NCBI GenBank assembly: GCA_944322785.1
Contig: CALUPW010000003.1
Coordinates: forward strand, 124,001-188,000
From: Candidatus Gastranaerophilales bacterium
GTDB taxonomy: Bacteria > Cyanobacteriota > Vampirovibrionia > Gastranaerophilales > Gastranaerophilaceae
Direction of reading: 5' to 3'
DNA: 64,000 bases
Numbering within the stretch: the stretch's first letter is position 1; each line of letters opens with the position of its first letter. Below are positions 1 to 64,000 of this stretch, piece by piece. The notes below the pieces were generated by a model that was not told where the DNA came from, searched no databases, and saw only the letters and a list, made by a program, of their open reading frames with translations. Both the position numbers and the translations under genes were made by a program.

Positions 1-1793
1 GAAAAACAATTCCGATATGGCTTGCATCATTTCTTGCATTCAAGCTTGACCTTCTCGGCGGTGAATACATAACATCCAGCCATGGAATTTCCGTTAAAAA
101 TGCAACAAAAGATTTAAATTGTCAGGGAAGTCAGTACCTGCCTGAAGAAAGTCTTGAATTTGTCGAAAAGATTCAGGAAATTTTCGATGAAATGGAAAGA
201 AAAGGTAAATATGAAATTAAGATTGCGAAATCCGACAATCCGCTTATAGATGAAAATATAATGAAAAAACTTGAAGACGGAACAAATCTTTATGTTGAAT
301 ATTTAAAATCCGGTGTTGCTCAAAAACATAATCTTAATTTGATTAAAGAATACGATGACAAAATTATAATCGAAAATGTCGGAGGTTCTGCTTACAGAAC
401 TTTGAGCAGAGTATTGAAAAAACTTGATATTTCAGATAAATTTGACTGGTTTAATACAGAAGAAGACCCGTTTTTTCATTCAATCGGAAAATATGACCAT
501 ACTCCCAAAGGGGAAAAAGCTTTTTATGATTATTCGGTTGATGCGACAGTTGTTTCAAAAAGGCTCAGCGGAGAAAAATACTTTCCGGTAATTGAAACAA
601 TGCATTATGAAGAAAAACTTAAAAATTATCCCTTCTTAACTGCAGTTTTGATAACAGATCCTGATCATGACCGTCTTACAATTGTTCAAAAAGAAAGTAT
701 TCTCCGAATTCCAAAACTTGAAGAAGCCGGAATTGATTATATAAAACTTGATGACCGCTCAATTTTGACAATATTTACGGCAAATCAGGCATTTCTTATG
801 CTTATGGATTTTCAGGCAAAACAGTTAAAAGCACAGGGGCTGTGGAAAAATCATCCGAGATTTATGATAAAAACAACAGCTTCAGCCTTAAGCTGGGATG
901 AATGGGCAAAACATCAAGGTGTTAAGGTTATAAATGTTCCTGTCGGTTTTAAAGAAATCGCAAACATCATGAAAAAAGTCGAACTTAAACTTAAAAACAA
1001 TCCTGATAAAGATGTCCTAATTGAAGATGTTTTTTCAAATGAGATTAATATTGGCGTAAATCCGAGGTTAATTTTTGCAGGTGAAGAAAGCGGCGGCATG
1101 ATTATGGGTACGGAAGATTTAATAAAATCAAACGCAGGAAGATTTGCTGTTGCTATGAGAGAAAAAAGCGCAACCGAGGCTATCATTGCAGCATCAGCTT
1201 TAATCTCTCAATTAAAAGAGATTTCTCTTTCAAGATATCTTGTCCAGATATTTGACGAATGCGGAATCAAAGGCAGATATGACACAAGAATAGATATTGC
1301 ATACTATAATGAATCAGAACCTGATATTGAAAAACTAAAACTTGCAAAATCCGAAGGTGAAAAGAAACGAACAGAAAACGATCTGTTTTATCTTTCAATG
1401 GCAATAGCAGTAAAAGAAGGCAGGATGACTCTTGATGATGTAAAAGAAGTTTTAAATGATTCGTTTAAAAGCCTCTGTTTTGACACATTAAAATCAATAA
1501 AATTTGTCGGCGACGGAACATATCTTGAATTTAGCGACAAATTTATTGAAATAAGACCCTCCGGCACAGATGCCAAAACAAAAGCCTACGGCGGAGGACT
1601 GGACAAACACGTTCTTGAACTTTATGCAACAAATATGGGAAATTACAGCGGCTACAGATCAGAACTGCACAAAAAATTCATTGATGACTATTTTTACAAT
1701 TCAACAAAAGAAAAAGCAATGAAATATTATCTTGATTTTGTGGACAAAGATGCGAATAACGAAAAGTTTGAAATTCCGGAATACAACTTTTAA
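1..1793 (+). CDS. Alpha-D-phosphohexomutase (phosphoglucomutase/phosphomannomutase family), 5' truncated
   Basis: The reading frame is open to the left edge (first full codon at base 3) and runs 596 codons to TAA at 1791-1793, so the start lies outside the window. The family interconverts hexose 1- and 6-phosphates in the cytoplasm. Visible motifs in family order are a possible phosphoserine loop (TSSHG, about residue 24 of the visible part), the metal-binding loop DPDHDR (about 219-224; families usually have DGDGDR or DPDADR), the sugar-binding GEESGG (about 360) and the phosphate-binding RPSGTD (about 518). The size suits the larger phosphoglucomutase-type members. Sugar specificity (glucose or mannose) cannot be told from sequence. 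A terminator follows directly, so it ends its own transcript. Confidence 0.85.
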   Translation, partial: KTIPIWLASFLAFKLDLLGGEYITSSHGISVKNATKDLNCQGSQYLPEESLEFVEKIQEIFDEMERKGKYEIKIAKSDNPLIDENIMKKLEDGTNLYVEYLKSGVAQKHNLNLIKEYDDKIIIENVGGSAYRTLSRVLKKLDISDKFDWFNTEEDPFFHSIGKYDHTPKGEKAFYDYSVDATVVSKRLSGEKYFPVIETMHYEEKLKNYPFLTAVLITDPDHDRLTIVQKESILRIPKLEEAGIDYIKLDDRSILTIFTANQAFLMLMDFQAKQLKAQGLWKNHPRFMIKTTASALSWDEWAKHQGVKVINVPVGFKEIANIMKKVELKLKNNPDKDVLIEDVFSNEINIGVNPRLIFAGEESGGMIMGTEDLIKSNAGRFAVAMREKSATEAIIAASALISQLKEISLSRYLVQIFDECGIKGRYDTRIDIAYYNESEPDIEKLKLAKSEGEKKRTENDLFYLSMAIAVKEGRMTLDDVKEVLNDSFKSLCFDTLKSIKFVGDGTYLEFSDKFIEIRPSGTDAKTKAYGGGLDKHVLELYATNMGNYSGYRSELHKKFIDDYFYNSTKEKAMKYYLDFVDKDANNEKFEIPEYNF

Positions 1794-1821
1794 GAAACAG
1801 GTATAAAGCCTGTTTCTTTTT
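1794..1821 (+). terminator. Rho-independent terminator after the phosphohexomutase gene
   Basis: GAAACAGG and CCTGTTTC form an 8-bp stem around a 7-base loop, followed by a T-rich run. It begins directly after the stop codon. Confidence 0.85.
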
Positions 1822-1833
1822 ATCATAATATGT

Positions 1834-1839
1834 TATAAT
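1834..1839 (+). promoter_or_regulatory. -10 box of metF, likely leaderless
   Basis: A perfect TATAAT ends six bases before the metF ATG. Transcription normally starts about seven bases after a -10 box, which falls on the start codon. There is no Shine-Dalgarno sequence in front of this ATG. The same arrangement is seen at mnmG (38022) and a small gene at 32797-32949. Confidence 0.6.
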
Positions 1840-1845
1840 TTTTCT

Positions 1846-2697
1846 ATGAAATTGAATGAGATTTATAAATCAGATAAAACAAAAATTTCATTTGAAATTT
1901 TTCCGCCGGACTCGGACGAAAATATCCAAAAACTATATGAAGAGATAGAAATTTTAAAAAATTACAAACCGGAATTTATTTCACTTACTCACAGTGTCAC
2001 CGGCAAAAACAAAGAGAACTCGAGAATTATCTTCACCTCAGTTAAAAATCGTTTCAACCTTAATGTTATGCCGCACTTTACCTGCATATGCAGTTCTGTA
2101 AAAGATATTAATGACAATCTGGATTTCTTTAAATCAATGGGAACAGAAAATATTCTTGCACTTCGTGGAGATATTCCTGACGACAAAAATTTAATCTGCA
2201 AAGATTTTTGTTATGCAAATGAGCTTGTTAAATATTTAAAAGAAAAAAACGATTTTTCAATTGCTGTTGCCGGATACCCTGAAGGACATATTGAAAGTCA
2301 TTCTATAAAGGACGACATAAAGAATTTAAAAAAGAAAGTTGATGCGGGTGCAGACATTATTATTACTCAAATGTTTTTTGACAACTGCAAATTTTTTGAG
2401 TATTTAAATCTTATTCAAAATGCAGGAATTAATATTCCTGTTATTGCAGGTATTATGCCGGTTTTCAGCAAAAATCAGCTTGATAAAATGACTAAACTTG
2501 CCAAGATAACAATTCCGGAAAAATTCAAAGAAAAACTGGAAAGATATATTGATGACAAAGATTATATTAAAAAAACAGGAATAGAATTTGCAACGGAACA
2601 GTGCAGAGAATTGATTGAAAACAATATGAAAGGACTGCATTTTTTTACCTTAAACAAAGCTTATTCAACATCAAAAATACTTGAAAATATTTTTTAA
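1846..2697 (+). CDS. metF: Methylenetetrahydrofolate reductase
   Basis: A 283-residue protein of the usual MetF length. The family reduces 5,10-methylene-THF to 5-methyl-THF with FAD and feeds methionine synthesis. The N-terminal SFEIFPPDSDEN segment is the hallmark of the TIM-barrel fold, and the ENILALRGDIP segment (about residues 105-115) and ADIIITQMFFDN segment (about 165-176) match conserved blocks. The start is chosen at the first ATG before SFEIFPP. It has no ribosome-binding site, and a TATAAT box sits 6 bases upstream, suggesting a leaderless message. deoC follows 23 bases downstream and is probably cotranscribed. No metH or metE is in the window. Confidence 0.93.
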   Translation: MKLNEIYKSDKTKISFEIFPPDSDENIQKLYEEIEILKNYKPEFISLTHSVTGKNKENSRIIFTSVKNRFNLNVMPHFTCICSSVKDINDNLDFFKSMGTENILALRGDIPDDKNLICKDFCYANELVKYLKEKNDFSIAVAGYPEGHIESHSIKDDIKNLKKKVDAGADIIITQMFFDNCKFFEYLNLIQNAGINIPVIAGIMPVFSKNQLDKMTKLAKITIPEKFKEKLERYIDDKDYIKKTGIEFATEQCRELIENNMKGLHFFTLNKAYSTSKILENIF

Positions 2698-2720
2698 GTC
2701 TAAAAACAGAGGGAGATATT

Positions 2721-3374
2721 ATGGAAAACTTAAACAAACATATTGAACACACACTTTTAAAACAGGATGCATCATATGAGGATTTTATCAAACTTTTTGA
2801 TGAAGCAAAAAAATACAATTTTCTTGGTGTATGCGTAAACCCTATGTATGTTAAACTTGCAAAAGACAACCTTGAAGATACAGATGTTAAAGTTGTGACT
2901 GTAGCCGGCTTCCCGCTCGGGGCAAACCGTCCGGAGGCAAAAGCCTATGAAACCAAACTCGCAATTGAAGACGGGGCAGATGAAATTGATATGGTAATTA
3001 ATGTTACAGCTTTAAAAAACAAAGATTATGACTTTGTAAAATATGACATTGAAACTGTAAAGTCATTCTGCAAAGATAAACCTTTAAAAGTTATACTGGA
3101 AACCGACCTTTTGACAAAAGAGGAAATTAAAAAAGCCTGCGAAATTTGTATTGAGGCAAAGGCTGATTTTGTAAAAACTTCAACGGGATTTGTAAAAAAC
3201 GGTGTCGGCGCAAAAGTTGAAGATGTGGAATTGATGTATAAAACAGTTTCACCATACGGCTTAAAAGTAAAAGCCTCCGGCGGAATAAGAGATAAAGAAA
3301 CGGCAATAAAAATGCTTGAAGCAGGGGCTGAACGACTAGGCACAAGCAGCGGAGTAAAAATTATCGAAGGCTGA
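2721..3374 (+). CDS. deoC: Deoxyribose-phosphate aldolase
   Basis: A 217-residue DeoC of normal length. The enzyme cleaves 2-deoxyribose 5-phosphate to glyceraldehyde 3-phosphate and acetaldehyde in nucleoside salvage. The Schiff-base lysine lies in FVKTSTGF (K152), and the second conserved lysine is in KVKASGGIR near residue 180. The AGFPLGAN segment (about 61-68) and DEIDMVINV segment (about 86-94) also match the family. GAGGGAG precedes the ATG at good spacing. It follows metF closely, and the nucleoside transporter nupC at 50290 could supply substrate, although the two genes are distant. Confidence 0.95.
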   Translation: MENLNKHIEHTLLKQDASYEDFIKLFDEAKKYNFLGVCVNPMYVKLAKDNLEDTDVKVVTVAGFPLGANRPEAKAYETKLAIEDGADEIDMVINVTALKNKDYDFVKYDIETVKSFCKDKPLKVILETDLLTKEEIKKACEICIEAKADFVKTSTGFVKNGVGAKVEDVELMYKTVSPYGLKVKASGGIRDKETAIKMLEAGAERLGTSSGVKIIEG

Positions 3375-3412
3375 TTTGACCATGCTATAATAATTATTAA
3401 GAAGGAAGAAGT

Positions 3413-4510
3413 ATGGGTGATGAAGATAAACAGTATGACGCCACGCCCAGAAAACTGGAACAGGCTCGAAAAGAAGGTCAGGTTGTAAAATCAAAAGATT
3501 TTTCAACCGCAATTTCTCTGCTTATTTTATTTACGGCAATATACGCTCTTGCTCCTTTTATTTGGAATCAAATTTCCCAGCTTTTTACCCTGATGTATGA
3601 ACAGATTCCGAACACCCATCTTGATAAAATCGGTATGACTTATATATTTTCCGTTACAGTAAAAGCTGCAGCGCTTATTATAGGTCCGATTTTATTTTTA
3701 GCATGGCTTGTTGCAATTCTTGCTGATTTTATTCAGGTTGGTCCGCTTGTTGCAACAGCACCGCTTGCTCCAAAGCTCGACAAACTTAATCCGACAAAAT
3801 ATTTTAAAAATATTATGTCAATAAAAACTCTTTTTGAATTGTTTAAAAATATTGTAAAAGTTATTCTTCTGGGATACATCGGCTGGAGCGTTTATATGTC
3901 GCATATTGAACATATTATGATGCTTGCGGCAATTGATAACAACTTTGCGGTTATGATAGAATTCGGAAAACTTATTACTGAATTTATATTTAAAGCATGT
4001 ATCGCCTTCCTTGTAATTGCGGCTGCAGATTACGGCGTTACAAAATGGAAATTTCTGCAAGACCAGAAAATGTCTTTTAAAGAAATTAAAGACGAATACA
4101 AAAACACGGAAGGGGATCCGAATGTAAAAGCAGCCTTAAGACAAAGACGTATGCAGATGCTTCAAAGAGGAATGATGGACGCCGTACCGGATGCGGATTT
4201 TGTTGTAACAAACCCAATTCACATAGCCTGCGCATTAAAATACAAAGCTGAAGAAATGGATTCTCCTATGCTGATTGCAAAAGGTACGGAGTTAATTGCA
4301 AAAAAAATAATCACAATTGCGAAAGAGCACGATGTTCCTGTTATTGAAAATCCGCCTGTTGCCAGAGCTTTATTCAAAATGGTCGATTTAAACCAGCAGA
4401 TTCCGCCAGAATTGTATAAAGCAATCGCCGAAATTTTACTTTTTGTTTACAACTTGAAAAATAATCGCAACCAAAGTAGAATAAAGAAAGAGCCTCACAG
4501 TAAAAAATAA
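3413..4510 (+). CDS. flhB: Flagellar type III export apparatus protein FlhB
   Basis: A 365-residue FlhB/YscU-family protein. It sits in the flagellar export gate and switches substrate specificity after self-cleavage. The N-terminus has the typical DDKQ/ATPRKLEQARKEGQV segment, then four membrane segments (about residues 30-210), then the cytoplasmic domain. The self-cleavage site, usually NPTH, reads NPIH here (N267), so the cleaved N-P bond is kept but Thr is replaced by Ile. AAGGAAG precedes the ATG. A flagellar-type sigma factor starts 2 bases after the stop, which supports a flagellar rather than injectisome role. Other flagellar genes lie at 9390-11642. Confidence 0.93.
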   Translation: MGDEDKQYDATPRKLEQARKEGQVVKSKDFSTAISLLILFTAIYALAPFIWNQISQLFTLMYEQIPNTHLDKIGMTYIFSVTVKAAALIIGPILFLAWLVAILADFIQVGPLVATAPLAPKLDKLNPTKYFKNIMSIKTLFELFKNIVKVILLGYIGWSVYMSHIEHIMMLAAIDNNFAVMIEFGKLITEFIFKACIAFLVIAAADYGVTKWKFLQDQKMSFKEIKDEYKNTEGDPNVKAALRQRRMQMLQRGMMDAVPDADFVVTNPIHIACALKYKAEEMDSPMLIAKGTELIAKKIITIAKEHDVPVIENPPVARALFKMVDLNQQIPPELYKAIAEILLFVYNLKNNRNQSRIKKEPHSKK

Positions 4511-4512
4511 TC

Positions 4513-5172
4513 ATGATTATGCAGGAAAATAAATTACAAGAATATCTTGATATAGTTAAGAAAGTTGCGAAGGTTGAACACAGAAGAATTCCTTCTCATA
4601 TGGTGGAATATGAGGAACTGTTATCTATCGGCATCATTGCAATTCAGGCTATTATTAAAAACAAAACACCGGAACAGCTTGCAAGATACAATTCCGCATA
4701 TATAGCAACAGCCGTCAGATGGGCTATAAGAAACGAATTAAGAATAAGATATAAATGGTATTCATTAAAACACAAGCCTGACGATGAGATCGATCCCGAA
4801 GAAGAAGTTGAAGGCATGGATATGCAAAAGGCAAAAGTTCGTGAAGCTGTTTACGAAACCGTTTTGTCAATTGACGGGCTTGCGGCTGCCGCAAGCGACA
4901 ATGATTCACCTTTTGACTTTTTAAAAGATAATCACGCACTTCCTGATGAGCAGGCTGAAATTACAGAACTTGGCAGAATGATAAGGGCTGCAATATCAAA
5001 ACTTCCGCCGAAGGAAAGAACCGTTGTGGAATATCGTTTTTACAGAAATATGCAGGTAAAAGATATTGCAACTCAAATCGGACTTTCACCTTCAAGAGTA
5101 ACAAGGATTGTTCAATCGTCATTGAACTTTGTAAAAGAATACTTAAATTCGCATGAACAGTACGATTATTAA
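4513..5172 (+). CDS. fliA: Sigma-70 family factor, FliA (sigma-28)-like
   Basis: A 219-residue alternative sigma factor. Region 2 covers about residues 15-85 (EELLSIGIIAIQAI and AVRWAIRNELRIRYKW). Region 4 with its helix-turn-helix covers about 155-215 (LPPKERTVVEYRF, VKDIATQIGLSPSRVTRIVQ). There is no region 1.1, and the order and length fit group 3 (sporulation/flagellar) sigma factors. It starts 2 bases after flhB, so it is probably translated with flhB and directs late flagellar genes. The symbol is assigned mainly from this context; a general stress-type group 3 factor is the alternative. Two in-frame ATGs (4513 and 4519) are possible starts, both without a strong ribosome-binding site. 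Confidence 0.7.
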   Translation: MIMQENKLQEYLDIVKKVAKVEHRRIPSHMVEYEELLSIGIIAIQAIIKNKTPEQLARYNSAYIATAVRWAIRNELRIRYKWYSLKHKPDDEIDPEEEVEGMDMQKAKVREAVYETVLSIDGLAAAASDNDSPFDFLKDNHALPDEQAEITELGRMIRAAISKLPPKERTVVEYRFYRNMQVKDIATQIGLSPSRVTRIVQSSLNFVKEYLNSHEQYDY

Positions 5173-6725
5173 GCTTTAACGATTTTTACACGTTTATCGT
5201 CCCTAATTTCCAATGGTTTATCCATTTTTTTGATATATTCGCATGCCAGTTTGTTTTTATCAACATTGAATTTTTGGACTATGAAATCAGGATTTTCATT
5301 ACTTGGCAGATAATTATCTCCGCCCATTGCAAAGAAATCATCCATTGCACAGCTGAATTTTCTGTCAGGATTTGGATTTTTAACATCAATAGGATGTTCA
5401 ACACCGTTTTTGTCAGTATAATTTAGTGACAAAAGTTCACCTTTATCATTCATTGTATAATTCATGCCGGAAATTAAAAGAATTCCGGGTTTTGAATTGT
5501 GCGCAACAAGTGATTTTGCACCGACTTTAATGGCATCTACAATATCTTTTTCCGAAAGATTTCCTACAATCATTTTGTCTTCAAACGGGGTAATATCGTT
5601 TATCAAGCGGCTGTCGACTTTTCCGACATCAAAGTGCCCGCGGATATTGCCTGCATTTAAAATTGCAATTTCCGTACCAAGTTCATGCCGCATTGCATCA
5701 GCAATCAAATTTCCGTGAGGATTGTTTGCAATCAACCTGTTTTCAGGTTCCGGATCCGCATATTTTACAACACCCAAAACTTCAGGTTTTCCGAGGACTT
5801 CCTCAACTGCAGTTCTGGATGGTAGAGTTCTGTTAAATTTGCGGGTATTAATAACATTGTTTTGCACTTTTGTAATAACACCGTCATCAGTCCATTCTAC
5901 ATTTAAGACTCCGATATTTTCACCGTCTTTTCCTGCCTGCGTGATTACAACCGGTTCGCCGGATTTGGATGTTAAAAGGTTTTCGCCCGATTTTATGTCT
6001 TTGAGCATATCATGTGAATGTCCGCCAATAATTATATCAATACCTTCGGTTTCCTGCGCCAGACGTTTATCGCTCTTTAGCCCGCTGTGTGAAAGAACAA
6101 TTATTTTATTTATGCCTTGTGAACGAAGTCGATTAACTTCATCCTGAACCTTTTTAAGGGTCGTATTAAAATCATCTATTTTTATATCTTTTACAGAATC
6201 ATTCAATTTTACCCTTTCCGTCATATCTGAAGGGGCAATTCCGATAATACCGAATTTTTGTCCGTTATGTTCCTCGACGATTGATTTTCCGATACGTCCT
6301 GCCATAGGGCTTGAAGGTGATACCGTTGCATTTATTGCAAGAAGTTTGTAATCCGCATCCTTCATTAATTCGGCAAGTTTTGAAGGGACAACATCAAGCT
6401 CATGGTTTCCTAGTGCATTAGCCGAAACCCCTATCCAGTTAAGGAATTTGTTTGCCACCATATTGGATATAAAATTTGCTCCTAAAATAATATCACCGGA
6501 TGCAAGTTTTAATTTTGCGGTATTTTCACCCTTATTTGATTTGTCAAAAATATCTGAAACGGTTTTTATACGTTCCATATTTGTCATCTTACCGTGAACA
6601 TCATTCAGATAAAAAATACTCGTCTTTACAGGCGAGTTTGATTTTTGGGGTGATTTTTTATTATTTTCACCTGATACGTTTTGTTTTAACAAGTTTGTTT
6701 CAGGATATAAATTGTAATTCATCAT
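5169..6725 (-). CDS. 5'-nucleotidase/UshA-like metallophosphoesterase without signal peptide
   Basis: A 518-residue two-domain enzyme. A calcineurin-like metallophosphoesterase domain (about residues 35-290) carries NDVHGK, SGDIILG, GNHELD and GGHSHD metal-binding motifs. The C-terminal 5'-nucleotidase domain (about 320-510) has GNLIADAMRHE, LNAGNIRG and FAMGGDNYLP. The family hydrolyses nucleotides and nucleotide sugars, usually outside the cytoplasm. The ATG is chosen because AAGGTAA precedes it; a TTG at 6764 would add 13 residues. The N-terminus is polar and Asn/Ser/Lys-rich with no signal peptide, which is odd for this family and shared with the next gene upstream. The 3' end overlaps the sigma factor gene by 4 bases on the opposite strand. 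Confidence 0.85.
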   Translation of the reverse strand: MMNYNLYPETNLLKQNVSGENNKKSPQKSNSPVKTSIFYLNDVHGKMTNMERIKTVSDIFDKSNKGENTAKLKLASGDIILGANFISNMVANKFLNWIGVSANALGNHELDVVPSKLAELMKDADYKLLAINATVSPSSPMAGRIGKSIVEEHNGQKFGIIGIAPSDMTERVKLNDSVKDIKIDDFNTTLKKVQDEVNRLRSQGINKIIVLSHSGLKSDKRLAQETEGIDIIIGGHSHDMLKDIKSGENLLTSKSGEPVVITQAGKDGENIGVLNVEWTDDGVITKVQNNVINTRKFNRTLPSRTAVEEVLGKPEVLGVVKYADPEPENRLIANNPHGNLIADAMRHELGTEIAILNAGNIRGHFDVGKVDSRLINDITPFEDKMIVGNLSEKDIVDAIKVGAKSLVAHNSKPGILLISGMNYTMNDKGELLSLNYTDKNGVEHPIDVKNPNPDRKFSCAMDDFFAMGGDNYLPSNENPDFIVQKFNVDKNKLACEYIKKMDKPLEIRDDKRVKIVKA

Positions 6726-6804
6726 TTCATTTACCTTATTTCTGATATTTTTAACAACTGTCAAAATAAAAATTGCTTTATTTTAATATTTTTGTAAAGA
6801 AGGT

Positions 6805-8223
6805 TTAAGCCGCATTGTTTTTAGGAGGCGATTTTTTCATTTCGTTGTACGATTTTAAACCTTCAACCCAGTTTTCAACGAACTTGATATCTTCTTTTAC
6901 TACTGATTGCGGCAAACCGGCATGATGAATTTTCGGCAGTAAATATTCTGCAGTATATTCAATTGCATGCGGAATATCATCATCTGTATCATTGCAAATA
7001 AATATCAATCTGCCGTCTTTGTCGTATCTTTGTCCGATAATTGTTATTTCATGCCCGTTAATAATTTCATTGTTATTGTCCACCTCAGTATATCCGATAA
7101 TTACGTTCTCGCCCATATTTAGAGCATCAGATATCTGCCGTTTCATAGTTTCAAAATCAGTTTCATATCCGACTAATCTTTCATTATCATCAACAGTTTG
7201 ATAAGTTACCGAAACTTTGTTTTTATCCTCAACAACAGATTCTGTAAAAGTCTTTTCAAATTCAATCAGCCCTTTGTCTTTCATATTGAATTTTCCTTTG
7301 CGAATATCGCTTAAAGAATCATACGTCTGCTGTGACCCTATCTGCATTAAGGTTGACTGCATTAAGACGTCAACTGATGACCTTTCGTTTGCATCCCTGT
7401 TTGTAACCTGCATTCTCGCTCTTAAAATTGCATTTTTATCGGGCGCAAAAGTCAAATGCGCATTATTAAAGTTGTCCATTTTAAACGGAACTTCAAATGC
7501 ATTCAAAAGCCATATTGAATCAAGCGTGTTGTCAGTCAAATTTTTTAATTGAATGGTCTTTGTAACAGACATTTTTGGTGAACTTATCCCTTCAACAAAC
7601 CTTGCAAATTCGGCAGGCATTTTTTTTGCAAGATTAAACTCTATACTGGATGCAACACAAGTTCCTGAATGCTCAACATTTATATCGAGTTCTGCGAGTT
7701 TTCGGGGAATAAGTTTGTCTTTATTCATTTTGTTGTCATCCATATATTTGTCTACAAAAGCTGAATTCAGACTTTTCGGAATATCTCCAAATTGCTGTGT
7801 TATACTATACGGATTATTCAGTATTTCTATTGTATCTTTTAATATCACATCATTCGGAAGTCCTGCTGCTCTGTCATTAATTGCAATTTTATAAAGATTG
7901 TCAAGTACTGTTGAATTATCATTTGAATTTGCATTCAAAAGAATCCCTGTTTTCAAAAGGTCTTTCATCTGTTTACGTGAATTTTTGTCCAATTTTTCTG
8001 AAATTGTATTATATTTATTTTTTTCTTCACTGCTTGAAAGTCGGGTTCGCACCGCTGACGCCCTAAAAGCCGGATTATAAGAAATTTTGTTACTTACCGG
8101 ATTTGAGGCAGGCTGATTTGATTGAACTTTATTATTTTGTTCAATATTTTTTACATCTGCGGACTTTATGTTATCCGTTGTGATATAATTATGTTGAAAA
8201 GAATTTAAACCTACCGAATACAC
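6805..8223 (-). CDS. Putative papain-fold cysteine peptidase
   Basis: A 472-residue protein with no family I can name with certainty. Residues 1-80 are polar and low-complexity (Asn/Ser/Lys), then comes a helical stretch. The C-terminal half shows a possible papain-like triad: Cys189 in SGTCVASSIEF (compare GxCWAFS), His391 in INGHEITIIGQ and Asn411/Asp412 in FICNDTDDD, each in the expected order and sequence setting. No signal peptide is visible. The start is a GTG at 8223 preceded by GGAGTGA; the N-terminus then reads MYSVGLNSFQ. It carries the NPAFRA element (50-55) resembling short N-terminal motifs in other proteins here. It is likely cotranscribed with the phosphoesterase 79 bases downstream. 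Confidence 0.5.
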   Translation of the reverse strand: MYSVGLNSFQHNYITTDNIKSADVKNIEQNNKVQSNQPASNPVSNKISYNPAFRASAVRTRLSSSEEKNKYNTISEKLDKNSRKQMKDLLKTGILLNANSNDNSTVLDNLYKIAINDRAAGLPNDVILKDTIEILNNPYSITQQFGDIPKSLNSAFVDKYMDDNKMNKDKLIPRKLAELDINVEHSGTCVASSIEFNLAKKMPAEFARFVEGISSPKMSVTKTIQLKNLTDNTLDSIWLLNAFEVPFKMDNFNNAHLTFAPDKNAILRARMQVTNRDANERSSVDVLMQSTLMQIGSQQTYDSLSDIRKGKFNMKDKGLIEFEKTFTESVVEDKNKVSVTYQTVDDNERLVGYETDFETMKRQISDALNMGENVIIGYTEVDNNNEIINGHEITIIGQRYDKDGRLIFICNDTDDDIPHAIEYTAEYLLPKIHHAGLPQSVVKEDIKFVENWVEGLKSYNEMKKSPPKNNAA

Positions 8224-8316
8224 TACTGTTCACTCCGCTTATTTATATAAACAACACAGTCCGAAAAAAATTGCTACAAAACTAAAAAAACAGTTAACAA
8301 ATGTAACGAGGAAATA

Positions 8317-9318
8317 TTGGAAAAAATTAAAATTAAACCTTTAACAAAAGACCAGCTTATAATTTCAATTGACAGACTTACACGGTTTAAAAATACGGAA
8401 GTTAAATATTTGAGGGTATTTAAAGAGATAATTCTTTCTAATCTTATACTGCCGAAATTCAAAAAACAGGAGCTTGACGGAATTGATTATACTGTCTTAA
8501 GAAATTTTGCAGAAAGAATAATAAACTATTCGCTAGAAAGTTTTGATATAAAACAGGACGGCGATTTAGAAATTAATCAAAGATTGTTTGACTATGAAAA
8601 AAACATATTTTTGCTATCCGAACAAACGGAAAGTCTTTTAAAAAATAAAATTAACTATAAAGGTTTTTTAAAACTTCTTTCTGATAATGAAGTTAAAAAT
8701 CTATTGTGGCTGAATGAATTAAATAAAACAGATGATATTATCCAATCCCGACAACAAAAATCACTTCATTTTCCTGTCGAAAAGGTAATTATCTGTGAAG
8801 GCATAACGGAGGAAACGCTTCTTCCTGTTTTTGCTGAAATTTACGGTTATGATTTTGATAAAAACGGCATCCACATAATCTCTGCAGGAGGCAAAAATCA
8901 GGTAGTTAAAAATTATTATGAACTTTCGGACTGTTTAAAAATTCCGATATTCGTGCTTTTTGACAGCGATGCCGGAGAAAATTTAAAATCTATACAAAAA
9001 AAATTGAGGCCTTTTGATATGGTGTATATATTGAAAAACGGTGAATTTGAAGATATTTTGCCGTATTCTTTGATTGAAAAAACTCTTCTTTATGTATTCA
9101 AAAATATATCTCTAATTGATTTAAAAGAATTGGATGAAAGTGCGCCGAGAGTAAAAGTTCTTGAAGAAATTTTTAAAAACCGCGGACTTCATGAATTTAA
9201 AAAATCCGAATTTGCAAATCTTGTAAAAGATAATATTCAAGACAAAAACGACCTTTCCGGAGAAATCATTGAAATACTTGAAAATATAAAATCTATCCGG
9301 ATGCCTAATATTACATAA
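8317..9318 (+). CDS. Stand-alone OLD-type TOPRIM domain protein
   Basis: A 333-residue protein with a helical N-terminal part (1-150) and a TOPRIM domain at about 155-240. The TOPRIM acidic residues are visible: EGITEE (E161, E165) and FDSDAG (D216, D218), with the ISAGGKNQV block between them typical of OLD-family nucleases. OLD proteins normally begin with an ABC ATPase domain, which is absent here: there is no Walker A or ABC signature. The start is a TTG preceded by GAGGA. No partner ATPase gene adjoins it. It may be a nuclease or primase-like protein in DNA repair or defence; the exact role is unknown. Confidence 0.65.
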   Translation: MEKIKIKPLTKDQLIISIDRLTRFKNTEVKYLRVFKEIILSNLILPKFKKQELDGIDYTVLRNFAERIINYSLESFDIKQDGDLEINQRLFDYEKNIFLLSEQTESLLKNKINYKGFLKLLSDNEVKNLLWLNELNKTDDIIQSRQQKSLHFPVEKVIICEGITEETLLPVFAEIYGYDFDKNGIHIISAGGKNQVVKNYYELSDCLKIPIFVLFDSDAGENLKSIQKKLRPFDMVYILKNGEFEDILPYSLIEKTLLYVFKNISLIDLKELDESAPRVKVLEEIFKNRGLHEFKKSEFANLVKDNIQDKNDLSGEIIEILENIKSIRMPNIT

Positions 9319-9320
9319 GC

Positions 9321-9347
9321 AAAAAGGAACTTTTTAAAGTTCCTTTG
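9321..9347. terminator. Bidirectional terminator
   Basis: AAAGGAACTTT and AAAGTTCCTTT form an 11-bp stem with A/T runs on both sides. It lies between the convergent TOPRIM gene and the flagellar operon. Confidence 0.75.
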
Positions 9348-9389
9348 TAAAATGGAGTTTAAAACCATTAGAAATACAGAATTACAAGT

Positions 9390-10226
9390 CTAACTTCCGA
9401 CTAACCTCAAAGCTTCTTCAAGAAGCTCTTTGTTGGTTGAGATAAGTTTGTTTGAAATTTCCATCTGGAGTTTTGCCATCTGGAAGTATGAAATATTACC
9501 TTTAAAATCAGCGTTTGACATTTCAAGAAGTCCCGAACGGATTTGACCGTAACCCAATACCGGCTTTCCGGATTCTTCGGTTTCAATAAAATACCCTTCT
9601 TTGATTTCATAAAGTGCTGCTGCATTATGGAAATTTCTTGTAGTTATACGGTAAAGAGGAATTGTGCGTTTGCCGCCGTCTGCTTTTCCGTATATTGTAC
9701 CGTCCTCTTTAATTTCATAATCGTCATATTTGCCGAGGTATTTGCCGTTACTCGGGTCAATCCACATTTTTATGTTTGTTGTCGGAATATCAAGAGAGCC
9801 TCCTTTAAGAGCAGTCTGCTCATATAAATCCTGTGAAACGGATTTTGTTCCCTGCATTATTTCACCTTTGTCATTCAGGATATACCCTTGAACCGTATTA
9901 CCGTTTTTAGCACGATAAACACCTTCGCCGTCAAATGTAAATTCGCCCAGTCTTGTATAAACACTTTTACCTTCCGGTGTTTTTGTGAGGAAAAAGCCTT
10001 TACCTTCTAAAAAGAGGTTGTCATTTGAAGTTCCCGGTGTTGACTTGCCCTGTCCTGTTTTTTTATCATAGTCATCAGCTATTGCACCGCCCAGAAAGGT
10101 TTTAAAATTCACCTGCTGTTCTCGGAAGCCCGGCGTATATATATTTGTCATATTATGAGCAATGACATCCATCCAGTTCTGGGTTGATTTCTGTGTATTT
10201 AAGGCTGTAACGTATGAATCATTCAT
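9390..10226 (-). CDS. Flagellar hook-basal body protein (FlgF/FlgG-like)
   Basis: A 278-residue rod/hook family protein. The N-terminal rod signature is NTQKSTQNWMDVIAHNMTNIYTPGFRE (given here in two parts: residues about 8-22 and 23-34). The middle shows the LFLEGKGFF and TRLGEFTFDGEGVY blocks of FlgF/G, and the C-terminal helix (LLEMSNADF, MAKLQMEISNKLISTNKELL) completes the family layout. The start is the ATG preceded by AGGAGA, 11 codons inside the longest frame. It overlaps the end of fliK by 8 bases and is the last gene of a fliJ-fliK-flgF/G-like operon. FlgE is less likely because the protein is short. Confidence 0.8.
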   Translation of the reverse strand: MNDSYVTALNTQKSTQNWMDVIAHNMTNIYTPGFREQQVNFKTFLGGAIADDYDKKTGQGKSTPGTSNDNLFLEGKGFFLTKTPEGKSVYTRLGEFTFDGEGVYRAKNGNTVQGYILNDKGEIMQGTKSVSQDLYEQTALKGGSLDIPTTNIKMWIDPSNGKYLGKYDDYEIKEDGTIYGKADGGKRTIPLYRITTRNFHNAAALYEIKEGYFIETEESGKPVLGYGQIRSGLLEMSNADFKGNISYFQMAKLQMEISNKLISTNKELLEEALRLVGS

Positions 10227-11157
10227 TATTGTTCTCCTTGTTATTACGTTTTTCCTCATCCTGATTTTGACGTTTGTGTCTGCTGTAAGTTAATTCGTTA
10301 TACGGCAGATTCTGCTCGTCAAATCTCTGTCTTAAATATGAAATATTATTTTTTAAATAAGCTTCAACTGCTTTATCTCCGGGGATAAAATTTGCATTCA
10401 GATTTCCGTCTTTATCCACACGCATAACAACAGAAACATCTTTATCAAAGTCAATACGAAAAGATTTTCCTGTTTTCATGGAATCCGCCAGCGCATCTAA
10501 CAAAACTGAGGAAACTTTTGCTGTTTTTTGAATATTTTGAACATTACCTGCAGAGAGTTCTTTTTTAAATTCTCCTGCAATACTCTGCATAGACATATCT
10601 GTTTTTGTTACAAGATTTGCGAAAAACAGAGCATCCCCTTCTGTCATTGAAAATCTGCTGTAATCAATTGCAGGAGATGAAGTATAAACATCTTCATTTA
10701 TACTTGCAGCAAATTTCTGATTTTGAATATTATTAACATCACCGATACGCCCGTTCAGTTTTAATATTGAATTTATCTCATCGGAAAGCTCGGCTGATGC
10801 TTGATTTTGCTGATTTTGACCGTTATTCTGCTGATTATTTTGCTGTCCATTTTGTTTTTCATCATTTTTCAGCTGATTTTCTTGTTTGTTATCTTGTTTT
10901 TCTGTTTTTTCTCCGGTTGTTGTTTCAGCTTTCTTATCATTATCAACGGAATTGTCTTCGTTTAAATCTTCAGTACGTTCGTCATTTTTTAAATCAGATG
11001 AAACTTCAGCATCAGTATTTTCCGATTTTACGTTTGAAGAAATTGAATTTAACTGGGACTTAAACGCATTATTACCGGTAAGTTTTGACACCTGCGACGA
11101 TAAAATATTACTTTTTATATCACTACCTGCTGACACTGTTGATGTATCTATATTCAT
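10219..11157 (-). CDS. fliK: Flagellar hook-length control protein FliK
   Basis: A 312-residue protein with the layout of FliK. The N-terminal half (about 1-135) is a polar, Asn/Gln/Glu/Lys-rich linker with Q-N runs. The C-terminal domain (about 215-300) carries FRIDFDKDVSVVMRVDKDG and a following helix, matching the Flg_hook domain that touches FlhB to switch export from hook to filament subunits. Its ATG overlaps the stop of fliJ in an ATGA arrangement, so the two are translationally coupled. The N-terminal composition alone would not identify it; the call rests on the C-terminal domain and the operon. Confidence 0.8.
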   Translation of the reverse strand: MNIDTSTVSAGSDIKSNILSSQVSKLTGNNAFKSQLNSISSNVKSENTDAEVSSDLKNDERTEDLNEDNSVDNDKKAETTTGEKTEKQDNKQENQLKNDEKQNGQQNNQQNNGQNQQNQASAELSDEINSILKLNGRIGDVNNIQNQKFAASINEDVYTSSPAIDYSRFSMTEGDALFFANLVTKTDMSMQSIAGEFKKELSAGNVQNIQKTAKVSSVLLDALADSMKTGKSFRIDFDKDVSVVMRVDKDGNLNANFIPGDKAVEAYLKNNISYLRQRFDEQNLPYNELTYSRHKRQNQDEEKRNNKENNNE

Positions 11158-11642
11158 TGTTCCTCCAGCTCTTGAAGCTGTTTTAACAGTTCTAACTCTT
11201 CTTCTTCCAGTCTTTCGTTTGACTGGCGGAAAAACCTTTGCACACCCAGTTCTGAATATCCTTTCAATTCAGCTTTTTTTTCTTCTTCAAGGTATGCTTC
11301 TTTGTTTTTTTCTTTGTGTTTTTCCAGAACCTTTACCGCCTGCTCCAACTTGACAAGTTTTGCTTTTTCAATATCAAGTATTCTTTGAGCCTCCGCTCGG
11401 ATTTGCTCCAGTTGTTCTGCCTTTTCCCACAAATGTATAAGATATTTGTCATATATGTCATACATAAGCGGGTCTGCCTTTCGCATATTTATCTGCGTAT
11501 CTCGAATTTCTTCGTTATTTTTGCGAATGTTCTCTTCTGCAATAAACACTGCCTGCTGCGCCTTTTGAACAACAAGAAGCTGTTCTTCTTTTTTACGGAT
11601 TCTAAAGTCCAGTACTTTCTGCAGTCGATATCTAAAAGGCAT
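11154..11642 (-). CDS. fliJ: Flagellar export chaperone FliJ
   Basis: A 162-residue, almost entirely coiled-coil protein starting with MPFRYRLQKVLDFR, the typical FliJ opening. FliJ is a soluble part of the flagellar export ATPase complex and helps energise export. Length and heptad pattern (residues about 15-155) fit. It is the first gene of a tight operon: its stop overlaps the fliK start. No strong ribosome-binding site precedes its ATG. The upstream fliF-fliI genes are not in the window. Confidence 0.85.
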   Translation of the reverse strand: MPFRYRLQKVLDFRIRKKEEQLLVVQKAQQAVFIAEENIRKNNEEIRDTQINMRKADPLMYDIYDKYLIHLWEKAEQLEQIRAEAQRILDIEKAKLVKLEQAVKVLEKHKEKNKEAYLEEEKKAELKGYSELGVQRFFRQSNERLEEEELELLKQLQELEEQ

Positions 11643-11731
11643 TTTTTACACTTTCTTAATTAGATTATCACTTATTTTGAAAGTGCAGCATACATCTATT
11701 TGTATGATATTAATTTAATGATATTTTTTTA

Positions 11732-12742
11732 TTAGTCAAGAATTTGTATTCCGCTTCCGGTTCCGGTTCTCGTATTGTTGTACATATAACCGTAATTGTC
11801 CGCATACATTTGAGAATTTCCGCTGTCCTCCATCCCGAAATGAAATGAATCATACGGTGCAATTTGCGGTGTATAACCGGTCGGGTATCCTCCTGTAAAT
11901 ATTGAGCCAAGAGAACTTAAGGCGCCTCGCCAGCCTGTGTTGTTGTGCATTTGCGGCATATATCCTCCATAACATGTTCCGTAAGGTGCTTCAACAGGGG
12001 CAGTAAATGTTCTGCCGGCAATTGCGGCTTTTAATTTATCCATTCTTAAGTTTATATCGCCCTGCTGAATTGCACCCAGTACCTGTTCTTCCAATCTTGA
12101 CACTCTATCTATATCGGAATCATTATCATATGTTCTTTTAAACACCTTTTTTTCTAGTGAATTTAATTGTTTTGGCGAAACTTCACGAACTTCACCGTTA
12201 TAATTTACAAAAATATTTTCAATCCTTTCCTCTATGCTCATTGAAGGGTAAGTTTTGTTAAACATTGATTTTTCAAGTCTGTTTAGCCGCAAATTCATTT
12301 CCTGATGCTCAAATGATTTGCCGTAAACATTCTTTTCAACAAGAGAAACACGTGGATCTTTTAAATCTGCTTTATAAGATATCGGAACCACCGGTGATTT
12401 CGCACAGCTTCCGAACCTGAATCCGCTTGTTGTGACGGGTCTGTAGTAATAATTATTCCGGTAAGCAGGTCTGCTGAAAATCCGCAATCCGCTAAATATT
12501 CCTCTCCGCTGCGGGTAGTAATTGTAACCGGAATTGTAATAACGATTGTTATAATATGCTCTGTTATAGTTTCTATTGTAATTATTTCCGTAAAATCTGT
12601 TATTGTATGAATTATACGGTCTTACAAAAGGACTTACTGTTCTTCTGTAAGGTATAGGCCTGTATGTCCGGATTGTTCTTGTTGCAGCATAGGCATTTAC
12701 ACCGAAAGTCAGCAAAAATAATATCAATAATATTTTTTTCAT
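11732..12742 (-). CDS. Secreted Tyr/Asn-rich protein with LEK-type repeats
   Basis: A 336-residue hypothetical protein. Residues 1-20 are a signal peptide with an AYA-A cleavage site. Residues 20-105 are very rich in Tyr, Asn and Arg (YYNNRYYN type). Residues about 120-240 hold three to four imperfect repeats of about 35-40 residues of the form RLNRLEKSMFNKTY / QLNSLEKKVFKRTY. The C-terminal third is Gly/Tyr/Thr-rich and probably disordered. Similar LE-K-x-F-x-K-T-Y repeats are, from memory, common in cyanobacterial relatives, which is not verified here. CAGGAGA precedes the ATG. A structural envelope role is plausible but unproven. Confidence 0.7.
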   Translation of the reverse strand: MKKILLILFLLTFGVNAYAATRTIRTYRPIPYRRTVSPFVRPYNSYNNRFYGNNYNRNYNRAYYNNRYYNSGYNYYPQRRGIFSGLRIFSRPAYRNNYYYRPVTTSGFRFGSCAKSPVVPISYKADLKDPRVSLVEKNVYGKSFEHQEMNLRLNRLEKSMFNKTYPSMSIEERIENIFVNYNGEVREVSPKQLNSLEKKVFKRTYDNDSDIDRVSRLEEQVLGAIQQGDINLRMDKLKAAIAGRTFTAPVEAPYGTCYGGYMPQMHNNTGWRGALSSLGSIFTGGYPTGYTPQIAPYDSFHFGMEDSGNSQMYADNYGYMYNNTRTGTGSGIQILD

Positions 12743-12813
12743 ATTTTTCTCCTGTTGCTCATCAACTTAAAAATTACAACAGGAGAAATTTTCACACATT
12801 AGCCAACGGGATA

Positions 12814-13254
12814 TTATTGAGGCGGATTTTCGTTTTTACTTTCCTGACGGGGTTCTTCGTTATCCTTCATTTCAAGTTTATCACCGAAGGTTGTTATTAT
12901 TGAAAGCAATATCATTGAAACCATACACCCGAAAACCAGAGATGCCGGAAGAGATGCCAGAAATAAAAGTACAGCCGGAACAGATTTCCAGAGTTTTTTC
13001 ATTGTCAAAAGAGCAATTCCTATTGCTAAAGTAACTACTCCTGCACCTAAAACTCCGAAAGTTTTTCCGATACGCAGCCCAACATCTGCACCGTTAGCAG
13101 AACACATTACAGGGTTTAACATGCAATATACAACAGCAATCGCACTACAAAACAAGCCGCAAAAAATTCCGCCGAGCAGCGTATATACTATATAAAATCC
13201 AAGAGCATTTAATCCGCTTCGTTTTACTGATAAATCAAACAAATTCTTAAACAT
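12814..13254 (-). CDS. Small integral membrane protein of unknown function
   Basis: A 146-residue protein with three or four hydrophobic segments (about 18-50, 65-85, 92-122) and a charged, Glu/Lys/Asn-rich tail of about 20 residues. I do not recognise the family. AAGGAG precedes the ATG. It lies 9 bases downstream of recO in the same direction, so it is probably the third gene of pilT-recO-this gene, which says nothing firm about its role. Confidence 0.65.
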   Translation of the reverse strand: MFKNLFDLSVKRSGLNALGFYIVYTLLGGIFCGLFCSAIAVVYCMLNPVMCSANGADVGLRIGKTFGVLGAGVVTLAIGIALLTMKKLWKSVPAVLLFLASLPASLVFGCMVSMILLSIITTFGDKLEMKDNEEPRQESKNENPPQ

Positions 13255-13263
13255 AAAAACTCC

Positions 13264-14025
13264 TTATCTTATTTCCTGCAAAATACCTGTAGAATTGAAC
13301 TTTCTTGGAGAATGAATGTTTATATAGCCTTTCAAAAGTTCAAAACAAACGTTACAGATTTTTTCAGTTGCTTTTGCTTCAAAATCACTTTTCACATCAA
13401 AATCGGTCTGCTCTAACGACTTTAAAAAATCCCTCAATTTGTAGTGCATGACAACAGAAATTCCATAGGATTGATTGCATTCCCTGCAAATTACACCGCC
13501 AAGAGAGGATGAAAAATACATATTATCTTCATTCAACTCACATCCGCATTTCAAACATGTATTCAATTCAATTCCAAAACCTGATAAAAACATCATCTTC
13601 ATCTGGAATTTTAAAACAGCAATAAGCATTTCAATCTTATCAGAAGCTGCAGCAATTGCATCTAAGGCTCTGTACAACAACTCAAAAATCTCGTTAGAAC
13701 ACGGGTCATCTTCAACCCCGAAGTTTGTCACAACTTCGCTTATGTAAAGAGAATAAAAAATTTTATCCATATTTTGGCGGATTTTGTTGAATGTATTTAA
13801 AGCTTCAGCCTGACAGATTGTGTCGAGGTTTTTGCCTTTATAGAGCATCAATTTATTTGCGACCAGAAGATCCATACGGGCGCCGAGTTTGCTTTTTGGC
13901 TTTTTTACACCTTTTGCAACACCTTTGATAAGCCCTTTATCTCTTGAATACATAACAATGATTTTATCCGATTCGCTTAAATTGTAAGCTTTCAGATTTA
14001 TCGCATCGGTTACAAAGTTGTTCAT
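13264..14025 (-). CDS. recO: DNA repair protein RecO
   Basis: A 253-residue RecO. It loads RecA with RecR and anneals ssDNA. The N-terminal OB fold is visible (DKIIVMYSRDKGLIKGVAKG, about 20-40), and the zinc-binding CxxC pairs lie at about 158-185 (CLKCGCEL and CRECNQ). Length is normal. It starts 2 bases after the pilT stop and lacks a strong Shine-Dalgarno sequence, so coupling to pilT translation is likely. Confidence 0.92.
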   Translation of the reverse strand: MNNFVTDAINLKAYNLSESDKIIVMYSRDKGLIKGVAKGVKKPKSKLGARMDLLVANKLMLYKGKNLDTICQAEALNTFNKIRQNMDKIFYSLYISEVVTNFGVEDDPCSNEIFELLYRALDAIAAASDKIEMLIAVLKFQMKMMFLSGFGIELNTCLKCGCELNEDNMYFSSSLGGVICRECNQSYGISVVMHYKLRDFLKSLEQTDFDVKSDFEAKATEKICNVCFELLKGYINIHSPRKFNSTGILQEIR

Positions 14026-14027
14026 TG

Positions 14028-15143
14028 TTATTGATAATCCCTGTCTTTGCCTGATGACGTACCTTGATAAACACCACGGAAGAACTGTTTGAGTTCGTTT
14101 TTGTCATCCGAATACTCAAGTGCAACTTCTTCAGTTATAAAACCTTCCGTATAAAGATTGTACAAAGACATGTTCATTGTAATCATATTGTTGAAGGAGC
14201 CTTTACGAACAAGGTCATAAACATCTTCAAGCTTATCTTTTTCAATAAAATCCTTGACAGTCGGAGTTACAACAAGCAGTTCAACAGCCGGACGTCTGCC
14301 CATAGAATCACGAAGCGGAACAAGTCTTTGTGAAACTGTTCCACGTAAAATCTGAGCAATTTGCTCACGAATATGAAGTCTGTCTGCAGGTTCAAACATA
14401 TTTACAATTCTGTTGACGGTTTGAACTGCATCGTTTGTGTGGATGGTTGCAAAAACAAGGTGTCCTGTTTCAGCGGCTTTCAACGCACTAACAATAGTTT
14501 CTCTATCTCTGATTTCACCTATAAATATTACATCCGGATCCTGACGTAGCGCATATTTTACACCATCAGGGAAAGATGCCGTATCAACACCTATCTGACG
14601 CTGAGATACAATCGCTTTTCTGTTATTAAAAATAAATTCCACCGGATCTTCAATAGTTATAATATGTTTCGGATAATTGATATTAATATAATCAATTAAA
14701 GAAGCAATTGTTGTGGATTTTCCGCTTCCTGTCGGGCCTGTGATTAAAACGAGTCCGTTATTAAGCGTTGCGAATTGTTCAATTGCTTTCGGTAAATTTA
14801 AATCGGCAACAGTTTTAATATCATAAGGAATTGTTCTGATAACAAGAGAATAACGACCCAGCTGCTTGCTCAAATTGACACGGAAACGTGCACATCCAAC
14901 AATTTCGTAAGCAAAATCCAAATCAAAAATAGAATCCAGTTTTGAAGCACTTACGCTTGCAGGAAGCAAGGCTCCGTAAGCTTCATCAATATCGGTTTCC
15001 GTCAAAACAGGCATGTTTATTTTTATAATTTTGCCGTCTTTTCTTATTGCAGGATACTCGTTTACCGATAAGTGAATGTCTGATGCACCTATTGCAACTG
15101 CTCTTTCCAAAAATGCTACTATATCAAAACTACTGTCGCCCAT
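14028..15143 (-). CDS. pilT: Type IV pilus retraction ATPase PilT
   Basis: A 371-residue PilT of normal length. It is the hexameric ATPase that retracts type IV pili. Visible are SDIHLS (about 20-25), Walker A GPTGSGKST (about 131-139), the Asp box ITIEDPVEF, Walker B FIGEIRDRET and the His box ATIHTNDA. The start is the ATG at 15143 with AGAGGA in front, four codons inside the longest frame. No pilB or pilC is adjacent, but prepilin-like genes are at 19832 and 35020. It heads the pilT-recO-membrane protein group. Confidence 0.94.
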   Translation of the reverse strand: MGDSSFDIVAFLERAVAIGASDIHLSVNEYPAIRKDGKIIKINMPVLTETDIDEAYGALLPASVSASKLDSIFDLDFAYEIVGCARFRVNLSKQLGRYSLVIRTIPYDIKTVADLNLPKAIEQFATLNNGLVLITGPTGSGKSTTIASLIDYININYPKHIITIEDPVEFIFNNRKAIVSQRQIGVDTASFPDGVKYALRQDPDVIFIGEIRDRETIVSALKAAETGHLVFATIHTNDAVQTVNRIVNMFEPADRLHIREQIAQILRGTVSQRLVPLRDSMGRRPAVELLVVTPTVKDFIEKDKLEDVYDLVRKGSFNNMITMNMSLYNLYTEGFITEEVALEYSDDKNELKQFFRGVYQGTSSGKDRDYQ

Positions 15144-15289
15144 AAATCCTCTCAATTCTTATTGAAAAAATTATATCATTTTTTATAGCATATGACAAGA
15201 AGTTTACGAAAAATACAACCATTTATAGGATTTGTTACAAGCTTGTAACAAAATTTGAACTTAAGGCAATTTTTTAAAGAAAAAATACT

Positions 15290-15449
15290 TTATATAAATG
15301 TAAGGGATTTAAAAGTTATACGATTGGTAAATAAATAACAAATAATAAAAATTGTCAGCAGGACGAAATTAAAGAAAAAGTTTTTTATACTCTCTCTCTT
15401 AATATCCTCGTGTTTATTTAATGTTGCCTATTAACGGCAACTTTTTTTT
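15290..15449 (+). ncRNA. Candidate small RNA ending at a + strand terminator
   Basis: The 370 bases between pilT (start at 15143, - strand) and the glycosyltransferase (15514, + strand) hold no plausible gene. They do hold a strong + strand terminator (15423-15449) that cannot serve either neighbour, so a short + strand transcript must end there. A TATAAA box near 15293-15298 could start it, giving roughly 150 bases. The start is only a guess. Antisense transcription out of pilT is the alternative. Confidence 0.4.
15423..15449 (+). terminator. Rho-independent terminator in a gene-free gap
   Basis: GTTGCC (15423-15428) and GGCAAC (15436-15441) form a perfect stem around a 7-base loop, followed by eight T. 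No + strand gene lies just upstream. Confidence 0.85.
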
Positions 15450-15513
15450 GCTGAAAATTGACAACTTAATTTTGATTGAGATAAGATGAAGAAATAAATT
15501 TATAAATCTGAGA

Positions 15514-16455
15514 ATGATTATGTATAACAAAATTACAAAACGGATTTCATTTAACCTGTTCGGAATTAATATCAAATTTCAACTGCCTCTAAAGGCTAAA
15601 AATATTGATGAAAGGTTTGGAAACCTTTTATACGAACTTGCTGATCCTAGAACACTAAAAAATGTAAAATTGCCTCAAATTATGGATTTAAATACGAGTT
15701 TGGATTTTATTATTAATTCAAACAGATCACTTGCAAGGTTCGGGGACGGCGAATTTAAACTTATGTTTGGAGAGAGTATTAATTTTCAAAAATATGACAG
15801 ACTGCTTGAAAAACGACTAAAAGAGATAATAAAAAACAATAATGAAAATTTGACAGTCGGCTTGCCGGATACTTTCGGGTACTGTGAAAGTGAATATTTC
15901 CGGAAGCTTCTTGCTTGCTTACGAAAGGAACTTTATAAGTTTATAAATTTTGACACTACATATTGCAACGCTTTTATAACACGCCAATTTAAGTTTGAAA
16001 ACAAGCAGGACGGCGAAATTTATTACAAAAAATTTAAAAGACTCTGGAATAACAAAGAAATTGTAATAATTGAAGGAAAAGGAACTTATCTTGGCATTGG
16101 AAACGATTTGTTTTCAAATGCAGCTTCAATAAAACGTATTGTTTGTCCTAACATGGATGCATTTTCTAAATATCAGGAAATCTTATCAGAAGCCATGAAG
16201 CAATCAAAGAATAAACTTTTTTTGCTTGCATTGGGTCCCACCGCAACTGTTCTGGCGGATGAACTCAGCAAAAACGGTTTTCGTGCTGTTGACATCGGGC
16301 ATATTGATATAATGTATGAGATGTTTTTAAAAGGTGCAAAAAGACTTGTTCCGCTTGAAAATAAAATCGTTTTCAACAAAGAACGCAAAGACAAAAAATT
16401 TGAACGATGTACTGATGAAAAATATTATCAGGAAGTAATTGCCGATTTGACATAA
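15514..16455 (+). CDS. GT-D type glycosyltransferase (DUF1792)
   Basis: A 313-residue protein matching the GT-D fold (DUF1792) glycosyltransferases that extend O-linked glycans on surface proteins. Motifs: ARFGDGEFKLM (about 73-83), the nucleotide-sugar site region, LPDTFGYC (about 121-128), LLALGPTATVLADEL (about 235-249) and the C-terminal DIGHIDIMYEMF (about 256-267). The usual length is about 270-320. Starts at 15514 or 15520 are both possible; neither has a strong ribosome-binding site. It stands alone between the candidate sRNA and tRNA-Glu, so its acceptor is unknown. Confidence 0.8.
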   Translation: MIMYNKITKRISFNLFGINIKFQLPLKAKNIDERFGNLLYELADPRTLKNVKLPQIMDLNTSLDFIINSNRSLARFGDGEFKLMFGESINFQKYDRLLEKRLKEIIKNNNENLTVGLPDTFGYCESEYFRKLLACLRKELYKFINFDTTYCNAFITRQFKFENKQDGEIYYKKFKRLWNNKEIVIIEGKGTYLGIGNDLFSNAASIKRIVCPNMDAFSKYQEILSEAMKQSKNKLFLLALGPTATVLADELSKNGFRAVDIGHIDIMYEMFLKGAKRLVPLENKIVFNKERKDKKFERCTDEKYYQEVIADLT

Positions 16456-16465
16456 ATTATAAAAC

Positions 16466-16540
16466 TGGCGGCGGCAACGGGATTTGAACCCGTGTCAACA
16501 GAATGAGAATCTGCTATCCTGACCCCTAGACGATACCGCT
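16466..16540 (-). tRNA. tRNA-Glu (CTC)
   Basis: A cloverleaf with anticodon loop TTCTCAT (anticodon CTC), T-arm ACGGG-TTCAAAT-CCCGT, discriminator G and an encoded CCA. The D-arm reads GTCTAGGGGTCAGGATA as in bacterial tRNA-Glu. Position 1 is A and position 72 is C, so the first acceptor pair is a mismatch, which is unusual outside initiator tRNA. The other six acceptor pairs form, one as U-G. Confidence 0.93.
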
Positions 16541-16590
16541 ATCAGTTGACATATTTATTTTAAATCAACAATTTCAAAAAGCAAGAAGTT

Positions 16591-16620
16591 AAAAGAGCCT
16601 TGCGGCTCTTTTATTATTTT
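16591..16620. terminator. Bidirectional terminator downstream of trxB
   Basis: AAAAGAGCC and GGCTCTTTT form a 9-bp stem around TTGC. Read on - it terminates the trxB transcript before tRNA-Glu. Confidence 0.75.
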
Positions 16621-16688
16621 AACAAAATTCTAAAAAATTTTATGTTTCTTCCTGTTATCAAAAAGAGATATTTACTGCAGACGTGATT

Positions 16689-17633
16689 TTACACTTTCTG
16701 CGGAACTTCTTTTAAGCTTTCAAGATACTTAACCGCATAAACAGCGCCGACAGCACCGTCTGCGGCTGCGGTTATAACCTGCCTTAGCGGGGTTTTACGA
16801 ACATCACCGGCGGCATAAACTCCGTCAATTGATGTTTTCATGGTTTCATCCGTAACTATAAATCCGTTTGCATCCTGAGCTACCTGCCCTGCAATACCTT
16901 CAATATTCGGGGTCATACCTATATAGGGAAAAACACCATTTACCTGAAGATTTGAAAGTTCATGCGACTTTACGTTTTCAAGAACTGCCGTATGCACAAG
17001 ATTGTCGCCTTTTATTTCTTTTACAACACTGTCCCAGATAAATTCAATTTTTTCATTTTTGAAAGCCCGCTCCTGAACGATTTTATCTGCTCTAAGTTCG
17101 TTTCGTCTGTGGATAAGATAAACTTTATCCGCAAATTTTGTCAGATACATAGCCTCCTCAACCGCAGCATTTCCGCCTCCGACTACAGCTACAACTTTAT
17201 TCTTGTAAAAAGCTCCGTCGCAAACAGCACAATAGCTTACCCCGCGTCCGACAAATTCAGCTTCACCCGGAACTCCCAATTTCATTGGCTGGGCACCGCA
17301 TGCTATAATTACGGTTTTAGCTCTGAATTCGGCTTCTTTTGTTACAATAAGCTTTGGGTTTGACTTTAAATCAATTTTTTCAATTTCCTGCATCGGAAAC
17401 TTTTGAACACCAAACTTGTCTGCATGTTCTTCAAATTTTTCCATCAAATCAAATCCGCCGATTATAGGAAATCCCGGATAATTTTCAAGCTCAAGATAAT
17501 TGGATGGCTGACCGCCCAGCATTGAAACATCTATTATTGCCGTAGAAACAGCCCCGCGGCTTGCATAAATTCCTGCACTTAATCCTGCAGGTCCGCCGCC
17601 TAAAATTACCGTATCAAATTCATAACTTTGCAT
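16689..17633 (-). CDS. trxB: Thioredoxin reductase
   Basis: A 314-residue flavoprotein of normal TrxB length. It uses NADPH to reduce thioredoxin. FAD-binding GGGPAGLSAGIYASRG (about 11-26), the redox pair CAVC in SYCAVCDGAF (about 133-142), the NADPH-binding GGGNAAVEEAMYL (about 152-164) and the C-terminal AAGDV (about 274-278) are all present. GAGGA precedes the ATG. It lies 10 bases after the secreted protein gene at 17644-18180 and is probably cotranscribed with it. Confidence 0.94.
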   Translation of the reverse strand: MQSYEFDTVILGGGPAGLSAGIYASRGAVSTAIIDVSMLGGQPSNYLELENYPGFPIIGGFDLMEKFEEHADKFGVQKFPMQEIEKIDLKSNPKLIVTKEAEFRAKTVIIACGAQPMKLGVPGEAEFVGRGVSYCAVCDGAFYKNKVVAVVGGGNAAVEEAMYLTKFADKVYLIHRRNELRADKIVQERAFKNEKIEFIWDSVVKEIKGDNLVHTAVLENVKSHELSNLQVNGVFPYIGMTPNIEGIAGQVAQDANGFIVTDETMKTSIDGVYAAGDVRKTPLRQVITAAADGAVGAVYAVKYLESLKEVPQKV

Positions 17634-17643
17634 ATCTTAATCC

Positions 17644-18180
17644 TCACTTATCTAACACACTCATTCCTGAAATTTTTTCGCCAGCAAGTACATAAACCGC
17701 ACTCTGAACTTTTATTACTTTATTATCAGCCGTGGATAAAGTTTTTAAGGTCAGATAATTTTTCCCCGTAAACTTATTCCCTTCAAGCTTTATTTCAACC
17801 GTATCAATTAATTTTTGATTATCTGATACTCCTTCTTTTGTAAATTTTATAACATTACCTTTGACAAATTCAACTGACAAATCCGCTGATGCGCCCGTAA
17901 ACGGATTGCTTAAATTCATGACGCTGTTGTTTTTTGAGAGGTTCCACAAATCAGCGGATTTGTTTCTAAAGACTTCAGGACTGTCTGTTTTGTCCAGAAC
18001 TGCCGCAACACGCCATGTTCCGAACAAACCTGACGGCACGTTTTCAACAAGAGAAATTCCCGTTTTTAATGTTGTATCTGCAAAAACCATATTATTATTT
18101 AATCCTGTTTTGCAGGTAATAATCAGGACAAAAATAATTACAATTACTGACAATATTATTTTTTTTAAAAGTTTAATCAA
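17644..18180 (-). CDS. Exported protein of unknown function
   Basis: A 178-residue protein with an N-terminal hydrophobic segment (about 8-25) that is either a signal peptide or a membrane anchor; a possible cleavage site is VFADT (about 32-36). The rest is beta-rich (GLFGTWRVAAVLD, AVYVLAGEKISGMSVLD), with the GxW start common in lipocalin-like domains. I do not recognise the family. The start is a TTG in front of ATTAAACTT, with GGGGAT upstream. It is followed by trxB 10 bases on, which might hint at an envelope redox link, but that is weak. Confidence 0.6.
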   Translation of the reverse strand: MIKLLKKIILSVIVIIFVLIITCKTGLNNNMVFADTTLKTGISLVENVPSGLFGTWRVAAVLDKTDSPEVFRNKSADLWNLSKNNSVMNLSNPFTGASADLSVEFVKGNVIKFTKEGVSDNQKLIDTVEIKLEGNKFTGKNYLTLKTLSTADNKVIKVQSAVYVLAGEKISGMSVLDK

Positions 18181-18272
18181 TATTACTAAATCCCCTGTTA
18201 TTTAATAATATAATAGAGACCTGCAATAATTCAAGCCTCTATTTTAGAATTTTAAATGATTTTCTTTTTTAA

Positions 18273-19661
18273 TTAGACCGCAGCCATTTTTGATTGAAGG
18301 GTTTGAGCAGATTCTTCATAACCTTTTCTGCCCATCAAGGCGTATGTATAATTTTTCGCCTGCTCAACTCCGGGCTGATTAAAGGTATTAATGTTATAAA
18401 GTTCTCCTGCTATTGCTGTTTGAACTTCCAACATATAAAGAAGCTGCGCAACATTGTAGCTGTCAACTTTTTCTAAAGTTATCGTGACAGTCGGTCTGTT
18501 GTAATCGGAAAGAGCGACTCTTGTTGAATCCGCTTCCGCATTTATAAGCTGATTAATAGTCTTTCCGCCGAGATATCCAATCCCTGTATATTCAAAAATA
18601 TTCGGAATTTCAAGTGTTGTGTCAAAATTTTCAACACGTATAAAGTTAATGACTTTATCATTCGGACCTTCGTTATAAAGTTGAATTTGGGAATGCTGAT
18701 CGGTTGCACCTAATGCTTTAATCGGAGTGGGACCGATATTTACATCGTTGCCGTCTTTATCTTTGTTTTTGCCGAGAGATTCTGCCCATAGCTGAACATA
18801 CCAGTCGGAAACGTATTTTAAACGGCTTGAATACGGCATCATAACCGAAAGATTTTTCCCTTTTTTGGTATCCAGAAGATAATGAATAAGAGCGTTTTGT
18901 GCTGCGATATTGTTATGAATATCTGTATTTTTAAGAGCCAAATCCATGTCTTTGATACCGTTAACCATTTCATCAATATCAAGCCCTACAAGAGCAAAAG
19001 GAAGCAAACCTACTGCAGAAAATACGGAAAATCTTCCGCCAACGTCATCGGGGACTACAAAAGTTTTGTAACCTTCCTGCTCTGCAATTTGTCTTAAGAT
19101 ACCGGTCTTTTTATCGGTAGTTGCAACAATATTGTAGCGGTAATTGTCACCCAATTCTTTTTCAAGTTTGTCTTTAACAATCATAAACTGCGACATGGTT
19201 TCGGCTGTCGAGCCTGATTTTGTAATAACGTTTACGAGAGTTTTCTTCAAATCCAGAACTTCAAAAAGCCCGTTAATTGTATCGGGGTCAATATTGTCCA
19301 GAAAGAAAATTCTTGGCATACCTTCCCGCTGTTCCTCTGACAACAAATTCCAGTAAGGTTTTAAAAGAGCTTCGGTTACTGCAATTCCGCCTAAAGCGGA
19401 TCCTCCTATACCCAGAACAAGAATATTTTCAAATCTGCCTTTAACCATTGCTGCATATTCTTTGACATACCAGAGAGTTTCTTCGTTATAGCCCAGATTC
19501 ATCCATTGAAGCCATTGACCGTTTTTGTCTTTTCGTTTGTTTAAATCAGCAATAATATGAAGAATTTTATCTTTATAATTTTCAAACTCCTCAGCAAGAT
19601 TTAACCCGTTTTCCTGTCCGATTACCTGAGCATCAACGTTCTTGTAGTTCAGTTTAAGCAT
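18273..19661 (-). CDS. pgi: Glucose-6-phosphate isomerase
   Basis: A 462-residue Pgi. It interconverts glucose 6-phosphate and fructose 6-phosphate in glycolysis. The sugar-phosphate SIS fold shows LGIGGSALGG (about 82-91), VITKSGSTAETMSQF (about 147-161) and GGRFSVFSAVGL (about 208-219). The C-terminal helix carries the lysine region PGVEQAKNY (about 434-442). AGAGGG precedes the ATG. The size fits the shorter bacterial type. It is the only gene of its transcript as far as can be seen. Confidence 0.94.
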   Translation of the reverse strand: MLKLNYKNVDAQVIGQENGLNLAEEFENYKDKILHIIADLNKRKDKNGQWLQWMNLGYNEETLWYVKEYAAMVKGRFENILVLGIGGSALGGIAVTEALLKPYWNLLSEEQREGMPRIFFLDNIDPDTINGLFEVLDLKKTLVNVITKSGSTAETMSQFMIVKDKLEKELGDNYRYNIVATTDKKTGILRQIAEQEGYKTFVVPDDVGGRFSVFSAVGLLPFALVGLDIDEMVNGIKDMDLALKNTDIHNNIAAQNALIHYLLDTKKGKNLSVMMPYSSRLKYVSDWYVQLWAESLGKNKDKDGNDVNIGPTPIKALGATDQHSQIQLYNEGPNDKVINFIRVENFDTTLEIPNIFEYTGIGYLGGKTINQLINAEADSTRVALSDYNRPTVTITLEKVDSYNVAQLLYMLEVQTAIAGELYNINTFNQPGVEQAKNYTYALMGRKGYEESAQTLQSKMAAV

Positions 19662-19728
19662 ATTTGTTTAACCCTCTTATATATTAAAATTTTGTACACA
19701 TCAAAATTACTCTGGCCGTGCAATAATC

Positions 19729-19755
19729 AAAACGCAGAACGGAAAATGCGTTTTT
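19729..19755 (-). terminator. Terminator downstream of the 19.8-kb prepilin gene
   Basis: AAAACGCA (19729-19736) and TGCGTTTT (19747-19754) pair around a 10-base loop. It lies about 80 bases beyond the prepilin stop, and pgi starts on its far side. Confidence 0.55.
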
Positions 19756-19831
19756 CCTACACTTATTGTACTTGCTGAAGTTTTAAATACAAGATTTAGG
19801 AGGATAATTTAATAATTATTAATGATACTGA

Positions 19832-20769
19832 CTATCTTGGCAGATTTTTAAAATAATTTATATCATAGATAGCTTTTACAGCACAGGAAATTCCATTAAA
19901 ATCATGACCTGATGAATAGGAACAATAGGTTACATCATTTGTGAAATCGGTACCCTCAGCCCCCATTGGAAGAAGTCTCCCGTCATTCATCGATTGAAAC
20001 GTAAACAAATCATGCCCGTACTTATTTGGGGACTTTCTGTACCCATTCACATCAAATGAAATATAGACCTCTTTGTCTGTTATTCCTTGATTTTCAATCA
20101 AGATTAAAGTTCCGTCTTTCAAAACTAATTGCCCATCGTCAAAAAGATTAAGATTTCCAATATATTTTTTACCGTTATAAGTTTTATAAATTTTACTACG
20201 TTCCTCTTGATTACTAGCGTTATATATACAATCTTTTGACCCCCAGGCTGCGCCGCACTCATGAAGTACATCCATATATTTTAATAATATTTTCTTTAAT
20301 TCAACAGTTCCAAGTTCATCAGCATGCAAAATTTCTCCGGTATCAGCAGTATACATGTTAATTGCCTGATTAATTGCCGAATAATTTTTCTTAAAACCTG
20401 TTTCAAGCTCTTTTGGCTTATAATTATTTATTAACGACGGCAGTGTCATTGCTGCAACTATTCCGATTATGCCAAGCGTTATTAGAACCTCTGCCATGGT
20501 AAAGGCCGTTTTGCGGCTAGATTTGTCATTTTGGACACCTGAGGTGAGGATGTTTTTATCAGCATTGATAGATTCTGAGTCAAGCTCAGAATGACATGAC
20601 AGATGCACATGCGACGGCTTTGTCATTCCGGCCTCCGAGCCGGAATCTATTTCTTTATTTAGAGATTCTGAATCAAGTTCAGGATGACCAATTGTTAAAT
20701 TGCAATCAGGAGCCGTTTTACAGGTTGCCCCCCCCCCCCCTGAAACTCAGTCATATCAATAGTTTCCAT
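19832..20769 (-). CDS. Prepilin-like protein with frame-breaking poly-G tract (phase-variable candidate)
   Basis: Translation from the ATG at 20769, which has AAGGAG nine bases upstream, reads METIDMTEFQGGGG and then meets a stop after the 13-G tract (20728-20740). With 11 or 14 G the frame joins the rest and gives a protein of about 312 residues with 14. The body has a type III signal-type segment AFTMAEVLITLGIIG (cleavage expected before Phe; Ala, not Gly, at -1) and a hydrophobic helix, then a pilin-like domain with NKYGHDLFTF and LLPMGAEG blocks shared with the gene at 35020. The leader would be 89 residues, far longer than usual, and is built from REP-like palindromes. An internal ATG at 20626 behind GGAGG could start a shorter form with a 41-residue leader. 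Confidence 0.75.
20571..20695. repeat. Three REP-like palindromes inside the prepilin leader
   Basis: Palindromes at 20572-20592 (ATTCTGAG/CTCAGAAT), 20625-20646 (ATTCCGGC/GCCGGAAT) and 20665-20685 (ATTCTGAA/TTCAGGAT, one mismatch) follow each other. Flanks such as GTCAT before the arm resemble widespread small palindromic elements that read as HSELDSES when translated. They are in frame with the prepilin body. Confidence 0.75.
20728..20740 (-). repeat. Poly-G tract of 13 (C13 on +) in prepilin 5' coding region
   Basis: A pure run of 13 identical bases inside the coding region, 10 codons after an ATG with a good ribosome-binding site. On the coding strand it is followed by CAACCTGTAAAACGGCTCCT, which recurs in altered form after the other two tracts (36039, 40849). 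Such tracts slip during replication and switch genes on and off in other bacteria. Confidence 0.9.
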
Positions 20770-20820
20770 ACTTTTAAGCTCCTTATAATATCATTATTGT
20801 TTATTATATCATATTATTAT

Positions 20821-22374
20821 TTAGACTTCAACTTTCGGCTGCTTTAGAGTTCTCTGCGCCTTTTGTTTTTCCTCCAGACGTTTCTGTTCATAGCCGTATC
20901 CGGCATAAATTGCAACGCCCATTAAAAGCCAGAGTGGAAAATAAATTGATGATGTCGTCAAAAATTTCATTGAATAAATCATCAGTCCGCCGCAGGTAAT
21001 AATCCCGAGAACTGGAAATACCGGCGAAAAAGGCACTTTAAAAGGGCGAGGTCTATCAGGATCGGTTTTGCGCAATATCAAAACCGCAATACAGATAATT
21101 ATAAATGATGTAAAGGTTCCGAAATTACAGAGTTCTGCAGAGATATTCAAATCCATAATCAAAGAACAGATAATTACCACAATTCCTGAAATCCATGTTA
21201 AAACATGCGGTGTTCTGAATTTTTTATGGATAAGCCTTAATGATTTCGGCAAAAATCTGTCACGGCTCATTGCATACAAAATACGTGTTGTACCAAGCTG
21301 ATAAATCAAAAGAACCGAAGTAAGCCCGCAAAGCGCTCCGACAGAAATAAGTCCCGCAAACCAGTCTTTTTGAATATATCTCATAGCATGTGCAATCGGC
21401 GCCTGAGTATCAATATGTCCGAAAGGAACAGTTCCTGTCAAAACAAGAGCAACTCCGATGTATAAAACGGTACAAATAAATAATGTACCTAAAATTCCGA
21501 TTGGCAAATCTCTCTGCGGATTTTCTGTTTCCTCGGCAGTAGTTGAAATTGCATCAAATCCGATATATGCAAAAAATATTAAAAACGCACCCATAAATAT
21601 TCCGCTAAAGCCGTTCGGGGCAAAAGGTGCCCAGTTTTCGGGTTTTACGTAAAATGCACCGACTGCAATAAATGAAATAATTATTAAAAGATTTACGCCA
21701 ACCATTATACTTGCAAATCTTGTTGATTCTTTAACACCTTTGATAAGAAGAAGTGTTAAAACAAGAACTAACGCAATAGCCGGAAGGTTCATTGCTATCG
21801 GAATATGTCCGAAAAGATACGGGATTTTGTCATGAATATCCATTCCGTATTTGTCGCAGATTGCGGCAATTGAACGGTAATCCATTCTGAGCCATATCGG
21901 AAAGTTTACGATGAAATCAGGAAGGTATTGTTTAAAACCTTTCAAAAGCTGCGTAAAATATCCTGTCCATGCGCTTGCGACAGTAATATTACCGATTGCA
22001 TATTCCAGCATCAAAATCCAGCCGACCATCCATGCCATAAATTCGCCCATAGTTGCGTAAGTATATGTATATGCGCTTCCGGCAACAGGAATCATCGCTG
22101 CGATTTCGCTGTAACAGAGCGCCGAAAAAATACAGGCAAATACAGCAAAAATCATAGAAATAATAACTGCAGGCCCTGCCCCAACCCCTTCGGGACCTCC
22201 CTGAATGGCACTTCCGACAATAGTAAAAATACCTGTTCCGACAACGGCACCGATACCTATTACAATAAGGTCAAAAACATTCAATGTCTTTTTCAGCTCG
22301 GACTTCTTGCTTGTTGCAATAAGTTCGTCGGGGCTTTTGGTTTTTAATGCGTTCGTTATTATATTTTTAATCAT
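20821..22374 (-). CDS. Amino acid permease, APC superfamily (CAT type)
   Basis: A protein of 517 residues with about 12 to 14 membrane helices. The GIGAVVGTGIFTIVG segment of helix 1 (about 35-49), FSALCYSEIAAMIPVAGSAY (about 82-101) and the EETENPQRDLPIGI loop (about 282-295) identify the cationic amino acid transporter group. The ATG at 22374 is preferred because GGAAAG lies before it; one at 22386 has none. A 530-residue paralogue lies directly upstream in the same direction, so this is a tandem duplication. Substrate is not readable from sequence. Confidence 0.87.
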   Translation of the reverse strand: MIKNIITNALKTKSPDELIATSKKSELKKTLNVFDLIVIGIGAVVGTGIFTIVGSAIQGGPEGVGAGPAVIISMIFAVFACIFSALCYSEIAAMIPVAGSAYTYTYATMGEFMAWMVGWILMLEYAIGNITVASAWTGYFTQLLKGFKQYLPDFIVNFPIWLRMDYRSIAAICDKYGMDIHDKIPYLFGHIPIAMNLPAIALVLVLTLLLIKGVKESTRFASIMVGVNLLIIISFIAVGAFYVKPENWAPFAPNGFSGIFMGAFLIFFAYIGFDAISTTAEETENPQRDLPIGILGTLFICTVLYIGVALVLTGTVPFGHIDTQAPIAHAMRYIQKDWFAGLISVGALCGLTSVLLIYQLGTTRILYAMSRDRFLPKSLRLIHKKFRTPHVLTWISGIVVIICSLIMDLNISAELCNFGTFTSFIIICIAVLILRKTDPDRPRPFKVPFSPVFPVLGIITCGGLMIYSMKFLTTSSIYFPLWLLMGVAIYAGYGYEQKRLEEKQKAQRTLKQPKVEV

Positions 22375-22410
22375 ATTTCTTTCCATTTTTTAAATTGCGG
22401 TAAATGTCAC

Positions 22411-24003
22411 TTACATTTTTAATTCCAATTTTTTCTGTTCGACTTTTTGATTGTGAATTTTGTTTTCATTTTTGCGGTTTTTTACAAAGCCGTACAACAA
22501 ATAAATCATTGCACCAACGCCCAGCCATACCGGAAATAACAATGCTGAACTTGACGGCTGCATTGATTTATAAATCATCAGCCCTCCGCAGCAAATAATT
22601 CCTAATGCCGGAACAACAGGTGAAAAAGGAACTTTAAAAGGTCTCGGTCTGTCAGGATCTGTTTTTCTCAAAATCAGAACAGCGACACAAACAACAATAA
22701 ATGATGTAAATGTACCGTAGTTGCATAATTCTGCCGCAACATCAAGATTTAAAGTCAAAATTCCGATAACAGAAAGTAAACCTACAGTCCATGTTAAAAC
22801 ATGCGGAGTTTTAAATTTCGGATGTAACTTTTGAAATCTTGCAGAGATAAAATGGTCACGGCTCATTGCATAAAGAATTCTTGTTGCGGCCATTTCCATA
22901 ACAAGAAGCACCGATGTCAAACCTGCAAGAGAACCGATTGAAACAAGACCTGCCGCCCAGTTTAAATCCATAAGTTTGAGGCAGTATGCCATCGGGGCTT
23001 TTAAAAATGCCGAAGTTGCCGGAACACTTGTATCTTGAAGCCCGGTTAATATAAGAGCAACAAGCACATAAACAATTGTTGTGACAATTAAAGACCCGAT
23101 AATACCAACAGGTAAATCTTTCTGTGGATTTTTACATTCTTCAGCCGCAGTTGCAATTGCGTCAAAACCTATATATGCAAAAAATATTATAAATGCACCC
23201 GCAAAAATTCCGGCTGCACCGTTCGGAGCAAAAGGAACCCAGTTTTCAGGTTTGACGTAGAATGCACCGGCTATCACAAACAGTGCTATAACAGCCATTT
23301 TTACAACAACCATAACTGCCGTCATTTTAGCTGAATCTTTGGTACCTTTTACAAGAATTGCAGTTGACAATAAAACCATAATAATTGCAGGTAAATTTAT
23401 ACAAATCGGAAGCCCGAACAAAGTCGGAACAAATGTATCCGGATTTTCGGCAACAATTTTTGCTGCGGAAAAAGGATCATTAACAAGCCAGACAGGCGGA
23501 TTTGCAAGCCATGCCGGCAGAAATTTGTCAAATCCGCTCAAAAATTGAACAAAATGATTTGACCATGCACAGGCAACTGCAATAAAACCTATTGCATATT
23601 CAAGCATAAGAACCCATCCGACCATCCATGCTGCAAATTCACCCAGCGTTGCAAATGTATAAATATAAGCACCGCCTGATACCGGAATCATTGTTGCAAA
23701 CTCAGAATAACAAAGTGCCGAAAACACACATGCAATTGCAGCCACAATCATTGATATAACAAGTGCCGGGCCTGCTCCTAAAGCTGAACCGTCCGCACTT
23801 CCAGCTGCCGCAATACCCACAATTGCAAATATACCCGAACCGATTATTGCACCGACACCTAAAATAATTAAATCCCATACACCAAGAGTTTTTTCCAAAC
23901 CTCCTGCTTTTGCTTCGGATAACATTTCATCGGGCTTTTTAATTCTTGTAATAGTTTTCAAAAAATTGCGGGTTAGGGTTGCTCGACTGTATTTTTCTGC
24001 CAT
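22411..24003 (-). CDS. Amino acid permease, APC superfamily (CAT type), tandem paralogue
   Basis: A 530-residue transporter closely related to the next gene. It has GVGAIIGSGIFAIVG in helix 1 (about 49-63), FSALCYSEFATMIPVSGGAY and EECKNPQKDLPVGI, and the same C-terminal KVPFSPVVPALGI block. It is likely an amino acid/proton symporter of the inner membrane. AAGGAAAA precedes the ATG. glyQ lies 16 bases upstream, so glyQ and both permeases may form one transcript. Confidence 0.87.
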   Translation of the reverse strand: MAEKYSRATLTRNFLKTITRIKKPDEMLSEAKAGGLEKTLGVWDLIILGVGAIIGSGIFAIVGIAAAGSADGSALGAGPALVISMIVAAIACVFSALCYSEFATMIPVSGGAYIYTFATLGEFAAWMVGWVLMLEYAIGFIAVACAWSNHFVQFLSGFDKFLPAWLANPPVWLVNDPFSAAKIVAENPDTFVPTLFGLPICINLPAIIMVLLSTAILVKGTKDSAKMTAVMVVVKMAVIALFVIAGAFYVKPENWVPFAPNGAAGIFAGAFIIFFAYIGFDAIATAAEECKNPQKDLPVGIIGSLIVTTIVYVLVALILTGLQDTSVPATSAFLKAPMAYCLKLMDLNWAAGLVSIGSLAGLTSVLLVMEMAATRILYAMSRDHFISARFQKLHPKFKTPHVLTWTVGLLSVIGILTLNLDVAAELCNYGTFTSFIVVCVAVLILRKTDPDRPRPFKVPFSPVVPALGIICCGGLMIYKSMQPSSSALLFPVWLGVGAMIYLLYGFVKNRKNENKIHNQKVEQKKLELKM

Positions 24004-24019
24004 TTATTTTCCTTATAAT

Positions 24020-24904
24020 TTATTTACAGAGAGGAAATCCCATTTCTTCTCTTTGTGCTACATACAATTTTGCAACGGCTGAAGCCATTGTTCTTACTCT
24101 ATTTATAAAATTAATTCTTTCATCTTTGCTTATAACGCCTCTTGCATCAAGAAGATTGAAGGTATGAGAACATTTTAAAACGTAATCATATGCCGGAAGC
24201 ACCAATTGTGCGTTAATACAATTATCAACTTCTTTCTGGTACAAATCAAACATAGTAAACAGACTTTTTGCATCAGAAACTTCAAAATTATATTTTGATT
24301 GTTCAATTTCATTTTGCAAAAATATTTCACCGTACTTGAGCTTGTCATTCCACATAATGTCATAAACTGAAGCTTGGTTTTGCAAATACATTGCAATACG
24401 TTCAAGTCCGTAAGTTAATTCCAAAGCAACCGGCTTAACTTCTAAACCTCCAACCTGCTGAAAATATGTAAACTGGGTAATTTCCATACCGTCAAGCCAT
24501 ACTTCCCAACCTACTCCAGCTGCGCCGAGAGTCGGAGATTCCCAGTTGTCCTCAACAAATCTTACGTCATGCTCCTTTAAATCAATTCCCATGGCCTCAA
24601 GACTTTTTAAATAAAGTTCCTGAGCATCATCCGGTGAAGGTTTGAGTATAACCTGAAACTGATAATAGTGACCCAATCTGTTCGGATTTTCACCGTATCT
24701 GGCATCAGTCGGACGCCGGCAGGGTTCAATCATTGCGGTATTCCAGGGTTCAGGTCCCAGTGAACGCAAAAATGTTGCAGGATTCATAGTAGAAGCACCT
24801 TTTTCTATATCGTAAGGCTGCTGAATTATACATCCGTAATCTGACCAAAATTTTGATAAATTAAATACAAGTTCTTGAAAGTTTAATGCCATAACATAGT
24901 CCAT
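24020..24904 (-). CDS. glyQ: Glycyl-tRNA synthetase alpha subunit
   Basis: A 294-residue GlyQ. With GlyS it charges tRNA-Gly. Conserved blocks are [17 protein letters not shown] (about 22-38), [13 protein letters not shown] (about 43-55), [17 protein letters not shown] (about 60-76) and [20 protein letters not shown] (about 157-176). The second Met (MALNFQEL) is an alternative start. glyS, normally next to glyQ, does not follow; two permease genes do, so the beta subunit must be elsewhere. Confidence 0.95.
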
Positions 24905-25070
24905 TATTGTACTGATTACACTTATTTATACCGGCAAGTTTATTTGTATTGCGGCACTTTAAAAATACTACGCTCAACATAGATAAATTGCAATAAAATT
25001 GTTTACAAATATTAAGCTGGTAGTAATTAAGTTGAAAATTCATGGTATTTTAAAGAAAAAGGAGAACTTT

Positions 25071-25598
25071 ATGGCAGATAAAATAATAATTTTTTCAGGG
25101 AAACAATATTCCGGCAAAGATACCGCCGCAAAAATTATGCTTGAGGCTATGCCCGAATATAAACGATGTGCAATGGGAGATATTATAAAAATAACTTACG
25201 GGAAACAAAAAAATCTTTCATTTGATGAAATTGAAAAAAATAAAGCAAAATATCGTCAGGATTTGATAAATTTAGGAAATCTAGGGCGGGCTGAGGATCC
25301 TGATTACTGGCTTAAAAAAATCTTAGAACAAGAGGGGAATATCATCGTAACCGATGTTCGTGTTCAACATGAATATGATGTATTTAAAGCAGCTGGTGCA
25401 ATAACAATAAGAGTAGAAGCCACACGGGAAACAAGAAGCAAAAGAGGTACTCTAGTCGGAGAAAATGATATAACCGAAACCGGACTTGACCATATAAAAG
25501 ACTGGGATTTTATAATCGACAACAATTCTGATTATGAAGCTTTTCAAAACAAAATTGTTGAAGTTGTAAAAAAGATTAACAATTGGCAATATAAATAG
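25071..25598 (+). CDS. P-loop nucleotide-kinase-like protein
   Basis: A 175-residue P-loop protein. Walker A is SGKQYSGKDTAA (about 9-20). ITETGLDHIKDWDFIIDNN near the C-terminus and IIVTDVRVQHEYDVFKAAGA (about 90-109) resemble deoxynucleoside monophosphate kinases of the phage T4 gp1 type. The ATG is chosen because AAGGAG precedes it by a good distance; a longer frame upstream lacks support. It is divergent from glyQ. A phosphomevalonate-kinase-like role is possible but less likely. Confidence 0.65.
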   Translation: MADKIIIFSGKQYSGKDTAAKIMLEAMPEYKRCAMGDIIKITYGKQKNLSFDEIEKNKAKYRQDLINLGNLGRAEDPDYWLKKILEQEGNIIVTDVRVQHEYDVFKAAGAITIRVEATRETRSKRGTLVGENDITETGLDHIKDWDFIIDNNSDYEAFQNKIVEVVKKINNWQYK

Positions 25599-25654
25599 CA
25601 AAAAAAATTTCTCTTACCTTTTTACTTTAAAGTATATAAATGAAAGGAGAAAAT

Positions 25655-26125
25655 ATGGATTTAAAAATAAAAGGGAATACATCTTTTAATGCAAGTTTAA
25701 GTATAAAGTACTGTTCTTCATCTGAAAAAAAAATATTAAAACCAGCAAAAGAGTTATTTGAAGAAATGACTAAAGATAAACCAGGAAGAATGAGAATAGT
25801 TCCAGGGGATTATGCTCGTAGCATTCTTGATGGTTACTACATTTTTAGTCTGGGAGCCGGAGATATTAGTAAAACCACATATCGAGATCAGGTTGCGTTT
25901 GCGCCGTACTACTGGTTTGACAATCTTCTTACTAAAAAATCCAAACGAGAACAGGCTGAAGCTTTCGTGAAAATTTTTGAAACATTACAGTTAATTCCAC
26001 GAAATATCGGCTTACGTTTAAGTTCTAATGAAAATTACATGAATGCTTTAAAAATAAAAATACAAGAAAATCTAGGCGATGACCCACATGAAATAGCAGG
26101 AATGTTTGATTCATTATTTTATTAG
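25655..26125 (+). CDS. Protein of unknown function
   Basis: A 156-residue protein I do not recognise. It starts MDLKIKGNTSFNASL; the NTSFNA element at 8-13 resembles short N-terminal motifs in other unrelated proteins of this window. The remainder looks soluble, alpha/beta, with no signal peptide or membrane segment. AAGGAGA precedes the ATG at good spacing; 57 bases separate it from the kinase-like gene. A bidirectional terminator follows. Confidence 0.65.
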   Translation: MDLKIKGNTSFNASLSIKYCSSSEKKILKPAKELFEEMTKDKPGRMRIVPGDYARSILDGYYIFSLGAGDISKTTYRDQVAFAPYYWFDNLLTKKSKREQAEAFVKIFETLQLIPRNIGLRLSSNENYMNALKIKIQENLGDDPHEIAGMFDSLFY

Positions 26126-26136
26126 CTACAAAATTA

Positions 26137-26167
26137 AAAAAGAGGATTATTATAATAATCCTCTTTT
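26137..26167. terminator. Bidirectional terminator
   Basis: AAAAGAGGATTATT and AATAATCCTCTTTT form a long perfect stem between two convergent genes. Confidence 0.85.
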
Positions 26168-26192
26168 AGCAAATTTATGAAAGTTATAAATT

Positions 26193-26897
26193 TTACACCA
26201 TTCCCTCTTTAACAGCCTTAACTGCAGCCTGCACTCTGTCGTTTACGCACATTTTTTGCAAAATAGAACAGACATGCGCTTTTGCAGTATGAACACTCAC
26301 GATAAGTTCTTTTGCAATTTCCGTATTACTTTTGCCGGTTACAAGATGTTTTAACACTTCAAATTCACGTTCTGTTAAAGGTATTCTGCCTTCCCCTTGA
26401 GATTTGTTCGGCAAAAATCCTATATTTTCAACTTTCGGGAATGCATTAAGAGCAAGCTGCGCGACAACAGGATCTATCCAGCAAACTCCTACAGCAACAT
26501 CACGTACGACATCAGCTAATTTTTGAGGATCAATGTCTTTCAGACAATATGCGCTTGCACCCGAACTTAATGCCGCGACAACTTCTTCTTCTCTGTCATG
26601 CGATGTAAGCGCTATAATTTTGATTTCCGGCGCAAATTCTTTTACCTTCACCATGGCTTCTATCCCGTTCATTCCGGGAAGCCCGAGATCCATTAATACA
26701 ACATCGGGTTTATATTTTTCAATAAGCTTTAACCCCTCAAGCGCATCCTCGCTTTCTGCAACAACTTTCATATCGGAATTTTCATTTAAAGCACAGCGTA
26801 AACCTACCCTCGTTAACTTGAAATCCTCAACAATTACAATGTTGATTAGTTTCTTTTCCTCTTGCTCTTTTGTTGCTGTTTGATTGTTTTCTGACAT
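26193..26897 (-). CDS. NarL/FixJ-type response regulator
   Basis: A 234-residue two-domain regulator. The receiver domain (about 16-135) has IVEDFKLTR, the phosphoacceptor Asp in VVLMDLGLPGMNG (about 70) and KDIDPQKLADVV. The LuxR-type helix-turn-helix (about 168-230) has LTEREFEVLKHLVTGKSNTEIA and SVHTAKAHVCSILQKMCVNDR. GAGAGGTG precedes the ATG. No histidine kinase is beside it, so it is an orphan regulator here. Targets are unknown. Confidence 0.9.
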   Translation of the reverse strand: MSENNQTATKEQEEKKLINIVIVEDFKLTRVGLRCALNENSDMKVVAESEDALEGLKLIEKYKPDVVLMDLGLPGMNGIEAMVKVKEFAPEIKIIALTSHDREEEVVAALSSGASAYCLKDIDPQKLADVVRDVAVGVCWIDPVVAQLALNAFPKVENIGFLPNKSQGEGRIPLTEREFEVLKHLVTGKSNTEIAKELIVSVHTAKAHVCSILQKMCVNDRVQAAVKAVKEGMV

Positions 26898-27038
26898 TTT
26901 TCACCTCTCTTTTTTATAATATTTTGATGTCGACATGACTATTAAAGAATAGCTTTAAGAATTAATCCATTACCTTACCAGCTAATATTGTAAAAAGTAC
27001 AATTATTATATCTTCTGTAAATTAAATTTTGATTGTGC

Positions 27039-27044
27039 TATAAT
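27039..27044 (+). promoter_or_regulatory. -10 box of the GH13-like gene
   Basis: TATAAT lies 30 bases before the ATG at 27075. A GGGAG ribosome-binding site follows, so unlike metF this message has a leader. No clear -35 box is seen. Confidence 0.45.
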
Positions 27045-27074
27045 CCAGTTAAACAGAAGTATGGGAGTAATTTA

Positions 27075-29366
27075 ATGTTAGAATTTTTGTTTGGAAAAAA
27101 GAAAAAAAATCCACCTAAAGATGTACGTATAAATGAAATTTATGCCAAACTTTCGACTCATTACGGGATTGATAAAATCCCGCAGGAACGAAAAAAATAT
27201 TTACAAAATATAATGATTAAGCATGGATATTTAAATTATCCGTACATCAAAGCACTTGATGACCTTACTCCAGCAGAAATTCTTTATGCCCTACAGTTTA
27301 AATGGATAGACAATCACATTTTTAATGACGGAAAATTCAGATTTGATGATGACAAAATAAGCGTACTTGCACGGGAAAATATTCAAAATTCCGACTGGAT
27401 TAAAAAAGAAGGGCATGACATAAAACTCATCAATCTTGCCGGACTAAAAGACGGAAATAAAACAAAAGAAACCGGAAAATTTATTGACTGGCTGCGCCAG
27501 CTTTTGATACTTCCGACAGGAAACATTCATAACGAAATTTTTAATACAACAATTTATTTAATTCCGTTTCACCCGAGAGAATTTGGATGCGCCTATCTTC
27601 CAAAAAGCAGCGAAGTTAGCGAAAAACTTTTTGATGAAGAACTTTTTAATCTAACCGGAATGGATGCAAAAGAACAGGTGAAAACCTTTATCACATTTGC
27701 GCAGCTTGCGGGTCATCCGGTAATTTATGATATTCTCCCTCAGACAGGACGATTTTCAAAAGCTGTTCTTGCAAATCCGGAAATTGCGAGATGGTATGAT
27801 ATCAATGAACTTATCAATCTGTTGAAAAATAAAATTGAACTTGTCGCATCTGAAATGACAAAAGAAAATGATATAGATGATATAGAAGTTGTTAAAAATT
27901 TATATATTCAAAACCTTAACGGTTCATTCGGGGAACTTAGCGCTCATTATCAAAAAATTTATGATGAATTTGATAAAAAAATGAATCCGTATAAAATTGA
28001 AATTTCAAACAAAATGCTTGAAAAAAATTTCCAAATAAAAATTCATAAAAAAGCACGGGAAATTACAGCAGAAACACTTAATATAAAATCCGGAACAAAA
28101 TTAAACGAAAATGATATCACAAAACAGATTGATATTATTCAAAAACTTATTGCAAAGGGATTGTGGCCTGCACCGGGCGGTGCATGGTGTTCTGCAGGCG
28201 TTCCGGTGTTTGACAGAATGAGCGAAGGAAAAGACTATCCTGTATTTAAACATTACAATTTTAAAGGCGAAGATGTTTCATGCTTTGCAAATCTGGATTG
28301 CCAGACTCCGTATTATTTTGCATATCTTGAAAACGGAACTTTTAACGAGCCTGTAATTGATTATTTTATTGATTACATGGAAAAACTGCAAAAAGAATAC
28401 AACTTTGACGGCTTTAGAGTAGATCATATCGACCATATTGTTGATGAAGTTTCTGAAAAAGACGGCAAACCAATTAGCTATAGAGCACCCAGATATGTTT
28501 TAAACAAATTGAATACAAATATGAAAAATAAAATTCCGTATTTTGGAACTCTTGCGGAATACATGCTGTGGGACGACTTTTTGAAAGAATATCATGAAGA
28601 AATGAATTTTGATTTGCTGTGGGGAAACGATATTGTTTCACAATGTTCAAAAACACCTGAAACAATAGTTGATGACAACACGCATCTTTCAAATTACAAT
28701 ACAAATCTGAAAAACAAAAATCTGCTTTCTATTTTAAAGACATACAACAATCAGGACGGCGAATTCAGAAGCATTGACCAGTATCCGGGGCAATTGGGAG
28801 AAAACGGCGCTTTATACAAATGGTTTAAATACAAATTCTTACCCGGAGGCAAGTTTGCACAAAGACCTGTTTTATATGTAGACGGAGATGAAAGTTTTAC
28901 CAAAAACGGAATTGAATCGGTAATCGGAGAGGAAATCTCAATGCCGAGAGAAAATAATTATGAATTTTTCAAAAAATTTGATGCAATTGACAGATTTGTA
29001 AAACGCCATAATGTAATTACGGATGGGGAGGCGCAGATTATTATACAGGAAGATGACGGATTTGCGGCCTGGATGATTTCAAAAGAACCTGTTAAGTCTG
29101 CATTCCTTGTAATTTCAAATTACAAATATCCGACAGAAAAAATTACCCGATGTGATGAAAACGGAAATTCTTATGCCGAAATCGTCAAGGGTGAAAAAAT
29201 TGAAAACAAAACACTCCAGCTTCCGGGCGAATTTAAAATTAAATCTGAATATATAATTGAAGATGACGAATTTGTAAGGAAGAAACTAAAAACAGCAGAC
29301 AATGTTATAAAAATCGACACTCTTGAACCCGGAGAATTCAGACTTTTCGGAATTCAAAAAGGATAA
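27075..29366 (+). CDS. Alpha-amylase-superfamily enzyme (GH13-like), probable maltodextrin/glucan processing
   Basis: A 763-residue cytoplasmic protein with no signal peptide. The catalytic TIM barrel shows VIYDILPQTGRFSKA (about 216-230, region I), GFRVDHIDHIVDE (about 446-458, region II with the nucleophile Asp) and GTLAEYM (about 492-498, region III with the acid/base Glu). The C-terminal part (about 640-760) looks like a beta domain. The start is the ATG preceded by GGGAG; 14 extra codons upstream lack support. It is a single gene. It may be a glucanotransferase or a glycogen/maltodextrin hydrolase; the precise reaction is uncertain. Confidence 0.65.
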   Translation: MLEFLFGKKKKNPPKDVRINEIYAKLSTHYGIDKIPQERKKYLQNIMIKHGYLNYPYIKALDDLTPAEILYALQFKWIDNHIFNDGKFRFDDDKISVLARENIQNSDWIKKEGHDIKLINLAGLKDGNKTKETGKFIDWLRQLLILPTGNIHNEIFNTTIYLIPFHPREFGCAYLPKSSEVSEKLFDEELFNLTGMDAKEQVKTFITFAQLAGHPVIYDILPQTGRFSKAVLANPEIARWYDINELINLLKNKIELVASEMTKENDIDDIEVVKNLYIQNLNGSFGELSAHYQKIYDEFDKKMNPYKIEISNKMLEKNFQIKIHKKAREITAETLNIKSGTKLNENDITKQIDIIQKLIAKGLWPAPGGAWCSAGVPVFDRMSEGKDYPVFKHYNFKGEDVSCFANLDCQTPYYFAYLENGTFNEPVIDYFIDYMEKLQKEYNFDGFRVDHIDHIVDEVSEKDGKPISYRAPRYVLNKLNTNMKNKIPYFGTLAEYMLWDDFLKEYHEEMNFDLLWGNDIVSQCSKTPETIVDDNTHLSNYNTNLKNKNLLSILKTYNNQDGEFRSIDQYPGQLGENGALYKWFKYKFLPGGKFAQRPVLYVDGDESFTKNGIESVIGEEISMPRENNYEFFKKFDAIDRFVKRHNVITDGEAQIIIQEDDGFAAWMISKEPVKSAFLVISNYKYPTEKITRCDENGNSYAEIVKGEKIENKTLQLPGEFKIKSEYIIEDDEFVRKKLKTADNVIKIDTLEPGEFRLFGIQKG

Positions 29367-29405
29367 CAAACACAGTCCTTACGGTTTAACAAAACAGGAA
29401 AACAA

Positions 29406-29433
29406 TGGCGGAGATTAATTTCTCCGCTTTTAT
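29406..29433 (+). terminator. Terminator after the GH13-like gene
   Basis: GCGGAGA (29408-29414) and TCTCCGC (29421-29427) pair around a 6-base loop, followed by TTTTATAAT. Confidence 0.75.
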
Positions 29434-29490
29434 AATGTAAAAAATATTTAAATTATTGCTCAATCAACGACTTTAAGTTATTCTATAAGT

Positions 29491-31143
29491 ATGATTAAGC
29501 AGCTTAAGATAAAGGATTACATTTTAATAGACGAACTGACTGCGAATTTTCATCGGGGATTAAACGTAATAACCGGTGAAACAGGTGCTGGTAAAAGTAT
29601 TTTAATAAGTGCAATCGATCTTGCATTTGCTCCCCGTGTTTCAAAAGAAGTCATAAAAAACGGCTGCGAAAAAGCTGTAATTGAACTTACAATTGAAAAT
29701 ACCAAACACAATTTAAAAGAACTTTTTGAAGAAAACGGAATTGATGATTTCGGCAGTGAAATCACTTTGACAAAAGAAATTACACAAAATGCTGTCCGTT
29801 CCCGTGTAAACGGAACTCTTGTTAATCAGGATTTTATAAAAAATCTCCGCTCATTATTTCTGGATATTCATTCACAGCACCAGACATATTCATTTTTACA
29901 GCCCAAATATCATATAACACTTCTGGATACATACGCAAAAGATGTTTACGGGCAAAAACTTGAGGAATACAAAAAGCTTTATTTTGAATACACAAACCTT
30001 AAATCACAACTGGAAAAAGCAAAAAATTCGGCAGATATAACAGAATCACAGCTTGAATTTTTACAGTTTCAGGTTAATGAAATTGAAAGTGCAGAAATTC
30101 AATCTGAAAACGAAGATGACGAATTGAATGCCGAACTTGAAGTTTTAGAGAATGCGGAAAAACTTAAAGAATTGACAGGCTCTTCTTACTGGGCAATAAA
30201 CGGCGATGACGGCTCCATTCTTGAAGGACTCGGAAAAATTAAACAAAATGTTTCCAAAGCCGCATCTTTTGACAACAAATTGAATGATATTGAACAAAAT
30301 TTGATTGAATGTATAGAAAATCTTCATGAAATTTCATCGGATTTAAGGAATTACAGCCAGAATCTTGACAACGACACCGAGAGATTAAATGAAATTCAGG
30401 AAAGATTGTTTATCCTTGACAAATTAAAACGTAAATACGGCGGAACGCTTGAAGCAGTTCTTGAAACACATAAAAAACTTTCCGATGAACTTTCATCAAT
30501 TGAATTTTCGACCAAAAATATTGAAGAACTGGAAGAACTGATAAAAAAAGCGGAAGAAACCCTGCTTGAAAAGGCAAAAGAAATAAGTGAACACAGAAAA
30601 AATTACGCAAATGTTTTGTCGGTTTATATTCAAGAAAAACTTGCGAAATTAGAACTGCCCAAAGCAAGATTTGAAATCGCAGTAAGAGAAAAAACTCTCT
30701 CCTCTGACGGGATTGATGATGTTGAATTTTTAATTTCGACAAACGTATCGGAAGATTTAAAACCGCTTGCAAAAGTTGCATCAGGCGGTGAGATTTCCCG
30801 TGTAATGCTTGCGATAAAATCAATTTTTGCACAAACAGACGATATTGATACCGTAATTTTTGATGAAATCGACACTGGAATTTCAGGCAAGGCATCGCAA
30901 AGTGTTGCTGATGAAATTGTTGAACTTTCAAAATTTCACCAGATAATTTTAATTACCCATCAGGCAATTATCGCATCAAAAGCCGACAAACATTTTTATG
31001 TCAGAAAATCTCAAAATGATGAAACAAAAGTTGAAGTTTATGTTTTGACAGGCGATAACAGAATAAAAGCTCTGGCTGAACTTGCGGGCGGCGATATTAA
31101 CGAGCAGTCAATTGAATTTGCCAAATCTCTTATTGAGGCTTAA
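29491..31143 (+). CDS. recN: DNA repair ATPase RecN
   Basis: A 550-residue SMC-like protein of normal RecN length. It acts in double-strand break repair. Walker A is GETGAGKS (about 29-36), the middle (about 150-380) is coiled coil, the ABC signature is ASGGEISR (about 430-437), and Walker B is VIFDEIDTGISG (about 453-464). The ATG at 29491 has no Shine-Dalgarno sequence; a TATTCT box sits 6 bases upstream, so it may also be leaderless, less clearly than metF. Confidence 0.94.
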   Translation: MIKQLKIKDYILIDELTANFHRGLNVITGETGAGKSILISAIDLAFAPRVSKEVIKNGCEKAVIELTIENTKHNLKELFEENGIDDFGSEITLTKEITQNAVRSRVNGTLVNQDFIKNLRSLFLDIHSQHQTYSFLQPKYHITLLDTYAKDVYGQKLEEYKKLYFEYTNLKSQLEKAKNSADITESQLEFLQFQVNEIESAEIQSENEDDELNAELEVLENAEKLKELTGSSYWAINGDDGSILEGLGKIKQNVSKAASFDNKLNDIEQNLIECIENLHEISSDLRNYSQNLDNDTERLNEIQERLFILDKLKRKYGGTLEAVLETHKKLSDELSSIEFSTKNIEELEELIKKAEETLLEKAKEISEHRKNYANVLSVYIQEKLAKLELPKARFEIAVREKTLSSDGIDDVEFLISTNVSEDLKPLAKVASGGEISRVMLAIKSIFAQTDDIDTVIFDEIDTGISGKASQSVADEIVELSKFHQIILITHQAIIASKADKHFYVRKSQNDETKVEVYVLTGDNRIKALAELAGGDINEQSIEFAKSLIEA

Positions 31144-31210
31144 GGTCAGATAATAACAGACAAAAAATTTATACTAACCGTTGCATATTTTTACCGGACT
31201 CGCCTGCAGC

Positions 31211-31239
31211 AAAAATAAAAACCGGCGTTTTTGCCGGTC
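31211..31239 (-). terminator. Terminator downstream of the sigma factor gene
   Basis: Read on -, ACCGGC and GCCGGT pair around a 6-base loop, followed by TTTTATTTTT. Confidence 0.85.
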
Positions 31240-31244
31240 AAATA

Positions 31245-32228
31245 TCAGTCATCTATATAATCTTTAAAATGCTGTAACTCCTCTTTTTCTCTGATTTTTG
31301 CAAGAGCAATATCTTCCAGTTGTCTGATTCGCTCTTTTGAATACCCCATTTCTTTTCCCAATTGTTCCAGAGTCATAGGAATTTGACCGTTTATTCCAAA
31401 ACGGCAGTTTATAATTTTCTTTTCTCTTTCATTAAGCGTACATAGAAGGTGATTGATTGAACCTTTAAGACTGTTATTTTTTGTCTGCTCATCCGGTGAA
31501 TTATGTTTTTTATCCTGAATGTAATCCCCTACATTCAAATCATCCGTCACCGGAGTTTCAAGACTTATAGGTTCTTTAATGATTGATTTTCTTATTACAG
31601 AAAGTTTTTTATAGGTTAAACCCATGCGTTCCGCCACTTCAAAATCAGTCGGCTCACGACCGAGTTCAAAAGAAAGCATTGTATAAACTTTTTTGTATTT
31701 CCTGATTTTATCTGCCATATGAACAGGAATTCTTATTGTTCTTGAATTATTTGAAATTGCACGGATAATAGTCTGTTTTATCCACCACGTTGCATAGGTT
31801 GAAAATTTGAAATTTTTTGAATAATCAAATTTTTCTGCGGCCTTTATTAGTCCGAGAGATCCTTCTTGTACAAGATCCATAAACAATACCCCCTGACCGA
31901 TATACCTTTTTGCAATGCTTACAACAAGACGAAGGTTTGCTTGAATTAATTTCCGCTTGGCAACATCCGCCTGCTGCGGCAGACCTTCTTTTATCTGCTT
32001 ACCTAAGATTTTTTCTTCTTTTGAGGATAAAAGTTTGACTTTTCCGATGTCTTTTAAATACATCTGAAGTAAATCATCCTCGTTTGCGATTGAATTAAAT
32101 GTCTTAGGCTCATTCAATGAAATATCGTCATCATCTTCTGCCTGAATTATATCTTCCTGCAAATAATTACTCTGAAAGTCTTTAAACAAGTTTTCATTGT
32201 CTTCCCGTAACTCAACATTCACACTCAT
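31245..32228 (-). CDS. Sigma-70 factor, group 1/2 (RpoD-like)
   Basis: A 327-residue sigma factor with regions 1.2 to 4.2: DDLLQMYLKDIGKVKLLSSKEE (about 40-61), region 2 with NLRLVVSIAKRY, LVQEGSLGLIKAAEKFD and FSTYATWWIKQTI, region 3 with IRIPVHMADKI, and region 4 with TLEQLGKEMGYSKERIRQLE. It lacks region 1.1, and its short N-terminus suits either a compact primary factor or a group 2 paralogue. The ATG at 32228 is preferred (AGAGGA upstream); 15 more codons are possible. It is different in type from the FliA-like factor at 4513. Confidence 0.87.
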   Translation of the reverse strand: MSVNVELREDNENLFKDFQSNYLQEDIIQAEDDDDISLNEPKTFNSIANEDDLLQMYLKDIGKVKLLSSKEEKILGKQIKEGLPQQADVAKRKLIQANLRLVVSIAKRYIGQGVLFMDLVQEGSLGLIKAAEKFDYSKNFKFSTYATWWIKQTIIRAISNNSRTIRIPVHMADKIRKYKKVYTMLSFELGREPTDFEVAERMGLTYKKLSVIRKSIIKEPISLETPVTDDLNVGDYIQDKKHNSPDEQTKNNSLKGSINHLLCTLNEREKKIINCRFGINGQIPMTLEQLGKEMGYSKERIRQLEDIALAKIREKEELQHFKDYIDD

Positions 32229-32348
32229 TGAAATCTTTTCCTCTCTTCCAGTCTTAAATCTATTCAATTTCAATGACGGGAAAAAATTAAAAATGTTTCA
32301 ATACAAGTTTTCATGATAAAGGAATAAATGCACACTAAAAATAAAAAC

Positions 32349-32421
32349 TGGAGCGTAGGGGATTCGAACCCCTGACCTTGACACTGCCAGTGTCACGCGC
32401 TACCAACTGCGCCAACGCCCC
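32349..32421 (-). tRNA. tRNA-Ala (GGC)
   Basis: A 73-base cloverleaf with anticodon loop CTGGCAG (GGC), T-arm AGGGG-TTCGAAT-CCCCT and a G3-U70 pair, the alanine identity element. CCA is not encoded. Confidence 0.95.
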
Positions 32422-32429
32422 GTTATTAT

Positions 32430-32460
32430 AAAAAAAGGAGCAACAGGGTTACTCCTTTTA
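32430..32460 (-). terminator. Terminator between tRNA-Leu and tRNA-Ala
   Basis: Read on -, AAAAGGAGTAAC and GTTGCTCCTTTT form a 12-bp stem with a 3-base loop, followed by T. It ends the tRNA-Leu transcript. Confidence 0.8.
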
Positions 32461-32462
32461 TT

Positions 32463-32542
32463 TGGGCATGAAGAGACTCGAACTCCCACGCGGTTAGCAC
32501 TAGTTCCTAAGACTAGCGTGTCTACCATTCCACCACATGCCC
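32463..32542 (-). tRNA. tRNA-Leu (TAG)
   Basis: An 80-base tRNA with acceptor GGGCATG/CATGCCC, anticodon stem CTAGT/ACTAG around CTTAGGA (anticodon TAG), a long variable region and T-arm GGGAG-TTCGAGT-CTCTT. CCA is not encoded. The upstream side carries two copies of a 100-bp repeat that contains parts of its 5' half. Confidence 0.92.
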
Positions 32543-32742
32543 ATATTTAATTATCATTACAAGTTTTTTTCAAAAACTTCAGCGTGTCTACCCCTCTCAC
32601 AAACGATACTTAATCGTTTGTTCGGCAGCGTACCACATGCCCATATTTAATTATCATTACAAGTTTTTTTCAAAAACTTCAGCGTGTCTACCCCTCTCAC
32701 AAACGATACTTAATCGTTTGTTCGGCAGCGTACCACATGCCC
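32543..32742 (-). repeat. Perfect 100-bp tandem duplication carrying tRNA-Leu 5' fragments
   Basis: Bases 32543-32642 and 32643-32742 are identical. Read on -, each unit begins GGGCATGTGGT (tRNA-Leu bases 1-11), holds an insert with the hairpin ACAAACGAT/ATCGTTTGT, continues with GGTAGACACGCT (tRNA-Leu D-arm region) and ends in AAGTTTTT/AAAAACTT, then AATTAAATAT. The true tRNA forms the third unit in line. No anticodon or 3' half is present in the copies. Confidence 0.9.
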
Positions 32743-32796
32743 ATCCATATTTAATTGTCAGAGCATAATTAAAATTATCCCGAACACAGGCAGATG

Positions 32797-32949
32797 TCAA
32801 GAGTTTTGTTTATCCATCTTTTCAGGATGTGCCGAATTTGAAAGAATTATTTCATAATACTCATTCTTGTCAATGTTTACGCCCATTGTCTTTGTATCAC
32901 AATAAATTTTCTTTTTCTTCTTTAAAAGTTTTTTGTAATCACCCGCCAT
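32797..32949 (-). CDS. Small conserved-looking 50-residue protein
   Basis: An open frame of 50 codons starting MAGDYKKLLKKKKKIY and ending HPEKMDKQNS. It is lysine-rich at the start, then more balanced, with one cysteine, and has no membrane segment. A perfect TATAAT lies 7 bases before the ATG with no ribosome-binding site, the same leaderless layout as metF and mnmG. Its clear promoter and sensible composition support a real gene. The family is unknown. Confidence 0.55.
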   Translation of the reverse strand: MAGDYKKLLKKKKKIYCDTKTMGVNIDKNEYYEIILSNSAHPEKMDKQNS

Positions 32950-32956
32950 AGCTTTT

Positions 32957-32962
32957 ATTATA
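32957..32962 (-). promoter_or_regulatory. -10 box of the 50-residue protein gene, likely leaderless
   Basis: TATAAT on the - strand, followed by AAAAGCT and then the ATG at 32949. There is no Shine-Dalgarno sequence. Confidence 0.5.
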
Positions 32963-33029
32963 TTACAAAATCTTAAAACCCGCTTGCAAATTTTTATACT
33001 TTGTTTTAGGATTATTTATACGAACGTGC

Positions 33030-33075
33030 GTCGGTGTGTTTTTGTGTGGAAAAAGCGTTTTACACCGATTAAGGA
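33030..33075 (+). promoter_or_regulatory. Stem-loop in the rplS leader
   Basis: TCGGTGT (about 33030) and ACACCGA (about 33063) can pair around an internal loop upstream of rplS. A ribosomal protein leader with autoregulation is possible; nothing more can be said. Confidence 0.3.
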
Positions 33076-33116
33076 ATTTAAAAAGTACGAAATATAAAGA
33101 TATAAAGGAAAAGAAA

Positions 33117-33470
33117 ATGAACCCTATTATTGACGAATTGGAAAAATCTTACATGGAAAAAGAATTGCCGGATGTAAATCCCGGTGATACAGTAAAGGTC
33201 TTTGTAAGAATTATTGAAGGTAACAAAGAAAGAACTCAGGCTTTTGAAGGCACTATAATCAAAAAACACGGCTCTGGTATCAACAAAACAATTACGGTCA
33301 GAAAAGTATTTCAAGGTGTAGGTGTTGAACGTGTATTTTTGATGCATTCACCGAGAATTGAAAAAATCACTCTTTTAAGACGTGGTGATGTTAGACGTTC
33401 TAAACTATATTATTTAAGAGAACGTTCAGGCAAAGCTACTCGTATCAAGGAAAAAATTGAAAAAAGATAA
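33117..33470 (+). CDS. rplS: 50S ribosomal protein L19
   Basis: A 117-residue L19, the normal length. Conserved blocks are PGDTVKVFVRIIEGNKERTQAFEG (about 23-46), GVGVERVFLMHSPRIEKI (about 67-84) and RSKLYYLRERSGKATRIKE (about 94-112). The start is the ATG giving MNPIIDELE, with AAAGGAAAAG upstream; a longer frame would add 27 residues not seen in L19. It overlaps rbgA by 14 bases. The order rplS-rbgA-rnhB is a known conserved cluster, especially in Firmicutes. Confidence 0.96.
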   Translation: MNPIIDELEKSYMEKELPDVNPGDTVKVFVRIIEGNKERTQAFEGTIIKKHGSGINKTITVRKVFQGVGVERVFLMHSPRIEKITLLRRGDVRRSKLYYLRERSGKATRIKEKIEKR

Positions 33471-34323
33471 AACTCATATTCACTGGTATCCCGGGCACAT
33501 AGCAAAAGCTGAAAAAAAGCTTAAAGAGCAGTTGTCACTGGTGGATGCGGTGATAGAAGTACTTGATGCAAGAATTCCGTTATCAAGCGGATACGACAAT
33601 ATTGCGGGGCTGTTAAATGACAAGCCCCGTTTAATTTTGTTTAATAAATCCGACCTTGCAGACAGGGCTAAACTTAAAAAATTTGCGGAAAAAATTGAAA
33701 AAGACTCCGGTTATCCGGTTATACTATCAGATGCAAAAAATTCAAAAGATTTAAATTTTATTGTAAAAAAAGCTGTGGAATTATCTGAACCAAGAATTCA
33801 GGCGATTATGAAAAAAGGGCTTTTAAGACGCCCTGCACGGGTTATGGTTGTCGGAATGCCGAATGTCGGCAAGTCAAGTATCATAAACAAACTTACACGT
33901 TCATCCAAAACAAAAACCGGTGCAAAAGCCGGGGTTACACGCCAGCAGCAGTGGGTCAGAATCAATCCTCAGCTTGAACTTCTTGATACTCCGGGGATTA
34001 TTCCGATGCGTCAGGATGATCAATTCCGTGCAAAAAAGCTGGCATTTGTAAATTCAGTATCAGAAAACTCATATTCAAACGAAATTGTAGCAAGAGAACT
34101 TCTTGAACTTCTGGCCAAACAATATCCTGATATTGTTAAAGCTTATTATAATCTAAAAGATGAAGATGATATTACACTTGAAAATATTTCAAGTTCAAGA
34201 AATTGGATAAAAACCGGCGGGAAAGCGGATTTGGAAAGAACTGCAATATATGTTTTGAGAGATTTCAGAGACGGAAAAACAGGCAGGTTTGTTTTGGATG
34301 ACTTAGATGAATTTGAGGGCTAA
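33457..34323 (+). CDS. rbgA: Ribosome biogenesis GTPase RbgA (YlqF)
   Basis: A 288-residue circularly permuted GTPase that helps late 50S assembly. The motif order is G4 NKSD (about 66-69), then G1 GMPNVGKSS (about 131-139), then G3 DTPG (about 171-174), as expected for YlqF. The N-terminal HWYPGHIAKAEKKL block is typical. It starts inside the end of rplS and ends directly before rnhB, so the three are one transcript. Confidence 0.94.
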   Translation: MKKDKTHIHWYPGHIAKAEKKLKEQLSLVDAVIEVLDARIPLSSGYDNIAGLLNDKPRLILFNKSDLADRAKLKKFAEKIEKDSGYPVILSDAKNSKDLNFIVKKAVELSEPRIQAIMKKGLLRRPARVMVVGMPNVGKSSIINKLTRSSKTKTGAKAGVTRQQQWVRINPQLELLDTPGIIPMRQDDQFRAKKLAFVNSVSENSYSNEIVARELLELLAKQYPDIVKAYYNLKDEDDITLENISSSRNWIKTGGKADLERTAIYVLRDFRDGKTGRFVLDDLDEFEG

Positions 34324-35019
34324 ATGGAACTTACTAAAGATTCTCATATCATAAAACTTTTTGCGTACGATGTTTTTTACAAAAATCATATTGTTATAGG
34401 AACTGATGAAGCCGGAAGAGGACCGGCTGCAGGCGGGGTTTTTGCAAGTGCGGTTTGTTTTAACAGGCGCTCACGTGAACTTGTCGAAAAACTTTCAATT
34501 CTGAATGACAGCAAACAGATTTCAAAGAAAAATCGTGAACTTTTGTATGATATTATAGTTGAAAATTCAATTAATAAAACAGTCTGTGTTGAAGTTGATG
34601 AAATTGAAAAAATAAACATTCTTAACGCCTCATTAAAAGCAATGAAACTGGCTGTAGAAGATGTATTAAAACGCGCAGCGCTTGCTGAAGCTCCGGAAGA
34701 AAATTATCAAAAGTTTTTTGTTCTTGTGGACGGAAACAAAAAGATAAAAGATTTTGATCTGTGTTCTCAAAAATGGGTTGTAAAAGGGGATGCGACATCG
34801 GCTTCTATTGCTGCGGCAAGCATTATTGCAAAGGTTTCCCGTGACAGATATATGGAGGAGCTTGATAAAGAATTTCCGCAATACGGCTGGGTTAAAAACG
34901 CCGGTTATCTGACAAAAGAACATTTGGAGGCGATAGACAAATACGGTTTGACTAAATATCACAGACCATCGTTTTTAAAAAAACATTTTGCAAAACAGGA
35001 GCAGTTAAGTTTGTTTTGA
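34324..35019 (+). CDS. rnhB: Ribonuclease HII
   Basis: A 231-residue RNase HII that removes RNA from RNA/DNA hybrids. The catalytic DE pair lies in GTDEAGRGPAAGGV (about 23-36), DSKQISKKNRE (about 61-71) and VDGNKKI (about 137-143) are conserved, and KGDATSASIAAASIIAKVSRD (about 155-175) completes the active site. The ATG follows the rbgA stop without a gap, with GAGGG just upstream. The gene runs convergent to the prepilin gene on -. Confidence 0.95.
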   Translation: MELTKDSHIIKLFAYDVFYKNHIVIGTDEAGRGPAAGGVFASAVCFNRRSRELVEKLSILNDSKQISKKNRELLYDIIVENSINKTVCVEVDEIEKINILNASLKAMKLAVEDVLKRAALAEAPEENYQKFFVLVDGNKKIKDFDLCSQKWVVKGDATSASIAAASIIAKVSRDRYMEELDKEFPQYGWVKNAGYLTKEHLEAIDKYGLTKYHRPSFLKKHFAKQEQLSLF

Positions 35020-36082
35020 TTATTTTCTATTCATCTGCTCTATCATTTCTGTTGTTGTTAAACCGCCTTTTTCAGCAACCATACAAAGTCCTCCCGCCGG
35101 TACCAGCGGTGTTCCGTAATTTGCTTTTGTTGTAAATGAAAACAAATCATATCCCCATTTATTCGGACCTTTTTTGCCGTTGATGTCAATTAGAAACAAC
35201 GCAAAGTTATTTTTTTGAAAGGGAATAAGTATCATACCGTTTTTTAAAATATAAACATAACTACGTCTCTGTATTTCACTTTTTCTGTAGGCAGTACACC
35301 CCCCTGATAAAGAAAATGCCTCATCATCGCTCATTTCTGTATCACTGTTGTTTTGTAAAACAGTATCATATCCTTCATAATCAGGTATACAACCTTCATC
35401 ACTTCCTCTACAATGCCCAATTACCTGAATATTTTTCTCAAAAGTTTCTCTAAACAATTCGCAATCGCCAAATCTCCCTGAAATATCCGCAGGCTTTGGA
35501 CTACCGTCAGCCATTCCTGATTTTGTACAGTGACCAAATTTATCCCATTCAATACAGACCGTTTTATATGGACTATTTAGCCAATAATAACATTCCGGCG
35601 TATATTCAAGATTTGCCACTACTCTAACGAATGCTTGCTGTATTAAAGAATAAGCAACCTTGAACTGTTCTTTTAAAACTTTCTTTTGATAATTAGCAAT
35701 CAAAGACGGCAGAGTCATTGCAGCTATTATACCGATTATGCCAAGTGTAATAAGGACTTCTGCCATGGTAAAGGCTGCATTGCGGCTTGGTTGGTCACTC
35801 CGACCTCCGAGCCGAAGTCTATTTTTATTAACATTGATAGCTTTCGGATCACCAGGTAGGGGCATAAAATCTCGTTTCGACTTTGTCTCTACGGATTTTG
35901 AAGCCAACTCGGAATGACGTATCATTTTTTCATAAAAATATTCAAGACATGTTCTTTTGAGATTCTTCGGACTCAAAATATCGTTGTCCTCAGAATGACT
36001 AATTGTTAAATCACAATCAGGAGCACTTTTAGAGGTTGCCCCCCCCCCCCCGAAATTCAATCATAGTCTGCTTTTTAGCCAT
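35020..36082 (-). CDS. Prepilin-like protein with frame-breaking poly-G tract (second copy)
   Basis: From the ATG at 36082 (AGGAAGG six bases upstream) the frame reads MAKKQTMIEFRGGGG and stops soon after the 13-G tract. With 12 or 15 G it joins a body ending at 35020, 353 residues at 12. A TTG at 36060 is in the right frame at 13 G but has no ribosome-binding site. The body has AFTMAEVLITLGIIG with a hydrophobic helix (cleavage before Phe, residue 104 in the joined form), then a cysteine-rich pilin-like domain with NKWGYDLFSF and LVPAGG blocks shared with the gene at 19832. The two are paralogues. Leader sequence again includes REP-like palindromes. Confidence 0.72.
35793..35999. repeat. REP-like palindromic elements in the second prepilin leader
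   Basis: Degenerate palindromes include 35797-35818 (ACTCCGAC/GCCGAAGT) and about 35957-35999, where GATTCTTCGGACTC and CTCAGAATGA flank a spacer. They resemble those at 20571-20695 and are translated as part of the leader. Confidence 0.5.
36039..36051 (-). repeat. Poly-G tract of 13 (C13 on +) in second prepilin
   Basis: Thirteen identical bases, 10 codons after the ATG at 36082. The coding-strand downstream sequence CAACCTCTAAAAGTGCTCCT matches that of the 20728 tract at 16 of 20 positions, and the similarity continues for another 25 bases. Confidence 0.9.
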
Positions 36083-36171
36083 ATTCATCCTTCCTGTTAT
36101 ATTTAATTTTTACTATATTATATTTTATATCTCAAATTTTGTAAAGTCATTAACGAAATTGAAAAATAAAA

Positions 36172-37845
36172 TTAAACTTCAAAAAGCGAACGAAGGCGCA
36201 TTTCAATATCTTCTTCTTCCAAATCCTGCGTAATTTTATTTAAATCAATTGCCATCTGGTAATAATTTGCCGCATCATTCGTGAACCCCATTACCTGAGA
36301 AGCACGACCCGCATTAAAATATGCAAGTGTATAACTGGGATTAAGCTCAATTGCTTCCTCAAAATATTCAAGTGCTTCTTCCGCATCAAGAAGTCCGTCC
36401 AGATACAAAATTCCGAGGTTGTTATGAGCAAATTCGTTTTCAGGATTTAGTTCAATTGCTTTGTGATAGGAAACAAGAGCTTCTTCAAGATAATCCTTTT
36501 CCCATAATGCAATTCCGCATTTTGAATAACCTCTGTAGTCCTCGGGATTTAATGTTATTGCGTCACAATACGCTTTAATTGCTTTATCAAGATCGTATTC
36601 TGCCATGTGAATATCGCCAAGTGCAAGATATAAATCATAATTATTCGGATCAAGAATAATTCCTGCCTGATAAGTTGCAACAGCAGCCTCGATATTTCCC
36701 TGAACTTCACCGTAGATTGAGCCTAAAGCCTGACAGACTATAGATGTCCATTCTTTATCAGGATTAAGTTCAATAGCTTTTTTGTAATGTTCAATCGCAT
36801 CATCATAAAGTTCAGCTTTTGAATACGCATATGCAAGCGAATTGTTATAAAACGGGTTATCAGGCGATTCATTCACTGCCAGTTTAAATGCACTGACTGA
36901 ATTTATTTTGTCTTCCTTTCTTAAATATAAATGACCTAATTCATAGTATATTTGACCTTTATCCATGTCAAACTGAAGAAGTTTTTCGTAACAATCAATA
37001 GTCTCATCAGTATTGTCAGGGAAATAAGTTTGTAAAACGGTTGCAAGTTTAATCAAAACTTCACGATTTAGCGGATTTGACTCCAAAACTCTTCTGTAGC
37101 ATTCGACAGTCATATCCAGTTCATTGTTTTTAAGCGCTAAATCCCCCATTTTGTCATAAAAAATATCGCTGTGATTTGTATTTGAGGCAGCTTTTTTATA
37201 AAGATTTTCTGCTGCATTGCAAAATTTAATTTTTTCCAAAAATTTTCCGACTGTATTGTAAGTGAATACAGAAAAATCATCCGACATGCTTTTATAAAAC
37301 ATTTTTATGGTCGGTCTGTCCCATGCAAGCATAAGACTTCCTGAAAGAAAATAATACAAAAAGCTCATATAGTCAGCAGCATTTGCATTTTTGGAATTAA
37401 TTTTTTGCAATATTGCCTGTGACAAAATTAATCTCGGACGAGCGGAGTTTAATTTTCCCATTTTGATTGCAGACTTAAACTCGGCTTCTGCAGAATTGAA
37501 ATCTTCCGCAAGTTTCATAAAAAAGCCCGTGTACATGTGAGCGTTCATATTTTTAGGAGCCAGCGAAACTGCTGTTTTGCACTGTTCAATTGCAGTTTCA
37601 ACCCCAATCTGCCCCTGTTCAAACATCAGACTGGCAAGTCTGTAATATGATTCCGGTAATGTCGGATCATATTTGACCGCATCAATATAATGCTCGATAG
37701 CTTCATTTAAATCCCGATTATTCTGGCGAATCAGGTATCTTTCATGTGCCAGTCGGGCTTTTTCCAGTGAAACTTTCGCTTTTTCGGCATTTGTATTATT
37801 TTCGGTCGTTGATATTACAGGTTGGGTTAAAATCTGTTCTGACAT
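36172..37845 (-). CDS. Tetratricopeptide repeat protein
   Basis: A 557-residue soluble TPR protein. After a polar start (about 1-30) the chain is a series of 34-residue TPR units, for example AYAYSKAELYDDAIEHYKKAIELNP and GILYLDGLLDAEEALEYFEEAIELNP (each listed in part). There is no signal peptide or membrane segment. TPRs bind other proteins, so it is probably a scaffold; the partner is unknown. The ATG giving MSEQILTQP is preferred because GGAG lies six bases before it. It is divergent from mnmG, with about 190 bases between. Confidence 0.85.
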   Translation of the reverse strand: MSEQILTQPVISTTENNTNAEKAKVSLEKARLAHERYLIRQNNRDLNEAIEHYIDAVKYDPTLPESYYRLASLMFEQGQIGVETAIEQCKTAVSLAPKNMNAHMYTGFFMKLAEDFNSAEAEFKSAIKMGKLNSARPRLILSQAILQKINSKNANAADYMSFLYYFLSGSLMLAWDRPTIKMFYKSMSDDFSVFTYNTVGKFLEKIKFCNAAENLYKKAASNTNHSDIFYDKMGDLALKNNELDMTVECYRRVLESNPLNREVLIKLATVLQTYFPDNTDETIDCYEKLLQFDMDKGQIYYELGHLYLRKEDKINSVSAFKLAVNESPDNPFYNNSLAYAYSKAELYDDAIEHYKKAIELNPDKEWTSIVCQALGSIYGEVQGNIEAAVATYQAGIILDPNNYDLYLALGDIHMAEYDLDKAIKAYCDAITLNPEDYRGYSKCGIALWEKDYLEEALVSYHKAIELNPENEFAHNNLGILYLDGLLDAEEALEYFEEAIELNPSYTLAYFNAGRASQVMGFTNDAANYYQMAIDLNKITQDLEEEDIEMRLRSLFEV

Positions 37846-38021
37846 TATGAGCTCCATATAAGATGTATAAAAATTTATTTCGACATATTTATATTAAACT
37901 TTATCCAACGATTTAAAAATCGTATAAATGTACCAGATAAAAGAATAATTTATACTAAAGTTGGAGAAAAGCAGATATTTTTGTATTTGATTGTTACAAC
38001 AATAATATTTTTCCTTTGTTG

Positions 38022-38027
38022 TATAAT
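38022..38027 (+). promoter_or_regulatory. -10 box of mnmG, likely leaderless
   Basis: A perfect TATAAT ends six bases before the ATG at 38034, the same spacing as in metF. No ribosome-binding site is seen. Confidence 0.6.
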
Positions 38028-38033
38028 ACTGGT

Positions 38034-39923
38034 ATGGATTACTTAAAAAACACATACGATTGCATAGTTGTGGGCGCAGGACACGCCGGATGCGAAGCAG
38101 CAATTTCTGCGGCACGCCTCGGCGCAAAAGTTTTACTTTGCTCGCTTAATCTTGATAACATTGCGCTTATGCCATGCAATCCTGCAATCGGCGGCCCCGC
38201 AAAATCCACTCTTGTGCGGGAGATTGATGCACTCGGCGGAGTTATGGGAGAAGCTGCCGATGCAACTTATATCCAGATGAAAATGCTTAATTCCTCAAAA
38301 GGCCCTGCTGTTCGTGCTCTGCGGGCACAATCAGACAAAAAACAATATATGAATTATATGAGAAATGTTATTGAAAATACGGATAACATTCACCTCCGTC
38401 AAGCATGTATCACGGATTTGACTGCAGAAAACGGAATTATTACAGGTGCAGTTGATGAATTTGGAATTGAATATAAAGCACGAACAATTATTCTGACAAC
38501 CGGAACTTCTCTTTGCGGACGAATTTTTGTAGGCTTGAAATCCTACAGTGCAGGCAGATTAGGCGAAATGGCTGCAATAGGGCTTTCCGACTCTTTAAGA
38601 AAACTCGGAATAAACATCAAAAAACTTAAAACAGGCACACCACCCCGTGTTGACAAACGTACAATTGATTATTCAAAGATGACAATTCAACCCGGAGATG
38701 AGGAACTCAATTTTTACTCATTTAAACCTGATCGTCCGATAAGGAAACAGTATCCATGCTATTTGACCCGAACAAATGATGAAACTCACAGAATTATCAG
38801 AGAAAATCTGGACAAATCACCTATGTTTCAAGGGCTGATTGAAGGTGTAGGTCCCCGTTATTGCCCTTCAATTGAAGACAAAGTTGTCCGTTTCAGTTCA
38901 AATCCTTCTCACCATATTTTTATAGAACCCGAAGGACTTGGAACTTATGAAGTCTATATACAGGGATTTTCCAGCAGTCTTCCGGCAGATGTTCAGGTAA
39001 AAATGCTTCATACACTTTCCGGTCTTGAAAAAGCCCATGTTATAAAACCGGCATACGCTGTTGAATATGATTATGTTCCGGCTGTCCAAACAATGCATTC
39101 ATTAATGTCAAAAGATATTAAAGGCTTGTTCTTTGCAGGACAGATTAACGGCACCAGCGGGTATGAAGAAGCCGCTGCTCAGGGGTTGATTGCCGGAATC
39201 AATGCCATTAATTATATGAACAATTCAGAGATGCTTGAACTGTCAAGAAGTTCATCCTACATAGGAACTCTTATTGACGATCTTGTCACAAAAGATATTC
39301 AGGATCCCTATAGAATGCTCACCTCACGCTCCGAATACAGACTTTTACTCCGTCAGGACAATGCGGATGCCAGATTAACGCCAATAGGACACAAAATCGG
39401 ACTTGTTGATGATGTTCAGTTTAAAATTTTTACAGAAAAACAAAAAAATATTGAAAATGAAATGACAAGGCTTGCTCAACATAAAATTTCCGCAACAGAT
39501 AAGGTAAATGAAATCTTATCAAAATACGGCGAACATATGGAGCGGGGAATGAGAGCCGCAGAACTTTTGAAACGTCCGAATATTTCATACAAAATTTTAA
39601 AAGAAATTGATGAGGAAACAGCCTCCCTAAATTTGCCGAGAGATGTTTTTGAACAGGTTGAAGTTTTGATTAAATATGACGGATATCTTAAGCGTCAGGA
39701 ATTTCAGGTTGAGCAAGCCGGAAAACTTGATAAATATAAAATTCCTGATGATATAGATTACGACAAAATCGACCATATTTCATCCGAAACAAAAGACAAA
39801 CTAAACAAAATCCGCCCAAAAACCTTAGCTCAGGCCTCCCGCATCGGAGGTGTGAAACCTGCGGATATTTCAGTTCTTATGGTTTTGTTGGAGCGTCATG
39901 CCGTTGCCCGCAAGGTGCTTTAA
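38034..39923 (+). CDS. mnmG: tRNA uridine-5-carboxymethylaminomethyl modification enzyme MnmG (GidA)
   Basis: A 629-residue flavoprotein of normal MnmG length. With MnmE it modifies U34 of several tRNAs. FAD-binding GAGHAGCEAAISAARLG (about 13-29), PCNPAIGGPAKSTLVREID (about 46-64), TGTSLCGRIFVG (about 154-165) and the C-terminal GYLKRQEFQVE helical domain are visible. The ATG at 38034 is preferred over one six codons upstream, because MnmG begins with this residue pattern and the TATAAT box lies in between. The last 47 bases overlap the acyltransferase gene on the opposite strand. Confidence 0.94.
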   Translation: MDYLKNTYDCIVVGAGHAGCEAAISAARLGAKVLLCSLNLDNIALMPCNPAIGGPAKSTLVREIDALGGVMGEAADATYIQMKMLNSSKGPAVRALRAQSDKKQYMNYMRNVIENTDNIHLRQACITDLTAENGIITGAVDEFGIEYKARTIILTTGTSLCGRIFVGLKSYSAGRLGEMAAIGLSDSLRKLGINIKKLKTGTPPRVDKRTIDYSKMTIQPGDEELNFYSFKPDRPIRKQYPCYLTRTNDETHRIIRENLDKSPMFQGLIEGVGPRYCPSIEDKVVRFSSNPSHHIFIEPEGLGTYEVYIQGFSSSLPADVQVKMLHTLSGLEKAHVIKPAYAVEYDYVPAVQTMHSLMSKDIKGLFFAGQINGTSGYEEAAAQGLIAGINAINYMNNSEMLELSRSSSYIGTLIDDLVTKDIQDPYRMLTSRSEYRLLLRQDNADARLTPIGHKIGLVDDVQFKIFTEKQKNIENEMTRLAQHKISATDKVNEILSKYGEHMERGMRAAELLKRPNISYKILKEIDEETASLNLPRDVFEQVEVLIKYDGYLKRQEFQVEQAGKLDKYKIPDDIDYDKIDHISSETKDKLNKIRPKTLAQASRIGGVKPADISVLMVLLERHAVARKVL

Positions 39924-41033
39924 CCGGTTTTAAAGAATTTGTCCAGTTAATAAATTTATTTTTTATATTTTTGCCAGTAAAGTTTAAAAATTCGCCGATA
40001 TAAGTACAAATTACAAGCGAACCGAAAGCATAAAGAAATTTATACTTGTGCATTTTATAATAAGCGTTTAAAACTCCGGCAGGCCAGTCTGCAGTAGATT
40101 TGCCATCAATATATAAAATACATATAGATATTAAAAACATGACAAATACGTGGTTTGCCATGATATGAAGTGTATTTCTGCCGATTTTATCAATTAACGA
40201 ACCTTCTTTAACCAGAGGCGCCAGAAGTTTTGAGATGAATAAAACTAAATAAATTCCGGTGAACGGACATAACAAGGCTGACATATTATGGTGCAATCTC
40301 GCCCACTTTAAATCAACGTCAATTGTGTTATTAAAGATTATAATTGAAAGTATTTGTATTAAAATTACAATCCCTAAAGTTTTTGTATTATATTTAATTT
40401 TATTTTCAAGAGAAATTTTATACAAATATCCGGTATAAATATAGAATAATGAAATTAAAATCTTTATAAATATTTGCTTTACACCATGCACATAGCTGAA
40501 ATCGGAAGGGGATAATAAAATTGCAATTATTGCAAATAATAAAAATAAAACAGAGGTATATACAGTTTTTAGTTTGATTTTATACAATACAGCCATTAAT
40601 ATTGCAAAACAACAAAGAGAAATTGCCAGTTGATACAAAAACCAGTTTGGCGCATTAAAATTAAAAGGAGTTGAATCAACGGGAGCTAAAATCAACAATT
40701 TCAAAGTCGGCAATTTCCCGTATAATTTGTCAAACCAAATGTATATAAGATATATCACACCGCCGTAAAAAAAATGGTATGCATAAAAACGTCCGAGATA
40801 TCTGCAAATTATCTTTTTACACCATTCAAGGAGCTGTTTTACGGGTTGCCCCCCCCCCCCGTAATTATAGCTGTTTTAAAGAAATAACCGGATATAAAGA
40901 AGAATAAAGGTACATGCCAGCTATAATTTATAAACAAATCTCCGAAAATATTCCAACGTGTATGCCCCGCAACTATAGCCAAAATTCCTATTGCCTTTGC
41001 TATATTCATTTCCATGTTAAATGTTTTTGACAT
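39877..41033 (-). CDS. Acyltransferase-3 family membrane protein, interrupted by a poly-G tract (phase-variable candidate)
   Basis: The ATG at 41033 with GGAG six bases upstream starts MSKTFNMEMNIAKAIG. The frame ends just after a 12-G tract (40849-40860) with a stop. With 10 or 13 G it continues through QPVKQLLEWCKK into the long second part, giving 385 residues at 13. The joined protein is an acyltransferase-3 with about 10 membrane helices. The N-terminal GILAIVAGH segment, with the catalytic-type His, and HVPLFFFISGYFF lie before the tract; the tract falls in the first cytoplasmic loop (residues 59-62), a tolerant place. The family O-acylates cell-surface glycans. The 3' end overlaps mnmG by 47 bases. 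Confidence 0.75.
40849..40860 (-). repeat. Poly-G tract of 12 (C12 on +) in the acyltransferase gene
   Basis: Twelve identical bases at the junction of the two frames. On the coding strand CAACCCGTAAAACAGCTCCT follows, matching the module after the two prepilin tracts, although the reading frame needed here is different. A 10-base direct repeat AGCTGTTTTA lies on both sides (40832-40841 and 40869-40878). Confidence 0.9.
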
Positions 41034-41165
41034 TCTGTTCTCCAAGATTGTAAAAAAACTTATTTCTCTATTTGTAAAATCATAAATTAGATACGTTTAC
41101 AATATTACAAGCCATTTTTTATAAGATTAATGGACTTTATAATTATACAATAAAAAGGAGTGGCT

Positions 41166-41498
41166 GTGAACGAGAATAACTTGAAGCTTCAAGTAGGTGC
41201 CAAAATAAAAAAGTACCGCCAATTTTATAAATTAACACAATTTAAACTCGGCGAATTAATTGATATAAATCAGCGTCAGGTTGCACAAATTGAACTTGGA
41301 AAATCATTTCCGTCTCTTACAACGCTTATTAATATGTCAAAAATTTTTAATTGCAGAATCGCTGACTTTTTTGAAGACGAAGAACAAATTAATGAAAATG
41401 AATTAAAATTAATTTTGATTAGTCTTATTGAAAAACTTGATTATAAAAATTGCCGGAAGATTTATTCGATAATAAAAAATGTAATTGATATCTCCTAA
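41166..41498 (+). CDS. XRE-type helix-turn-helix regulator
   Basis: A 110-residue regulator. The XRE HTH covers about residues 8-65 (KLTQFKLGELIDINQRQVAQIELGKSFPSLTTL), followed by a short acidic helical tail. The start is the GTG at 41166, with AAAGGAG five bases upstream; the GTG at 41160 overlaps that site. It is divergent from the acyltransferase gene 130 bases away, so it might regulate it, but this is only an inference from position. Confidence 0.8.
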   Translation: MNENNLKLQVGAKIKKYRQFYKLTQFKLGELIDINQRQVAQIELGKSFPSLTTLINMSKIFNCRIADFFEDEEQINENELKLILISLIEKLDYKNCRKIYSIIKNVIDIS

Positions 41499-41806
41499 TA
41501 ATAACTGTCTTTCATTTTTTTGAATTCAATTTGATTATTCTGCATTATCCGTTCAAAAGCAGAATCCTTTATATCATTTACTTTAACCTTAAATTTACCC
41601 ATTACATTTTTTAATCTGATATCATAAAACGTATTTCGGGCATCATATATCCAAAAATTATTCATCAGTGTGCCGAGTGTAAAAACCTGCTGGCGTGATG
41701 AAATACTGTCTCCGTTTATTTCATATGTACTTGTAAAAGATGGTGTTGCACATCGTTTTGAAAGAGGTTTAGGCTGATAATTGGAGGTAATCTGATTTAT
41801 TTTCAT
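41495..41806 (-). CDS. Protein of unknown function
   Basis: A 103-residue protein, not recognised. It starts MKINQITSNYQPKP and carries TPSFTS (about 22-27), like the N-terminal motif of other proteins in this window. The rest is polar, with no signal peptide. AAAGGAA precedes the ATG at good spacing. Its 3' end overlaps the HTH gene stop by 4 bases on the opposite strand. Confidence 0.6.
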   Translation of the reverse strand: MKINQITSNYQPKPLSKRCATPSFTSTYEINGDSISSRQQVFTLGTLMNNFWIYDARNTFYDIRLKNVMGKFKVKVNDIKDSAFERIMQNNQIEFKKMKDSYY

Positions 41807-41993
41807 TGAATATTTCCTTTAACTACTATACAAAAGCTCTTGAATAAAATAATTGCCTTAATTTGTGATGTCTGTTTATAAAAATTTACAATAAACTAAA
41901 CTGTAAGTAAATATTAACATTTGTCAATAACAACTTACAAAACAATTATTTTTTTAGTATGCTGAATTTGAATACACAAAAGGAGAAAAATTG

Positions 41994-42635
41994 ATGCCAA
42001 AATTCAATTTAATGTCATACATACTTCCTCCGGAAGACAAAATGTTTTTTACATATTTTCAGGATAGTGCGGAAATCTGTCAGAAAACAGCACATTTATA
42101 TGATGATATTATGCATAATTCACTGACTGATGAATATAAGGAAAAAGTTTTAAAATACAAAAAGAAAGGTAAATTATCTTACAAGGCTGTTTTGAAACAG
42201 CTGAATAAAAGTTTTATAACGCCTCTAGAACGTGAAGATATTCAAATTATTGCGGTTCAATTAAACAAAATAAATAAAAAAATAGCAAAAGCCTGTTTAA
42301 ATTTGGAAGTGTATCAGTTAACGGAATACACCGATGAAATGAAAGAACAGGCTTTAACTCTGGTTGCGGCTACTGAAAAACTCGGTAAAATTTTCAAAAA
42401 ATTTAAAAAAGTGTCAGATACGGATGAAATGACAAAATTAAATATTGAAATGAAAGAAATTGAAGCGCAGGGAGATGAAATTCACAGACGTGCAATGCGA
42501 AATTTATTTTCCGGAAAATACGAGGCTCTTGATGTTATTAAGTTAAGAGATATTTATAAAGAAATTGAAAATGCACTTGATGCATGTTTTTACGTTACAG
42601 ATACAATTTTGAATGTTGTATTAAAACAGTCATAG
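41994..42635 (+). CDS. DUF47 (PhoU-like) phosphate transport accessory protein
   Basis: A 213-residue all-helical protein of the DUF47/PhoU-like family, which is usually encoded beside Pit transporters and thought to control them. ILPPEDKMFFTYFQDSAEICQKTA (about 10-33) and ALDACFYVTDTIL near the C-terminus fit the family. The ATG is preceded by AAAGGAG; a TTG just before it is not needed. It is followed by pit after 7 bases, so they form one operon. Confidence 0.85.
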   Translation: MPKFNLMSYILPPEDKMFFTYFQDSAEICQKTAHLYDDIMHNSLTDEYKEKVLKYKKKGKLSYKAVLKQLNKSFITPLEREDIQIIAVQLNKINKKIAKACLNLEVYQLTEYTDEMKEQALTLVAATEKLGKIFKKFKKVSDTDEMTKLNIEMKEIEAQGDEIHRRAMRNLFSGKYEALDVIKLRDIYKEIENALDACFYVTDTILNVVLKQS

Positions 42636-42642
42636 GAAAATT

Positions 42643-43659
42643 ATGTCAATAACAATTTTACTTTTAATAGCTGTAGTATTAATAGCACTCGTATTTGAAT
42701 TCATTAACGGATTCCACGATTGCGCAAATGCGATTGCAACAGTTGTTTCCACAAAAGTTTTATCTCCGAAACAGGCTGTCCTTTTCGGGGCAAGTCTGGA
42801 GTTTATCGGAGCTTTAACCGGCACGCACGTTGCAAAAACAATCGGTGCAGGAATTGTAAACGGTGAAATGATTACACTTACGGTAATATTTTGTGCGTTA
42901 CTTTCTGCTGTTATATGGAATTTATTCACATGGTGGCTGGGGCTTCCGTCAAGTTCATCACATGCATTAATCGGAGGGCTTCTGGGTGCTACCATTGTAA
43001 AAGCCGGCGTTGATGCAATTCATGTAAAAACTCTTATTGATAAAGTGATTATCCCGATGTTTACATCACCAGTTCTGGGATTTTGCGTCGGATTTACAAT
43101 AATGCTTCTTCTTGCATGGCTCATTTTGATTTTGCGTGCGCATCCTGATAGTGTAAATAAAAAATTCAGAAAACTTCAGCTTATTTCATCCGGTTTGATG
43201 GCTTTAAGCCACGGTTCCAATGACGCCCAAAAAACAATGGGGATAATTACTCTTGCTTTGCTTGCAGGAGGTGTTCTCCATAAAGCCCCTGGCGGCGAGT
43301 TTGAAATCCCGATTTACGTAATTATTGCATGTGCAATAACTATGGCTGCCGGCACAATGAACGGAGGGTGGAAAATTATCAAAACAATGGGACACAAAAT
43401 TATTAAACTCAAACCTATTCACGGATTTGCTGCCGAAACTTCCGCTGCCGGATTGATATTAACAGCGTCGCATTTCGGTATCCCGTTAAGTACCACTCAT
43501 GTTATTTCAACAGCAATTATGGGCGTCGGCTCAACACTTCATGCACATGCAGTCAAATGGAAAATCGTCGGAAATATCGTAACGGCATGGGTTTTAACAA
43601 TACCTGCCTGTATGTTAATTTCATCAGGAATTTATTATTTGATTTACAAAATCATATAA
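42643..43659 (+). CDS. pit: Inorganic phosphate transporter, Pit family
   Basis: A 338-residue membrane transporter with two copies of the Pit repeat. The signature motifs are FINGFHDCANAIATVVSTK (about 25-43) and ALSHGSNDAQKTMGII (about 187-202), with SSHALIGGLLG and STTHVISTAIMG as the internal partners. It moves metal-phosphate with protons across the inner membrane. AGGAAA precedes the ATG. The upstream DUF47 gene supports the function. Confidence 0.93.
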   Translation: MSITILLLIAVVLIALVFEFINGFHDCANAIATVVSTKVLSPKQAVLFGASLEFIGALTGTHVAKTIGAGIVNGEMITLTVIFCALLSAVIWNLFTWWLGLPSSSSHALIGGLLGATIVKAGVDAIHVKTLIDKVIIPMFTSPVLGFCVGFTIMLLLAWLILILRAHPDSVNKKFRKLQLISSGLMALSHGSNDAQKTMGIITLALLAGGVLHKAPGGEFEIPIYVIIACAITMAAGTMNGGWKIIKTMGHKIIKLKPIHGFAAETSAAGLILTASHFGIPLSTTHVISTAIMGVGSTLHAHAVKWKIVGNIVTAWVLTIPACMLISSGIYYLIYKII

Positions 43660-43686
43660 AAGATTTCCAAATATATGAAACCCTCT

Positions 43687-45093
43687 TTATTCTTTATTGA
43701 AAAATCTCATGATTTTATCAATAAGTCCTTCGCCCTCATCAGGCGCAATATCAGTATTTTCAAGCTTTGCGAGGTGTTGTTTTACTTTTTCGTAATCATC
43801 GGCTGTTGCCGCAACTGTAAGATATTTTTTGTAGAACTCTACGGCAGAAGGTTTATTTTTTATTTTTTCATAACATTCAGCCAGCCGCTTTATCAATTTG
43901 TAATTACGTTTGTCTGCCTCATACCAAAGTTCCAGATAATCGCACTCAGCTCTGTAATCGCCAAGGCTGTTGCGAAAATCAGCAAGTTTTTCCAGCGCTC
44001 TTGTATTATTTGGTTCTAATTTTGAGAGTTTTTCATAAAATTCCATTGCATGATTTTTGTCGCCGGATTCTTCTAATAACATTGCAAGAGTTGTAACAAG
44101 GTTCACATCATCATCCTTCAGTTGATATGCATTTAAAAATTCATTTATTGCGATATCTTTTTCCCCTCTTACAAGTTGATATCTGCCCCAGTTTAAATGA
44201 GCATTGTAATCATCATTCTGGCTTTCATTGATAAGTGCTCTCATTTGATATGTTAACGGTGAATTTTTTTCTAGCCTGTCAAACTCATCAACTTCTGAAA
44301 GAGCTTTATCAAATTCTTTCTTTATAAAATAATACTGAGCAAGAAGAGTATGATAATTTGGCAAACTTTTTACTTTTTCATCTGCTGCTTCCAGTATTTT
44401 GTAAGCTTCATAGGTATCACCTTCCTCTAAAAGGCATTTTGCTTTTAAAAGATTATTTTTTGTTATTTCTCTTGCTTTTTGAGGATTATTGTTACGCAGA
44501 TAAAGCAGGGCAAGCTGTTCTCTTATTTTATCAGATTCAATATCTTTTGAACACGCTCTTTCAAGAACATTTATTGCACTTGGAAGCGCATTTTCCGCCA
44601 TATAGAGTTTTGCTAAATTTAAAAATGTATCAGACGGGATATCATCATAATCCGTCAATTTTAAATATTCATCAATTGCTTTTGTATTGTTTCCTGTCTG
44701 TGCATAAAGAGATGCAAGTATAAAACGGGTTTTTATTATATCTTGTTCATCCTGCGTATTTGCAAGAGCTTTTTTAAAATCGTTAATGGCATGATCATAT
44801 TTGTGTTCTATTGAATGAAGATTTCCACGGTTGATATAATATTTAAACCTGTCAGTATCCTGATATATGTCCATCAACTGTTCATAAACCATTGTATTTG
44901 TCATATCAAAATCAAGAAGTTTTGTGTAATAATCGGCTGCGTCAGTCTTGTTTCCGAGCATCATTGCAAGATGTGCAAGCCGTTCAATTACATTCATATC
45001 TTTTGGATTTGATGCATAAAGTTTTTTATATTCATCATAAGCTTTATCGTACTGTTCATTTGCCTCATACTGTTCTGCGATTTGTAAACTCAT
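43687..45093 (-). CDS. Tetratricopeptide repeat protein
   Basis: A 468-residue TPR protein, cytoplasmic, without a signal peptide. It begins directly with a TPR (EQYEANEQYDKAYDEYKKLY) and has about 10-12 further units to residue 450, such as LAKLYMAENALPSAINVLE. The C-terminal 20 residues (EGEGLIDKIMRFFNKE) form an amphipathic tail. AAAGGAG precedes the ATG. It lies convergent to pit. Role unknown; it is less similar in layout to the TPR protein at 36172. Confidence 0.85.
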   Translation of the reverse strand: MSLQIAEQYEANEQYDKAYDEYKKLYASNPKDMNVIERLAHLAMMLGNKTDAADYYTKLLDFDMTNTMVYEQLMDIYQDTDRFKYYINRGNLHSIEHKYDHAINDFKKALANTQDEQDIIKTRFILASLYAQTGNNTKAIDEYLKLTDYDDIPSDTFLNLAKLYMAENALPSAINVLERACSKDIESDKIREQLALLYLRNNNPQKAREITKNNLLKAKCLLEEGDTYEAYKILEAADEKVKSLPNYHTLLAQYYFIKKEFDKALSEVDEFDRLEKNSPLTYQMRALINESQNDDYNAHLNWGRYQLVRGEKDIAINEFLNAYQLKDDDVNLVTTLAMLLEESGDKNHAMEFYEKLSKLEPNNTRALEKLADFRNSLGDYRAECDYLELWYEADKRNYKLIKRLAECYEKIKNKPSAVEFYKKYLTVAATADDYEKVKQHLAKLENTDIAPDEGEGLIDKIMRFFNKE

Positions 45094-45152
45094 TTATATA
45101 CTCCTTTTAAACTATTATATCCTGAAATTTTTATATTTTATAACCTTACCGG

Positions 45153-45710
45153 TTAATTATAGTTATTCTGCGTCTTCTGAATTCCGTTCTCAAAATAAAA
45201 TTCAACAGCTTCAACCGCACGGACAATTGATTCTTTTAAAACACCAAGCTGGTCTTTTGAAAAATTCTGTAAAACAAAATTTTCCGAAGGTATCGGCGGC
45301 TGAGGACCTATACCGAACTTTAATCTGGTAAATTCTGATGTTCCAAGATGTTTTATAATTGACTTTATTCCGTTGTGTCCGCCGTCAGAACCATTTGCCC
45401 GAAATCTGATTTTGCCAAGATTTAGTGACAAATCATCGTAAACAACCAGAATATCTTTTATATCAATCTTATAATAATTCATAACGGCAATCAAGGCTTC
45501 ACCCGACAGATTCATAAAGGTTGTGGGCTTAATCAGCATAGCATCATTACCGTTCATTTTGAATTTGGTCAAAAAACATTTTAGTTTTTTATCCTCTTTA
45601 AAATCAAGATTGTTATCAAAGGCGATTTTATCCGCAATCATAAATCCTGCGTTGTGTCTGGTAAAAAGATATTTTTCCCCTGTGTTTCCTAAACCTGCGA
45701 TTAATTTCAT
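45153..45710 (-). CDS. pth: Peptidyl-tRNA hydrolase
   Basis: A 185-residue Pth that recycles peptidyl-tRNA. The family motifs are GLGNTGEKYLFTRHNAGFM (about 5-23, with the catalytic His in RHNAGF), KPTTFMNLSGEA (about 60-71), VVYDDLSL (about 88-95) and GSDGGHNGIKSI (about 105-116). AGGTGA precedes the ATG. The gene is 58 bases upstream of the TPR gene at 43687-45093 and may share its transcript. Confidence 0.95.
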   Translation of the reverse strand: MKLIAGLGNTGEKYLFTRHNAGFMIADKIAFDNNLDFKEDKKLKCFLTKFKMNGNDAMLIKPTTFMNLSGEALIAVMNYYKIDIKDILVVYDDLSLNLGKIRFRANGSDGGHNGIKSIIKHLGTSEFTRLKFGIGPQPPIPSENFVLQNFSKDQLGVLKESIVRAVEAVEFYFENGIQKTQNNYN

Positions 45711-45843
45711 TTAATTCACCTTTTATAATTATTATTTTAACGCAAATAAATATTACCGCCCCGATTTGCCATACTTTCGCTTAACAAAATGAAAGAAAAC
45801 ACGTATTTTGAAAATGAATTTAAAACAAAGTGAGGATAAAAAT

Positions 45844-46413
45844 ATGAGTGCAAAAGAAAAACCAATAATTCAGGAGAAAAGTTCGGAAAAAGTTGCCAGA
45901 TTTTTGGAGAAAAACGGCATTCATAAAAAAGATTTTGCGGAGATGATAGGAGTTACATTATCTTATGTTTATAATCTTATAGATGATACCATTCCTTTTT
46001 CGACACGTGGAACAACGCTTGAGCGGATAGCAACGGTCATGGAAATAGAACCGGAGGAATTTGAAGAATATAAAATTCCGCAGGAACCTGTTTTGATAGA
46101 TGAAAACGTGCAATTTCTTAAAAAAGTTATGAAAGAAAAAGGGATGAGCACAGTTAACTTTTTAAAGGCATTCCCGCGCAAAAAACGCCTTGAAATCGTA
46201 GATATTTTACGGGGAAATATTCCTATACCTATTGATTATAAAGAACTTGGCATGATAGCACAGGTGCTTGATATAGATAAAGATGATATTTATGATATGT
46301 GGGAAAAAAGAATGAAACAGGTTCTGGAAACCGGCGGCATGAATATTTATTCAAATGCAGCGCTTGTTAATGCGATGTTTGACTGTGCAAAAAAATACAT
46401 TGATTTACAATAA
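45844..46413 (+). CDS. Helix-turn-helix (XRE-like) regulator
   Basis: A 189-residue protein with an N-terminal HTH (about 16-65: VARFLEKNGIHKKDFAEMIGVTLSYVYNLI) and a second similar segment (about 85-135: VQFLKKVMKEKGMSTVNFL, IPIDYKELGMIAQVL). It may thus contain two HTH-like domains. The ATG giving MSAKEKP is preferred, with GAGGAT upstream; an upstream ATG would add 12 residues. Target unknown. It is divergent from pth. Confidence 0.75.
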   Translation: MSAKEKPIIQEKSSEKVARFLEKNGIHKKDFAEMIGVTLSYVYNLIDDTIPFSTRGTTLERIATVMEIEPEEFEEYKIPQEPVLIDENVQFLKKVMKEKGMSTVNFLKAFPRKKRLEIVDILRGNIPIPIDYKELGMIAQVLDIDKDDIYDMWEKRMKQVLETGGMNIYSNAALVNAMFDCAKKYIDLQ

Positions 46414-46432
46414 ACTTTTATCGATATTCAAA

Positions 46433-46470
46433 AATCTCCGTACAAATGCTAATGCACGGAGATTTTTTGC
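46433..46470 (+). terminator. Terminator after the HTH gene
   Basis: AAAATCTCCGT and ACGGAGATTTT pair around a loop of about 12 bases, followed by T. Confidence 0.8.
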
Positions 46471-46581
46471 AATTTAAAGAGTATCCGTATTATAAAATTT
46501 TATTTTAATAAAACTGTTGACATCAAAATTTGTTCCTGCTAACATAAAATTATTGACGAAATGAATAGCAAGTAATAATTT

Positions 46582-46654
46582 GCGCTTGTAGCTCAGCAGG
46601 TAGAGCACTCCCCTTTTAAGGGATAGGTCGCGCGTTCGAATCGCGCCAAGCGCA
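46582..46654 (+). tRNA. tRNA-Lys (TTT)
   Basis: A 73-base cloverleaf, acceptor GCGCTTG/CAAGCGC, anticodon loop CTTTTAA (TTT), T-arm TTCGAAT and discriminator A. CCA is not encoded. Confidence 0.95.
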
Positions 46655-46677
46655 TATTTTTATGTTTAAATTATTAT

Positions 46678-47265
46678 ATGGAAACTTTTTTACAAATTGC
46701 AGAACGAAATCAAAAAACAGCTTATAAAATAATTAAAGATTTAAAAATAGAAAGTTTGTATAAAGATATCGGATGCGAAATTAATCTTGTAGGTTCTTTA
46801 AAATCCGGACTTTTAATGAAACATCTTGATATTGATTTTCATGTTTATTCTGATGTGGTAGAAATTAAAGAGAGTTTTCTTATTATTTTAAAAATTGTTA
46901 AAAATCCGTCGGTTACAAAATTTACCTTTAAAAATCTTTTAAATACGGATGAAAACTGTCTTGAGTGGCATATATTTTATAAAGATAAATTTGACAAAAT
47001 CTGGCAGATTGATATTATTCATATGCCTGAAAAGTCTAAATATCACGGATATTTTGAGCATGTTACGGAGCGGATTTCATCTATTTTGACAGATGAAATG
47101 AGATATAAAATTTTAAAGTTAAAATATGAAACGCCTGATGATATAAAAATCGCAGGAATTGAATATTATCGTGCTGTAATTGAGGGTGGTATTTCAACGT
47201 ATAATGATTTTATGAATTGGCGAAAAGAACTTCCGTCAATCGGAATAATTGAATGGTGCCCTTAG
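46678..47265 (+). CDS. Nucleotidyltransferase-fold protein
   Basis: A 195-residue protein. NLVGSLKSGLLMKHLDIDFHVYS (about 38-60) matches the GS-x(n)-DxD core of the nucleotidyltransferase fold, and WQIDIIHM (about 109-116) supplies a possible third Asp. No other domain is evident. It starts 23 bases after tRNA-Lys with no ribosome-binding site and may be read from the same promoter. Substrate is unknown. It overlaps the end of the glycosyltransferase gene by 4 bases on the opposite strand. Confidence 0.6.
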   Translation: METFLQIAERNQKTAYKIIKDLKIESLYKDIGCEINLVGSLKSGLLMKHLDIDFHVYSDVVEIKESFLIILKIVKNPSVTKFTFKNLLNTDENCLEWHIFYKDKFDKIWQIDIIHMPEKSKYHGYFEHVTERISSILTDEMRYKILKLKYETPDDIKIAGIEYYRAVIEGGISTYNDFMNWRKELPSIGIIEWCP

Positions 47266-50075
47266 TTTGGTTGATTTGCGGCTTCTTCCGTTTTTGTATC
47301 ATTCTTTTTAACTTTTGAAAAATACCAAGCACCGCCGCCAATTGCCGCAACCGCAATTCCGCTTCCGAAAGCAAGGATTTTACCGGCTTTTGAAGTTTTT
47401 GCACTGTTTTGAATATTACTATTTTCCTTTATTGAATTAGTAACAGTTTCTTTAATTTCTTCTGCAACCTTTTGTTTCATATCTATCAAAGAATCTTTAG
47501 CCTGCGCAACAATTTCATCAGATGCTGTTTTTATACGCTCAATAGCTTTTTCAACAGTCTCGCCTGCTGCTTTTTGAAGGGTTTCTTCTATTGTTTTTAT
47601 TATCAATGCAGCTTTTTCATCCAGCTTTTTACTGATAGAATTAAAAGAATTTTCAAGTTCTTCTAAAGCATCCTGAATAGCTTCCTGCGGATTTAAAAAT
47701 CTGCCTACAAGACGCTTGAAAGGTTTTTGATTTCTTGTTTCCCAGCCCTGATCTATTTTCCAGATATCATTTCTGTACATTTTGTTGGCTGATTTTCCTT
47801 TGTTAAATTCATCATTGTTATGCCAGTCAAAATGTTCCTCTATATTTTTTTTGCATTTTGCAATATATTCAGTTCTGTTGTTTGCATATTCCTCAACCAT
47901 TTCTTTTAAACAGTCAGAAACTTCATCAGATACTCTTTCAATTCTTTTGGCTTCAACCACGTCCTTCGGTGTATTCCAATCAAGCTCATCAAATTGCGGA
48001 TTCATTTCCGGAGCGGTTCTTGTTAGCCACCCGTTTGATTTATTTGTATAATCTACAGGTCCGCCGGTTGCTGTTGATAGATACGGAACACCTGCAGCTT
48101 TAGCTTCAAGCGGTGTAATCCCGCACATCTCTCGTCTGGAGGTGAAGGCACCATGTGTAGCGCATCCGACAAGCAGGTTCGGGAAGAATCCATCAACATA
48201 CATTGCATTATGTTTATATTTTCCGCCGTCAAGTTCCGCAATTTCTTTTAATAATTCTTTAATCATTTTAAAATCAGGAGCGTCCTTAGCCCAAGGAGCA
48301 TCTCCGGCTCCATTTAGCAATTTGACTTTAAGTTTTAATTCATCGGGAACGTCCGTACGTTTTAAAAATTTTAAAAAGCCTTTATACAGAATCGGATAAC
48401 CTTTTTGTTCATCAGCTCTGCCCCAGCCCATTATAAGCATTTCGTCTTTTTTGAAGCGTGACAAACTGCCGAATACACTCCGGCCTTCCTCAATCTGTTT
48501 TTCGTTAAAAAATACGTGATTAAGCGCCTCCTGACCTTCTTTTGCCGCATCTTCAATAATACCTGTCAGCCATTCGGCATTTTTCATTCTGTTCGCAACA
48601 ACTTCTTCAATGTTGCCGTCTTTATAAATAATCGGTGTAAATCCGTCTTTATGCTCGGTAAGTCCGTTTGAACCACGTCCGATTTTTTTAGGCATTTTAT
48701 CAATCCCGAGTGACGCCGGAGTTGAACCGTTAAGAGGACTTATTGTTTTAATTTCTCTTAAATCTCCGCCTATATTTGGCGCAACGTCCATTTGAGGATT
48801 TTTCATTTCTTTGTCAAAATTCGGCGATACTGTTCCGAATGAAGTATTTTCTGCGTTGGTTTTAGCAGAAACTATCGCAATTTTTGTAATATTATAGTTA
48901 CCGGAAAAATCTCTGAATTTACCAATTATCGGCGCAAAAAGTTTATGCACAAAAGCCTGTTCCTCTTTGCTTAGATGATCCCAGCCTCTGCTGTTATACC
49001 ATTCAAGCAGCTCATATTCCGGCAGTTCTCTTAAGGCTTTAACATCATCTGCATCAAAAATTACCCTTGCAAATTCAAATGGATTTGCTGTTCCACCCTG
49101 ATAATTTACGCCTGTATTGTGTGCTGTAAAGTGAGAAATTGTTCCGTTATAATAATCATCGCCGCCGGCAGACATACTTGCGAGATGACTGAAAAGTGTA
49201 GCTATGGGTCTGTCATGTCCCCATAAATTTGCGGGCTTCCAAAAACCGAATTCTTTTGTATTCATCATTTTTTCAGCTTGCAAATAAGCACGGCAAAAAT
49301 CGGAATTTATAATTTCCGCTTCAATTCCCCCATGACCATTTGCACTGTATGTGTAAGGTTTTGGGGTTTTTGCAAGTTCTCTTGTCCATATCCAGTAATT
49401 CGGTTTGTCTTTAATTACGTTATATGAAGGATTGTCTTCTGAAATCTTAAAAATCTCAAACGGAACCTTTTGTGTTTCGCCGAGTTTCATATCGGACATT
49501 CTTTCTATTTCACCTTTTATTCCGGTCGGTTCAATAAGGCAATATCTGGATTTACTGTTTGCATCTTTACCGTTTGGTGCACTTTGTATTACATATCTAA
49601 GGTCTTCAGGATTACATTTTAATGCAGCGGCAAATTCTTCTCGAGTCTGTCCGTAATCTGCACTTAAAAACCATTTGGCTTCAATTTCTTCCGGAAGTTT
49701 GCCGTCAATTAATTCTAAATCTTTAGTCATTAAGAATTTGTAGCCGCCTTTGGGATTGTTATATTCATGCGCAGGCATAAAACTTCTTACGTCCAGATCT
49801 TCTTTTTCAATCATGCTTTTGGGCGCCTCATAGGTCACAACACCCAGCCCGCCCTGATAATCCTCAGCCAAGCCTGTACCCTTATTTTCGTATGCCAGCG
49901 ACGCAATTTGTTTTATATTGCGGTCAATACCCGTAAACGTTAACCTTGCAAGTCGAGGAGTAAAACTTACTGTGTCGGCTTGTGCTGCAAAACTGCTTCT
50001 GATGTTTTGTTCATTAATTTTTCGGCTTGAGTTTGCCCGATAAATATTTCGAGGCTTGATTGCTTCTACACGCAT
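47262..50075 (-). CDS. Starch/glycogen-synthase-like (GT5) enzyme with C-terminal membrane anchor
   Basis: A 937-residue protein. The N-terminus (1-50) is polar, without signal peptide. The GT5-like region runs about 55-730: TGLAEDYQGGLGVVTYE (compare KTGGLGDV), ISHFTAHNTGVNYQG (compare FTIHNLAYQG), IAIVSAKTNAE, and REMCGITPLEAKAAG (compare EPCGLTQLEA) with ATGGPVDYT. Residues about 795-890 form a coiled coil with regular Glu/Lys/Ala heptads, and about 900-922 form one membrane helix near the end, followed by a short polar tail. Catalytic motifs are divergent, so activity is uncertain. AAAGGA precedes the ATG. Confidence 0.7.
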   Translation of the reverse strand: MRVEAIKPRNIYRANSSRKINEQNIRSSFAAQADTVSFTPRLARLTFTGIDRNIKQIASLAYENKGTGLAEDYQGGLGVVTYEAPKSMIEKEDLDVRSFMPAHEYNNPKGGYKFLMTKDLELIDGKLPEEIEAKWFLSADYGQTREEFAAALKCNPEDLRYVIQSAPNGKDANSKSRYCLIEPTGIKGEIERMSDMKLGETQKVPFEIFKISEDNPSYNVIKDKPNYWIWTRELAKTPKPYTYSANGHGGIEAEIINSDFCRAYLQAEKMMNTKEFGFWKPANLWGHDRPIATLFSHLASMSAGGDDYYNGTISHFTAHNTGVNYQGGTANPFEFARVIFDADDVKALRELPEYELLEWYNSRGWDHLSKEEQAFVHKLFAPIIGKFRDFSGNYNITKIAIVSAKTNAENTSFGTVSPNFDKEMKNPQMDVAPNIGGDLREIKTISPLNGSTPASLGIDKMPKKIGRGSNGLTEHKDGFTPIIYKDGNIEEVVANRMKNAEWLTGIIEDAAKEGQEALNHVFFNEKQIEEGRSVFGSLSRFKKDEMLIMGWGRADEQKGYPILYKGFLKFLKRTDVPDELKLKVKLLNGAGDAPWAKDAPDFKMIKELLKEIAELDGGKYKHNAMYVDGFFPNLLVGCATHGAFTSRREMCGITPLEAKAAGVPYLSTATGGPVDYTNKSNGWLTRTAPEMNPQFDELDWNTPKDVVEAKRIERVSDEVSDCLKEMVEEYANNRTEYIAKCKKNIEEHFDWHNNDEFNKGKSANKMYRNDIWKIDQGWETRNQKPFKRLVGRFLNPQEAIQDALEELENSFNSISKKLDEKAALIIKTIEETLQKAAGETVEKAIERIKTASDEIVAQAKDSLIDMKQKVAEEIKETVTNSIKENSNIQNSAKTSKAGKILAFGSGIAVAAIGGGAWYFSKVKKNDTKTEEAANQPN

Positions 50076-50289
50076 TTGTATCCTTTATCCCTTACTACTT
50101 ATACTCTTATTAGACTTTAGTTGCAGAAAAATTTATATCTCCTGCTATTATTCTAAAATACGGGCATTTTTTTTTTCAATAGTCATGTTTATAAATATTA
50201 AGATATATTAAGTAAAGATTTTTTACTGTTTAAAGAATTTTAATCTCATTTAAAGTATTATTATTAAGTAATTTATATAAGGAATTTTT

Positions 50290-51573
50290 ATGGAAAGATT
50301 TTTCGGGATTTTCGGGATAATTTTAATCTTTTTAATAGCTTTTTTGATGTCGAATAACAGAAAAGCTATCAATTATAAAACAATAGGTACCGGTTTTATA
50401 TTGCAGATTTTACTTGCCGTATTTATATTTAAAGTACCTGTCGGGCGTAGTATTTTTATGAATTTAGGGTTATTTATTACAAAAATTCTTGATTTTGCAA
50501 AAGAGGGCGGAGAATTTGTTTTCGGCCCTTTAATGAACAATTCTAATGCACTTTCCAATATTTTTGGAGCAGGTGCTCAGGTCTTTGCGCTTCAATTGAT
50601 TGCCTCTTTAATATTTATGATGATACTTGTAAATATTCTTTATTATTACGGAATCATGCAAAGGGTAGTTCCGCTTCTTGGCAAAGCAATGAACAAACTC
50701 ATGTCTGTAAGCGGAGCAGAGGCGCTTTCAAATGTTGCAAGCGCTTTTGTCGGACAGATTGCCGCTCAGATTATGATAAGACCTTATCTTGCAAAACTTA
50801 CCCGTTCAGAACTGCTGGCATCAATGACGGGCAGTATGGCCTGTATTTCGGCTGCTACCATGCCGATTTATATCGGATTGGGAATTCCTGCGCAATATTT
50901 GCTTGCGGCTTCAATAATGGCAGCACCCGGGGCCCTTGTTATTTCAAAAATTGTTTATCCTGAAACAGGTCATCCGGAAACCAGTGAAGATATAAAAATT
51001 CATTTCAGTAAAAGGCGCCGCCCGTACACAAATCTTTTTGATGCAATATCACAGGGGGCATCCGAGGGTATGAAAGTCGCAATTAATGTTGTTGCAATGA
51101 TTCTTGCTCTTGTTGCACTTGTCGCATTTGTAGATTGGGTGCTAGGCGGTATCGGGAAGTTTATAGTCAATTATATTCATATAAACTTTGCATCTTTTGA
51201 TTTGACCCAGTTGTCTTTAAAAATGATTCTGGGCAAAATATTTGCGGTATTTGCTTATCTTATGGGCGTACCGATGAACGAAGCTACAACAGTCGGAAGT
51301 TTGATGGGGACAAAACTTGTGCTTAATGAAATGGTAGCTTATGTTGATTTAAGTTCATTACCGCAGGCATTAACCGATAAAAGTTTTCTTATTGCTAGTA
51401 TTGCATTATGCAGTTTTGGTAACTTCGGCTCAATTGCAATTCAGCTCGGCGGAATTGGCGAACTTGCACCAAACCAGCGGAAAAATCTTGCAAGACTCGG
51501 AGTAAGAGCATTAATCTGCGGAACGTTGACCTGTTATATGTCGGCTGCGATTGCAGGAATTTTGCTTAATTAA
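50290..51573 (+). CDS. nupC: Concentrative nucleoside transporter, NupC family
   Basis: A 427-residue inner-membrane transporter with the layout of CNT/NupC: an N-terminal helix pair, the gate domain with FGAGAQVFALQLIASLIFMMI (about 93-113, given in part), and the nucleoside core with SGAEALSNVASAFVGQ (about 141-156) and YLMGVPMNEATTVGSLMGTK. It imports nucleosides with Na+ or H+. AAGGAA precedes the ATG. With deoC at 2721 it suggests use of nucleosides as carbon or for salvage. Confidence 0.9.
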   Translation: MERFFGIFGIILIFLIAFLMSNNRKAINYKTIGTGFILQILLAVFIFKVPVGRSIFMNLGLFITKILDFAKEGGEFVFGPLMNNSNALSNIFGAGAQVFALQLIASLIFMMILVNILYYYGIMQRVVPLLGKAMNKLMSVSGAEALSNVASAFVGQIAAQIMIRPYLAKLTRSELLASMTGSMACISAATMPIYIGLGIPAQYLLAASIMAAPGALVISKIVYPETGHPETSEDIKIHFSKRRRPYTNLFDAISQGASEGMKVAINVVAMILALVALVAFVDWVLGGIGKFIVNYIHINFASFDLTQLSLKMILGKIFAVFAYLMGVPMNEATTVGSLMGTKLVLNEMVAYVDLSSLPQALTDKSFLIASIALCSFGNFGSIAIQLGGIGELAPNQRKNLARLGVRALICGTLTCYMSAAIAGILLN

Positions 51574-51601
51574 CCACCTGTAATAATTAGAACATGAATT
51601 G

Positions 51602-51632
51602 AAAAAAGACGATTATTAACCGTCTTTTTTAA
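51602..51632. terminator. Bidirectional terminator
   Basis: AAAAAAGACG and CGTCTTTTTT form a 10-bp stem around a 9-base loop, between convergent nupC and the zinc-ribbon gene; the latter's stop codon lies within it. Confidence 0.8.
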
Positions 51633-51933
51633 TATAATTTTTCCAGTTTTCATCAAGATTTTTGATAAATCTGTGTGCGTCGATGACATCATCATAACTA
51701 ATCGGTGCCGGACCTTCCTGAATTTCAAGAGCAAGGCTTTCGTCATCTTTAACTTCAATATCTGAAAAACCTAAAAATGCAATTCCGTAATTTTTGCCGC
51801 AATGAGAACATTTAAGATTGGTCACCAGAAGTCCTGCTTCATCACGCTTTATTGTGATTGAATCTTCATCAAATCCGCTTTTACAGACTGAACAGCATAG
51901 ATTTTTAAAAAGTTTAGCCAGATTCTTTTTCAT
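51616..51933 (-). CDS. Small zinc-ribbon protein
   Basis: A 105-residue protein with two Cys pairs, CSVC (about 14-17) and CSHC (about 42-45), forming a likely zinc ribbon. The C-terminal half is acidic with a helix. It is soluble, with no signal peptide. No ribosome-binding site stronger than TGAGGATG is seen before the ATG. The function is not known; it is transcribed alone. Confidence 0.65.
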   Translation of the reverse strand: MKKNLAKLFKNLCCSVCKSGFDEDSITIKRDEAGLLVTNLKCSHCGKNYGIAFLGFSDIEVKDDESLALEIQEGPAPISYDDVIDAHRFIKNLDENWKNYIKKDG

Positions 51934-52044
51934 TTCATCCTCATTTCAAATTATACATAAAACTTTAACGTATTTTGTAAAATTATGTTACATTTTCTCC
52001 ATAAACGGGCATAATATACATGTCTAAGCTATAGGAGAGTTTAT

Positions 52045-52140
52045 ATGGAAGCTATCAATTTAATTCTGTTTGGTTTTATCGTTTACACTGCGTTAATCGT
52101 TGTACCGAGCATCTGGGAAGAATTAACCACAGAAGGCTAA
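52045..52140 (+). CDS. 31-residue single-span membrane peptide
   Basis: An open frame of 31 codons that reads MEAINLILFGFIVYTALIVV, then PSIWEELTTEG. It has one membrane helix (about 4-22) and an acidic tail. AGGAG lies 8 bases before the ATG, which supports translation. The size and layout recall small single-span subunits of membrane complexes, but I do not recognise it. It is followed by about 150 bases of structured, gene-free sequence ending in a terminator. Confidence 0.6.
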   Translation: MEAINLILFGFIVYTALIVVPSIWEELTTEG

Positions 52141-52233
52141 AACCGTATTCAATTTAATAGACGATGTGTGTGGATAAAAAGTTTCTTTAAAAATTTTTGG
52201 TCGCCGTTTAAGAGAGTTTAGATAAGGATTAGT

Positions 52234-52325
52234 GTACAAATTACGTTAATTATATAACGCAATTAGTTTGTATTGCTTTTTCACCTCCAATTTACCGTCT
52301 GAGATGCATATTTCAGACGGTTTTT
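52234..52325 (+). terminator. 3' structures: imperfect hairpin and Rho-independent terminator
   Basis: TACAAA/TTTGTA with inner CGTTA/TAACG (about 52235-52275) and then ACCGTCTGA/TCAGACGGT followed by TTTTTAG (about 52294-52325). The second is a clear + strand terminator, probably for the 31-residue peptide transcript, since no other + strand gene is near. Confidence 0.7.
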
Positions 52326-52343
52326 AGCATGTCAGAGCACTTA

Positions 52344-53690
52344 TTATTCAGGTAAAATGTCACAAAGACACCTGTATGCGATATCTACAACAAAGTCCAT
52401 ATCTTTCCGTTCTATTATCAAGGGCGGATTAAAATAGATTACATCACCGAGCGGTCTTAGTATAACGCCTTTTTCAAGTGCTTTTTTATAAATTTGATAG
52501 CCGGTTCTTAATTTGCTGTCAAAAGGTTCTTTTGTTTCTCTGTTTTTCACGAGTTCTATTGCGTTAATCAAGCCTATTGAGCGGACTTCTCCGACATTTT
52601 GGTGTCTTAAAAACTTTTCTTTAATTATGTTATTAAAATAAATTGCATTTTCATTTGCCATTTTTAAAACAGAGCCGTTCGAAAGAATATCAAGCACCGC
52701 AATTGCTGCAGAACAGGCAAGCGGATTTCCGCTGTAGGTGTGGCTGTGCATGAAAGCTTTGCCTTCATTATAATCTGCGTAAAACGCATCGTAAATTTTT
52801 TGAGTGGTGACAGCAATCGACATTGGCATATATCCGCCAGTAAGTCCTTTTGAAAGGCACATAATGTCAGGTGAAATATCGGCATGATTACAGGCAAACA
52901 TTTTTCCTGTTCTGCCGTATCCCGTTGCAATTTCATCAGCAATAATGTGAACGTTATATTCATCACAAATTTGACGTAATTTTTTAAGATAAACAGGCGG
53001 ATAAATCCGCATTCCGGCAGAACCTTGCAAAAGCGGTTCAATTACGATTGCGCAGGTTTCGTTTCCATGTTCTTTAAACACTTTTTCTGCATTTTTAAAA
53101 CATTCGGCATTACAGCAGTCACGTGTTTTGCCGTAAGGGCATCTGTAGCAGTCTGGGCCTTCTATTCTAAAAATATCCATTAAAACCGGTTTATAGATTT
53201 CAGAATATAAATCTACACCGCCTATTGAAAGGGCACCGATTGTTTCACCGTGATATGCGCCGGAAAGTGCCATGAATCTCTGCTTTTGAGGATTACCTGT
53301 TTGATAATGGTATTGAAAACTCATTTTCATTGCACATTCAATTGAAGATGATCCGTTGTCCGAAAAATTGAATTTACAAAGTCCTTCCGGCACCACTTTT
53401 ATCAATTTTTCGCATAGTTCTATTGCTGTTTTATGGGTGAAGTTTGCAAAAATCACATGTTCTAGTTTATCTATCTGCTTTTTTACAGCTTCATTAATTT
53501 TAGGGTTGCAGTGCCCCAAAAGGTTGCACCACCATGAACTTATGACATCAACATATCTTTTGCCGTTGATGTCATAAAGATAAATCCCTTCACCCTTATC
53601 AATTACAATCGGAGCCAGAGTTTCATAATCCTTCATCTGAGAACACGGGTGCCATATATATTTTAAATCTTTTTCAATCCATTCGTTCAT
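52344..53690 (-). CDS. bioA: Adenosylmethionine-8-amino-7-oxononanoate aminotransferase
   Basis: A 448-residue PLP enzyme of biotin synthesis, converting KAPA to DAPA. WHPCSQMKDYE (about 13-23), SSWWCNLLGHCNP (about 52-64), the PLP-binding IADEIATGYGRTG (about 243-255) and the Schiff-base Lys in LSKGLTGGYMP (about 272-282) are present. GAGG lies before the ATG at 53690; a GTG two codons upstream is the alternative. It follows bioD by 7 bases, so both are one operon. Confidence 0.95.
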   Translation of the reverse strand: MNEWIEKDLKYIWHPCSQMKDYETLAPIVIDKGEGIYLYDINGKRYVDVISSWWCNLLGHCNPKINEAVKKQIDKLEHVIFANFTHKTAIELCEKLIKVVPEGLCKFNFSDNGSSSIECAMKMSFQYHYQTGNPQKQRFMALSGAYHGETIGALSIGGVDLYSEIYKPVLMDIFRIEGPDCYRCPYGKTRDCCNAECFKNAEKVFKEHGNETCAIVIEPLLQGSAGMRIYPPVYLKKLRQICDEYNVHIIADEIATGYGRTGKMFACNHADISPDIMCLSKGLTGGYMPMSIAVTTQKIYDAFYADYNEGKAFMHSHTYSGNPLACSAAIAVLDILSNGSVLKMANENAIYFNNIIKEKFLRHQNVGEVRSIGLINAIELVKNRETKEPFDSKLRTGYQIYKKALEKGVILRPLGDVIYFNPPLIIERKDMDFVVDIAYRCLCDILPE

Positions 53691-53697
53691 TTTCACC

Positions 53698-54375
53698 TCA
53701 AATTTCTTTAAATGCAGGTAATATATCTTTTAAATCAATATACTTGTCGTTTTCTTTTACTGTTGCAACAACTTTTATACCTGTTAGTTTTTCTATTTGA
53801 ACTTTGTTATCCTGCTGCATAAAGTCGTTTTCTTTGTATTTATTTAAAATAATACCTCTAACATTTATCCCGTGTTGTTTTGCATATTCTACAGTCAATA
53901 CAGCCGAATTTATCCCGCCCAATTCCGCTGATGCGACAATAATTATATCAAGTTTCAATGCTTTTATTACATCAGGCAGAAGCAATTTGTCCTCAATATT
54001 AAACGGGCATACAATTCCTCCCGCACCCTCTACAAGAAGATAATCAAATTCATTTTTAATGCGGATGAAATCATTTTGTATCCTGCCAAGTTTAATGGGT
54101 GTATTTGACATTTCGGCGGCGAGATGCGGAGAAACTGCGGGTTCAAAAATGTAGGATACATAATCCGTCGGATTTTTATTGATTTTTGCTTCATCAAAAA
54201 CATACCGGCAGTCACCTGGGATAATAATCCCCTCTTTATTTTCCGCACCGCTTAATGCAGGTTTATAATATCCGCAGTTCAATCCGGTTTTTCGCATTGT
54301 TTTTACAATCAATGCAGATACATAAGTTTTTCCGACATCCGTGCCCGTAGCTGTTATAAATAATCCATCCGGCAT
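53698..54375 (-). CDS. bioD: Dethiobiotin synthetase
   Basis: A 225-residue ATP-dependent enzyme closing the ureido ring. Walker A ATGTDVGKT (about 8-16), YKPALSG (about 35-41) and LVEGAGGIVCPF (about 113-124) are present. The ATG giving MPDGLFITATG has GAGAG upstream; a longer frame would add 5 residues. No bioB or bioF is in the window, so the rest of the biotin pathway is elsewhere or absent. Confidence 0.95.
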   Translation of the reverse strand: MPDGLFITATGTDVGKTYVSALIVKTMRKTGLNCGYYKPALSGAENKEGIIIPGDCRYVFDEAKINKNPTDYVSYIFEPAVSPHLAAEMSNTPIKLGRIQNDFIRIKNEFDYLLVEGAGGIVCPFNIEDKLLLPDVIKALKLDIIIVASAELGGINSAVLTVEYAKQHGINVRGIILNKYKENDFMQQDNKVQIEKLTGIKVVATVKENDKYIDLKDILPAFKEI

Positions 54376-54388
54376 AGTTAAATCTCTC

Positions 54389-54426
54389 AAAAAAATGCGG
54401 TAACTTCCAATATAAAGTTACCGCAT
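54389..54426 (-). terminator. Terminator downstream of the TpsB-like gene
   Basis: Read on -, ATGCGGTAACTT and AAGTTACCGCAT form a 12-bp stem, followed by seven T. It closes tpsB before bioD. Confidence 0.85.
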
Positions 54427-54449
54427 AATTTTTTTTATTCAAGTATTTA

Positions 54450-56396
54450 TTACAGACCATCATTGAAGTAATCATAGTGTCTTACGTCATCATAATTGTT
54501 AACGTATTCAGCTTCAACATGTTTTTCAACTTTTTGCGGAGCTGTACTTCTGTTTCTAAGCAGAGCATCGATATTTGGTTCCAGAGTCAATTCAAAGTGG
54601 AATCTTCCGTATTTTCTATCAGTTTCATACGCATTGTTGATTAAAGGATAGCCCCAGTAGAGTCGTGCACTTAAGTCACCCGGCAATTGAACACGTAAGC
54701 CCATACCTAATGACATCAGGAAGTAACTTCCGTCATAATAATCTTCGTTTGCTGTCGGGAATACACCTGCGTGATCTGCGAATACCGCACCTTTAACATA
54801 TTTTCCGATAAACGGTACTTTTTCTCCTGAACGGGGGCTTGTAATTTCTCTCGGCATCAACGGGAACATAAGTTCTGCACTTGTATAATAGCCGTTTTTA
54901 CCCATCAAGATACCTTCTGAGTAGCCTCTAACCGTTGCAAGACCACCGACCTGGAATTGATCAAGATACGGGATATGTTTGTTGTTCGGTATAACCTGAT
55001 AGTTTGCTCTTAATTGACCTATTACACCGTGAGAAAAGTCATGCAATCTGACCAAGCCACCGTTTAATTTTACGTAGCTTGACTGGCTGTCAAATATAGG
55101 AACTGCAAGAGACACGCCCTGATTTGCATACCATATACCATATTTAGTATCTTTTCTTAAATTGAAGGCTAAATCAACACTTGTGATTTCGTCAACACCC
55201 AAATCAAACATATCATCAAAGATACTGGTTCTTGCACGCTTGTAGTTGCCTGCTAAGTAGCTCTTTAACTCAAATCCGGGTTTTCTGACCAGCGGTTGAG
55301 AATAGTACAATGAATAGATATATGATTTTGATTTAAGATCCAAATCTGTAAGCGGCCCGTATTTGATTTTGGCAAATGTGGATGAATACATAAATCCGAT
55401 ACGACCGTCTTTTTTGTTAACAGGGATGTTGTAATCAGCAAACGGGCTTATTGCACCGCCTGAAAAATATGAACCGATAGACAGACGATCTCTGTTATGG
55501 AACAAGCTGTCCGCATAAATCATTGCACCGCCTCTTAAGTGACCTGTTTGATACCGGCCTGCGTTATCCATAATACCAACAATATGGAACGGGAAGTTTT
55601 CGTTTGCTTTAAGTGCAATATCCGTTGTTCCGGGCTGCGTACCTGCAGTCAAATTTGCTGTAAGGTTTACGCCTTCATTGTATCTGTTAAAGTCAAGTAT
55701 ATCCTGTTCAAGTTCAACTATATCAAACAATTCACCCGGTTTTTGCTCAATTCTGTCTGTGATATATTTTGTTCTTGTCCACTTATTTTGCTCAACTGAA
55801 ATGTTTCCGACTTTACTTTCAACCAGTTCAATATAAATATGACCGTTTTCAACTGTTTGTTCCGGCAAAAAAGCCTTTGCAGTTACAAAACCTTTTTCTG
55901 CATACAAATTGTTCAACTGGTCGATTACTTTTTGAATATCGCTTATAAAAACATTACGTCCGATAAGCGGCTTAATTATAGTATTTATTTCTTCTTGAGA
56001 AAGGACTGCTGATGGTGCGACCTGAATAGAATTTATGTAAACTCCCTGTGTATTTACATCTTGAACCTGTCCCTGCATATAGCCGTTATTAGGCATTGAA
56101 GTATTATTTTGGATTAACTGTCCGCCGCCGTTGCCTTCAAAATTTCTGTTCTGGTCATAGCGTCTATAATCTTCAGTAATTTCTTTTTCATCACGCTTGT
56201 AACGGAGCATATCCGTATCATGCTTGATATTACCGGCAGCACCGCCTTCCATCATTATCTGGTTTATTGAAACCGGAAGTGCCCCGTCATAAGCTGCGAC
56301 AGGGTTAATAGTTGCAGGAATTGCAATTGTACAAAATGCAGAGGCGCATAAAATTGCTTTAACCACTTTACTATTAAATTTAGTCTTTTCCATCAT
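54450..56396 (-). CDS. TpsB/FhaC-type outer-membrane transporter (two-partner secretion)
   Basis: A 648-residue Omp85-family protein. Residues 1-35 are a signal peptide. A POTRA domain (about 118-205: VYINSIQVAPSAVLSQEEIN, ISDIQKVIDQLNNLYAEKGFV) precedes a beta-barrel (about 250-620). The barrel carries the LATVRGY motif (about 490) of the family. Such proteins export large TpsA exoproteins across the outer membrane. No TpsA gene is adjacent, so it is an orphan here or serves a distant substrate. AAAGGTGA precedes the start; ATG codons at 56396 and 56393 are both possible. Confidence 0.88.
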   Translation of the reverse strand: MMEKTKFNSKVVKAILCASAFCTIAIPATINPVAAYDGALPVSINQIMMEGGAAGNIKHDTDMLRYKRDEKEITEDYRRYDQNRNFEGNGGGQLIQNNTSMPNNGYMQGQVQDVNTQGVYINSIQVAPSAVLSQEEINTIIKPLIGRNVFISDIQKVIDQLNNLYAEKGFVTAKAFLPEQTVENGHIYIELVESKVGNISVEQNKWTRTKYITDRIEQKPGELFDIVELEQDILDFNRYNEGVNLTANLTAGTQPGTTDIALKANENFPFHIVGIMDNAGRYQTGHLRGGAMIYADSLFHNRDRLSIGSYFSGGAISPFADYNIPVNKKDGRIGFMYSSTFAKIKYGPLTDLDLKSKSYIYSLYYSQPLVRKPGFELKSYLAGNYKRARTSIFDDMFDLGVDEITSVDLAFNLRKDTKYGIWYANQGVSLAVPIFDSQSSYVKLNGGLVRLHDFSHGVIGQLRANYQVIPNNKHIPYLDQFQVGGLATVRGYSEGILMGKNGYYTSAELMFPLMPREITSPRSGEKVPFIGKYVKGAVFADHAGVFPTANEDYYDGSYFLMSLGMGLRVQLPGDLSARLYWGYPLINNAYETDRKYGRFHFELTLEPNIDALLRNRSTAPQKVEKHVEAEYVNNYDDVRHYDYFNDGL

Positions 56397-56661
56397 TCAC
56401 CTTTTATAAATTTATTAATAAATTTGAGTTTACTTTTATTTTACCTTAATACTGAAATAAAAACACATCCGGTTAATTTTTTGCTATAATTTTTACAAAA
56501 ATTAATATTTTAGTACATTTCACTATTAAGCTGTTATTATTATATAAAATATTAATATTTGTGTAAAGAAAGTTAAATAAAGTTCACACTTTTGATTTAT
56601 GAATTTATTTAAATTTCATACATGTGATGTAGTAACAAACATTTAATTTTAAGGAGAGATT

Positions 56662-57129
56662 ATGAACAAAAATATGAAATTTTTGGCAATCGGGGTAGCG
56701 GCATTCGTTATTGGTTTTTCAGTAAATAATTTTGCTATGTCGGATGTACCTGCAAATTATAAAGTTGCAGTTGTCGACATTCCGCAGGTCGTTGCAAGCT
56801 CAACTCAGGTTAAGAATTTGAAAAAGGAACAACAGGCTAAGGCTGATGAACTTGTAAAATTTGTTGAAAAAGCAAGAAAAGACGTAGCTGCTGTAACGGA
56901 TGAAACAAAGAAAAAAGAACTTGAAGAAAAATATTCAAAAGAATTGATATCTAAAAAAGACAAAATGGAAAAAGATTATATCAACAAATTGTCTAAAATT
57001 GACGAAAGCATTTCAAAAACAGTTAATGAACAGGCAAAAGCAGGAAACTACAATATTGTTCTTTCAAAAGGCGCAGTTTTATACGGCGGCGAAGATATAA
57101 CTCAAACTGTTATCAAAGCTGTAAAATAA
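56662..57129 (+). CDS. Periplasmic chaperone Skp/OmpH family
   Basis: A 155-residue exported protein. A signal peptide or anchor covers about 1-27 (AFVIGFSVNNFAMSD), then KVAVVDIPQVVASS opens the family and a long coiled coil (about 52-125) forms the tentacles. The C-terminal NIVLSKGAVLYGGEDIT strand segment is typical. Skp carries outer-membrane proteins through the periplasm, which fits the divergent TpsB-type gene. AAGGAGAG precedes the ATG. Confidence 0.82.
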   Translation: MNKNMKFLAIGVAAFVIGFSVNNFAMSDVPANYKVAVVDIPQVVASSTQVKNLKKEQQAKADELVKFVEKARKDVAAVTDETKKKELEEKYSKELISKKDKMEKDYINKLSKIDESISKTVNEQAKAGNYNIVLSKGAVLYGGEDITQTVIKAVK

Positions 57130-57144
57130 CTTTGTTAAAGTCAT

Positions 57145-57185
57145 AAAAAAAAACGGGTAACATTTTATTTACCCGTTTTTTTTTT
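57145..57185. terminator. Bidirectional terminator
   Basis: AAAACGGGTAA and TTTACCCGTTTT form a long stem, flanked by A and T runs, between two convergent genes. Confidence 0.85.
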
Positions 57186-57194
57186 ATGACTTAA

Positions 57195-57581
57195 TTATTG
57201 CCCTTGATTTGGAGCTGTTTTGAACGGTCTGCATTCTCCGGTTTCGATTGTTTTTCCTTTATATGTATAGGAAAAACTAATACATTTTTTCCCGGTTACA
57301 TCAACGATTTTTCCTGCAATCTTTTTTGTCCCACGGAATTTTGCACAAGGCATAAAATAGTCTACTTTAAAATTTGTAGCTCCAAGCATAGACATTTCAT
57401 ACAGAGTTTGTCGTTCATTCTGTTTATTAGTAAACCAGCCGTCAATATATTTATCTGCTATATTTTTAAGCTTAACAGTGTTATCAGATGAAGCCTCCGG
57501 TATTGAAGCGGCAAATGCTCCTCCAGTAAGTGTAAAAGCTAAAAATAACGTAAATGCCGCTAAAATACTTTTTTGTTCCAT
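57195..57581 (-). CDS. Small exported protein of unknown function
   Basis: A 128-residue protein with a signal peptide (1-24, cleavage near GAFA-AS). The mature part has three cysteines, in MPCAKFRG, KKCISFSY and GECRPFK, and looks beta-rich near the end. GAGGAG precedes the ATG, and a TATAAT box lies about 40 bases upstream. I do not recognise the family. Confidence 0.65.
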   Translation of the reverse strand: MEQKSILAAFTLFLAFTLTGGAFAASIPEASSDNTVKLKNIADKYIDGWFTNKQNERQTLYEMSMLGATNFKVDYFMPCAKFRGTKKIAGKIVDVTGKKCISFSYTYKGKTIETGECRPFKTAPNQGQ

Positions 57582-57625
57582 CTTGATCTCCTCAAATTGA
57601 TTTTTATTTATTTTTTATTATACCC

Positions 57626-57654
57626 GAAAGCGCCGGTTTTAAACCGGCGCTTTC
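57626..57654. terminator. Strong stem-loop after hydA
   Basis: GAAAGCGCCGGTTT and AAACCGGCGCTTTC form a 14-bp nearly perfect palindrome just after hydA. There is no T run, so it may end or protect the message rather than terminate alone. Confidence 0.5.
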
Positions 57655-57670
57655 AAATTGTTACGCAAAA

Positions 57671-59422
57671 TTAAATATCCTTATAGGAACCCGCAAATCT
57701 GTTTGTATAAACAGTATGAAGGATTTCGTGGGCTTTATGAGAATTCGGATGTTCCAGATATTCTTGATAAAGCTTTTGAATAGACGGATTCATATGCGAC
57801 TTTCTCAAAGGAAGTTCAGTGTCCTCTTTATAAAGCCCTTCGGCACGCTCCTGCTTAATTTTGCTGTTATCGCAGCTTCTGGGTTGTCCGCCGCCGTTGA
57901 TACAGCCGCCGGGACAAGCCATAACTTCAAGCATCTGGAATTGCGCTTTGCCGTCTTTGATTTCCTGAATTGATTTTTCGGCTTCTTTGAGCGTTGAAAC
58001 TACTCTTACAACAAGTTTTGTTCCTTTTAAATCCAGTTCAATATCACGTGAACGGTTTGTTGTACCTCTCATTTGTTTGATATCTACATCATTTAGAACT
58101 TCGCCCGTTGCAAATTCGTAAGCTGTTCTGACAGCCGCTTCCGCAACACCGCCTGATGCACCGAAGATTGTGCCGGCTCCTGTGTATTCGCCGAACGGAC
58201 TGTCTGCGTCTTCGCCTTTAAGCGCATTAAAGTCAATTCCGGCTTCTCTAATCATTCTGCCGAGTTCCTGAGTGGTCAGGACGTAATCCGTGTCTGGGCG
58301 TCCGTTATGCGAAAGTTCAGAGCGCTTGCACTCGTATTTCTTCGCCGTACAAGGCATAATCGCAACAACTACAAGATTTTCTCTTTCTATATTAAAGTGT
58401 TTCGGCACAATTTCAACAAGAACCGGCGACAACATTGACATCGGAGATTTGCAGCTTGAAAGATGAGGCAACATATCCGGATGCTGGTCTTCAAGATATT
58501 TAACCCACGCAGGACAGCATGAGGTAAACAGCGGAAGATTTTTGCCTGATTTAAGTCTTTCAAGAAATTCTGTTGCTTCTTCCATAATAGTCAAGTCTGC
58601 GGAAAAATTCGTATCAAAAATCAAGTCAAATCCGATTCTTCTTAAAGCTTCGTTCATTTTTTTGATTGAATTTTCACCCGGTTCAAGCCCGAACATTTCA
58701 CCTATTGCAACACGAGTTGCAGGCGCCATCTGAACTGCAATTTTTTTATTCGGGTTTGTAATTTCACCCCAGACTTTTTCAACATCAGATTTTATTGTAA
58801 GAGCACCTGTCGGGCAAACAGCCGCACACTGACCGCAGTTTACACAGTCAACCTGTCCTAAAGGTCTGCCATTCATAGGCTGTACTACGGTTTTGGAACC
58901 TCTGTTTGCAAAACCTAGGACAGCATGTCCCTGAAATTCCGAGCAGGCTCTGACACATGCACCGCAAAGAATACATTTGTTCGGATCTCTGACAAGAGAT
59001 GGCGAACTGTCATCTACAGGAAGATAATCTTCAATCTGTTTTTCCGGATATCTGATTGTTTTAATTCCGTATTCTTCTGCGTATTTTTGAAGTTCGCAAT
59101 TGCCTGATTTGTCGCAGGTCAGGCATTCTTTGTCATGGTTTGCAAGAAGAAGTTCAAGAACAGTTTTTCTGATTCTTCTTGTTCTTTCTGTGTTAAGATG
59201 AATTTTCAAACCAGCTTCCGGCGGCATTGTGCAGGAGGATTGAATTCCTCTGCCTTCGATTTCCACAACGCACATACGGCAGGCGCCGAATGAAGTTAAA
59301 TCAGGACGGTAGCAGAAAGTCGGAACATTCATGCCGGCTTTTCTGATTACTTCCAGAATGTTTGGCTCGTCTGTGAATTCAACTTCCCTGCCGTCTATAA
59401 ATAATGTTTTTTTATCTGTCAT
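57671..59422 (-). CDS. hydA: [FeFe] hydrogenase catalytic subunit, HydA of a HydABC-type complex
   Basis: A 583-residue enzyme. The N-terminal 2Fe-2S domain has FGACRMC (about 45-51), the His-Cys cluster region has DKECLTCDKSGNCELQ (about 97-112), and two 4Fe-4S sites are CILCGACVRAC and CVNCGQCAAVC (about 150-204). The H-cluster motifs are all present: L1 TSCCPAW (about 300-306), L2 MPCTAKKYE (about 357) and L3 MACPGGCINGGGQP (about 500). It makes or uses H2 in the cytoplasm. The hydC-hydB genes upstream indicate the NAD- and ferredoxin-linked, electron-bifurcating type. AAGGAA precedes the ATG. Confidence 0.94.
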   Translation of the reverse strand: MTDKKTLFIDGREVEFTDEPNILEVIRKAGMNVPTFCYRPDLTSFGACRMCVVEIEGRGIQSSCTMPPEAGLKIHLNTERTRRIRKTVLELLLANHDKECLTCDKSGNCELQKYAEEYGIKTIRYPEKQIEDYLPVDDSSPSLVRDPNKCILCGACVRACSEFQGHAVLGFANRGSKTVVQPMNGRPLGQVDCVNCGQCAAVCPTGALTIKSDVEKVWGEITNPNKKIAVQMAPATRVAIGEMFGLEPGENSIKKMNEALRRIGFDLIFDTNFSADLTIMEEATEFLERLKSGKNLPLFTSCCPAWVKYLEDQHPDMLPHLSSCKSPMSMLSPVLVEIVPKHFNIERENLVVVAIMPCTAKKYECKRSELSHNGRPDTDYVLTTQELGRMIREAGIDFNALKGEDADSPFGEYTGAGTIFGASGGVAEAAVRTAYEFATGEVLNDVDIKQMRGTTNRSRDIELDLKGTKLVVRVVSTLKEAEKSIQEIKDGKAQFQMLEVMACPGGCINGGGQPRSCDNSKIKQERAEGLYKEDTELPLRKSHMNPSIQKLYQEYLEHPNSHKAHEILHTVYTNRFAGSYKDI

Positions 59423-59456
59423 TTTGTTATTCCTTTATGGTTCCGGTTGATTGGCT

Positions 59457-59530
59457 GTAAGTTGAACGGTGATGAACAGCTGTTTAAACCAAACCCTTCA
59501 ACACTTCAACCGTTCAACCTTTCAACTTAC
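59457..59530 (-). repeat. TTCAACNN octamer array and hairpin between hydB and hydA
   Basis: TTCAAC occurs at 59497, 59505, 59513 and 59521, exactly 8 bases apart. GTTGAACGGT (59461-59470) can pair with ACCGTTCAAC (59509-59518), or GTAAGTTGAA (59457-59466) with TTCAACTTAC (59521-59530), so two exclusive hairpins exist. The array overlaps the hydB stop codon. Confidence 0.75.
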
Positions 59531-61389
59531 TCTAATACTATTGCTCTGAACGGACAGCTTGCAAAACATGCTTCGCACTTGATACATTTTGACTGATCAA
59601 TATGGTGCGGCTGCTTAACTGTTCCTGAAATTGCGCCGACAGGGCAGATTCTTGCACATTTTGTACAACCTTTGCAAAGGTCTTCGTTGATTTTGACCTT
59701 TTTCATAGCCGTACAAACGCCTGCAGGACATTTTTTATCCTTGATGTGAGCAATATATTCATCTCTAAAATATTTTAGTGTTGAAAGAACAGGATTCGGA
59801 GCTGTTTTCCCTAGTCCGCAGAGCGATCCGTCTTTAACTGCGTGAGCAAGTTCTTCAAGTGTATCCAAATCCTTCATTTCGCCTTTGCCTGCAACGATTT
59901 TTTCAAGGATTTTGAGCATATTTTTTGTACCTTCACGGCATGGAACGCACTTTCCGCAGCTTTCGTTCTGTGTAAAGTTCATAAAGAATCTTGCAACTTC
60001 AACGATACAAGTTTTGTCGCTCATAACAACAAGTCCGCCTGATCCGACCATTGCGCCGGCTTTAATCAGGTTGTCATAATCCATCGGAATATCAAGGTGT
60101 TCTTCCGTTAAACATCCGCCTGAAGGCCCGCCGATTTGAACAGCTTTGAATTTCTTGCCGTCACGCATGCCGCCGCCGATATCGAATACGATTTCACGGA
60201 GGGTTGTGCCCATCGGAACTTCAATAAGACCTGTGTTATTAACTTCGCCTGTGAGAGCAAAGGTTTTTGTGCCTTTTGAAGTTTCTGTTCCCATTTGAGA
60301 GAACCAGTCGGCACCTTTAAGAAGAATTACCGGAACGTTTGCTAAAGTTTCAACGTTGTTGATAAGGGTTGGTCTGCCAAACAGTCCTTTATTTGCCGGA
60401 AACGGCGGTTTTGGTCTTGGCATACCACGTTCACCTTCAATTGATGCCATAAGAGCGGTTTCTTCGCCGCAAACAAATGCGCCGGCGCCTTCTTTGATAT
60501 GAATTTCAAGTGAGAAGTTACTTCCCATTATATTTTTGCCTAAGAAGTTTCTTTCTTCAGCGTCTGCAATTGCTTTTCTTAAACGTTTGATTGCAAGCGG
60601 GTATTCGGCACGTACATAGATGTAAGCTTCGTCAGCTCCGATTGCGAATGCTGCAATTGCAATACCTTCAAGAAGTTTGTGCGGGTCGCCTTCCATAACT
60701 GATCTGTCCATGAATGCGCCCGGGTCGCCTTCATCACCGTTACATACAACATAAGATTTGCCGCCTCTGTTGGCTGCCGTAAATCTCCATTTTCTTCCGG
60801 TCGGGAAGCCGCCGCCGCCTCTGCCTCTTAAGCCAGATTTTTCGATAGTATCAATTACTGCATCAGGATTGTTTTCTTCGAGAACTTTTGCTAATGCTTC
60901 ATAACCTCTTACTGCAATTGCTTCGTCAATTGATTCTGCGTTAATGTTTCCGCAGTTTGCAAGAGCAGTACGGGTTTGCTTTGCGTAGAAGTTTATGTGT
61001 TCGTCATCCTGAACGTGCTGGTGGGTTTTCGGATCGACATATAGAAGTCTTTCTACGGGTTTGTTGTTTTTGATGTGGCTTTCGTAGATTTCTTCAACGT
61101 CTTTTTCCTTAACTTTTACGTAAGTTACGTGTTTATCCGGAATTACGACCAGAACGCCCTGTTCACAAAAGCCGTGGCAGCCGGTCGGAACAATTGTCAT
61201 TTTGTCGTAATCCGTCAAAACTGAAACATCGGCTCCGAGTTCTTTAAATTTTTCAATAACTTTTAAAGAACCGTTTGCAACACAGCCTGTTCCAGCACAA
61301 ACCAGAACTCTTAAACCTTGAGTTTTAATATTTTCCTGCGCTCTTTTCTGTTCGTCAAGTATATTAATATTCAATGCTGTTTTCTCCAT
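59527..61389 (-). CDS. hydB: HydB/NuoF-like subunit of the [FeFe] hydrogenase
   Basis: A 620-residue diaphorase subunit. The N-terminus (about 28-120) is a thioredoxin-like 2Fe-2S domain with CAGTGCVANGS and TGCHGFCEQG. The NuoF core has GRGGGGFPTGRKW (about 192-204, NADH/FMN), NGDEGDPGAFMDR and the 4Fe-4S ESCGKCVPCREGT (about 468-480). The C-terminus (about 560-618) is a 2[4Fe-4S] ferredoxin (CKGCTKCARICP, CIKCEACFASCP). It takes electrons from or gives them to NAD and passes them to HydA. GGAGG precedes the ATG, which overlaps the hydC stop by one base. Confidence 0.94.
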   Translation of the reverse strand: MEKTALNINILDEQKRAQENIKTQGLRVLVCAGTGCVANGSLKVIEKFKELGADVSVLTDYDKMTIVPTGCHGFCEQGVLVVIPDKHVTYVKVKEKDVEEIYESHIKNNKPVERLLYVDPKTHQHVQDDEHINFYAKQTRTALANCGNINAESIDEAIAVRGYEALAKVLEENNPDAVIDTIEKSGLRGRGGGGFPTGRKWRFTAANRGGKSYVVCNGDEGDPGAFMDRSVMEGDPHKLLEGIAIAAFAIGADEAYIYVRAEYPLAIKRLRKAIADAEERNFLGKNIMGSNFSLEIHIKEGAGAFVCGEETALMASIEGERGMPRPKPPFPANKGLFGRPTLINNVETLANVPVILLKGADWFSQMGTETSKGTKTFALTGEVNNTGLIEVPMGTTLREIVFDIGGGMRDGKKFKAVQIGGPSGGCLTEEHLDIPMDYDNLIKAGAMVGSGGLVVMSDKTCIVEVARFFMNFTQNESCGKCVPCREGTKNMLKILEKIVAGKGEMKDLDTLEELAHAVKDGSLCGLGKTAPNPVLSTLKYFRDEYIAHIKDKKCPAGVCTAMKKVKINEDLCKGCTKCARICPVGAISGTVKQPHHIDQSKCIKCEACFASCPFRAIVLE

Positions 61390-61883
61390 TAGTTGCCCTC
61401 CTTAATCAATGTGTCCAGAACAATTGTGATGGCATCGGAGGTCATCTGCGGATAAACTTTGTCGTTGATTACGACAACAGGTGCTAGTCCACATGCACCC
61501 AGACAGCTTACGGTTTCCAGAGAGAACAGTCCGTTTTCGCTTGTAAGCTGCCCTGCCTGCATATTTAATTTTGCTCTGATTGCATTAAGAACAGGCATTG
61601 AGCCTCTTACGTGGCAGGCAGTTCCGTCGCAGACTTTGATTTCAAATTTGCCTTTCGGCTCAAGTGAAAATTGCGCATAAAATGTCGCAACTCCGAAAAC
61701 TGTTGCGGGGGATAACCCTTCCACTTTTGTACCGATATAAATCATAGCTTCTTCCGGAAGATACCGGTAAACTTCCTGAACTTTTTGAAGCATCGCAATC
61801 AAATTAGACTTTTTACCGCCGCAATCTGCGATAATAGCATCTAATTTGGATGTGTCAACACCATGAGGATTTCCTACACTCAT
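61389..61883 (-). CDS. hydC: HydC/NuoE-like subunit of the [FeFe] hydrogenase
   Basis: A 164-residue thioredoxin-like 2Fe-2S protein. Cluster ligands lie in CDGTACHVRGS (about 84-94) and SCLGACGLAP (about 124-133). It is the first gene of hydC-hydB-hydA, and its stop overlaps the hydB start (TAATG). CAGGAG precedes the ATG. The set forms a cytoplasmic hydrogenase; bifurcation is known for the HydABC family, inferred here. Confidence 0.94.
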   Translation of the reverse strand: MSVGNPHGVDTSKLDAIIADCGGKKSNLIAMLQKVQEVYRYLPEEAMIYIGTKVEGLSPATVFGVATFYAQFSLEPKGKFEIKVCDGTACHVRGSMPVLNAIRAKLNMQAGQLTSENGLFSLETVSCLGACGLAPVVVINDKVYPQMTSDAITIVLDTLIKEGN

Positions 61884-62025
61884 TTTCGACTCCTGTTTTT
61901 GATTTACTATTAACCCAGATTAGTGTAATTTTTACAACTTAATCTTATAAAGATTATCGCACAACGGTATTTAAAAAGCAAGTTTTTAAATGCGACTGAG
62001 CTTTGTCCTAAGCTCAAATTCTGAA

Positions 62026-64000
62026 TTATTTTGAGGATTTTTTATTGTAAAGGTATGAGAGAATCATCAAAATTATACCAAGTGTAATTATTGCGATAAA
62101 TTTATACAAGATATCAATATTTGCAAGGTCGTATATGAAAATTCTGATTATTGAAAGGATACAGAAACCGATACCGCAAATTTTAAGCCAGCTTTTGTTT
62201 TTCAAAATTCCGATTGTAGTTATGATTCCGGAATACAGTATCCATGCAACGGAAATCAAATATTCACCGTCAGTTATTGAATATTTTGATATAACATCTA
62301 CTATTTCGTAATGTACAAGTATAAATCCAAAAATCATCGCAAGATATTTATAGAAGTCTTTTTCGGAAAATTTGTTATAAACAATGCATGCGGCAATTCC
62401 CAATAAAAATGCTGCTGCTCTTATATTTATAACAGGAATGAATGCTTTAATCGGACTGTAATGGACGCCAGTAAAAATAAGGAATAATGCAGAGAAAATT
62501 CCGGCAATCGCAGCTAAGATTGAAACAAACGGTTTTAAGTCAGAGTCAATCGTATTAAGCCGTTTTAAGCTTATTGTATATGCAAATCCGAGAATTGCGT
62601 TTGTCATGTTGTTAATAAAATGAGCAGACGTATTTTCACCGACAAAGCGCTGTGTGATTATATTGTTCAATTCAAGCCCCATATAAAAATAAATTGACGT
62701 TATACATGCAAATTTAAAGGATTCGGCAAGGTTGATGAATTTCTTATCATCCGATTTTGACAGCAGATAATATGAAGCCGCAGATGATAATATGACCGGC
62801 ATAAACATCAATAGTCTTACATTCCATACAGGTGTAAAGTTCTTGATACTTTTTATTGCAAAAACTCCGTCAACAGGAATAATTGAAAATGCTGCGGCTG
62901 CCCAGATTAAGACAGTCCATTTTGCTATGTTTTGCATTTTATATCTGTAAGCGTAATATGCAAGAACAACAGATTCAACTGCCCATACATAACATTTTGT
63001 TGTCGGGGATTCATCGCAGATGAAAAATACCATTAAAAATGCTGCCGCAAGACTCAAATTCAGATAGTTTTTGAAAGTTTCCGGCGCAGATTTTTTAAGG
63101 TATGTAATTATTGAATAAACAAATGCGACAGCAAGCTCCGTGTAACCTATAATTCTAAAATCATGAGTAAATGTTTTCAGTAAAAGGCAGGTTAAAACTG
63201 CAAGATTAATATAGTTTAAAGCTTTGTTATCCGATTTATCAGCAGATATAAATAAATCATAAATCAAATAAAGCGCCCACAAAATGAGCGGCAAAACAAG
63301 GTTTATATCATAACAAAGTATTAAGGCTGCTGCAAGAGTAATGCAAAGGTTAACCGTATTTACAATTTCACGGCTTTTGTTTCTGCAGGTATAGGCCAGT
63401 GAAAGAATGTTTATAAATATCAGGTATCCGAACAGAAAGTTTGACGGAACGTCAAATTCCGAATTTAGGAAAATCGGAGTAAGGTATGAAGCAACAAGAC
63501 TTATTACAAGCATTGAAATTGTTTTTAGCTTATCTGCGAGGTAGAAAGCTGCAAGCAAAAGCAATGTCGCTATGATAATGGTATGCGTAAAATTAAAGAA
63601 TTTAAAAAGAGCGGATGCACAGTATGTTGAAATAAACATTGCTCCAAATCCTGTTCCCAGCAAAACTTCTGCATAATTTTGCATATTTTCTTTAGAATGA
63701 AGCTTTAAGCCTCCTGCAATAAGCCCGAGTCCCGCCAGATATCCGAGAATGATTTTTAATTGCGGAGTAAATACAATAAACGGCGACACAATTTTTATCA
63801 GAATAATAAGTCCCACAAGAATTGCAAGGGCACCGATTTTGTTAAAAATATTCCCTAAAAACAGATTTTCAAAAGACTTTTTGCATGTTTCAGGTTTTAT
63901 TACGGATTCGGCTGCTTGTTGAATTTTATCAATCTTTTTATTGAATACAACGTCATCTGGGATATCAGAAATAGACAAAGGTTCATCTGACTGTGGTAAT
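62026..64000 (-). CDS. DUF2339-type polytopic membrane protein, 5' truncated
   Basis: The frame is open to the right edge; at least 657 codons are visible. A TTG at 63978 is possible but the frame continues upstream, so the true start is probably outside. After a polar segment, about 20 membrane helices follow, beginning FNKIGALAILVGLIILIK, with HSKENMQNYAEVLLGTGFG after the second helix, as in DUF2339 proteins. The family is in the inner membrane and its function is unknown. It lies 142 bases upstream of hydC but is separated by a gap without a terminator I can name. Confidence 0.75.
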   Translation of the reverse strand, partial: LPQSDEPLSISDIPDDVVFNKKIDKIQQAAESVIKPETCKKSFENLFLGNIFNKIGALAILVGLIILIKIVSPFIVFTPQLKIILGYLAGLGLIAGGLKLHSKENMQNYAEVLLGTGFGAMFISTYCASALFKFFNFTHTIIIATLLLLAAFYLADKLKTISMLVISLVASYLTPIFLNSEFDVPSNFLFGYLIFINILSLAYTCRNKSREIVNTVNLCITLAAALILCYDINLVLPLILWALYLIYDLFISADKSDNKALNYINLAVLTCLLLKTFTHDFRIIGYTELAVAFVYSIITYLKKSAPETFKNYLNLSLAAAFLMVFFICDESPTTKCYVWAVESVVLAYYAYRYKMQNIAKWTVLIWAAAAFSIIPVDGVFAIKSIKNFTPVWNVRLLMFMPVILSSAASYYLLSKSDDKKFINLAESFKFACITSIYFYMGLELNNIITQRFVGENTSAHFINNMTNAILGFAYTISLKRLNTIDSDLKPFVSILAAIAGIFSALFLIFTGVHYSPIKAFIPVINIRAAAFLLGIAACIVYNKFSEKDFYKYLAMIFGFILVHYEIVDVISKYSITDGEYLISVAWILYSGIITTIGILKNKSWLKICGIGFCILSIIRIFIYDLANIDILYKFIAIITLGIILMILSYLYNKKSSK

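What the first reader, a model, noticed from the sequence alone, without database searches (positions are those of the whole stretch)
6805..8223. Possible papain-fold peptidase without a signal peptide
Cys189, His391 and Asn411 are in the right order and local setting for a papain-like triad, yet overall the protein is unfamiliar. It sits beside an UshA-like phosphoesterase that also lacks the usual signal peptide, and both have polar N-termini. They may be exported by an unusual route.
Basis: inference. Interest (0 to 1): 0.5.

Follow-up and report, generated by a model that had tools for sequence, protein, structure and literature searches.

The report
New papain-like peptidase in gut bacteria
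A gene kept by nearly all gut relatives of cyanobacteria that were searched (Gastranaerophilales) appears to encode an undescribed papain-like cysteine peptidase without an ordinary export signal, often placed beside a gene of a second, flagellum-like export machine that is also kept by species without flagellin.

Summary
The ORF at 8223..6805 (minus strand, 472 aa, GTG start) is real; 278 of 286 genomes of its order carry a relative. It has no Pfam, NCBIfam or PDB sequence match. Papain-like is the best reading. In 52 distinct aligned sequences Cys189 and His391 are invariant wherever covered. In two low-confidence models the His-bearing half matches mainly papain-like peptidases; the first 30 rows for the second model are all of that kind. 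Two of 30 members hit Peptidase_C39_2 below cut-off.

Neither this protein nor the UshA-like neighbour has a hydrophobic N-terminal signal. The pair lies beside flhB in 22 of 27 genomes. That flhB appears to belong to a second flagellar-type export set: the 18 flagellin-bearing relatives checked (of 43 found) all hold a divergent FlhB and a second FlhA besides an FlhA like the window genome's. Export by this system is plausible but unproven. Nothing here shows catalysis.

The parts
6805..8223 (-). Papain-like peptidase ORF, 472 aa, GTG start
   Evidence: the ORF listing; 278 of 286 genomes of the order have a relative
8233..8236 (-). Likely Shine-Dalgarno GGAG before the GTG start
   Evidence: Sequence read; GGAG at about the same place in 11 of 13 related contigs
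8053..8223 (-). Residues 1-57: polar, low-confidence N-terminal stretch without a signal peptide
   Evidence: pLDDT below 50; hydropathy maximum 0.03
7816..8040 (-). Residues 62-136: conserved helical domain before the catalytic domain
   Evidence: Residue blocks 61-140 of the model have mean pLDDT 75-94; helices 65-75, 80-91, 106-115, 124-136; matched in distant relatives
6904..7806 (-). Residues 140-440: papain-like domain
   Evidence: VIA-align rows; low model confidence
7657..7659 (-). Cys189 codon, proposed nucleophile (context HSGTCVASS)
   Evidence: Cys in 51 of 51 distinct covering sequences
7051..7053 (-). His391 codon, proposed catalytic base (NGHEITI)
   Evidence: His in 52 of 52 distinct sequences
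6988..6990 (-). Asp412 codon, proposed third residue
   Evidence: Asp 50, Asn 2 of 52 distinct sequences
6991..6993 (-).
   Evidence: Asn in 33 of 33 close and 0 of 19 distant distinct sequences
7795..7797 (-). Gln143 codon, invariant; possible oxyanion-hole residue (inference)
   Evidence: Gln in 51 of 51 distinct covering sequences
5169..6764 (-). UshA-like phosphoesterase without signal peptide, same strand downstream; start probably at an ATG near 6722-6725 by comparison with relatives
   Evidence: within 3 kb of the peptidase gene in 22 of 27 genomes
3413..4510 (+). flhB, read as part of a second flagellar-type export set
   Evidence: Pfam Bac_export_2 (FlhB/YscU family) E 2e-115; one copy in 27 of 28 genomes of the family; separate divergent FlhB in flagellin-bearing relatives
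4513..5172 (+). Sigma factor (Sigma70_r4)
8317..9318 (+). OLD-like TOPRIM protein
9390..10259 (-). FlgE/F/G-like rod or hook protein
   Evidence: Pfam PF22692 E 6e-10
10219..11157 (-). FliK-like protein
   Evidence: PF02120 E 1e-4, below cut-off
11154..11642 (-). FliJ-like protein
   Evidence: PF02050 E 0.0014, below cut-off

Best explanation
The ORF encodes a papain-like (clan CA type) cysteine peptidase of an undescribed family. It is built as a polar, probably disordered leader (1-57), a conserved helical domain (62-136) that may act as a propeptide-like inhibitory or docking domain (inference), and a catalytic domain (140-440). Cys189 would attack the substrate, His391 would activate it, and Asp412 (Asn in two relatives), not Asn411, would orient the His. 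The gene is near-universal in the Gastranaerophilales genomes searched and present in related families, and in the window's clade it usually sits with a signal-less UshA-like phosphoesterase beside flhB of what looks like a second, filament-less flagellar-type export system. Shown: the ORF, conservation, lack of a hydrophobic signal, and linkage. Supported but not proven: the papain-like fold and the domain layout. Inferred: catalysis, the role of the helical domain, and any functional tie to the export system.
For: Among 52 distinct sequences Cys189 51 of 51 covering, His391 52 of 52, Asp412 Asp in 50 and Asn in 2, Gln143 51 of 51 covering. In 30 diverse members the invariant columns include C189, H391, D414 and Q143, with D412 at 90% or more. 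VIA-align of the second model: rows 1-30 are all papain-like by their titles, with several entries of the same protein, Z 5.0-6.7, rmsd 2.2-4.5 over 64-96 residues; for the top row the range is residues 355-435. Pfam Peptidase_C39_2 in L031 (E 0.005, profile 59-142 of 143) and L052 (E 0.0079, profile 82-138), 2 of 30 members. Near-core distribution: 278 of 286, 44 of 97 in the class. Linkage to UshA and flhB: 22 of 27.
Against: Both models are poor: mean pLDDT 54.5, pTM 0.50, and 45.9, 0.32. Foldseek gave no match at E <= 0.001, and all VIA Z are below 8, a range the tool warns may mean only a common arrangement; only the His-bearing half is matched, and unrelated chains (YkuJ, chromodomains, PafBC) are mixed in. 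The two models use the same 13 sequences, so they are not independent. C39_2 hits are below the curated cut-off of 24 bits, and the window protein itself has none. One relative also hits C1q at E 0.0028 over the same half, and another Sortase at 0.048. A profile of 30 members found no papain-like PDB sequence. No substrate, activity or expression data exist here.
Confidence: 0.72

Rival explanations
1. The peptidase and the UshA-like enzyme are cargo of the second flagellar-type export system and leave the cell through its FlhA/FlhB gate using their polar N-termini.
For: No hydrophobic signal in either; gene triplet with flhB in 22 of 27 genomes; FlgE/F/G-like, FliK-like and FliJ-like genes nearby; all 44 peptidase-bearing genomes of the class sample have a FlhA-family match (only partial ones in G044), against 26 of 53 without it; the system is kept without flagellin or FliD.
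Against: A near-universal gene, mostly one match per genome, is unlike a typical effector. The linkage is absent in 5 of 27 genomes, and in 7 of 7 flagellin-bearing genomes where both positions are known (G075, G080, G083, G086, G090, G092, G096) the peptidase gene and the matching flhB lie on different contigs. FlhA-bearing families f10-f12 lack the peptidase. Co-occurrence follows clades, so the Fisher value is not independent evidence. No export signal can be tested here.
Confidence: 0.25
2. It is a cytosolic housekeeping peptidase or transpeptidase unrelated to the export system, and its neighbours are incidental.
For: Near-universal, mostly one match per genome; no hydrophobic signal; other neighbours in distant relatives, such as EPSP-synthase-like and PlsC-like genes (recognised by eye).
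Against: Maintained triplet with flhB in 22 of 27 genomes.
Confidence: 0.35
3. It is a papain-like fold that has lost peptidase activity and works as a binding protein or scaffold.
For: Nothing direct.
Against: Cys and His unchanged in every covering sequence, down to relatives 21-30% identical, which a dead enzyme would not need to keep.
Confidence: 0.1
4. The fold is not papain-like; Cys and His are conserved for another reason, such as metal binding or a different thiol enzyme.
For: Low model confidence; no significant Foldseek match; weak hits to unrelated families, such as C1q and Sortase.
Against: Agreement of VIA rows on papain-like chains and two sub-threshold C39_2 hits.
Confidence: 0.15
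5. It removes N-terminal leaders from proteins of this genome with an N-terminal [VIP][NS]F-x-[GA] motif, in the manner of C39 leader peptidases.
For: The motif is enriched in the first 60 residues, 23 of 95,589 positions against 17 of 382,959 later; the signal-less UshA relative in L005 carries a looser form, SPFKG.
Against: A sample of a peptidase-bearing distant genome (G287) has 2 hits in 341 ORFs, too few to decide either way. The first, wider pattern showed no enrichment. The final pattern was chosen after seeing the genome list.
Confidence: 0.05

Closest known systems
Peptidase_C39_2 (Pfam PF13529) and bacterial C39-type peptidases
   Same: Sub-threshold profile match over the His-Asp half in two relatives; order Cys, His, Asp (order in C39 recalled)
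   Different: Below cut-off; 472 aa with a helical N-terminal domain; no fused transporter domain was found by Pfam
C10/C1-type papain-like peptidases (SpeB, interpain A, staphopain, cathepsins)
   Same: Best structural rows for the His-bearing half, Z up to 6.7
   Different: Those named enter the secretory route with signal peptides (recalled); Asp rather than Asn at the third position in 50 of 52; no sequence match to any PDB chain at E <= 10 for the single sequence
Phytochelatin synthase-type papain-like transpeptidase (Alr0975)
   Same: Rows with Z 4.2-4.3; the CVAS stretch resembles CGPAS (recalled)
   Different: No sequence match; different length and domains
Buchnera filament-less flagellar basal bodies
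   Same: Flagellar-type export genes kept, role unknown (abstract of PMC8109811)
   Different: Here a second FlhA/FlhB set seems distinct from the flagellar set of flagellin-bearing relatives

Membership tests
Papain-like (clan CA) cysteine peptidase | Cys before His in sequence, both invariant | tested here: met
   Cys 51 of 51 covering, His 52 of 52
Papain-like (clan CA) cysteine peptidase | Third residue Asn or Asp after the His, at the end of the next strand | tested here: met
   residue 412 Asp 50, Asn 2; model strand 406-412, (low-confidence model). Asn411 fails
Papain-like (clan CA) cysteine peptidase | Papain-like fold | tested here: inconclusive
   Best rows papain-like but Z below 8 and models poor
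Papain-like (clan CA) cysteine peptidase | Three residues in one pocket | not testable with these tools
   No model coordinates given; Cys region low confidence
Papain-like (clan CA) cysteine peptidase | Thiol-dependent peptidase activity | not testable with these tools
   Needs an assay
Peptidase_C39_2 (PF13529) | Profile score over the curated cut-off (24 bits) | tested here: not met
   17.9 and 17.2 bits in 2 of 30 members, none in the window protein
C1 papain family | Sequence match to the Pfam C1 model | tested here: not met
   Not among the 16 families hit by 30 members at E <= 10 (HMMER filters drop most weak matches)
C58 (YopT/AvrPphB) family | Sequence match to the Pfam model | tested here: not met
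   Not among the 16 families hit by 30 members at E <= 10 (same caution)
Type III (flagellar-type) export substrate | Export depends on the FlhA/FlhB gate | not testable with these tools
   Only linkage and missing signal shown
UshA (neighbour) | NCBIfam equivalog cut-off for UshA (600 bits) | tested here: not met
   81.3 bits; metallophosphatase and 5'-nucleotidase C-terminal domains present

The most novel reading that the evidence does not exclude
Gastranaerophilales and related families carry, besides or instead of the flagellum, a second, filament-less flagellar-type export machine that secretes enzymes without Sec signals; the papain-like peptidase and the UshA-like phosphoesterase are its conserved cargo. 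The incomplete flagella reported in gut Melainabacteria would then be this second machine, not a decaying flagellum.
Probability: 0.22. Interest if true: 0.75.

Novelty: new member of a known kind. Interest (0 to 1): 0.48.

Why it matters
It describes a near-core enzyme, without a Pfam or NCBIfam match, of a gut order, and gives testable catalytic residues. The linked observation of a second FlhA/FlhB set offers a different reading of the partial flagella reported in these bacteria: Di Rienzi et al. 2013 wrote that genome reduction may be ongoing (passages seen) and Soo et al. 2014 of loss of functional flagella (passages seen).

Tried and rejected
Asn411 as catalytic residue: rejected by the alignment. 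A leftover flagellum as the only explanation of flhB: made unlikely, because 18 of 18 flagellin-bearing genomes of the order that I checked (chosen by me for spread, of 43 found) hold an FlhA 70-85% identical to the window genome's and a second one (38-41% in 17; in G075 two pieces in one frame, 47% and 33%), and 15 of 18 hold two FlhB, the other three (G002, G019, G085) only the divergent one. Those three have the peptidase, so the peptidase can be found where the matching FlhB was not seen; they do have the matching FlhA.

Leader-processing role: no support beyond a shared motif. My first, wider pattern showed 15, 15, 15 and 8 hits in successive 40-residue bins of 319 ORFs, no enrichment. 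A narrower pattern (tested) is enriched 5.4-fold, p 2e-7, and 5.5-fold, p 4e-6, in stretches not seen, but I had seen the whole list before choosing it, so this is not a true held-out test. The reversed pattern gave 4 hits in the N-terminal part and 14 later, no enrichment. A looser form is in 55 of 1370 proteins at the N-terminus against 28 in a window of the same size further in; an unbiased triplet scan did not bring the motif up.

Viral contigs: 46 stretches matched a pattern, none a relative. Profile search of the PDB with 30 members: 7 hits, best E 0.061, none papain-like. C39 chains are not named in the VIA rows shown; this proves nothing. The second structure job, on the domain alone, gave a worse model. 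Searching the phylum with the profile found 9 genomes outside the class with weak matches, mostly to the helical domain; not followed, as no more letters could be had.

Literature: full-text searches 'Gastranaerophilales' + 'flagell' + 'secretion' (13 papers), 'Melainabacteria' + 'type III secretion' (3), 'Gastranaerophilales' + same (2), 'Vampirovibrion' + same (2), 'Melainabacteria' + 'flagell' + 'FlhA' (1), 'Gastranaerophilales' + 'peptidase' (14, 10 listed), 'Buchnera' + 'flagellar basal bod' + 'protein export' (10, 8 listed). No listed title is about a type III system or a papain-like peptidase of these bacteria. Of the type III hits I read passages of PMC7018530 only. Seen otherwise: passages of PMC3787301, PMC4040986, PMC4451040 and PMC5877343, and the abstract of PMC8109811. 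Only open-licence papers are held.

Full report
1. The observation. The ORF at 8223..6805 on the minus strand is 472 aa with a GTG start and GGAG upstream (GGAG precedes the start in 11 of 13 related contigs). The frame is open for only two codons more (474 aa), so no longer N-terminus with a signal peptide is hidden. The protein has no Pfam hit at E <= 5, no NCBIfam hit and no PDB sequence hit at E <= 10. Contigs with close relatives are titled Candidatus Gastranaerophilales in 10 of 13 cases.

2. Distribution. A relative is found in 278 of 286 genomes of the order, 50 of 50 genera, in most rows with one match, and in 44 of 97 genomes of the class: 27 of 28 of the window's family and 17 of the 18 in f9, f14 and f15, none in f8 and f10-f13. 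The one miss in the family, G047, also lacks flhB and has one UshA-like match where most have two, so the locus is probably missing from that assembly. A profile of 30 members found weaker matches, mostly to the helical domain, in 9 further genomes of the phylum, five separate places in one of them.

3. Catalytic residues. The alignment has 61 rows: 42 close (the window's included) and 19 distant. Nine close rows repeat another row exactly, because two tools fetched the same genome, which leaves 52 distinct sequences. In these Cys189 is Cys in all 51 that cover it, His391 is His in all 52, Asp412 is Asp in 50 and Asn in 2, Asp414 is Asp in 52, Asp415 in 51, Gln143 is Gln in 51 of 51 covering, while Asn411 is Asn in the 33 close and in none of the 19 distant sequences. 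One related sequence, L002, was left out because of a stop in its frame. Asp412, interchanging with Asn, is the better third residue; Asp414 is not excluded.

4. Fold. AlphaFold2 with 13 sequences gave mean pLDDT 54.5 and pTM 0.50; the domain alone gave 45.9 and 0.32. Foldseek had no match at E <= 0.001. For the second model rows 1-30 are all papain-like by their titles (several are the same protein), Z 5.0-6.7, and from row 31 unrelated chains appear among further papain-like ones at Z 5.0 and below. Only the His-bearing half is matched. Two of 30 members have Peptidase_C39_2 hits at E 0.005 and 0.0079, below the cut-off. The tool warns that Z under 8 may mean only a common arrangement. I therefore hold the fold as likely, not shown.

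5. Neighbourhood. In the window the order is flhB (Pfam Bac_export_2, E 2e-115), a sigma factor, the UshA-like gene, the peptidase gene, an OLD-like gene, a FlgE/F/G-like gene, a FliK-like gene and a FliJ-like gene (the FliK and FliJ hits are below cut-off). In 8 of 8 related contigs that I examined of 13 (L002, L004-L006, L008, L009, L011, L014) peptidase, UshA, sigma and flhB lie together. In the class sample the peptidase gene is within 3 kb of a UshA-like gene and within 6 kb of flhB in 22 of 27 genomes of the family; the five without are G014, G035, G039, G041 and G046 (from positions). In seven flagellin-bearing genomes of the order the two genes lie on different contigs, and in the distant relatives the neighbours differ.

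6. Signal peptides. Neither protein has a hydrophobic N-terminal segment. The UshA-like neighbours in eight related contigs also begin with polar sequences, judged by eye. UshA itself is periplasmic (recalled), which makes this unusual.

7. A second flagellar-type export system. In the family, 0 of 28 genomes have flagellin, 27 of 28 have a full-length FlhA (G044 has only partial matches) and 27 of 28 have one FlhB at 84-100% identity to the window's. In a larger order sample 43 of 117 have flagellin. Of those 43 I checked 18, chosen for spread over genera: all 18 have an FlhA 70-85% identical to the window genome's and a second FlhA (38-41% in 17; two pieces in one frame in G075); all 18 have an FlhB 32-40% identical, and 15 also one 62-76% identical. 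FliD_N is absent in the 6 flagellin-less genomes tested and in G003, and present in 15 of 22. The window genome has FliE, FliF, FliH and FlhA in one stretch. So the window's flhB seems to belong to a set that coexists with a separate flagellar set in relatives and is kept alone where flagellin is absent; which set builds the flagellum is inferred from this. The papers seen treat these as incomplete or lost flagella (passages of PMC3787301 and PMC4040986; PMC5877343). This is an inference from identities and counts; no tree was made.

8. Mechanism. Most likely: a papain-like peptidase with a Cys189-His391-Asp412 triad, a helical domain possibly acting as propeptide, and a polar leader. Whether it is exported, and by which route, is open. 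Near-universal conservation speaks for a core role rather than a variable effector; linkage to flhB and absence of a signal speak for a tie to the second export system. Co-occurrence with FlhA (44 of 44 against 26 of 53) follows clades and is weak evidence.

9. Novelty. A new family of a known kind (papain-like peptidases), with the bolder reading given in the section on the most novel reading.

Noticed in passing
window 3413-4510; G000:C7:84709-86814: FlhB and FlhA of what looks like a second flagellar-type export set, coexisting with a divergent set in flagellin-bearing genomes: FlhA in 18 of 18 checked (one in pieces), FlhB in 15 of 18.
   Followed up: partly
G000, e.g. C8:34715-35851, C10:36942-41432, C3:32615-34279; looser form in window 47262-50075: Proteins with an N-terminal [VIP][NS]F-x-[GA] motif, enriched 5.4-fold in the first 60 residues (pattern chosen after viewing; the set includes chance matches). 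Domains differ, e.g. Amidohydro_2 and HNH; several have no Pfam match.
   Followed up: partly
window 5169-6764 and relatives: In the class sample the UshA-like neighbour varies from 71% to 42% identity to the window's at the same place while flhB stays at 84-94%, and 25 of 28 genomes of the family hold two or more UshA-like matches.
   Followed up: no
G000:C10:78034-79131 and similar: Frames of 478-519 aa that match only the C-terminal half of FlhA, in 19 of 19 genomes of the order.
   Followed up: no
G000:C7:71984-73573 and C5:77253-78713: Two related proteins of 529 and 486 aa beginning MGMAASQAR, one upstream of the FliE-FliF-FlhA genes, without Pfam match; possible cargo or axial protein of the second system.
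   Followed up: partly
G000:C7:82817-83881: A 354-aa protein without a Pfam match over cut-off stands between FliF and FliH, where FliG would be expected.
   Followed up: no
G365, G373, G381, G383 and five other genomes: Other families of the phylum have proteins that weakly match the helical domain of the peptidase, five separate places in G365.
   Followed up: no
L054:6370-6828 and 7080-7538: Two 152-aa ORFs whose printed first 110 residues are the same, downstream of a distant peptidase relative.
   Followed up: no

Follow-up and report, generated by a model that had tools for sequence, protein, structure and literature searches.

Poly-G tracts in the leaders of prepilin genes of a Gastranaerophilales family are mostly kept in one out-of-frame register per genus, with a matched stop codon

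How can a prepilin gene be expressed when a run of G a few codons behind its start throws that start out of frame with the prepilin body? The question is raised by a locus on the minus strand of the window, the stretch of 64,000 nucleotides that was analysed, which comes from the Gastranaerophilales, a lineage of non-photosynthetic relatives of cyanobacteria. The features of the locus, read along the minus strand, are the following.

20779..20784, minus strand: Shine-Dalgarno (SD) sequence AAGGAG, read from the sequence.
20767..20769, minus strand: ATG start of the leader METIDMTEFQ, which recurs in many paralogues.
20728..20740, minus strand: poly-G tract of 13 G, in frame at 11 or 14.
20718..20720, minus strand: conserved default stop TAA, 7 nt past the tract, in the start frame at 12 G and not at 13 G.
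20707..20714, minus strand: GGCTCCTG, complementary to the gene's own SD (AGGAGC).
20695..20697, minus strand: TAA at which the start frame terminates when the tract has 13 G.
20624..20626, minus strand: internal ATG behind GGAGG, within an inverted repeat.
20501..20506, minus strand: predicted prepilin-peptidase cleavage site, Ala (20506-20504) / Phe (20503-20501), placed by the position of the motif.
19832..20727, minus strand: prepilin frame up to and including its stop, made up of a repeat-bearing leader, FTMAEVLITLGIIG and the pilin body.

The start reads ATG GAA ACT ATT GAT ATG ACT GAG TTT CAG on the minus strand and, as an earlier note on this DNA had claimed, it lies at 20769 behind a strong AAGGAG. 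That note had also put the tract ten codons after the ribosome-binding site, which is a loose count: the tract begins in codon 10 of the reading frame. With 13 G the product is METIDMTEFQ-GGGG-QPVKRLLIAI, and the start frame indeed dies behind the tract, at the TAA at 20697-20695 (minus strand). A frame check agrees with the proposal that 11 or 14 G would join the start to the prepilin body, the prepilin frame having no stop between the tract and 19835 and containing the prepilin motif FTMAEVLITLGIIG. Counted with overlaps, runs of eight G occur 17 times in the window where 0.25 would be expected, and 0 of 100 shuffles equalled this number.

Against PF07963, the profile of the N-terminal methylation motif, the window gene scores 20.1 bits, slightly under the cut-off of 21.2, and the sibling gene at 36039 scores 22.4 bits, over that cut-off. 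The window protein also matches the GspG model, below that model's cut-off, and gives weak matches to geopilin and GspG sequences; its single-sequence structure model has a mean pLDDT of 32. The predicted cleaved leaders (20501-20727 in the window, and those of many paralogues) are full of in-frame palindromic repeats, read as HSELDSES, DSGSEAGMT and similar peptides, and the repeat-bearing leaders span from 11 to more than 250 codons. The tract-free prepilin genes of the same genome mostly have an ordinary short leader, e.g. MKKAFTMAEVL.

Two further tracts lie in the window, and all three are followed by nearly identical downstream sequence.

36039..36051, minus strand: second prepilin tract, 13 G, one base out of frame as is the default.
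35020..36038, minus strand: prepilin body of the tract at 36051-36039.
40849..40860, minus strand: third tract, 12 G and the same CAACCCGTAAAACAGCTCCT, inside an acyltransferase 3 gene, out of frame.
39877..41096, minus strand: the acyltransferase 3 gene split by the tract at 40849-40860, measured from the upstream stop.

Both halves of the acyltransferase 3 gene match PF01757 (profile positions 4-59 and 76-299). The G12-CAACCCGTAAAACAGCTCCT block within it is the same as in the prepilin genes, as if it had been copied into an unrelated gene. Another unusual tract site is found at L229 (G030:C25), where an in-frame G12 lies within an apparent thiamine-diphosphate enzyme, a gene that, judging by eye, we take to be acetolactate-synthase-like. 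The window also holds a perfect 100-nt tandem duplication at 32532-32731.

The genome that contains the window (1.95 Mb in 18 contigs) has 45 tracts, 37 of which lie ahead of a prepilin motif; in 30 of these 37 copies the body is open up to the tract, and the remaining 7 carry further breaks. Most share a common layout, in which an SD and an ATG are followed by METIDMTGFQ or MKKQTMIEIQ, then by G11-G13 and then by CAACCCGTAAAACAG(G)CTCCTG. Long G tracts are abundant in much of the family and nearly absent from the order's other families. Some relatives, which where named are Candidatus Gastranaerophilales MAGs, have more than 100 tracts, and the richest genome has 176 G tracts of 10 or more. 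Altogether, about 21 genomes gave 210 intact prepilin loci built in the same way. Since 33 of the 210 are in frame, on alleles exist, and the occurrence of in-frame and out-of-frame lengths among loci so alike gives good support to the earlier suggestion of a tract-length switch on a prepilin gene. Tract length also varies between close copies with alike flanks, as in L051 and L185 (G13 vs G12) and at L243, where near-identical neighbours have tracts of G10 and G12. The comparison of tract lengths across relatives that had been proposed as a check gave L185 (genome G006) as the closest locus found, with G12 against the G13 of the window.

For each intact locus the register was defined as the frame of the SD-supported start, picked by a simple SD score, relative to the frame of the prepilin body. 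Among the 125 loci of the window's genus, g1, 100 are one G too long, 15 are in frame and 10 are in the other off frame; in the window's own genome 27 are in this default register, 1 is in frame and 2 are in the other off frame. The window locus, with its 13 G, is a genuine member of the family and one of the 10 g1 loci in the less usual off frame, L185 being at the default 12 G. When distinct leader/downstream combinations of g1 are counted, 81 of 105 are in the default register. The flanks differ, so that the in-frame length is 11, 12 or 10 depending on the locus, and the commonest observed lengths are 12, 13 and 11; length tracks frame class with Fisher p-values of 7e-11 and 3e-6, which overstate independence because the loci are related. 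It is thus the phase that is kept and not the length, because the commonest length follows each locus's in-frame length. The stop is matched to the register: within 15 nt past the tract a stop is found in the default frame at 116 of 125 g1 loci, mostly 4-11 nt behind the tract, vs 13 of 125 for the remaining off frame. Genus g22 has the opposite off frame as its default (42 of 57 loci), and the stop has moved along with it (56/57 vs 4/57). The genus g7 is like g22, and g10 and g11 are like g1, all on small samples. Two near-identical prepilin loci 124 kb apart, L043 and L045 (G000 C2:52149 and C2:176386), are identical in the downstream region shown and have CA-G12 in one and CAA-G11 in the other, so that the register has been kept by substitution.

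A register lock of this strength goes beyond what simple phase variation would predict. A length equilibrium as the source of the common phase was rejected, the common length shifting with frame class (12, 13, 11) while the phase is constant. At the tract mutation rates of C. jejuni (PMC8224891), neither neutral change nor a cost of the on state yields 12 G, and the latter was discarded since the model collapses to 7-9 G. The slippage model is a rough guide, as the rates of this lineage may differ, and in it a favoured default register does not hold 12 G either. Slow inheritance of one ancestral phase was also set aside, close pairs of g1 differing in phase in about 1/5 of cases and distant pairs in about 1/3, a comparison that includes few close pairs and is not decisive. 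Selection may be what causes the lock. Simple mutation models do not account for the maintenance of the default register.

The earlier note had further supposed that, with the tract off, the internal ATG at 20626 could start a shorter-leader prepilin, the switch then acting on leader length. This ATG behind a palindrome-made GGAGG is real: it lies in the inverted repeat ATTCCGGC-TCGGAG-GCCGGAAT, its GGAGG is well spaced, and 41 codons separate the ATG from the prepilin motif. As a general mechanism, however, the shorter form is not supported. An SD-supported ATG inside the leader is present in only 21 of the 210 loci, and among the 89 loci with a short leader (tract and motif no more than 30 codons apart) 85 lack any in-frame ATG, GTG or TTG in this interval and 0 of 89 have an ATG behind a Shine-Dalgarno there. 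With no start codon available in these 85 short leaders, translation has to run through the G tract to give the protein, and re-initiation past the default stop was rejected on the same ground. The window locus has its ATG 20626 because a repeat element brought it, and this element is found in only some loci. The ATG may leak some product from the window copy; the system is not built on an internal start of this type, and we regard a leader-length switch as very doubtful. In one relative, L392, the tract is interrupted (GGGGGAGGGG), and the gene is in frame with a start ahead of the tract like that at 20769.

In g1 a second element accompanies the stop. At 75 of 125 loci a GCTCCT behind it is complementary to the gene's own AGGAGC, against 2.4% in shuffles. 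The match to the gene's own SD beats that to the SD of other loci (5.09 vs 4.52, sd 0.09), and the predicted accessibility of the SD is lower with GCTCCT (0.25 vs 0.51). The conservation of GCTCCT looks to be at the nucleic-acid level because the element is read in different protein frames among loci. It was not found in g10, and the whole element of the window folds no better than shuffles (z -0.23). A family-wide masking of the SD by such an anti-SD was rejected, the signal being strong in g1, limited to a partial complementarity in genome G034, without predicted effect in g22 and absent from g10.

Taken together, we think it probable that these loci undergo slipped-strand phase variation with a default OFF, the tract lying within the cleaved leader of a prepilin gene. 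Translation would begin at ATG 20769 and reach the prepilin frame only at 11 or 14 G, and prepilin peptidase would then remove the leader, with its poly-glycine and repeat elements, at A/FTMAEVL. Each genus holds one off register. In g1 the tract is usually one G too long, a stop codon is matched to that frame, and the GCTCCT could hide the SD of its own gene. Gain or loss of a base in a tract would switch on single pilins, with a putative role at the surface, presumably in a minority of cells.

That the slippage would take place in DNA is suggested by the orientation of the tracts. In G034, a genome of g22, 38 co-directional prepilins have poly-G and 4 anti-directional ones have poly-C, and 6 other tracts obey the same rule; by GC skew, G lies on the leading-strand sense in 48 of 48 tracts (other genes, 176 to 99). 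This G-strand rule ties the tracts to replication and so favours DNA slippage. Poly-G is found on one strand along whole contigs in G034 and in G101/G102, with 45 of 45 on G102:C1 among those listed. In the window's own genome 35 of 39 prepilin-type tracts are in their contig's majority orientation. The rule is less clear in g1 because poly-C prepilins are almost absent there (128 poly-G vs 2 poly-C), and in this genus, where prepilins use almost only poly-G, the tract may have a role at the mRNA level.

A role in mRNA could take the form of programmed transcriptional slippage, RNA polymerase slipping on the G/C run so that some mRNAs are in frame when the DNA is not; the default register would then be the normal coding state, and the nearby stop would end the unslipped product. 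A programmed recoding site is expected to keep its register and to have a stop nearby in the frame that is read without a shift. The loci show both, and the retention of the two across genera recalls known sites of this kind (PMC5009743). Losses of the default in g1 to the in-frame and to the other off register are moreover about equally rare, 15 vs 10, a balance not expected if there were simply selection against the on state. Nevertheless, neither the direction of the shift nor the slippery base in the mRNA sense is the same across members: the shift needed is -1/+2 G in g1 and g10 and +1/-2 in g22 and g7, g1 and g22 having opposite defaults, the anti-directional g22 genes are poly-C, and tract orientation follows replication. 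The known bacterial cases, in addition, are A/T runs (PMC1088944, PMC5009743). On this balance we consider transcriptional slippage possible and rather unlikely. The corollary that the off register is the coding state, with dozens of pilins made through obligatory homopolymer slippage and their level tuned by stops and SD-masking, can likewise be put forward only tentatively. Ribosomal frameshifting of the RF2 (prfB) type, the G run being both the shift site and an internal Shine-Dalgarno that helps it, seems hardly probable at all. A +1 shift would join the g1 frames, the stop lies 7-10 nt behind the G run and the stop spacing of RF2 is not far from this arrangement, but g22 and g7 would need the opposite direction, poly-C prepilins exist and the codons ahead of the stop vary.

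It is also conceivable that the loci are pseudogenes or that their tract lengths are assembly miscalls, since consensus genomes show the majority of copies out of frame, errors are common in homopolymers and 7 of the 37 own-genome copies are broken elsewhere too. We judge this very unlikely. The other 30 bodies are open, the error would have to be +1 in several g1 assemblies and -1 in g22, and the stop is placed in exactly the frame of the called default. Furthermore, of the tracts that lie inside other long genes of the family, such as those for glycosyltransferases, 9 of 15 are in frame vs 33 of 210 for the prepilins (p 3e-4). The lengths are very unlikely to be an artefact, because a systematic miscount would affect both sets and would have to change sign between genera.

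Default-OFF phase variation of these genes would mean that a common, mostly uncultured gut lineage has a large set of phase-variable surface genes, apparently undescribed so far; a search of the open-access literature, which is weak evidence of absence, found no publication coupling Gastranaerophilales with phase variation. Standard annotation would label such genes as frameshifted or pick wrong internal start codons. The puzzle is that hundreds of presumably fast-mutating tracts stay one base from on, with a stop in the right frame. If the off register were instead the coding state, prepilin output would be set by slippage rates and not by regulators.

Compared with known systems, the loci resemble the contingency genes of Campylobacter and Neisseria, in which a G/C homopolymer some 7-13 bases long, near the 5' end of the coding sequence, switches the frame by single bases, the genes being surface-related and present as tens of loci per genome. 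Classical contingency genes sit on or off more or less randomly, whereas here one off register is held, with a matched stop. Neisseria pilC is a phase-variable pilus gene with poly-G in the signal peptide region, and it shares with the present loci a poly-G that lies early in a gene for type IV pili, within the portion removed from the mature protein; in Neisseria one or two pilus-tip genes are concerned, here dozens of prepilin subunits. Strains of C. jejuni have 12-29 contingency loci each (PMC8224891). Unlike the Campylobacter and Neisseria genes, those described here belong mostly to one family, the prepilins, carry the tract in the cleaved leader, occur in a distant lineage where a single genome can have 176 G tracts (10 G or longer), and in some genera have a strict tract orientation to replication. 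A homopolymer as shift site is also found in transcriptional slippage, as in dnaX of Thermus, IS elements and Shigella spa13, and dnaX has close stops in the unwanted frames (PMC5009743). These three cases, however, are A/T runs with a fixed direction of shift, whereas the prepilin loci have G/C runs and a direction that depends on the genus.
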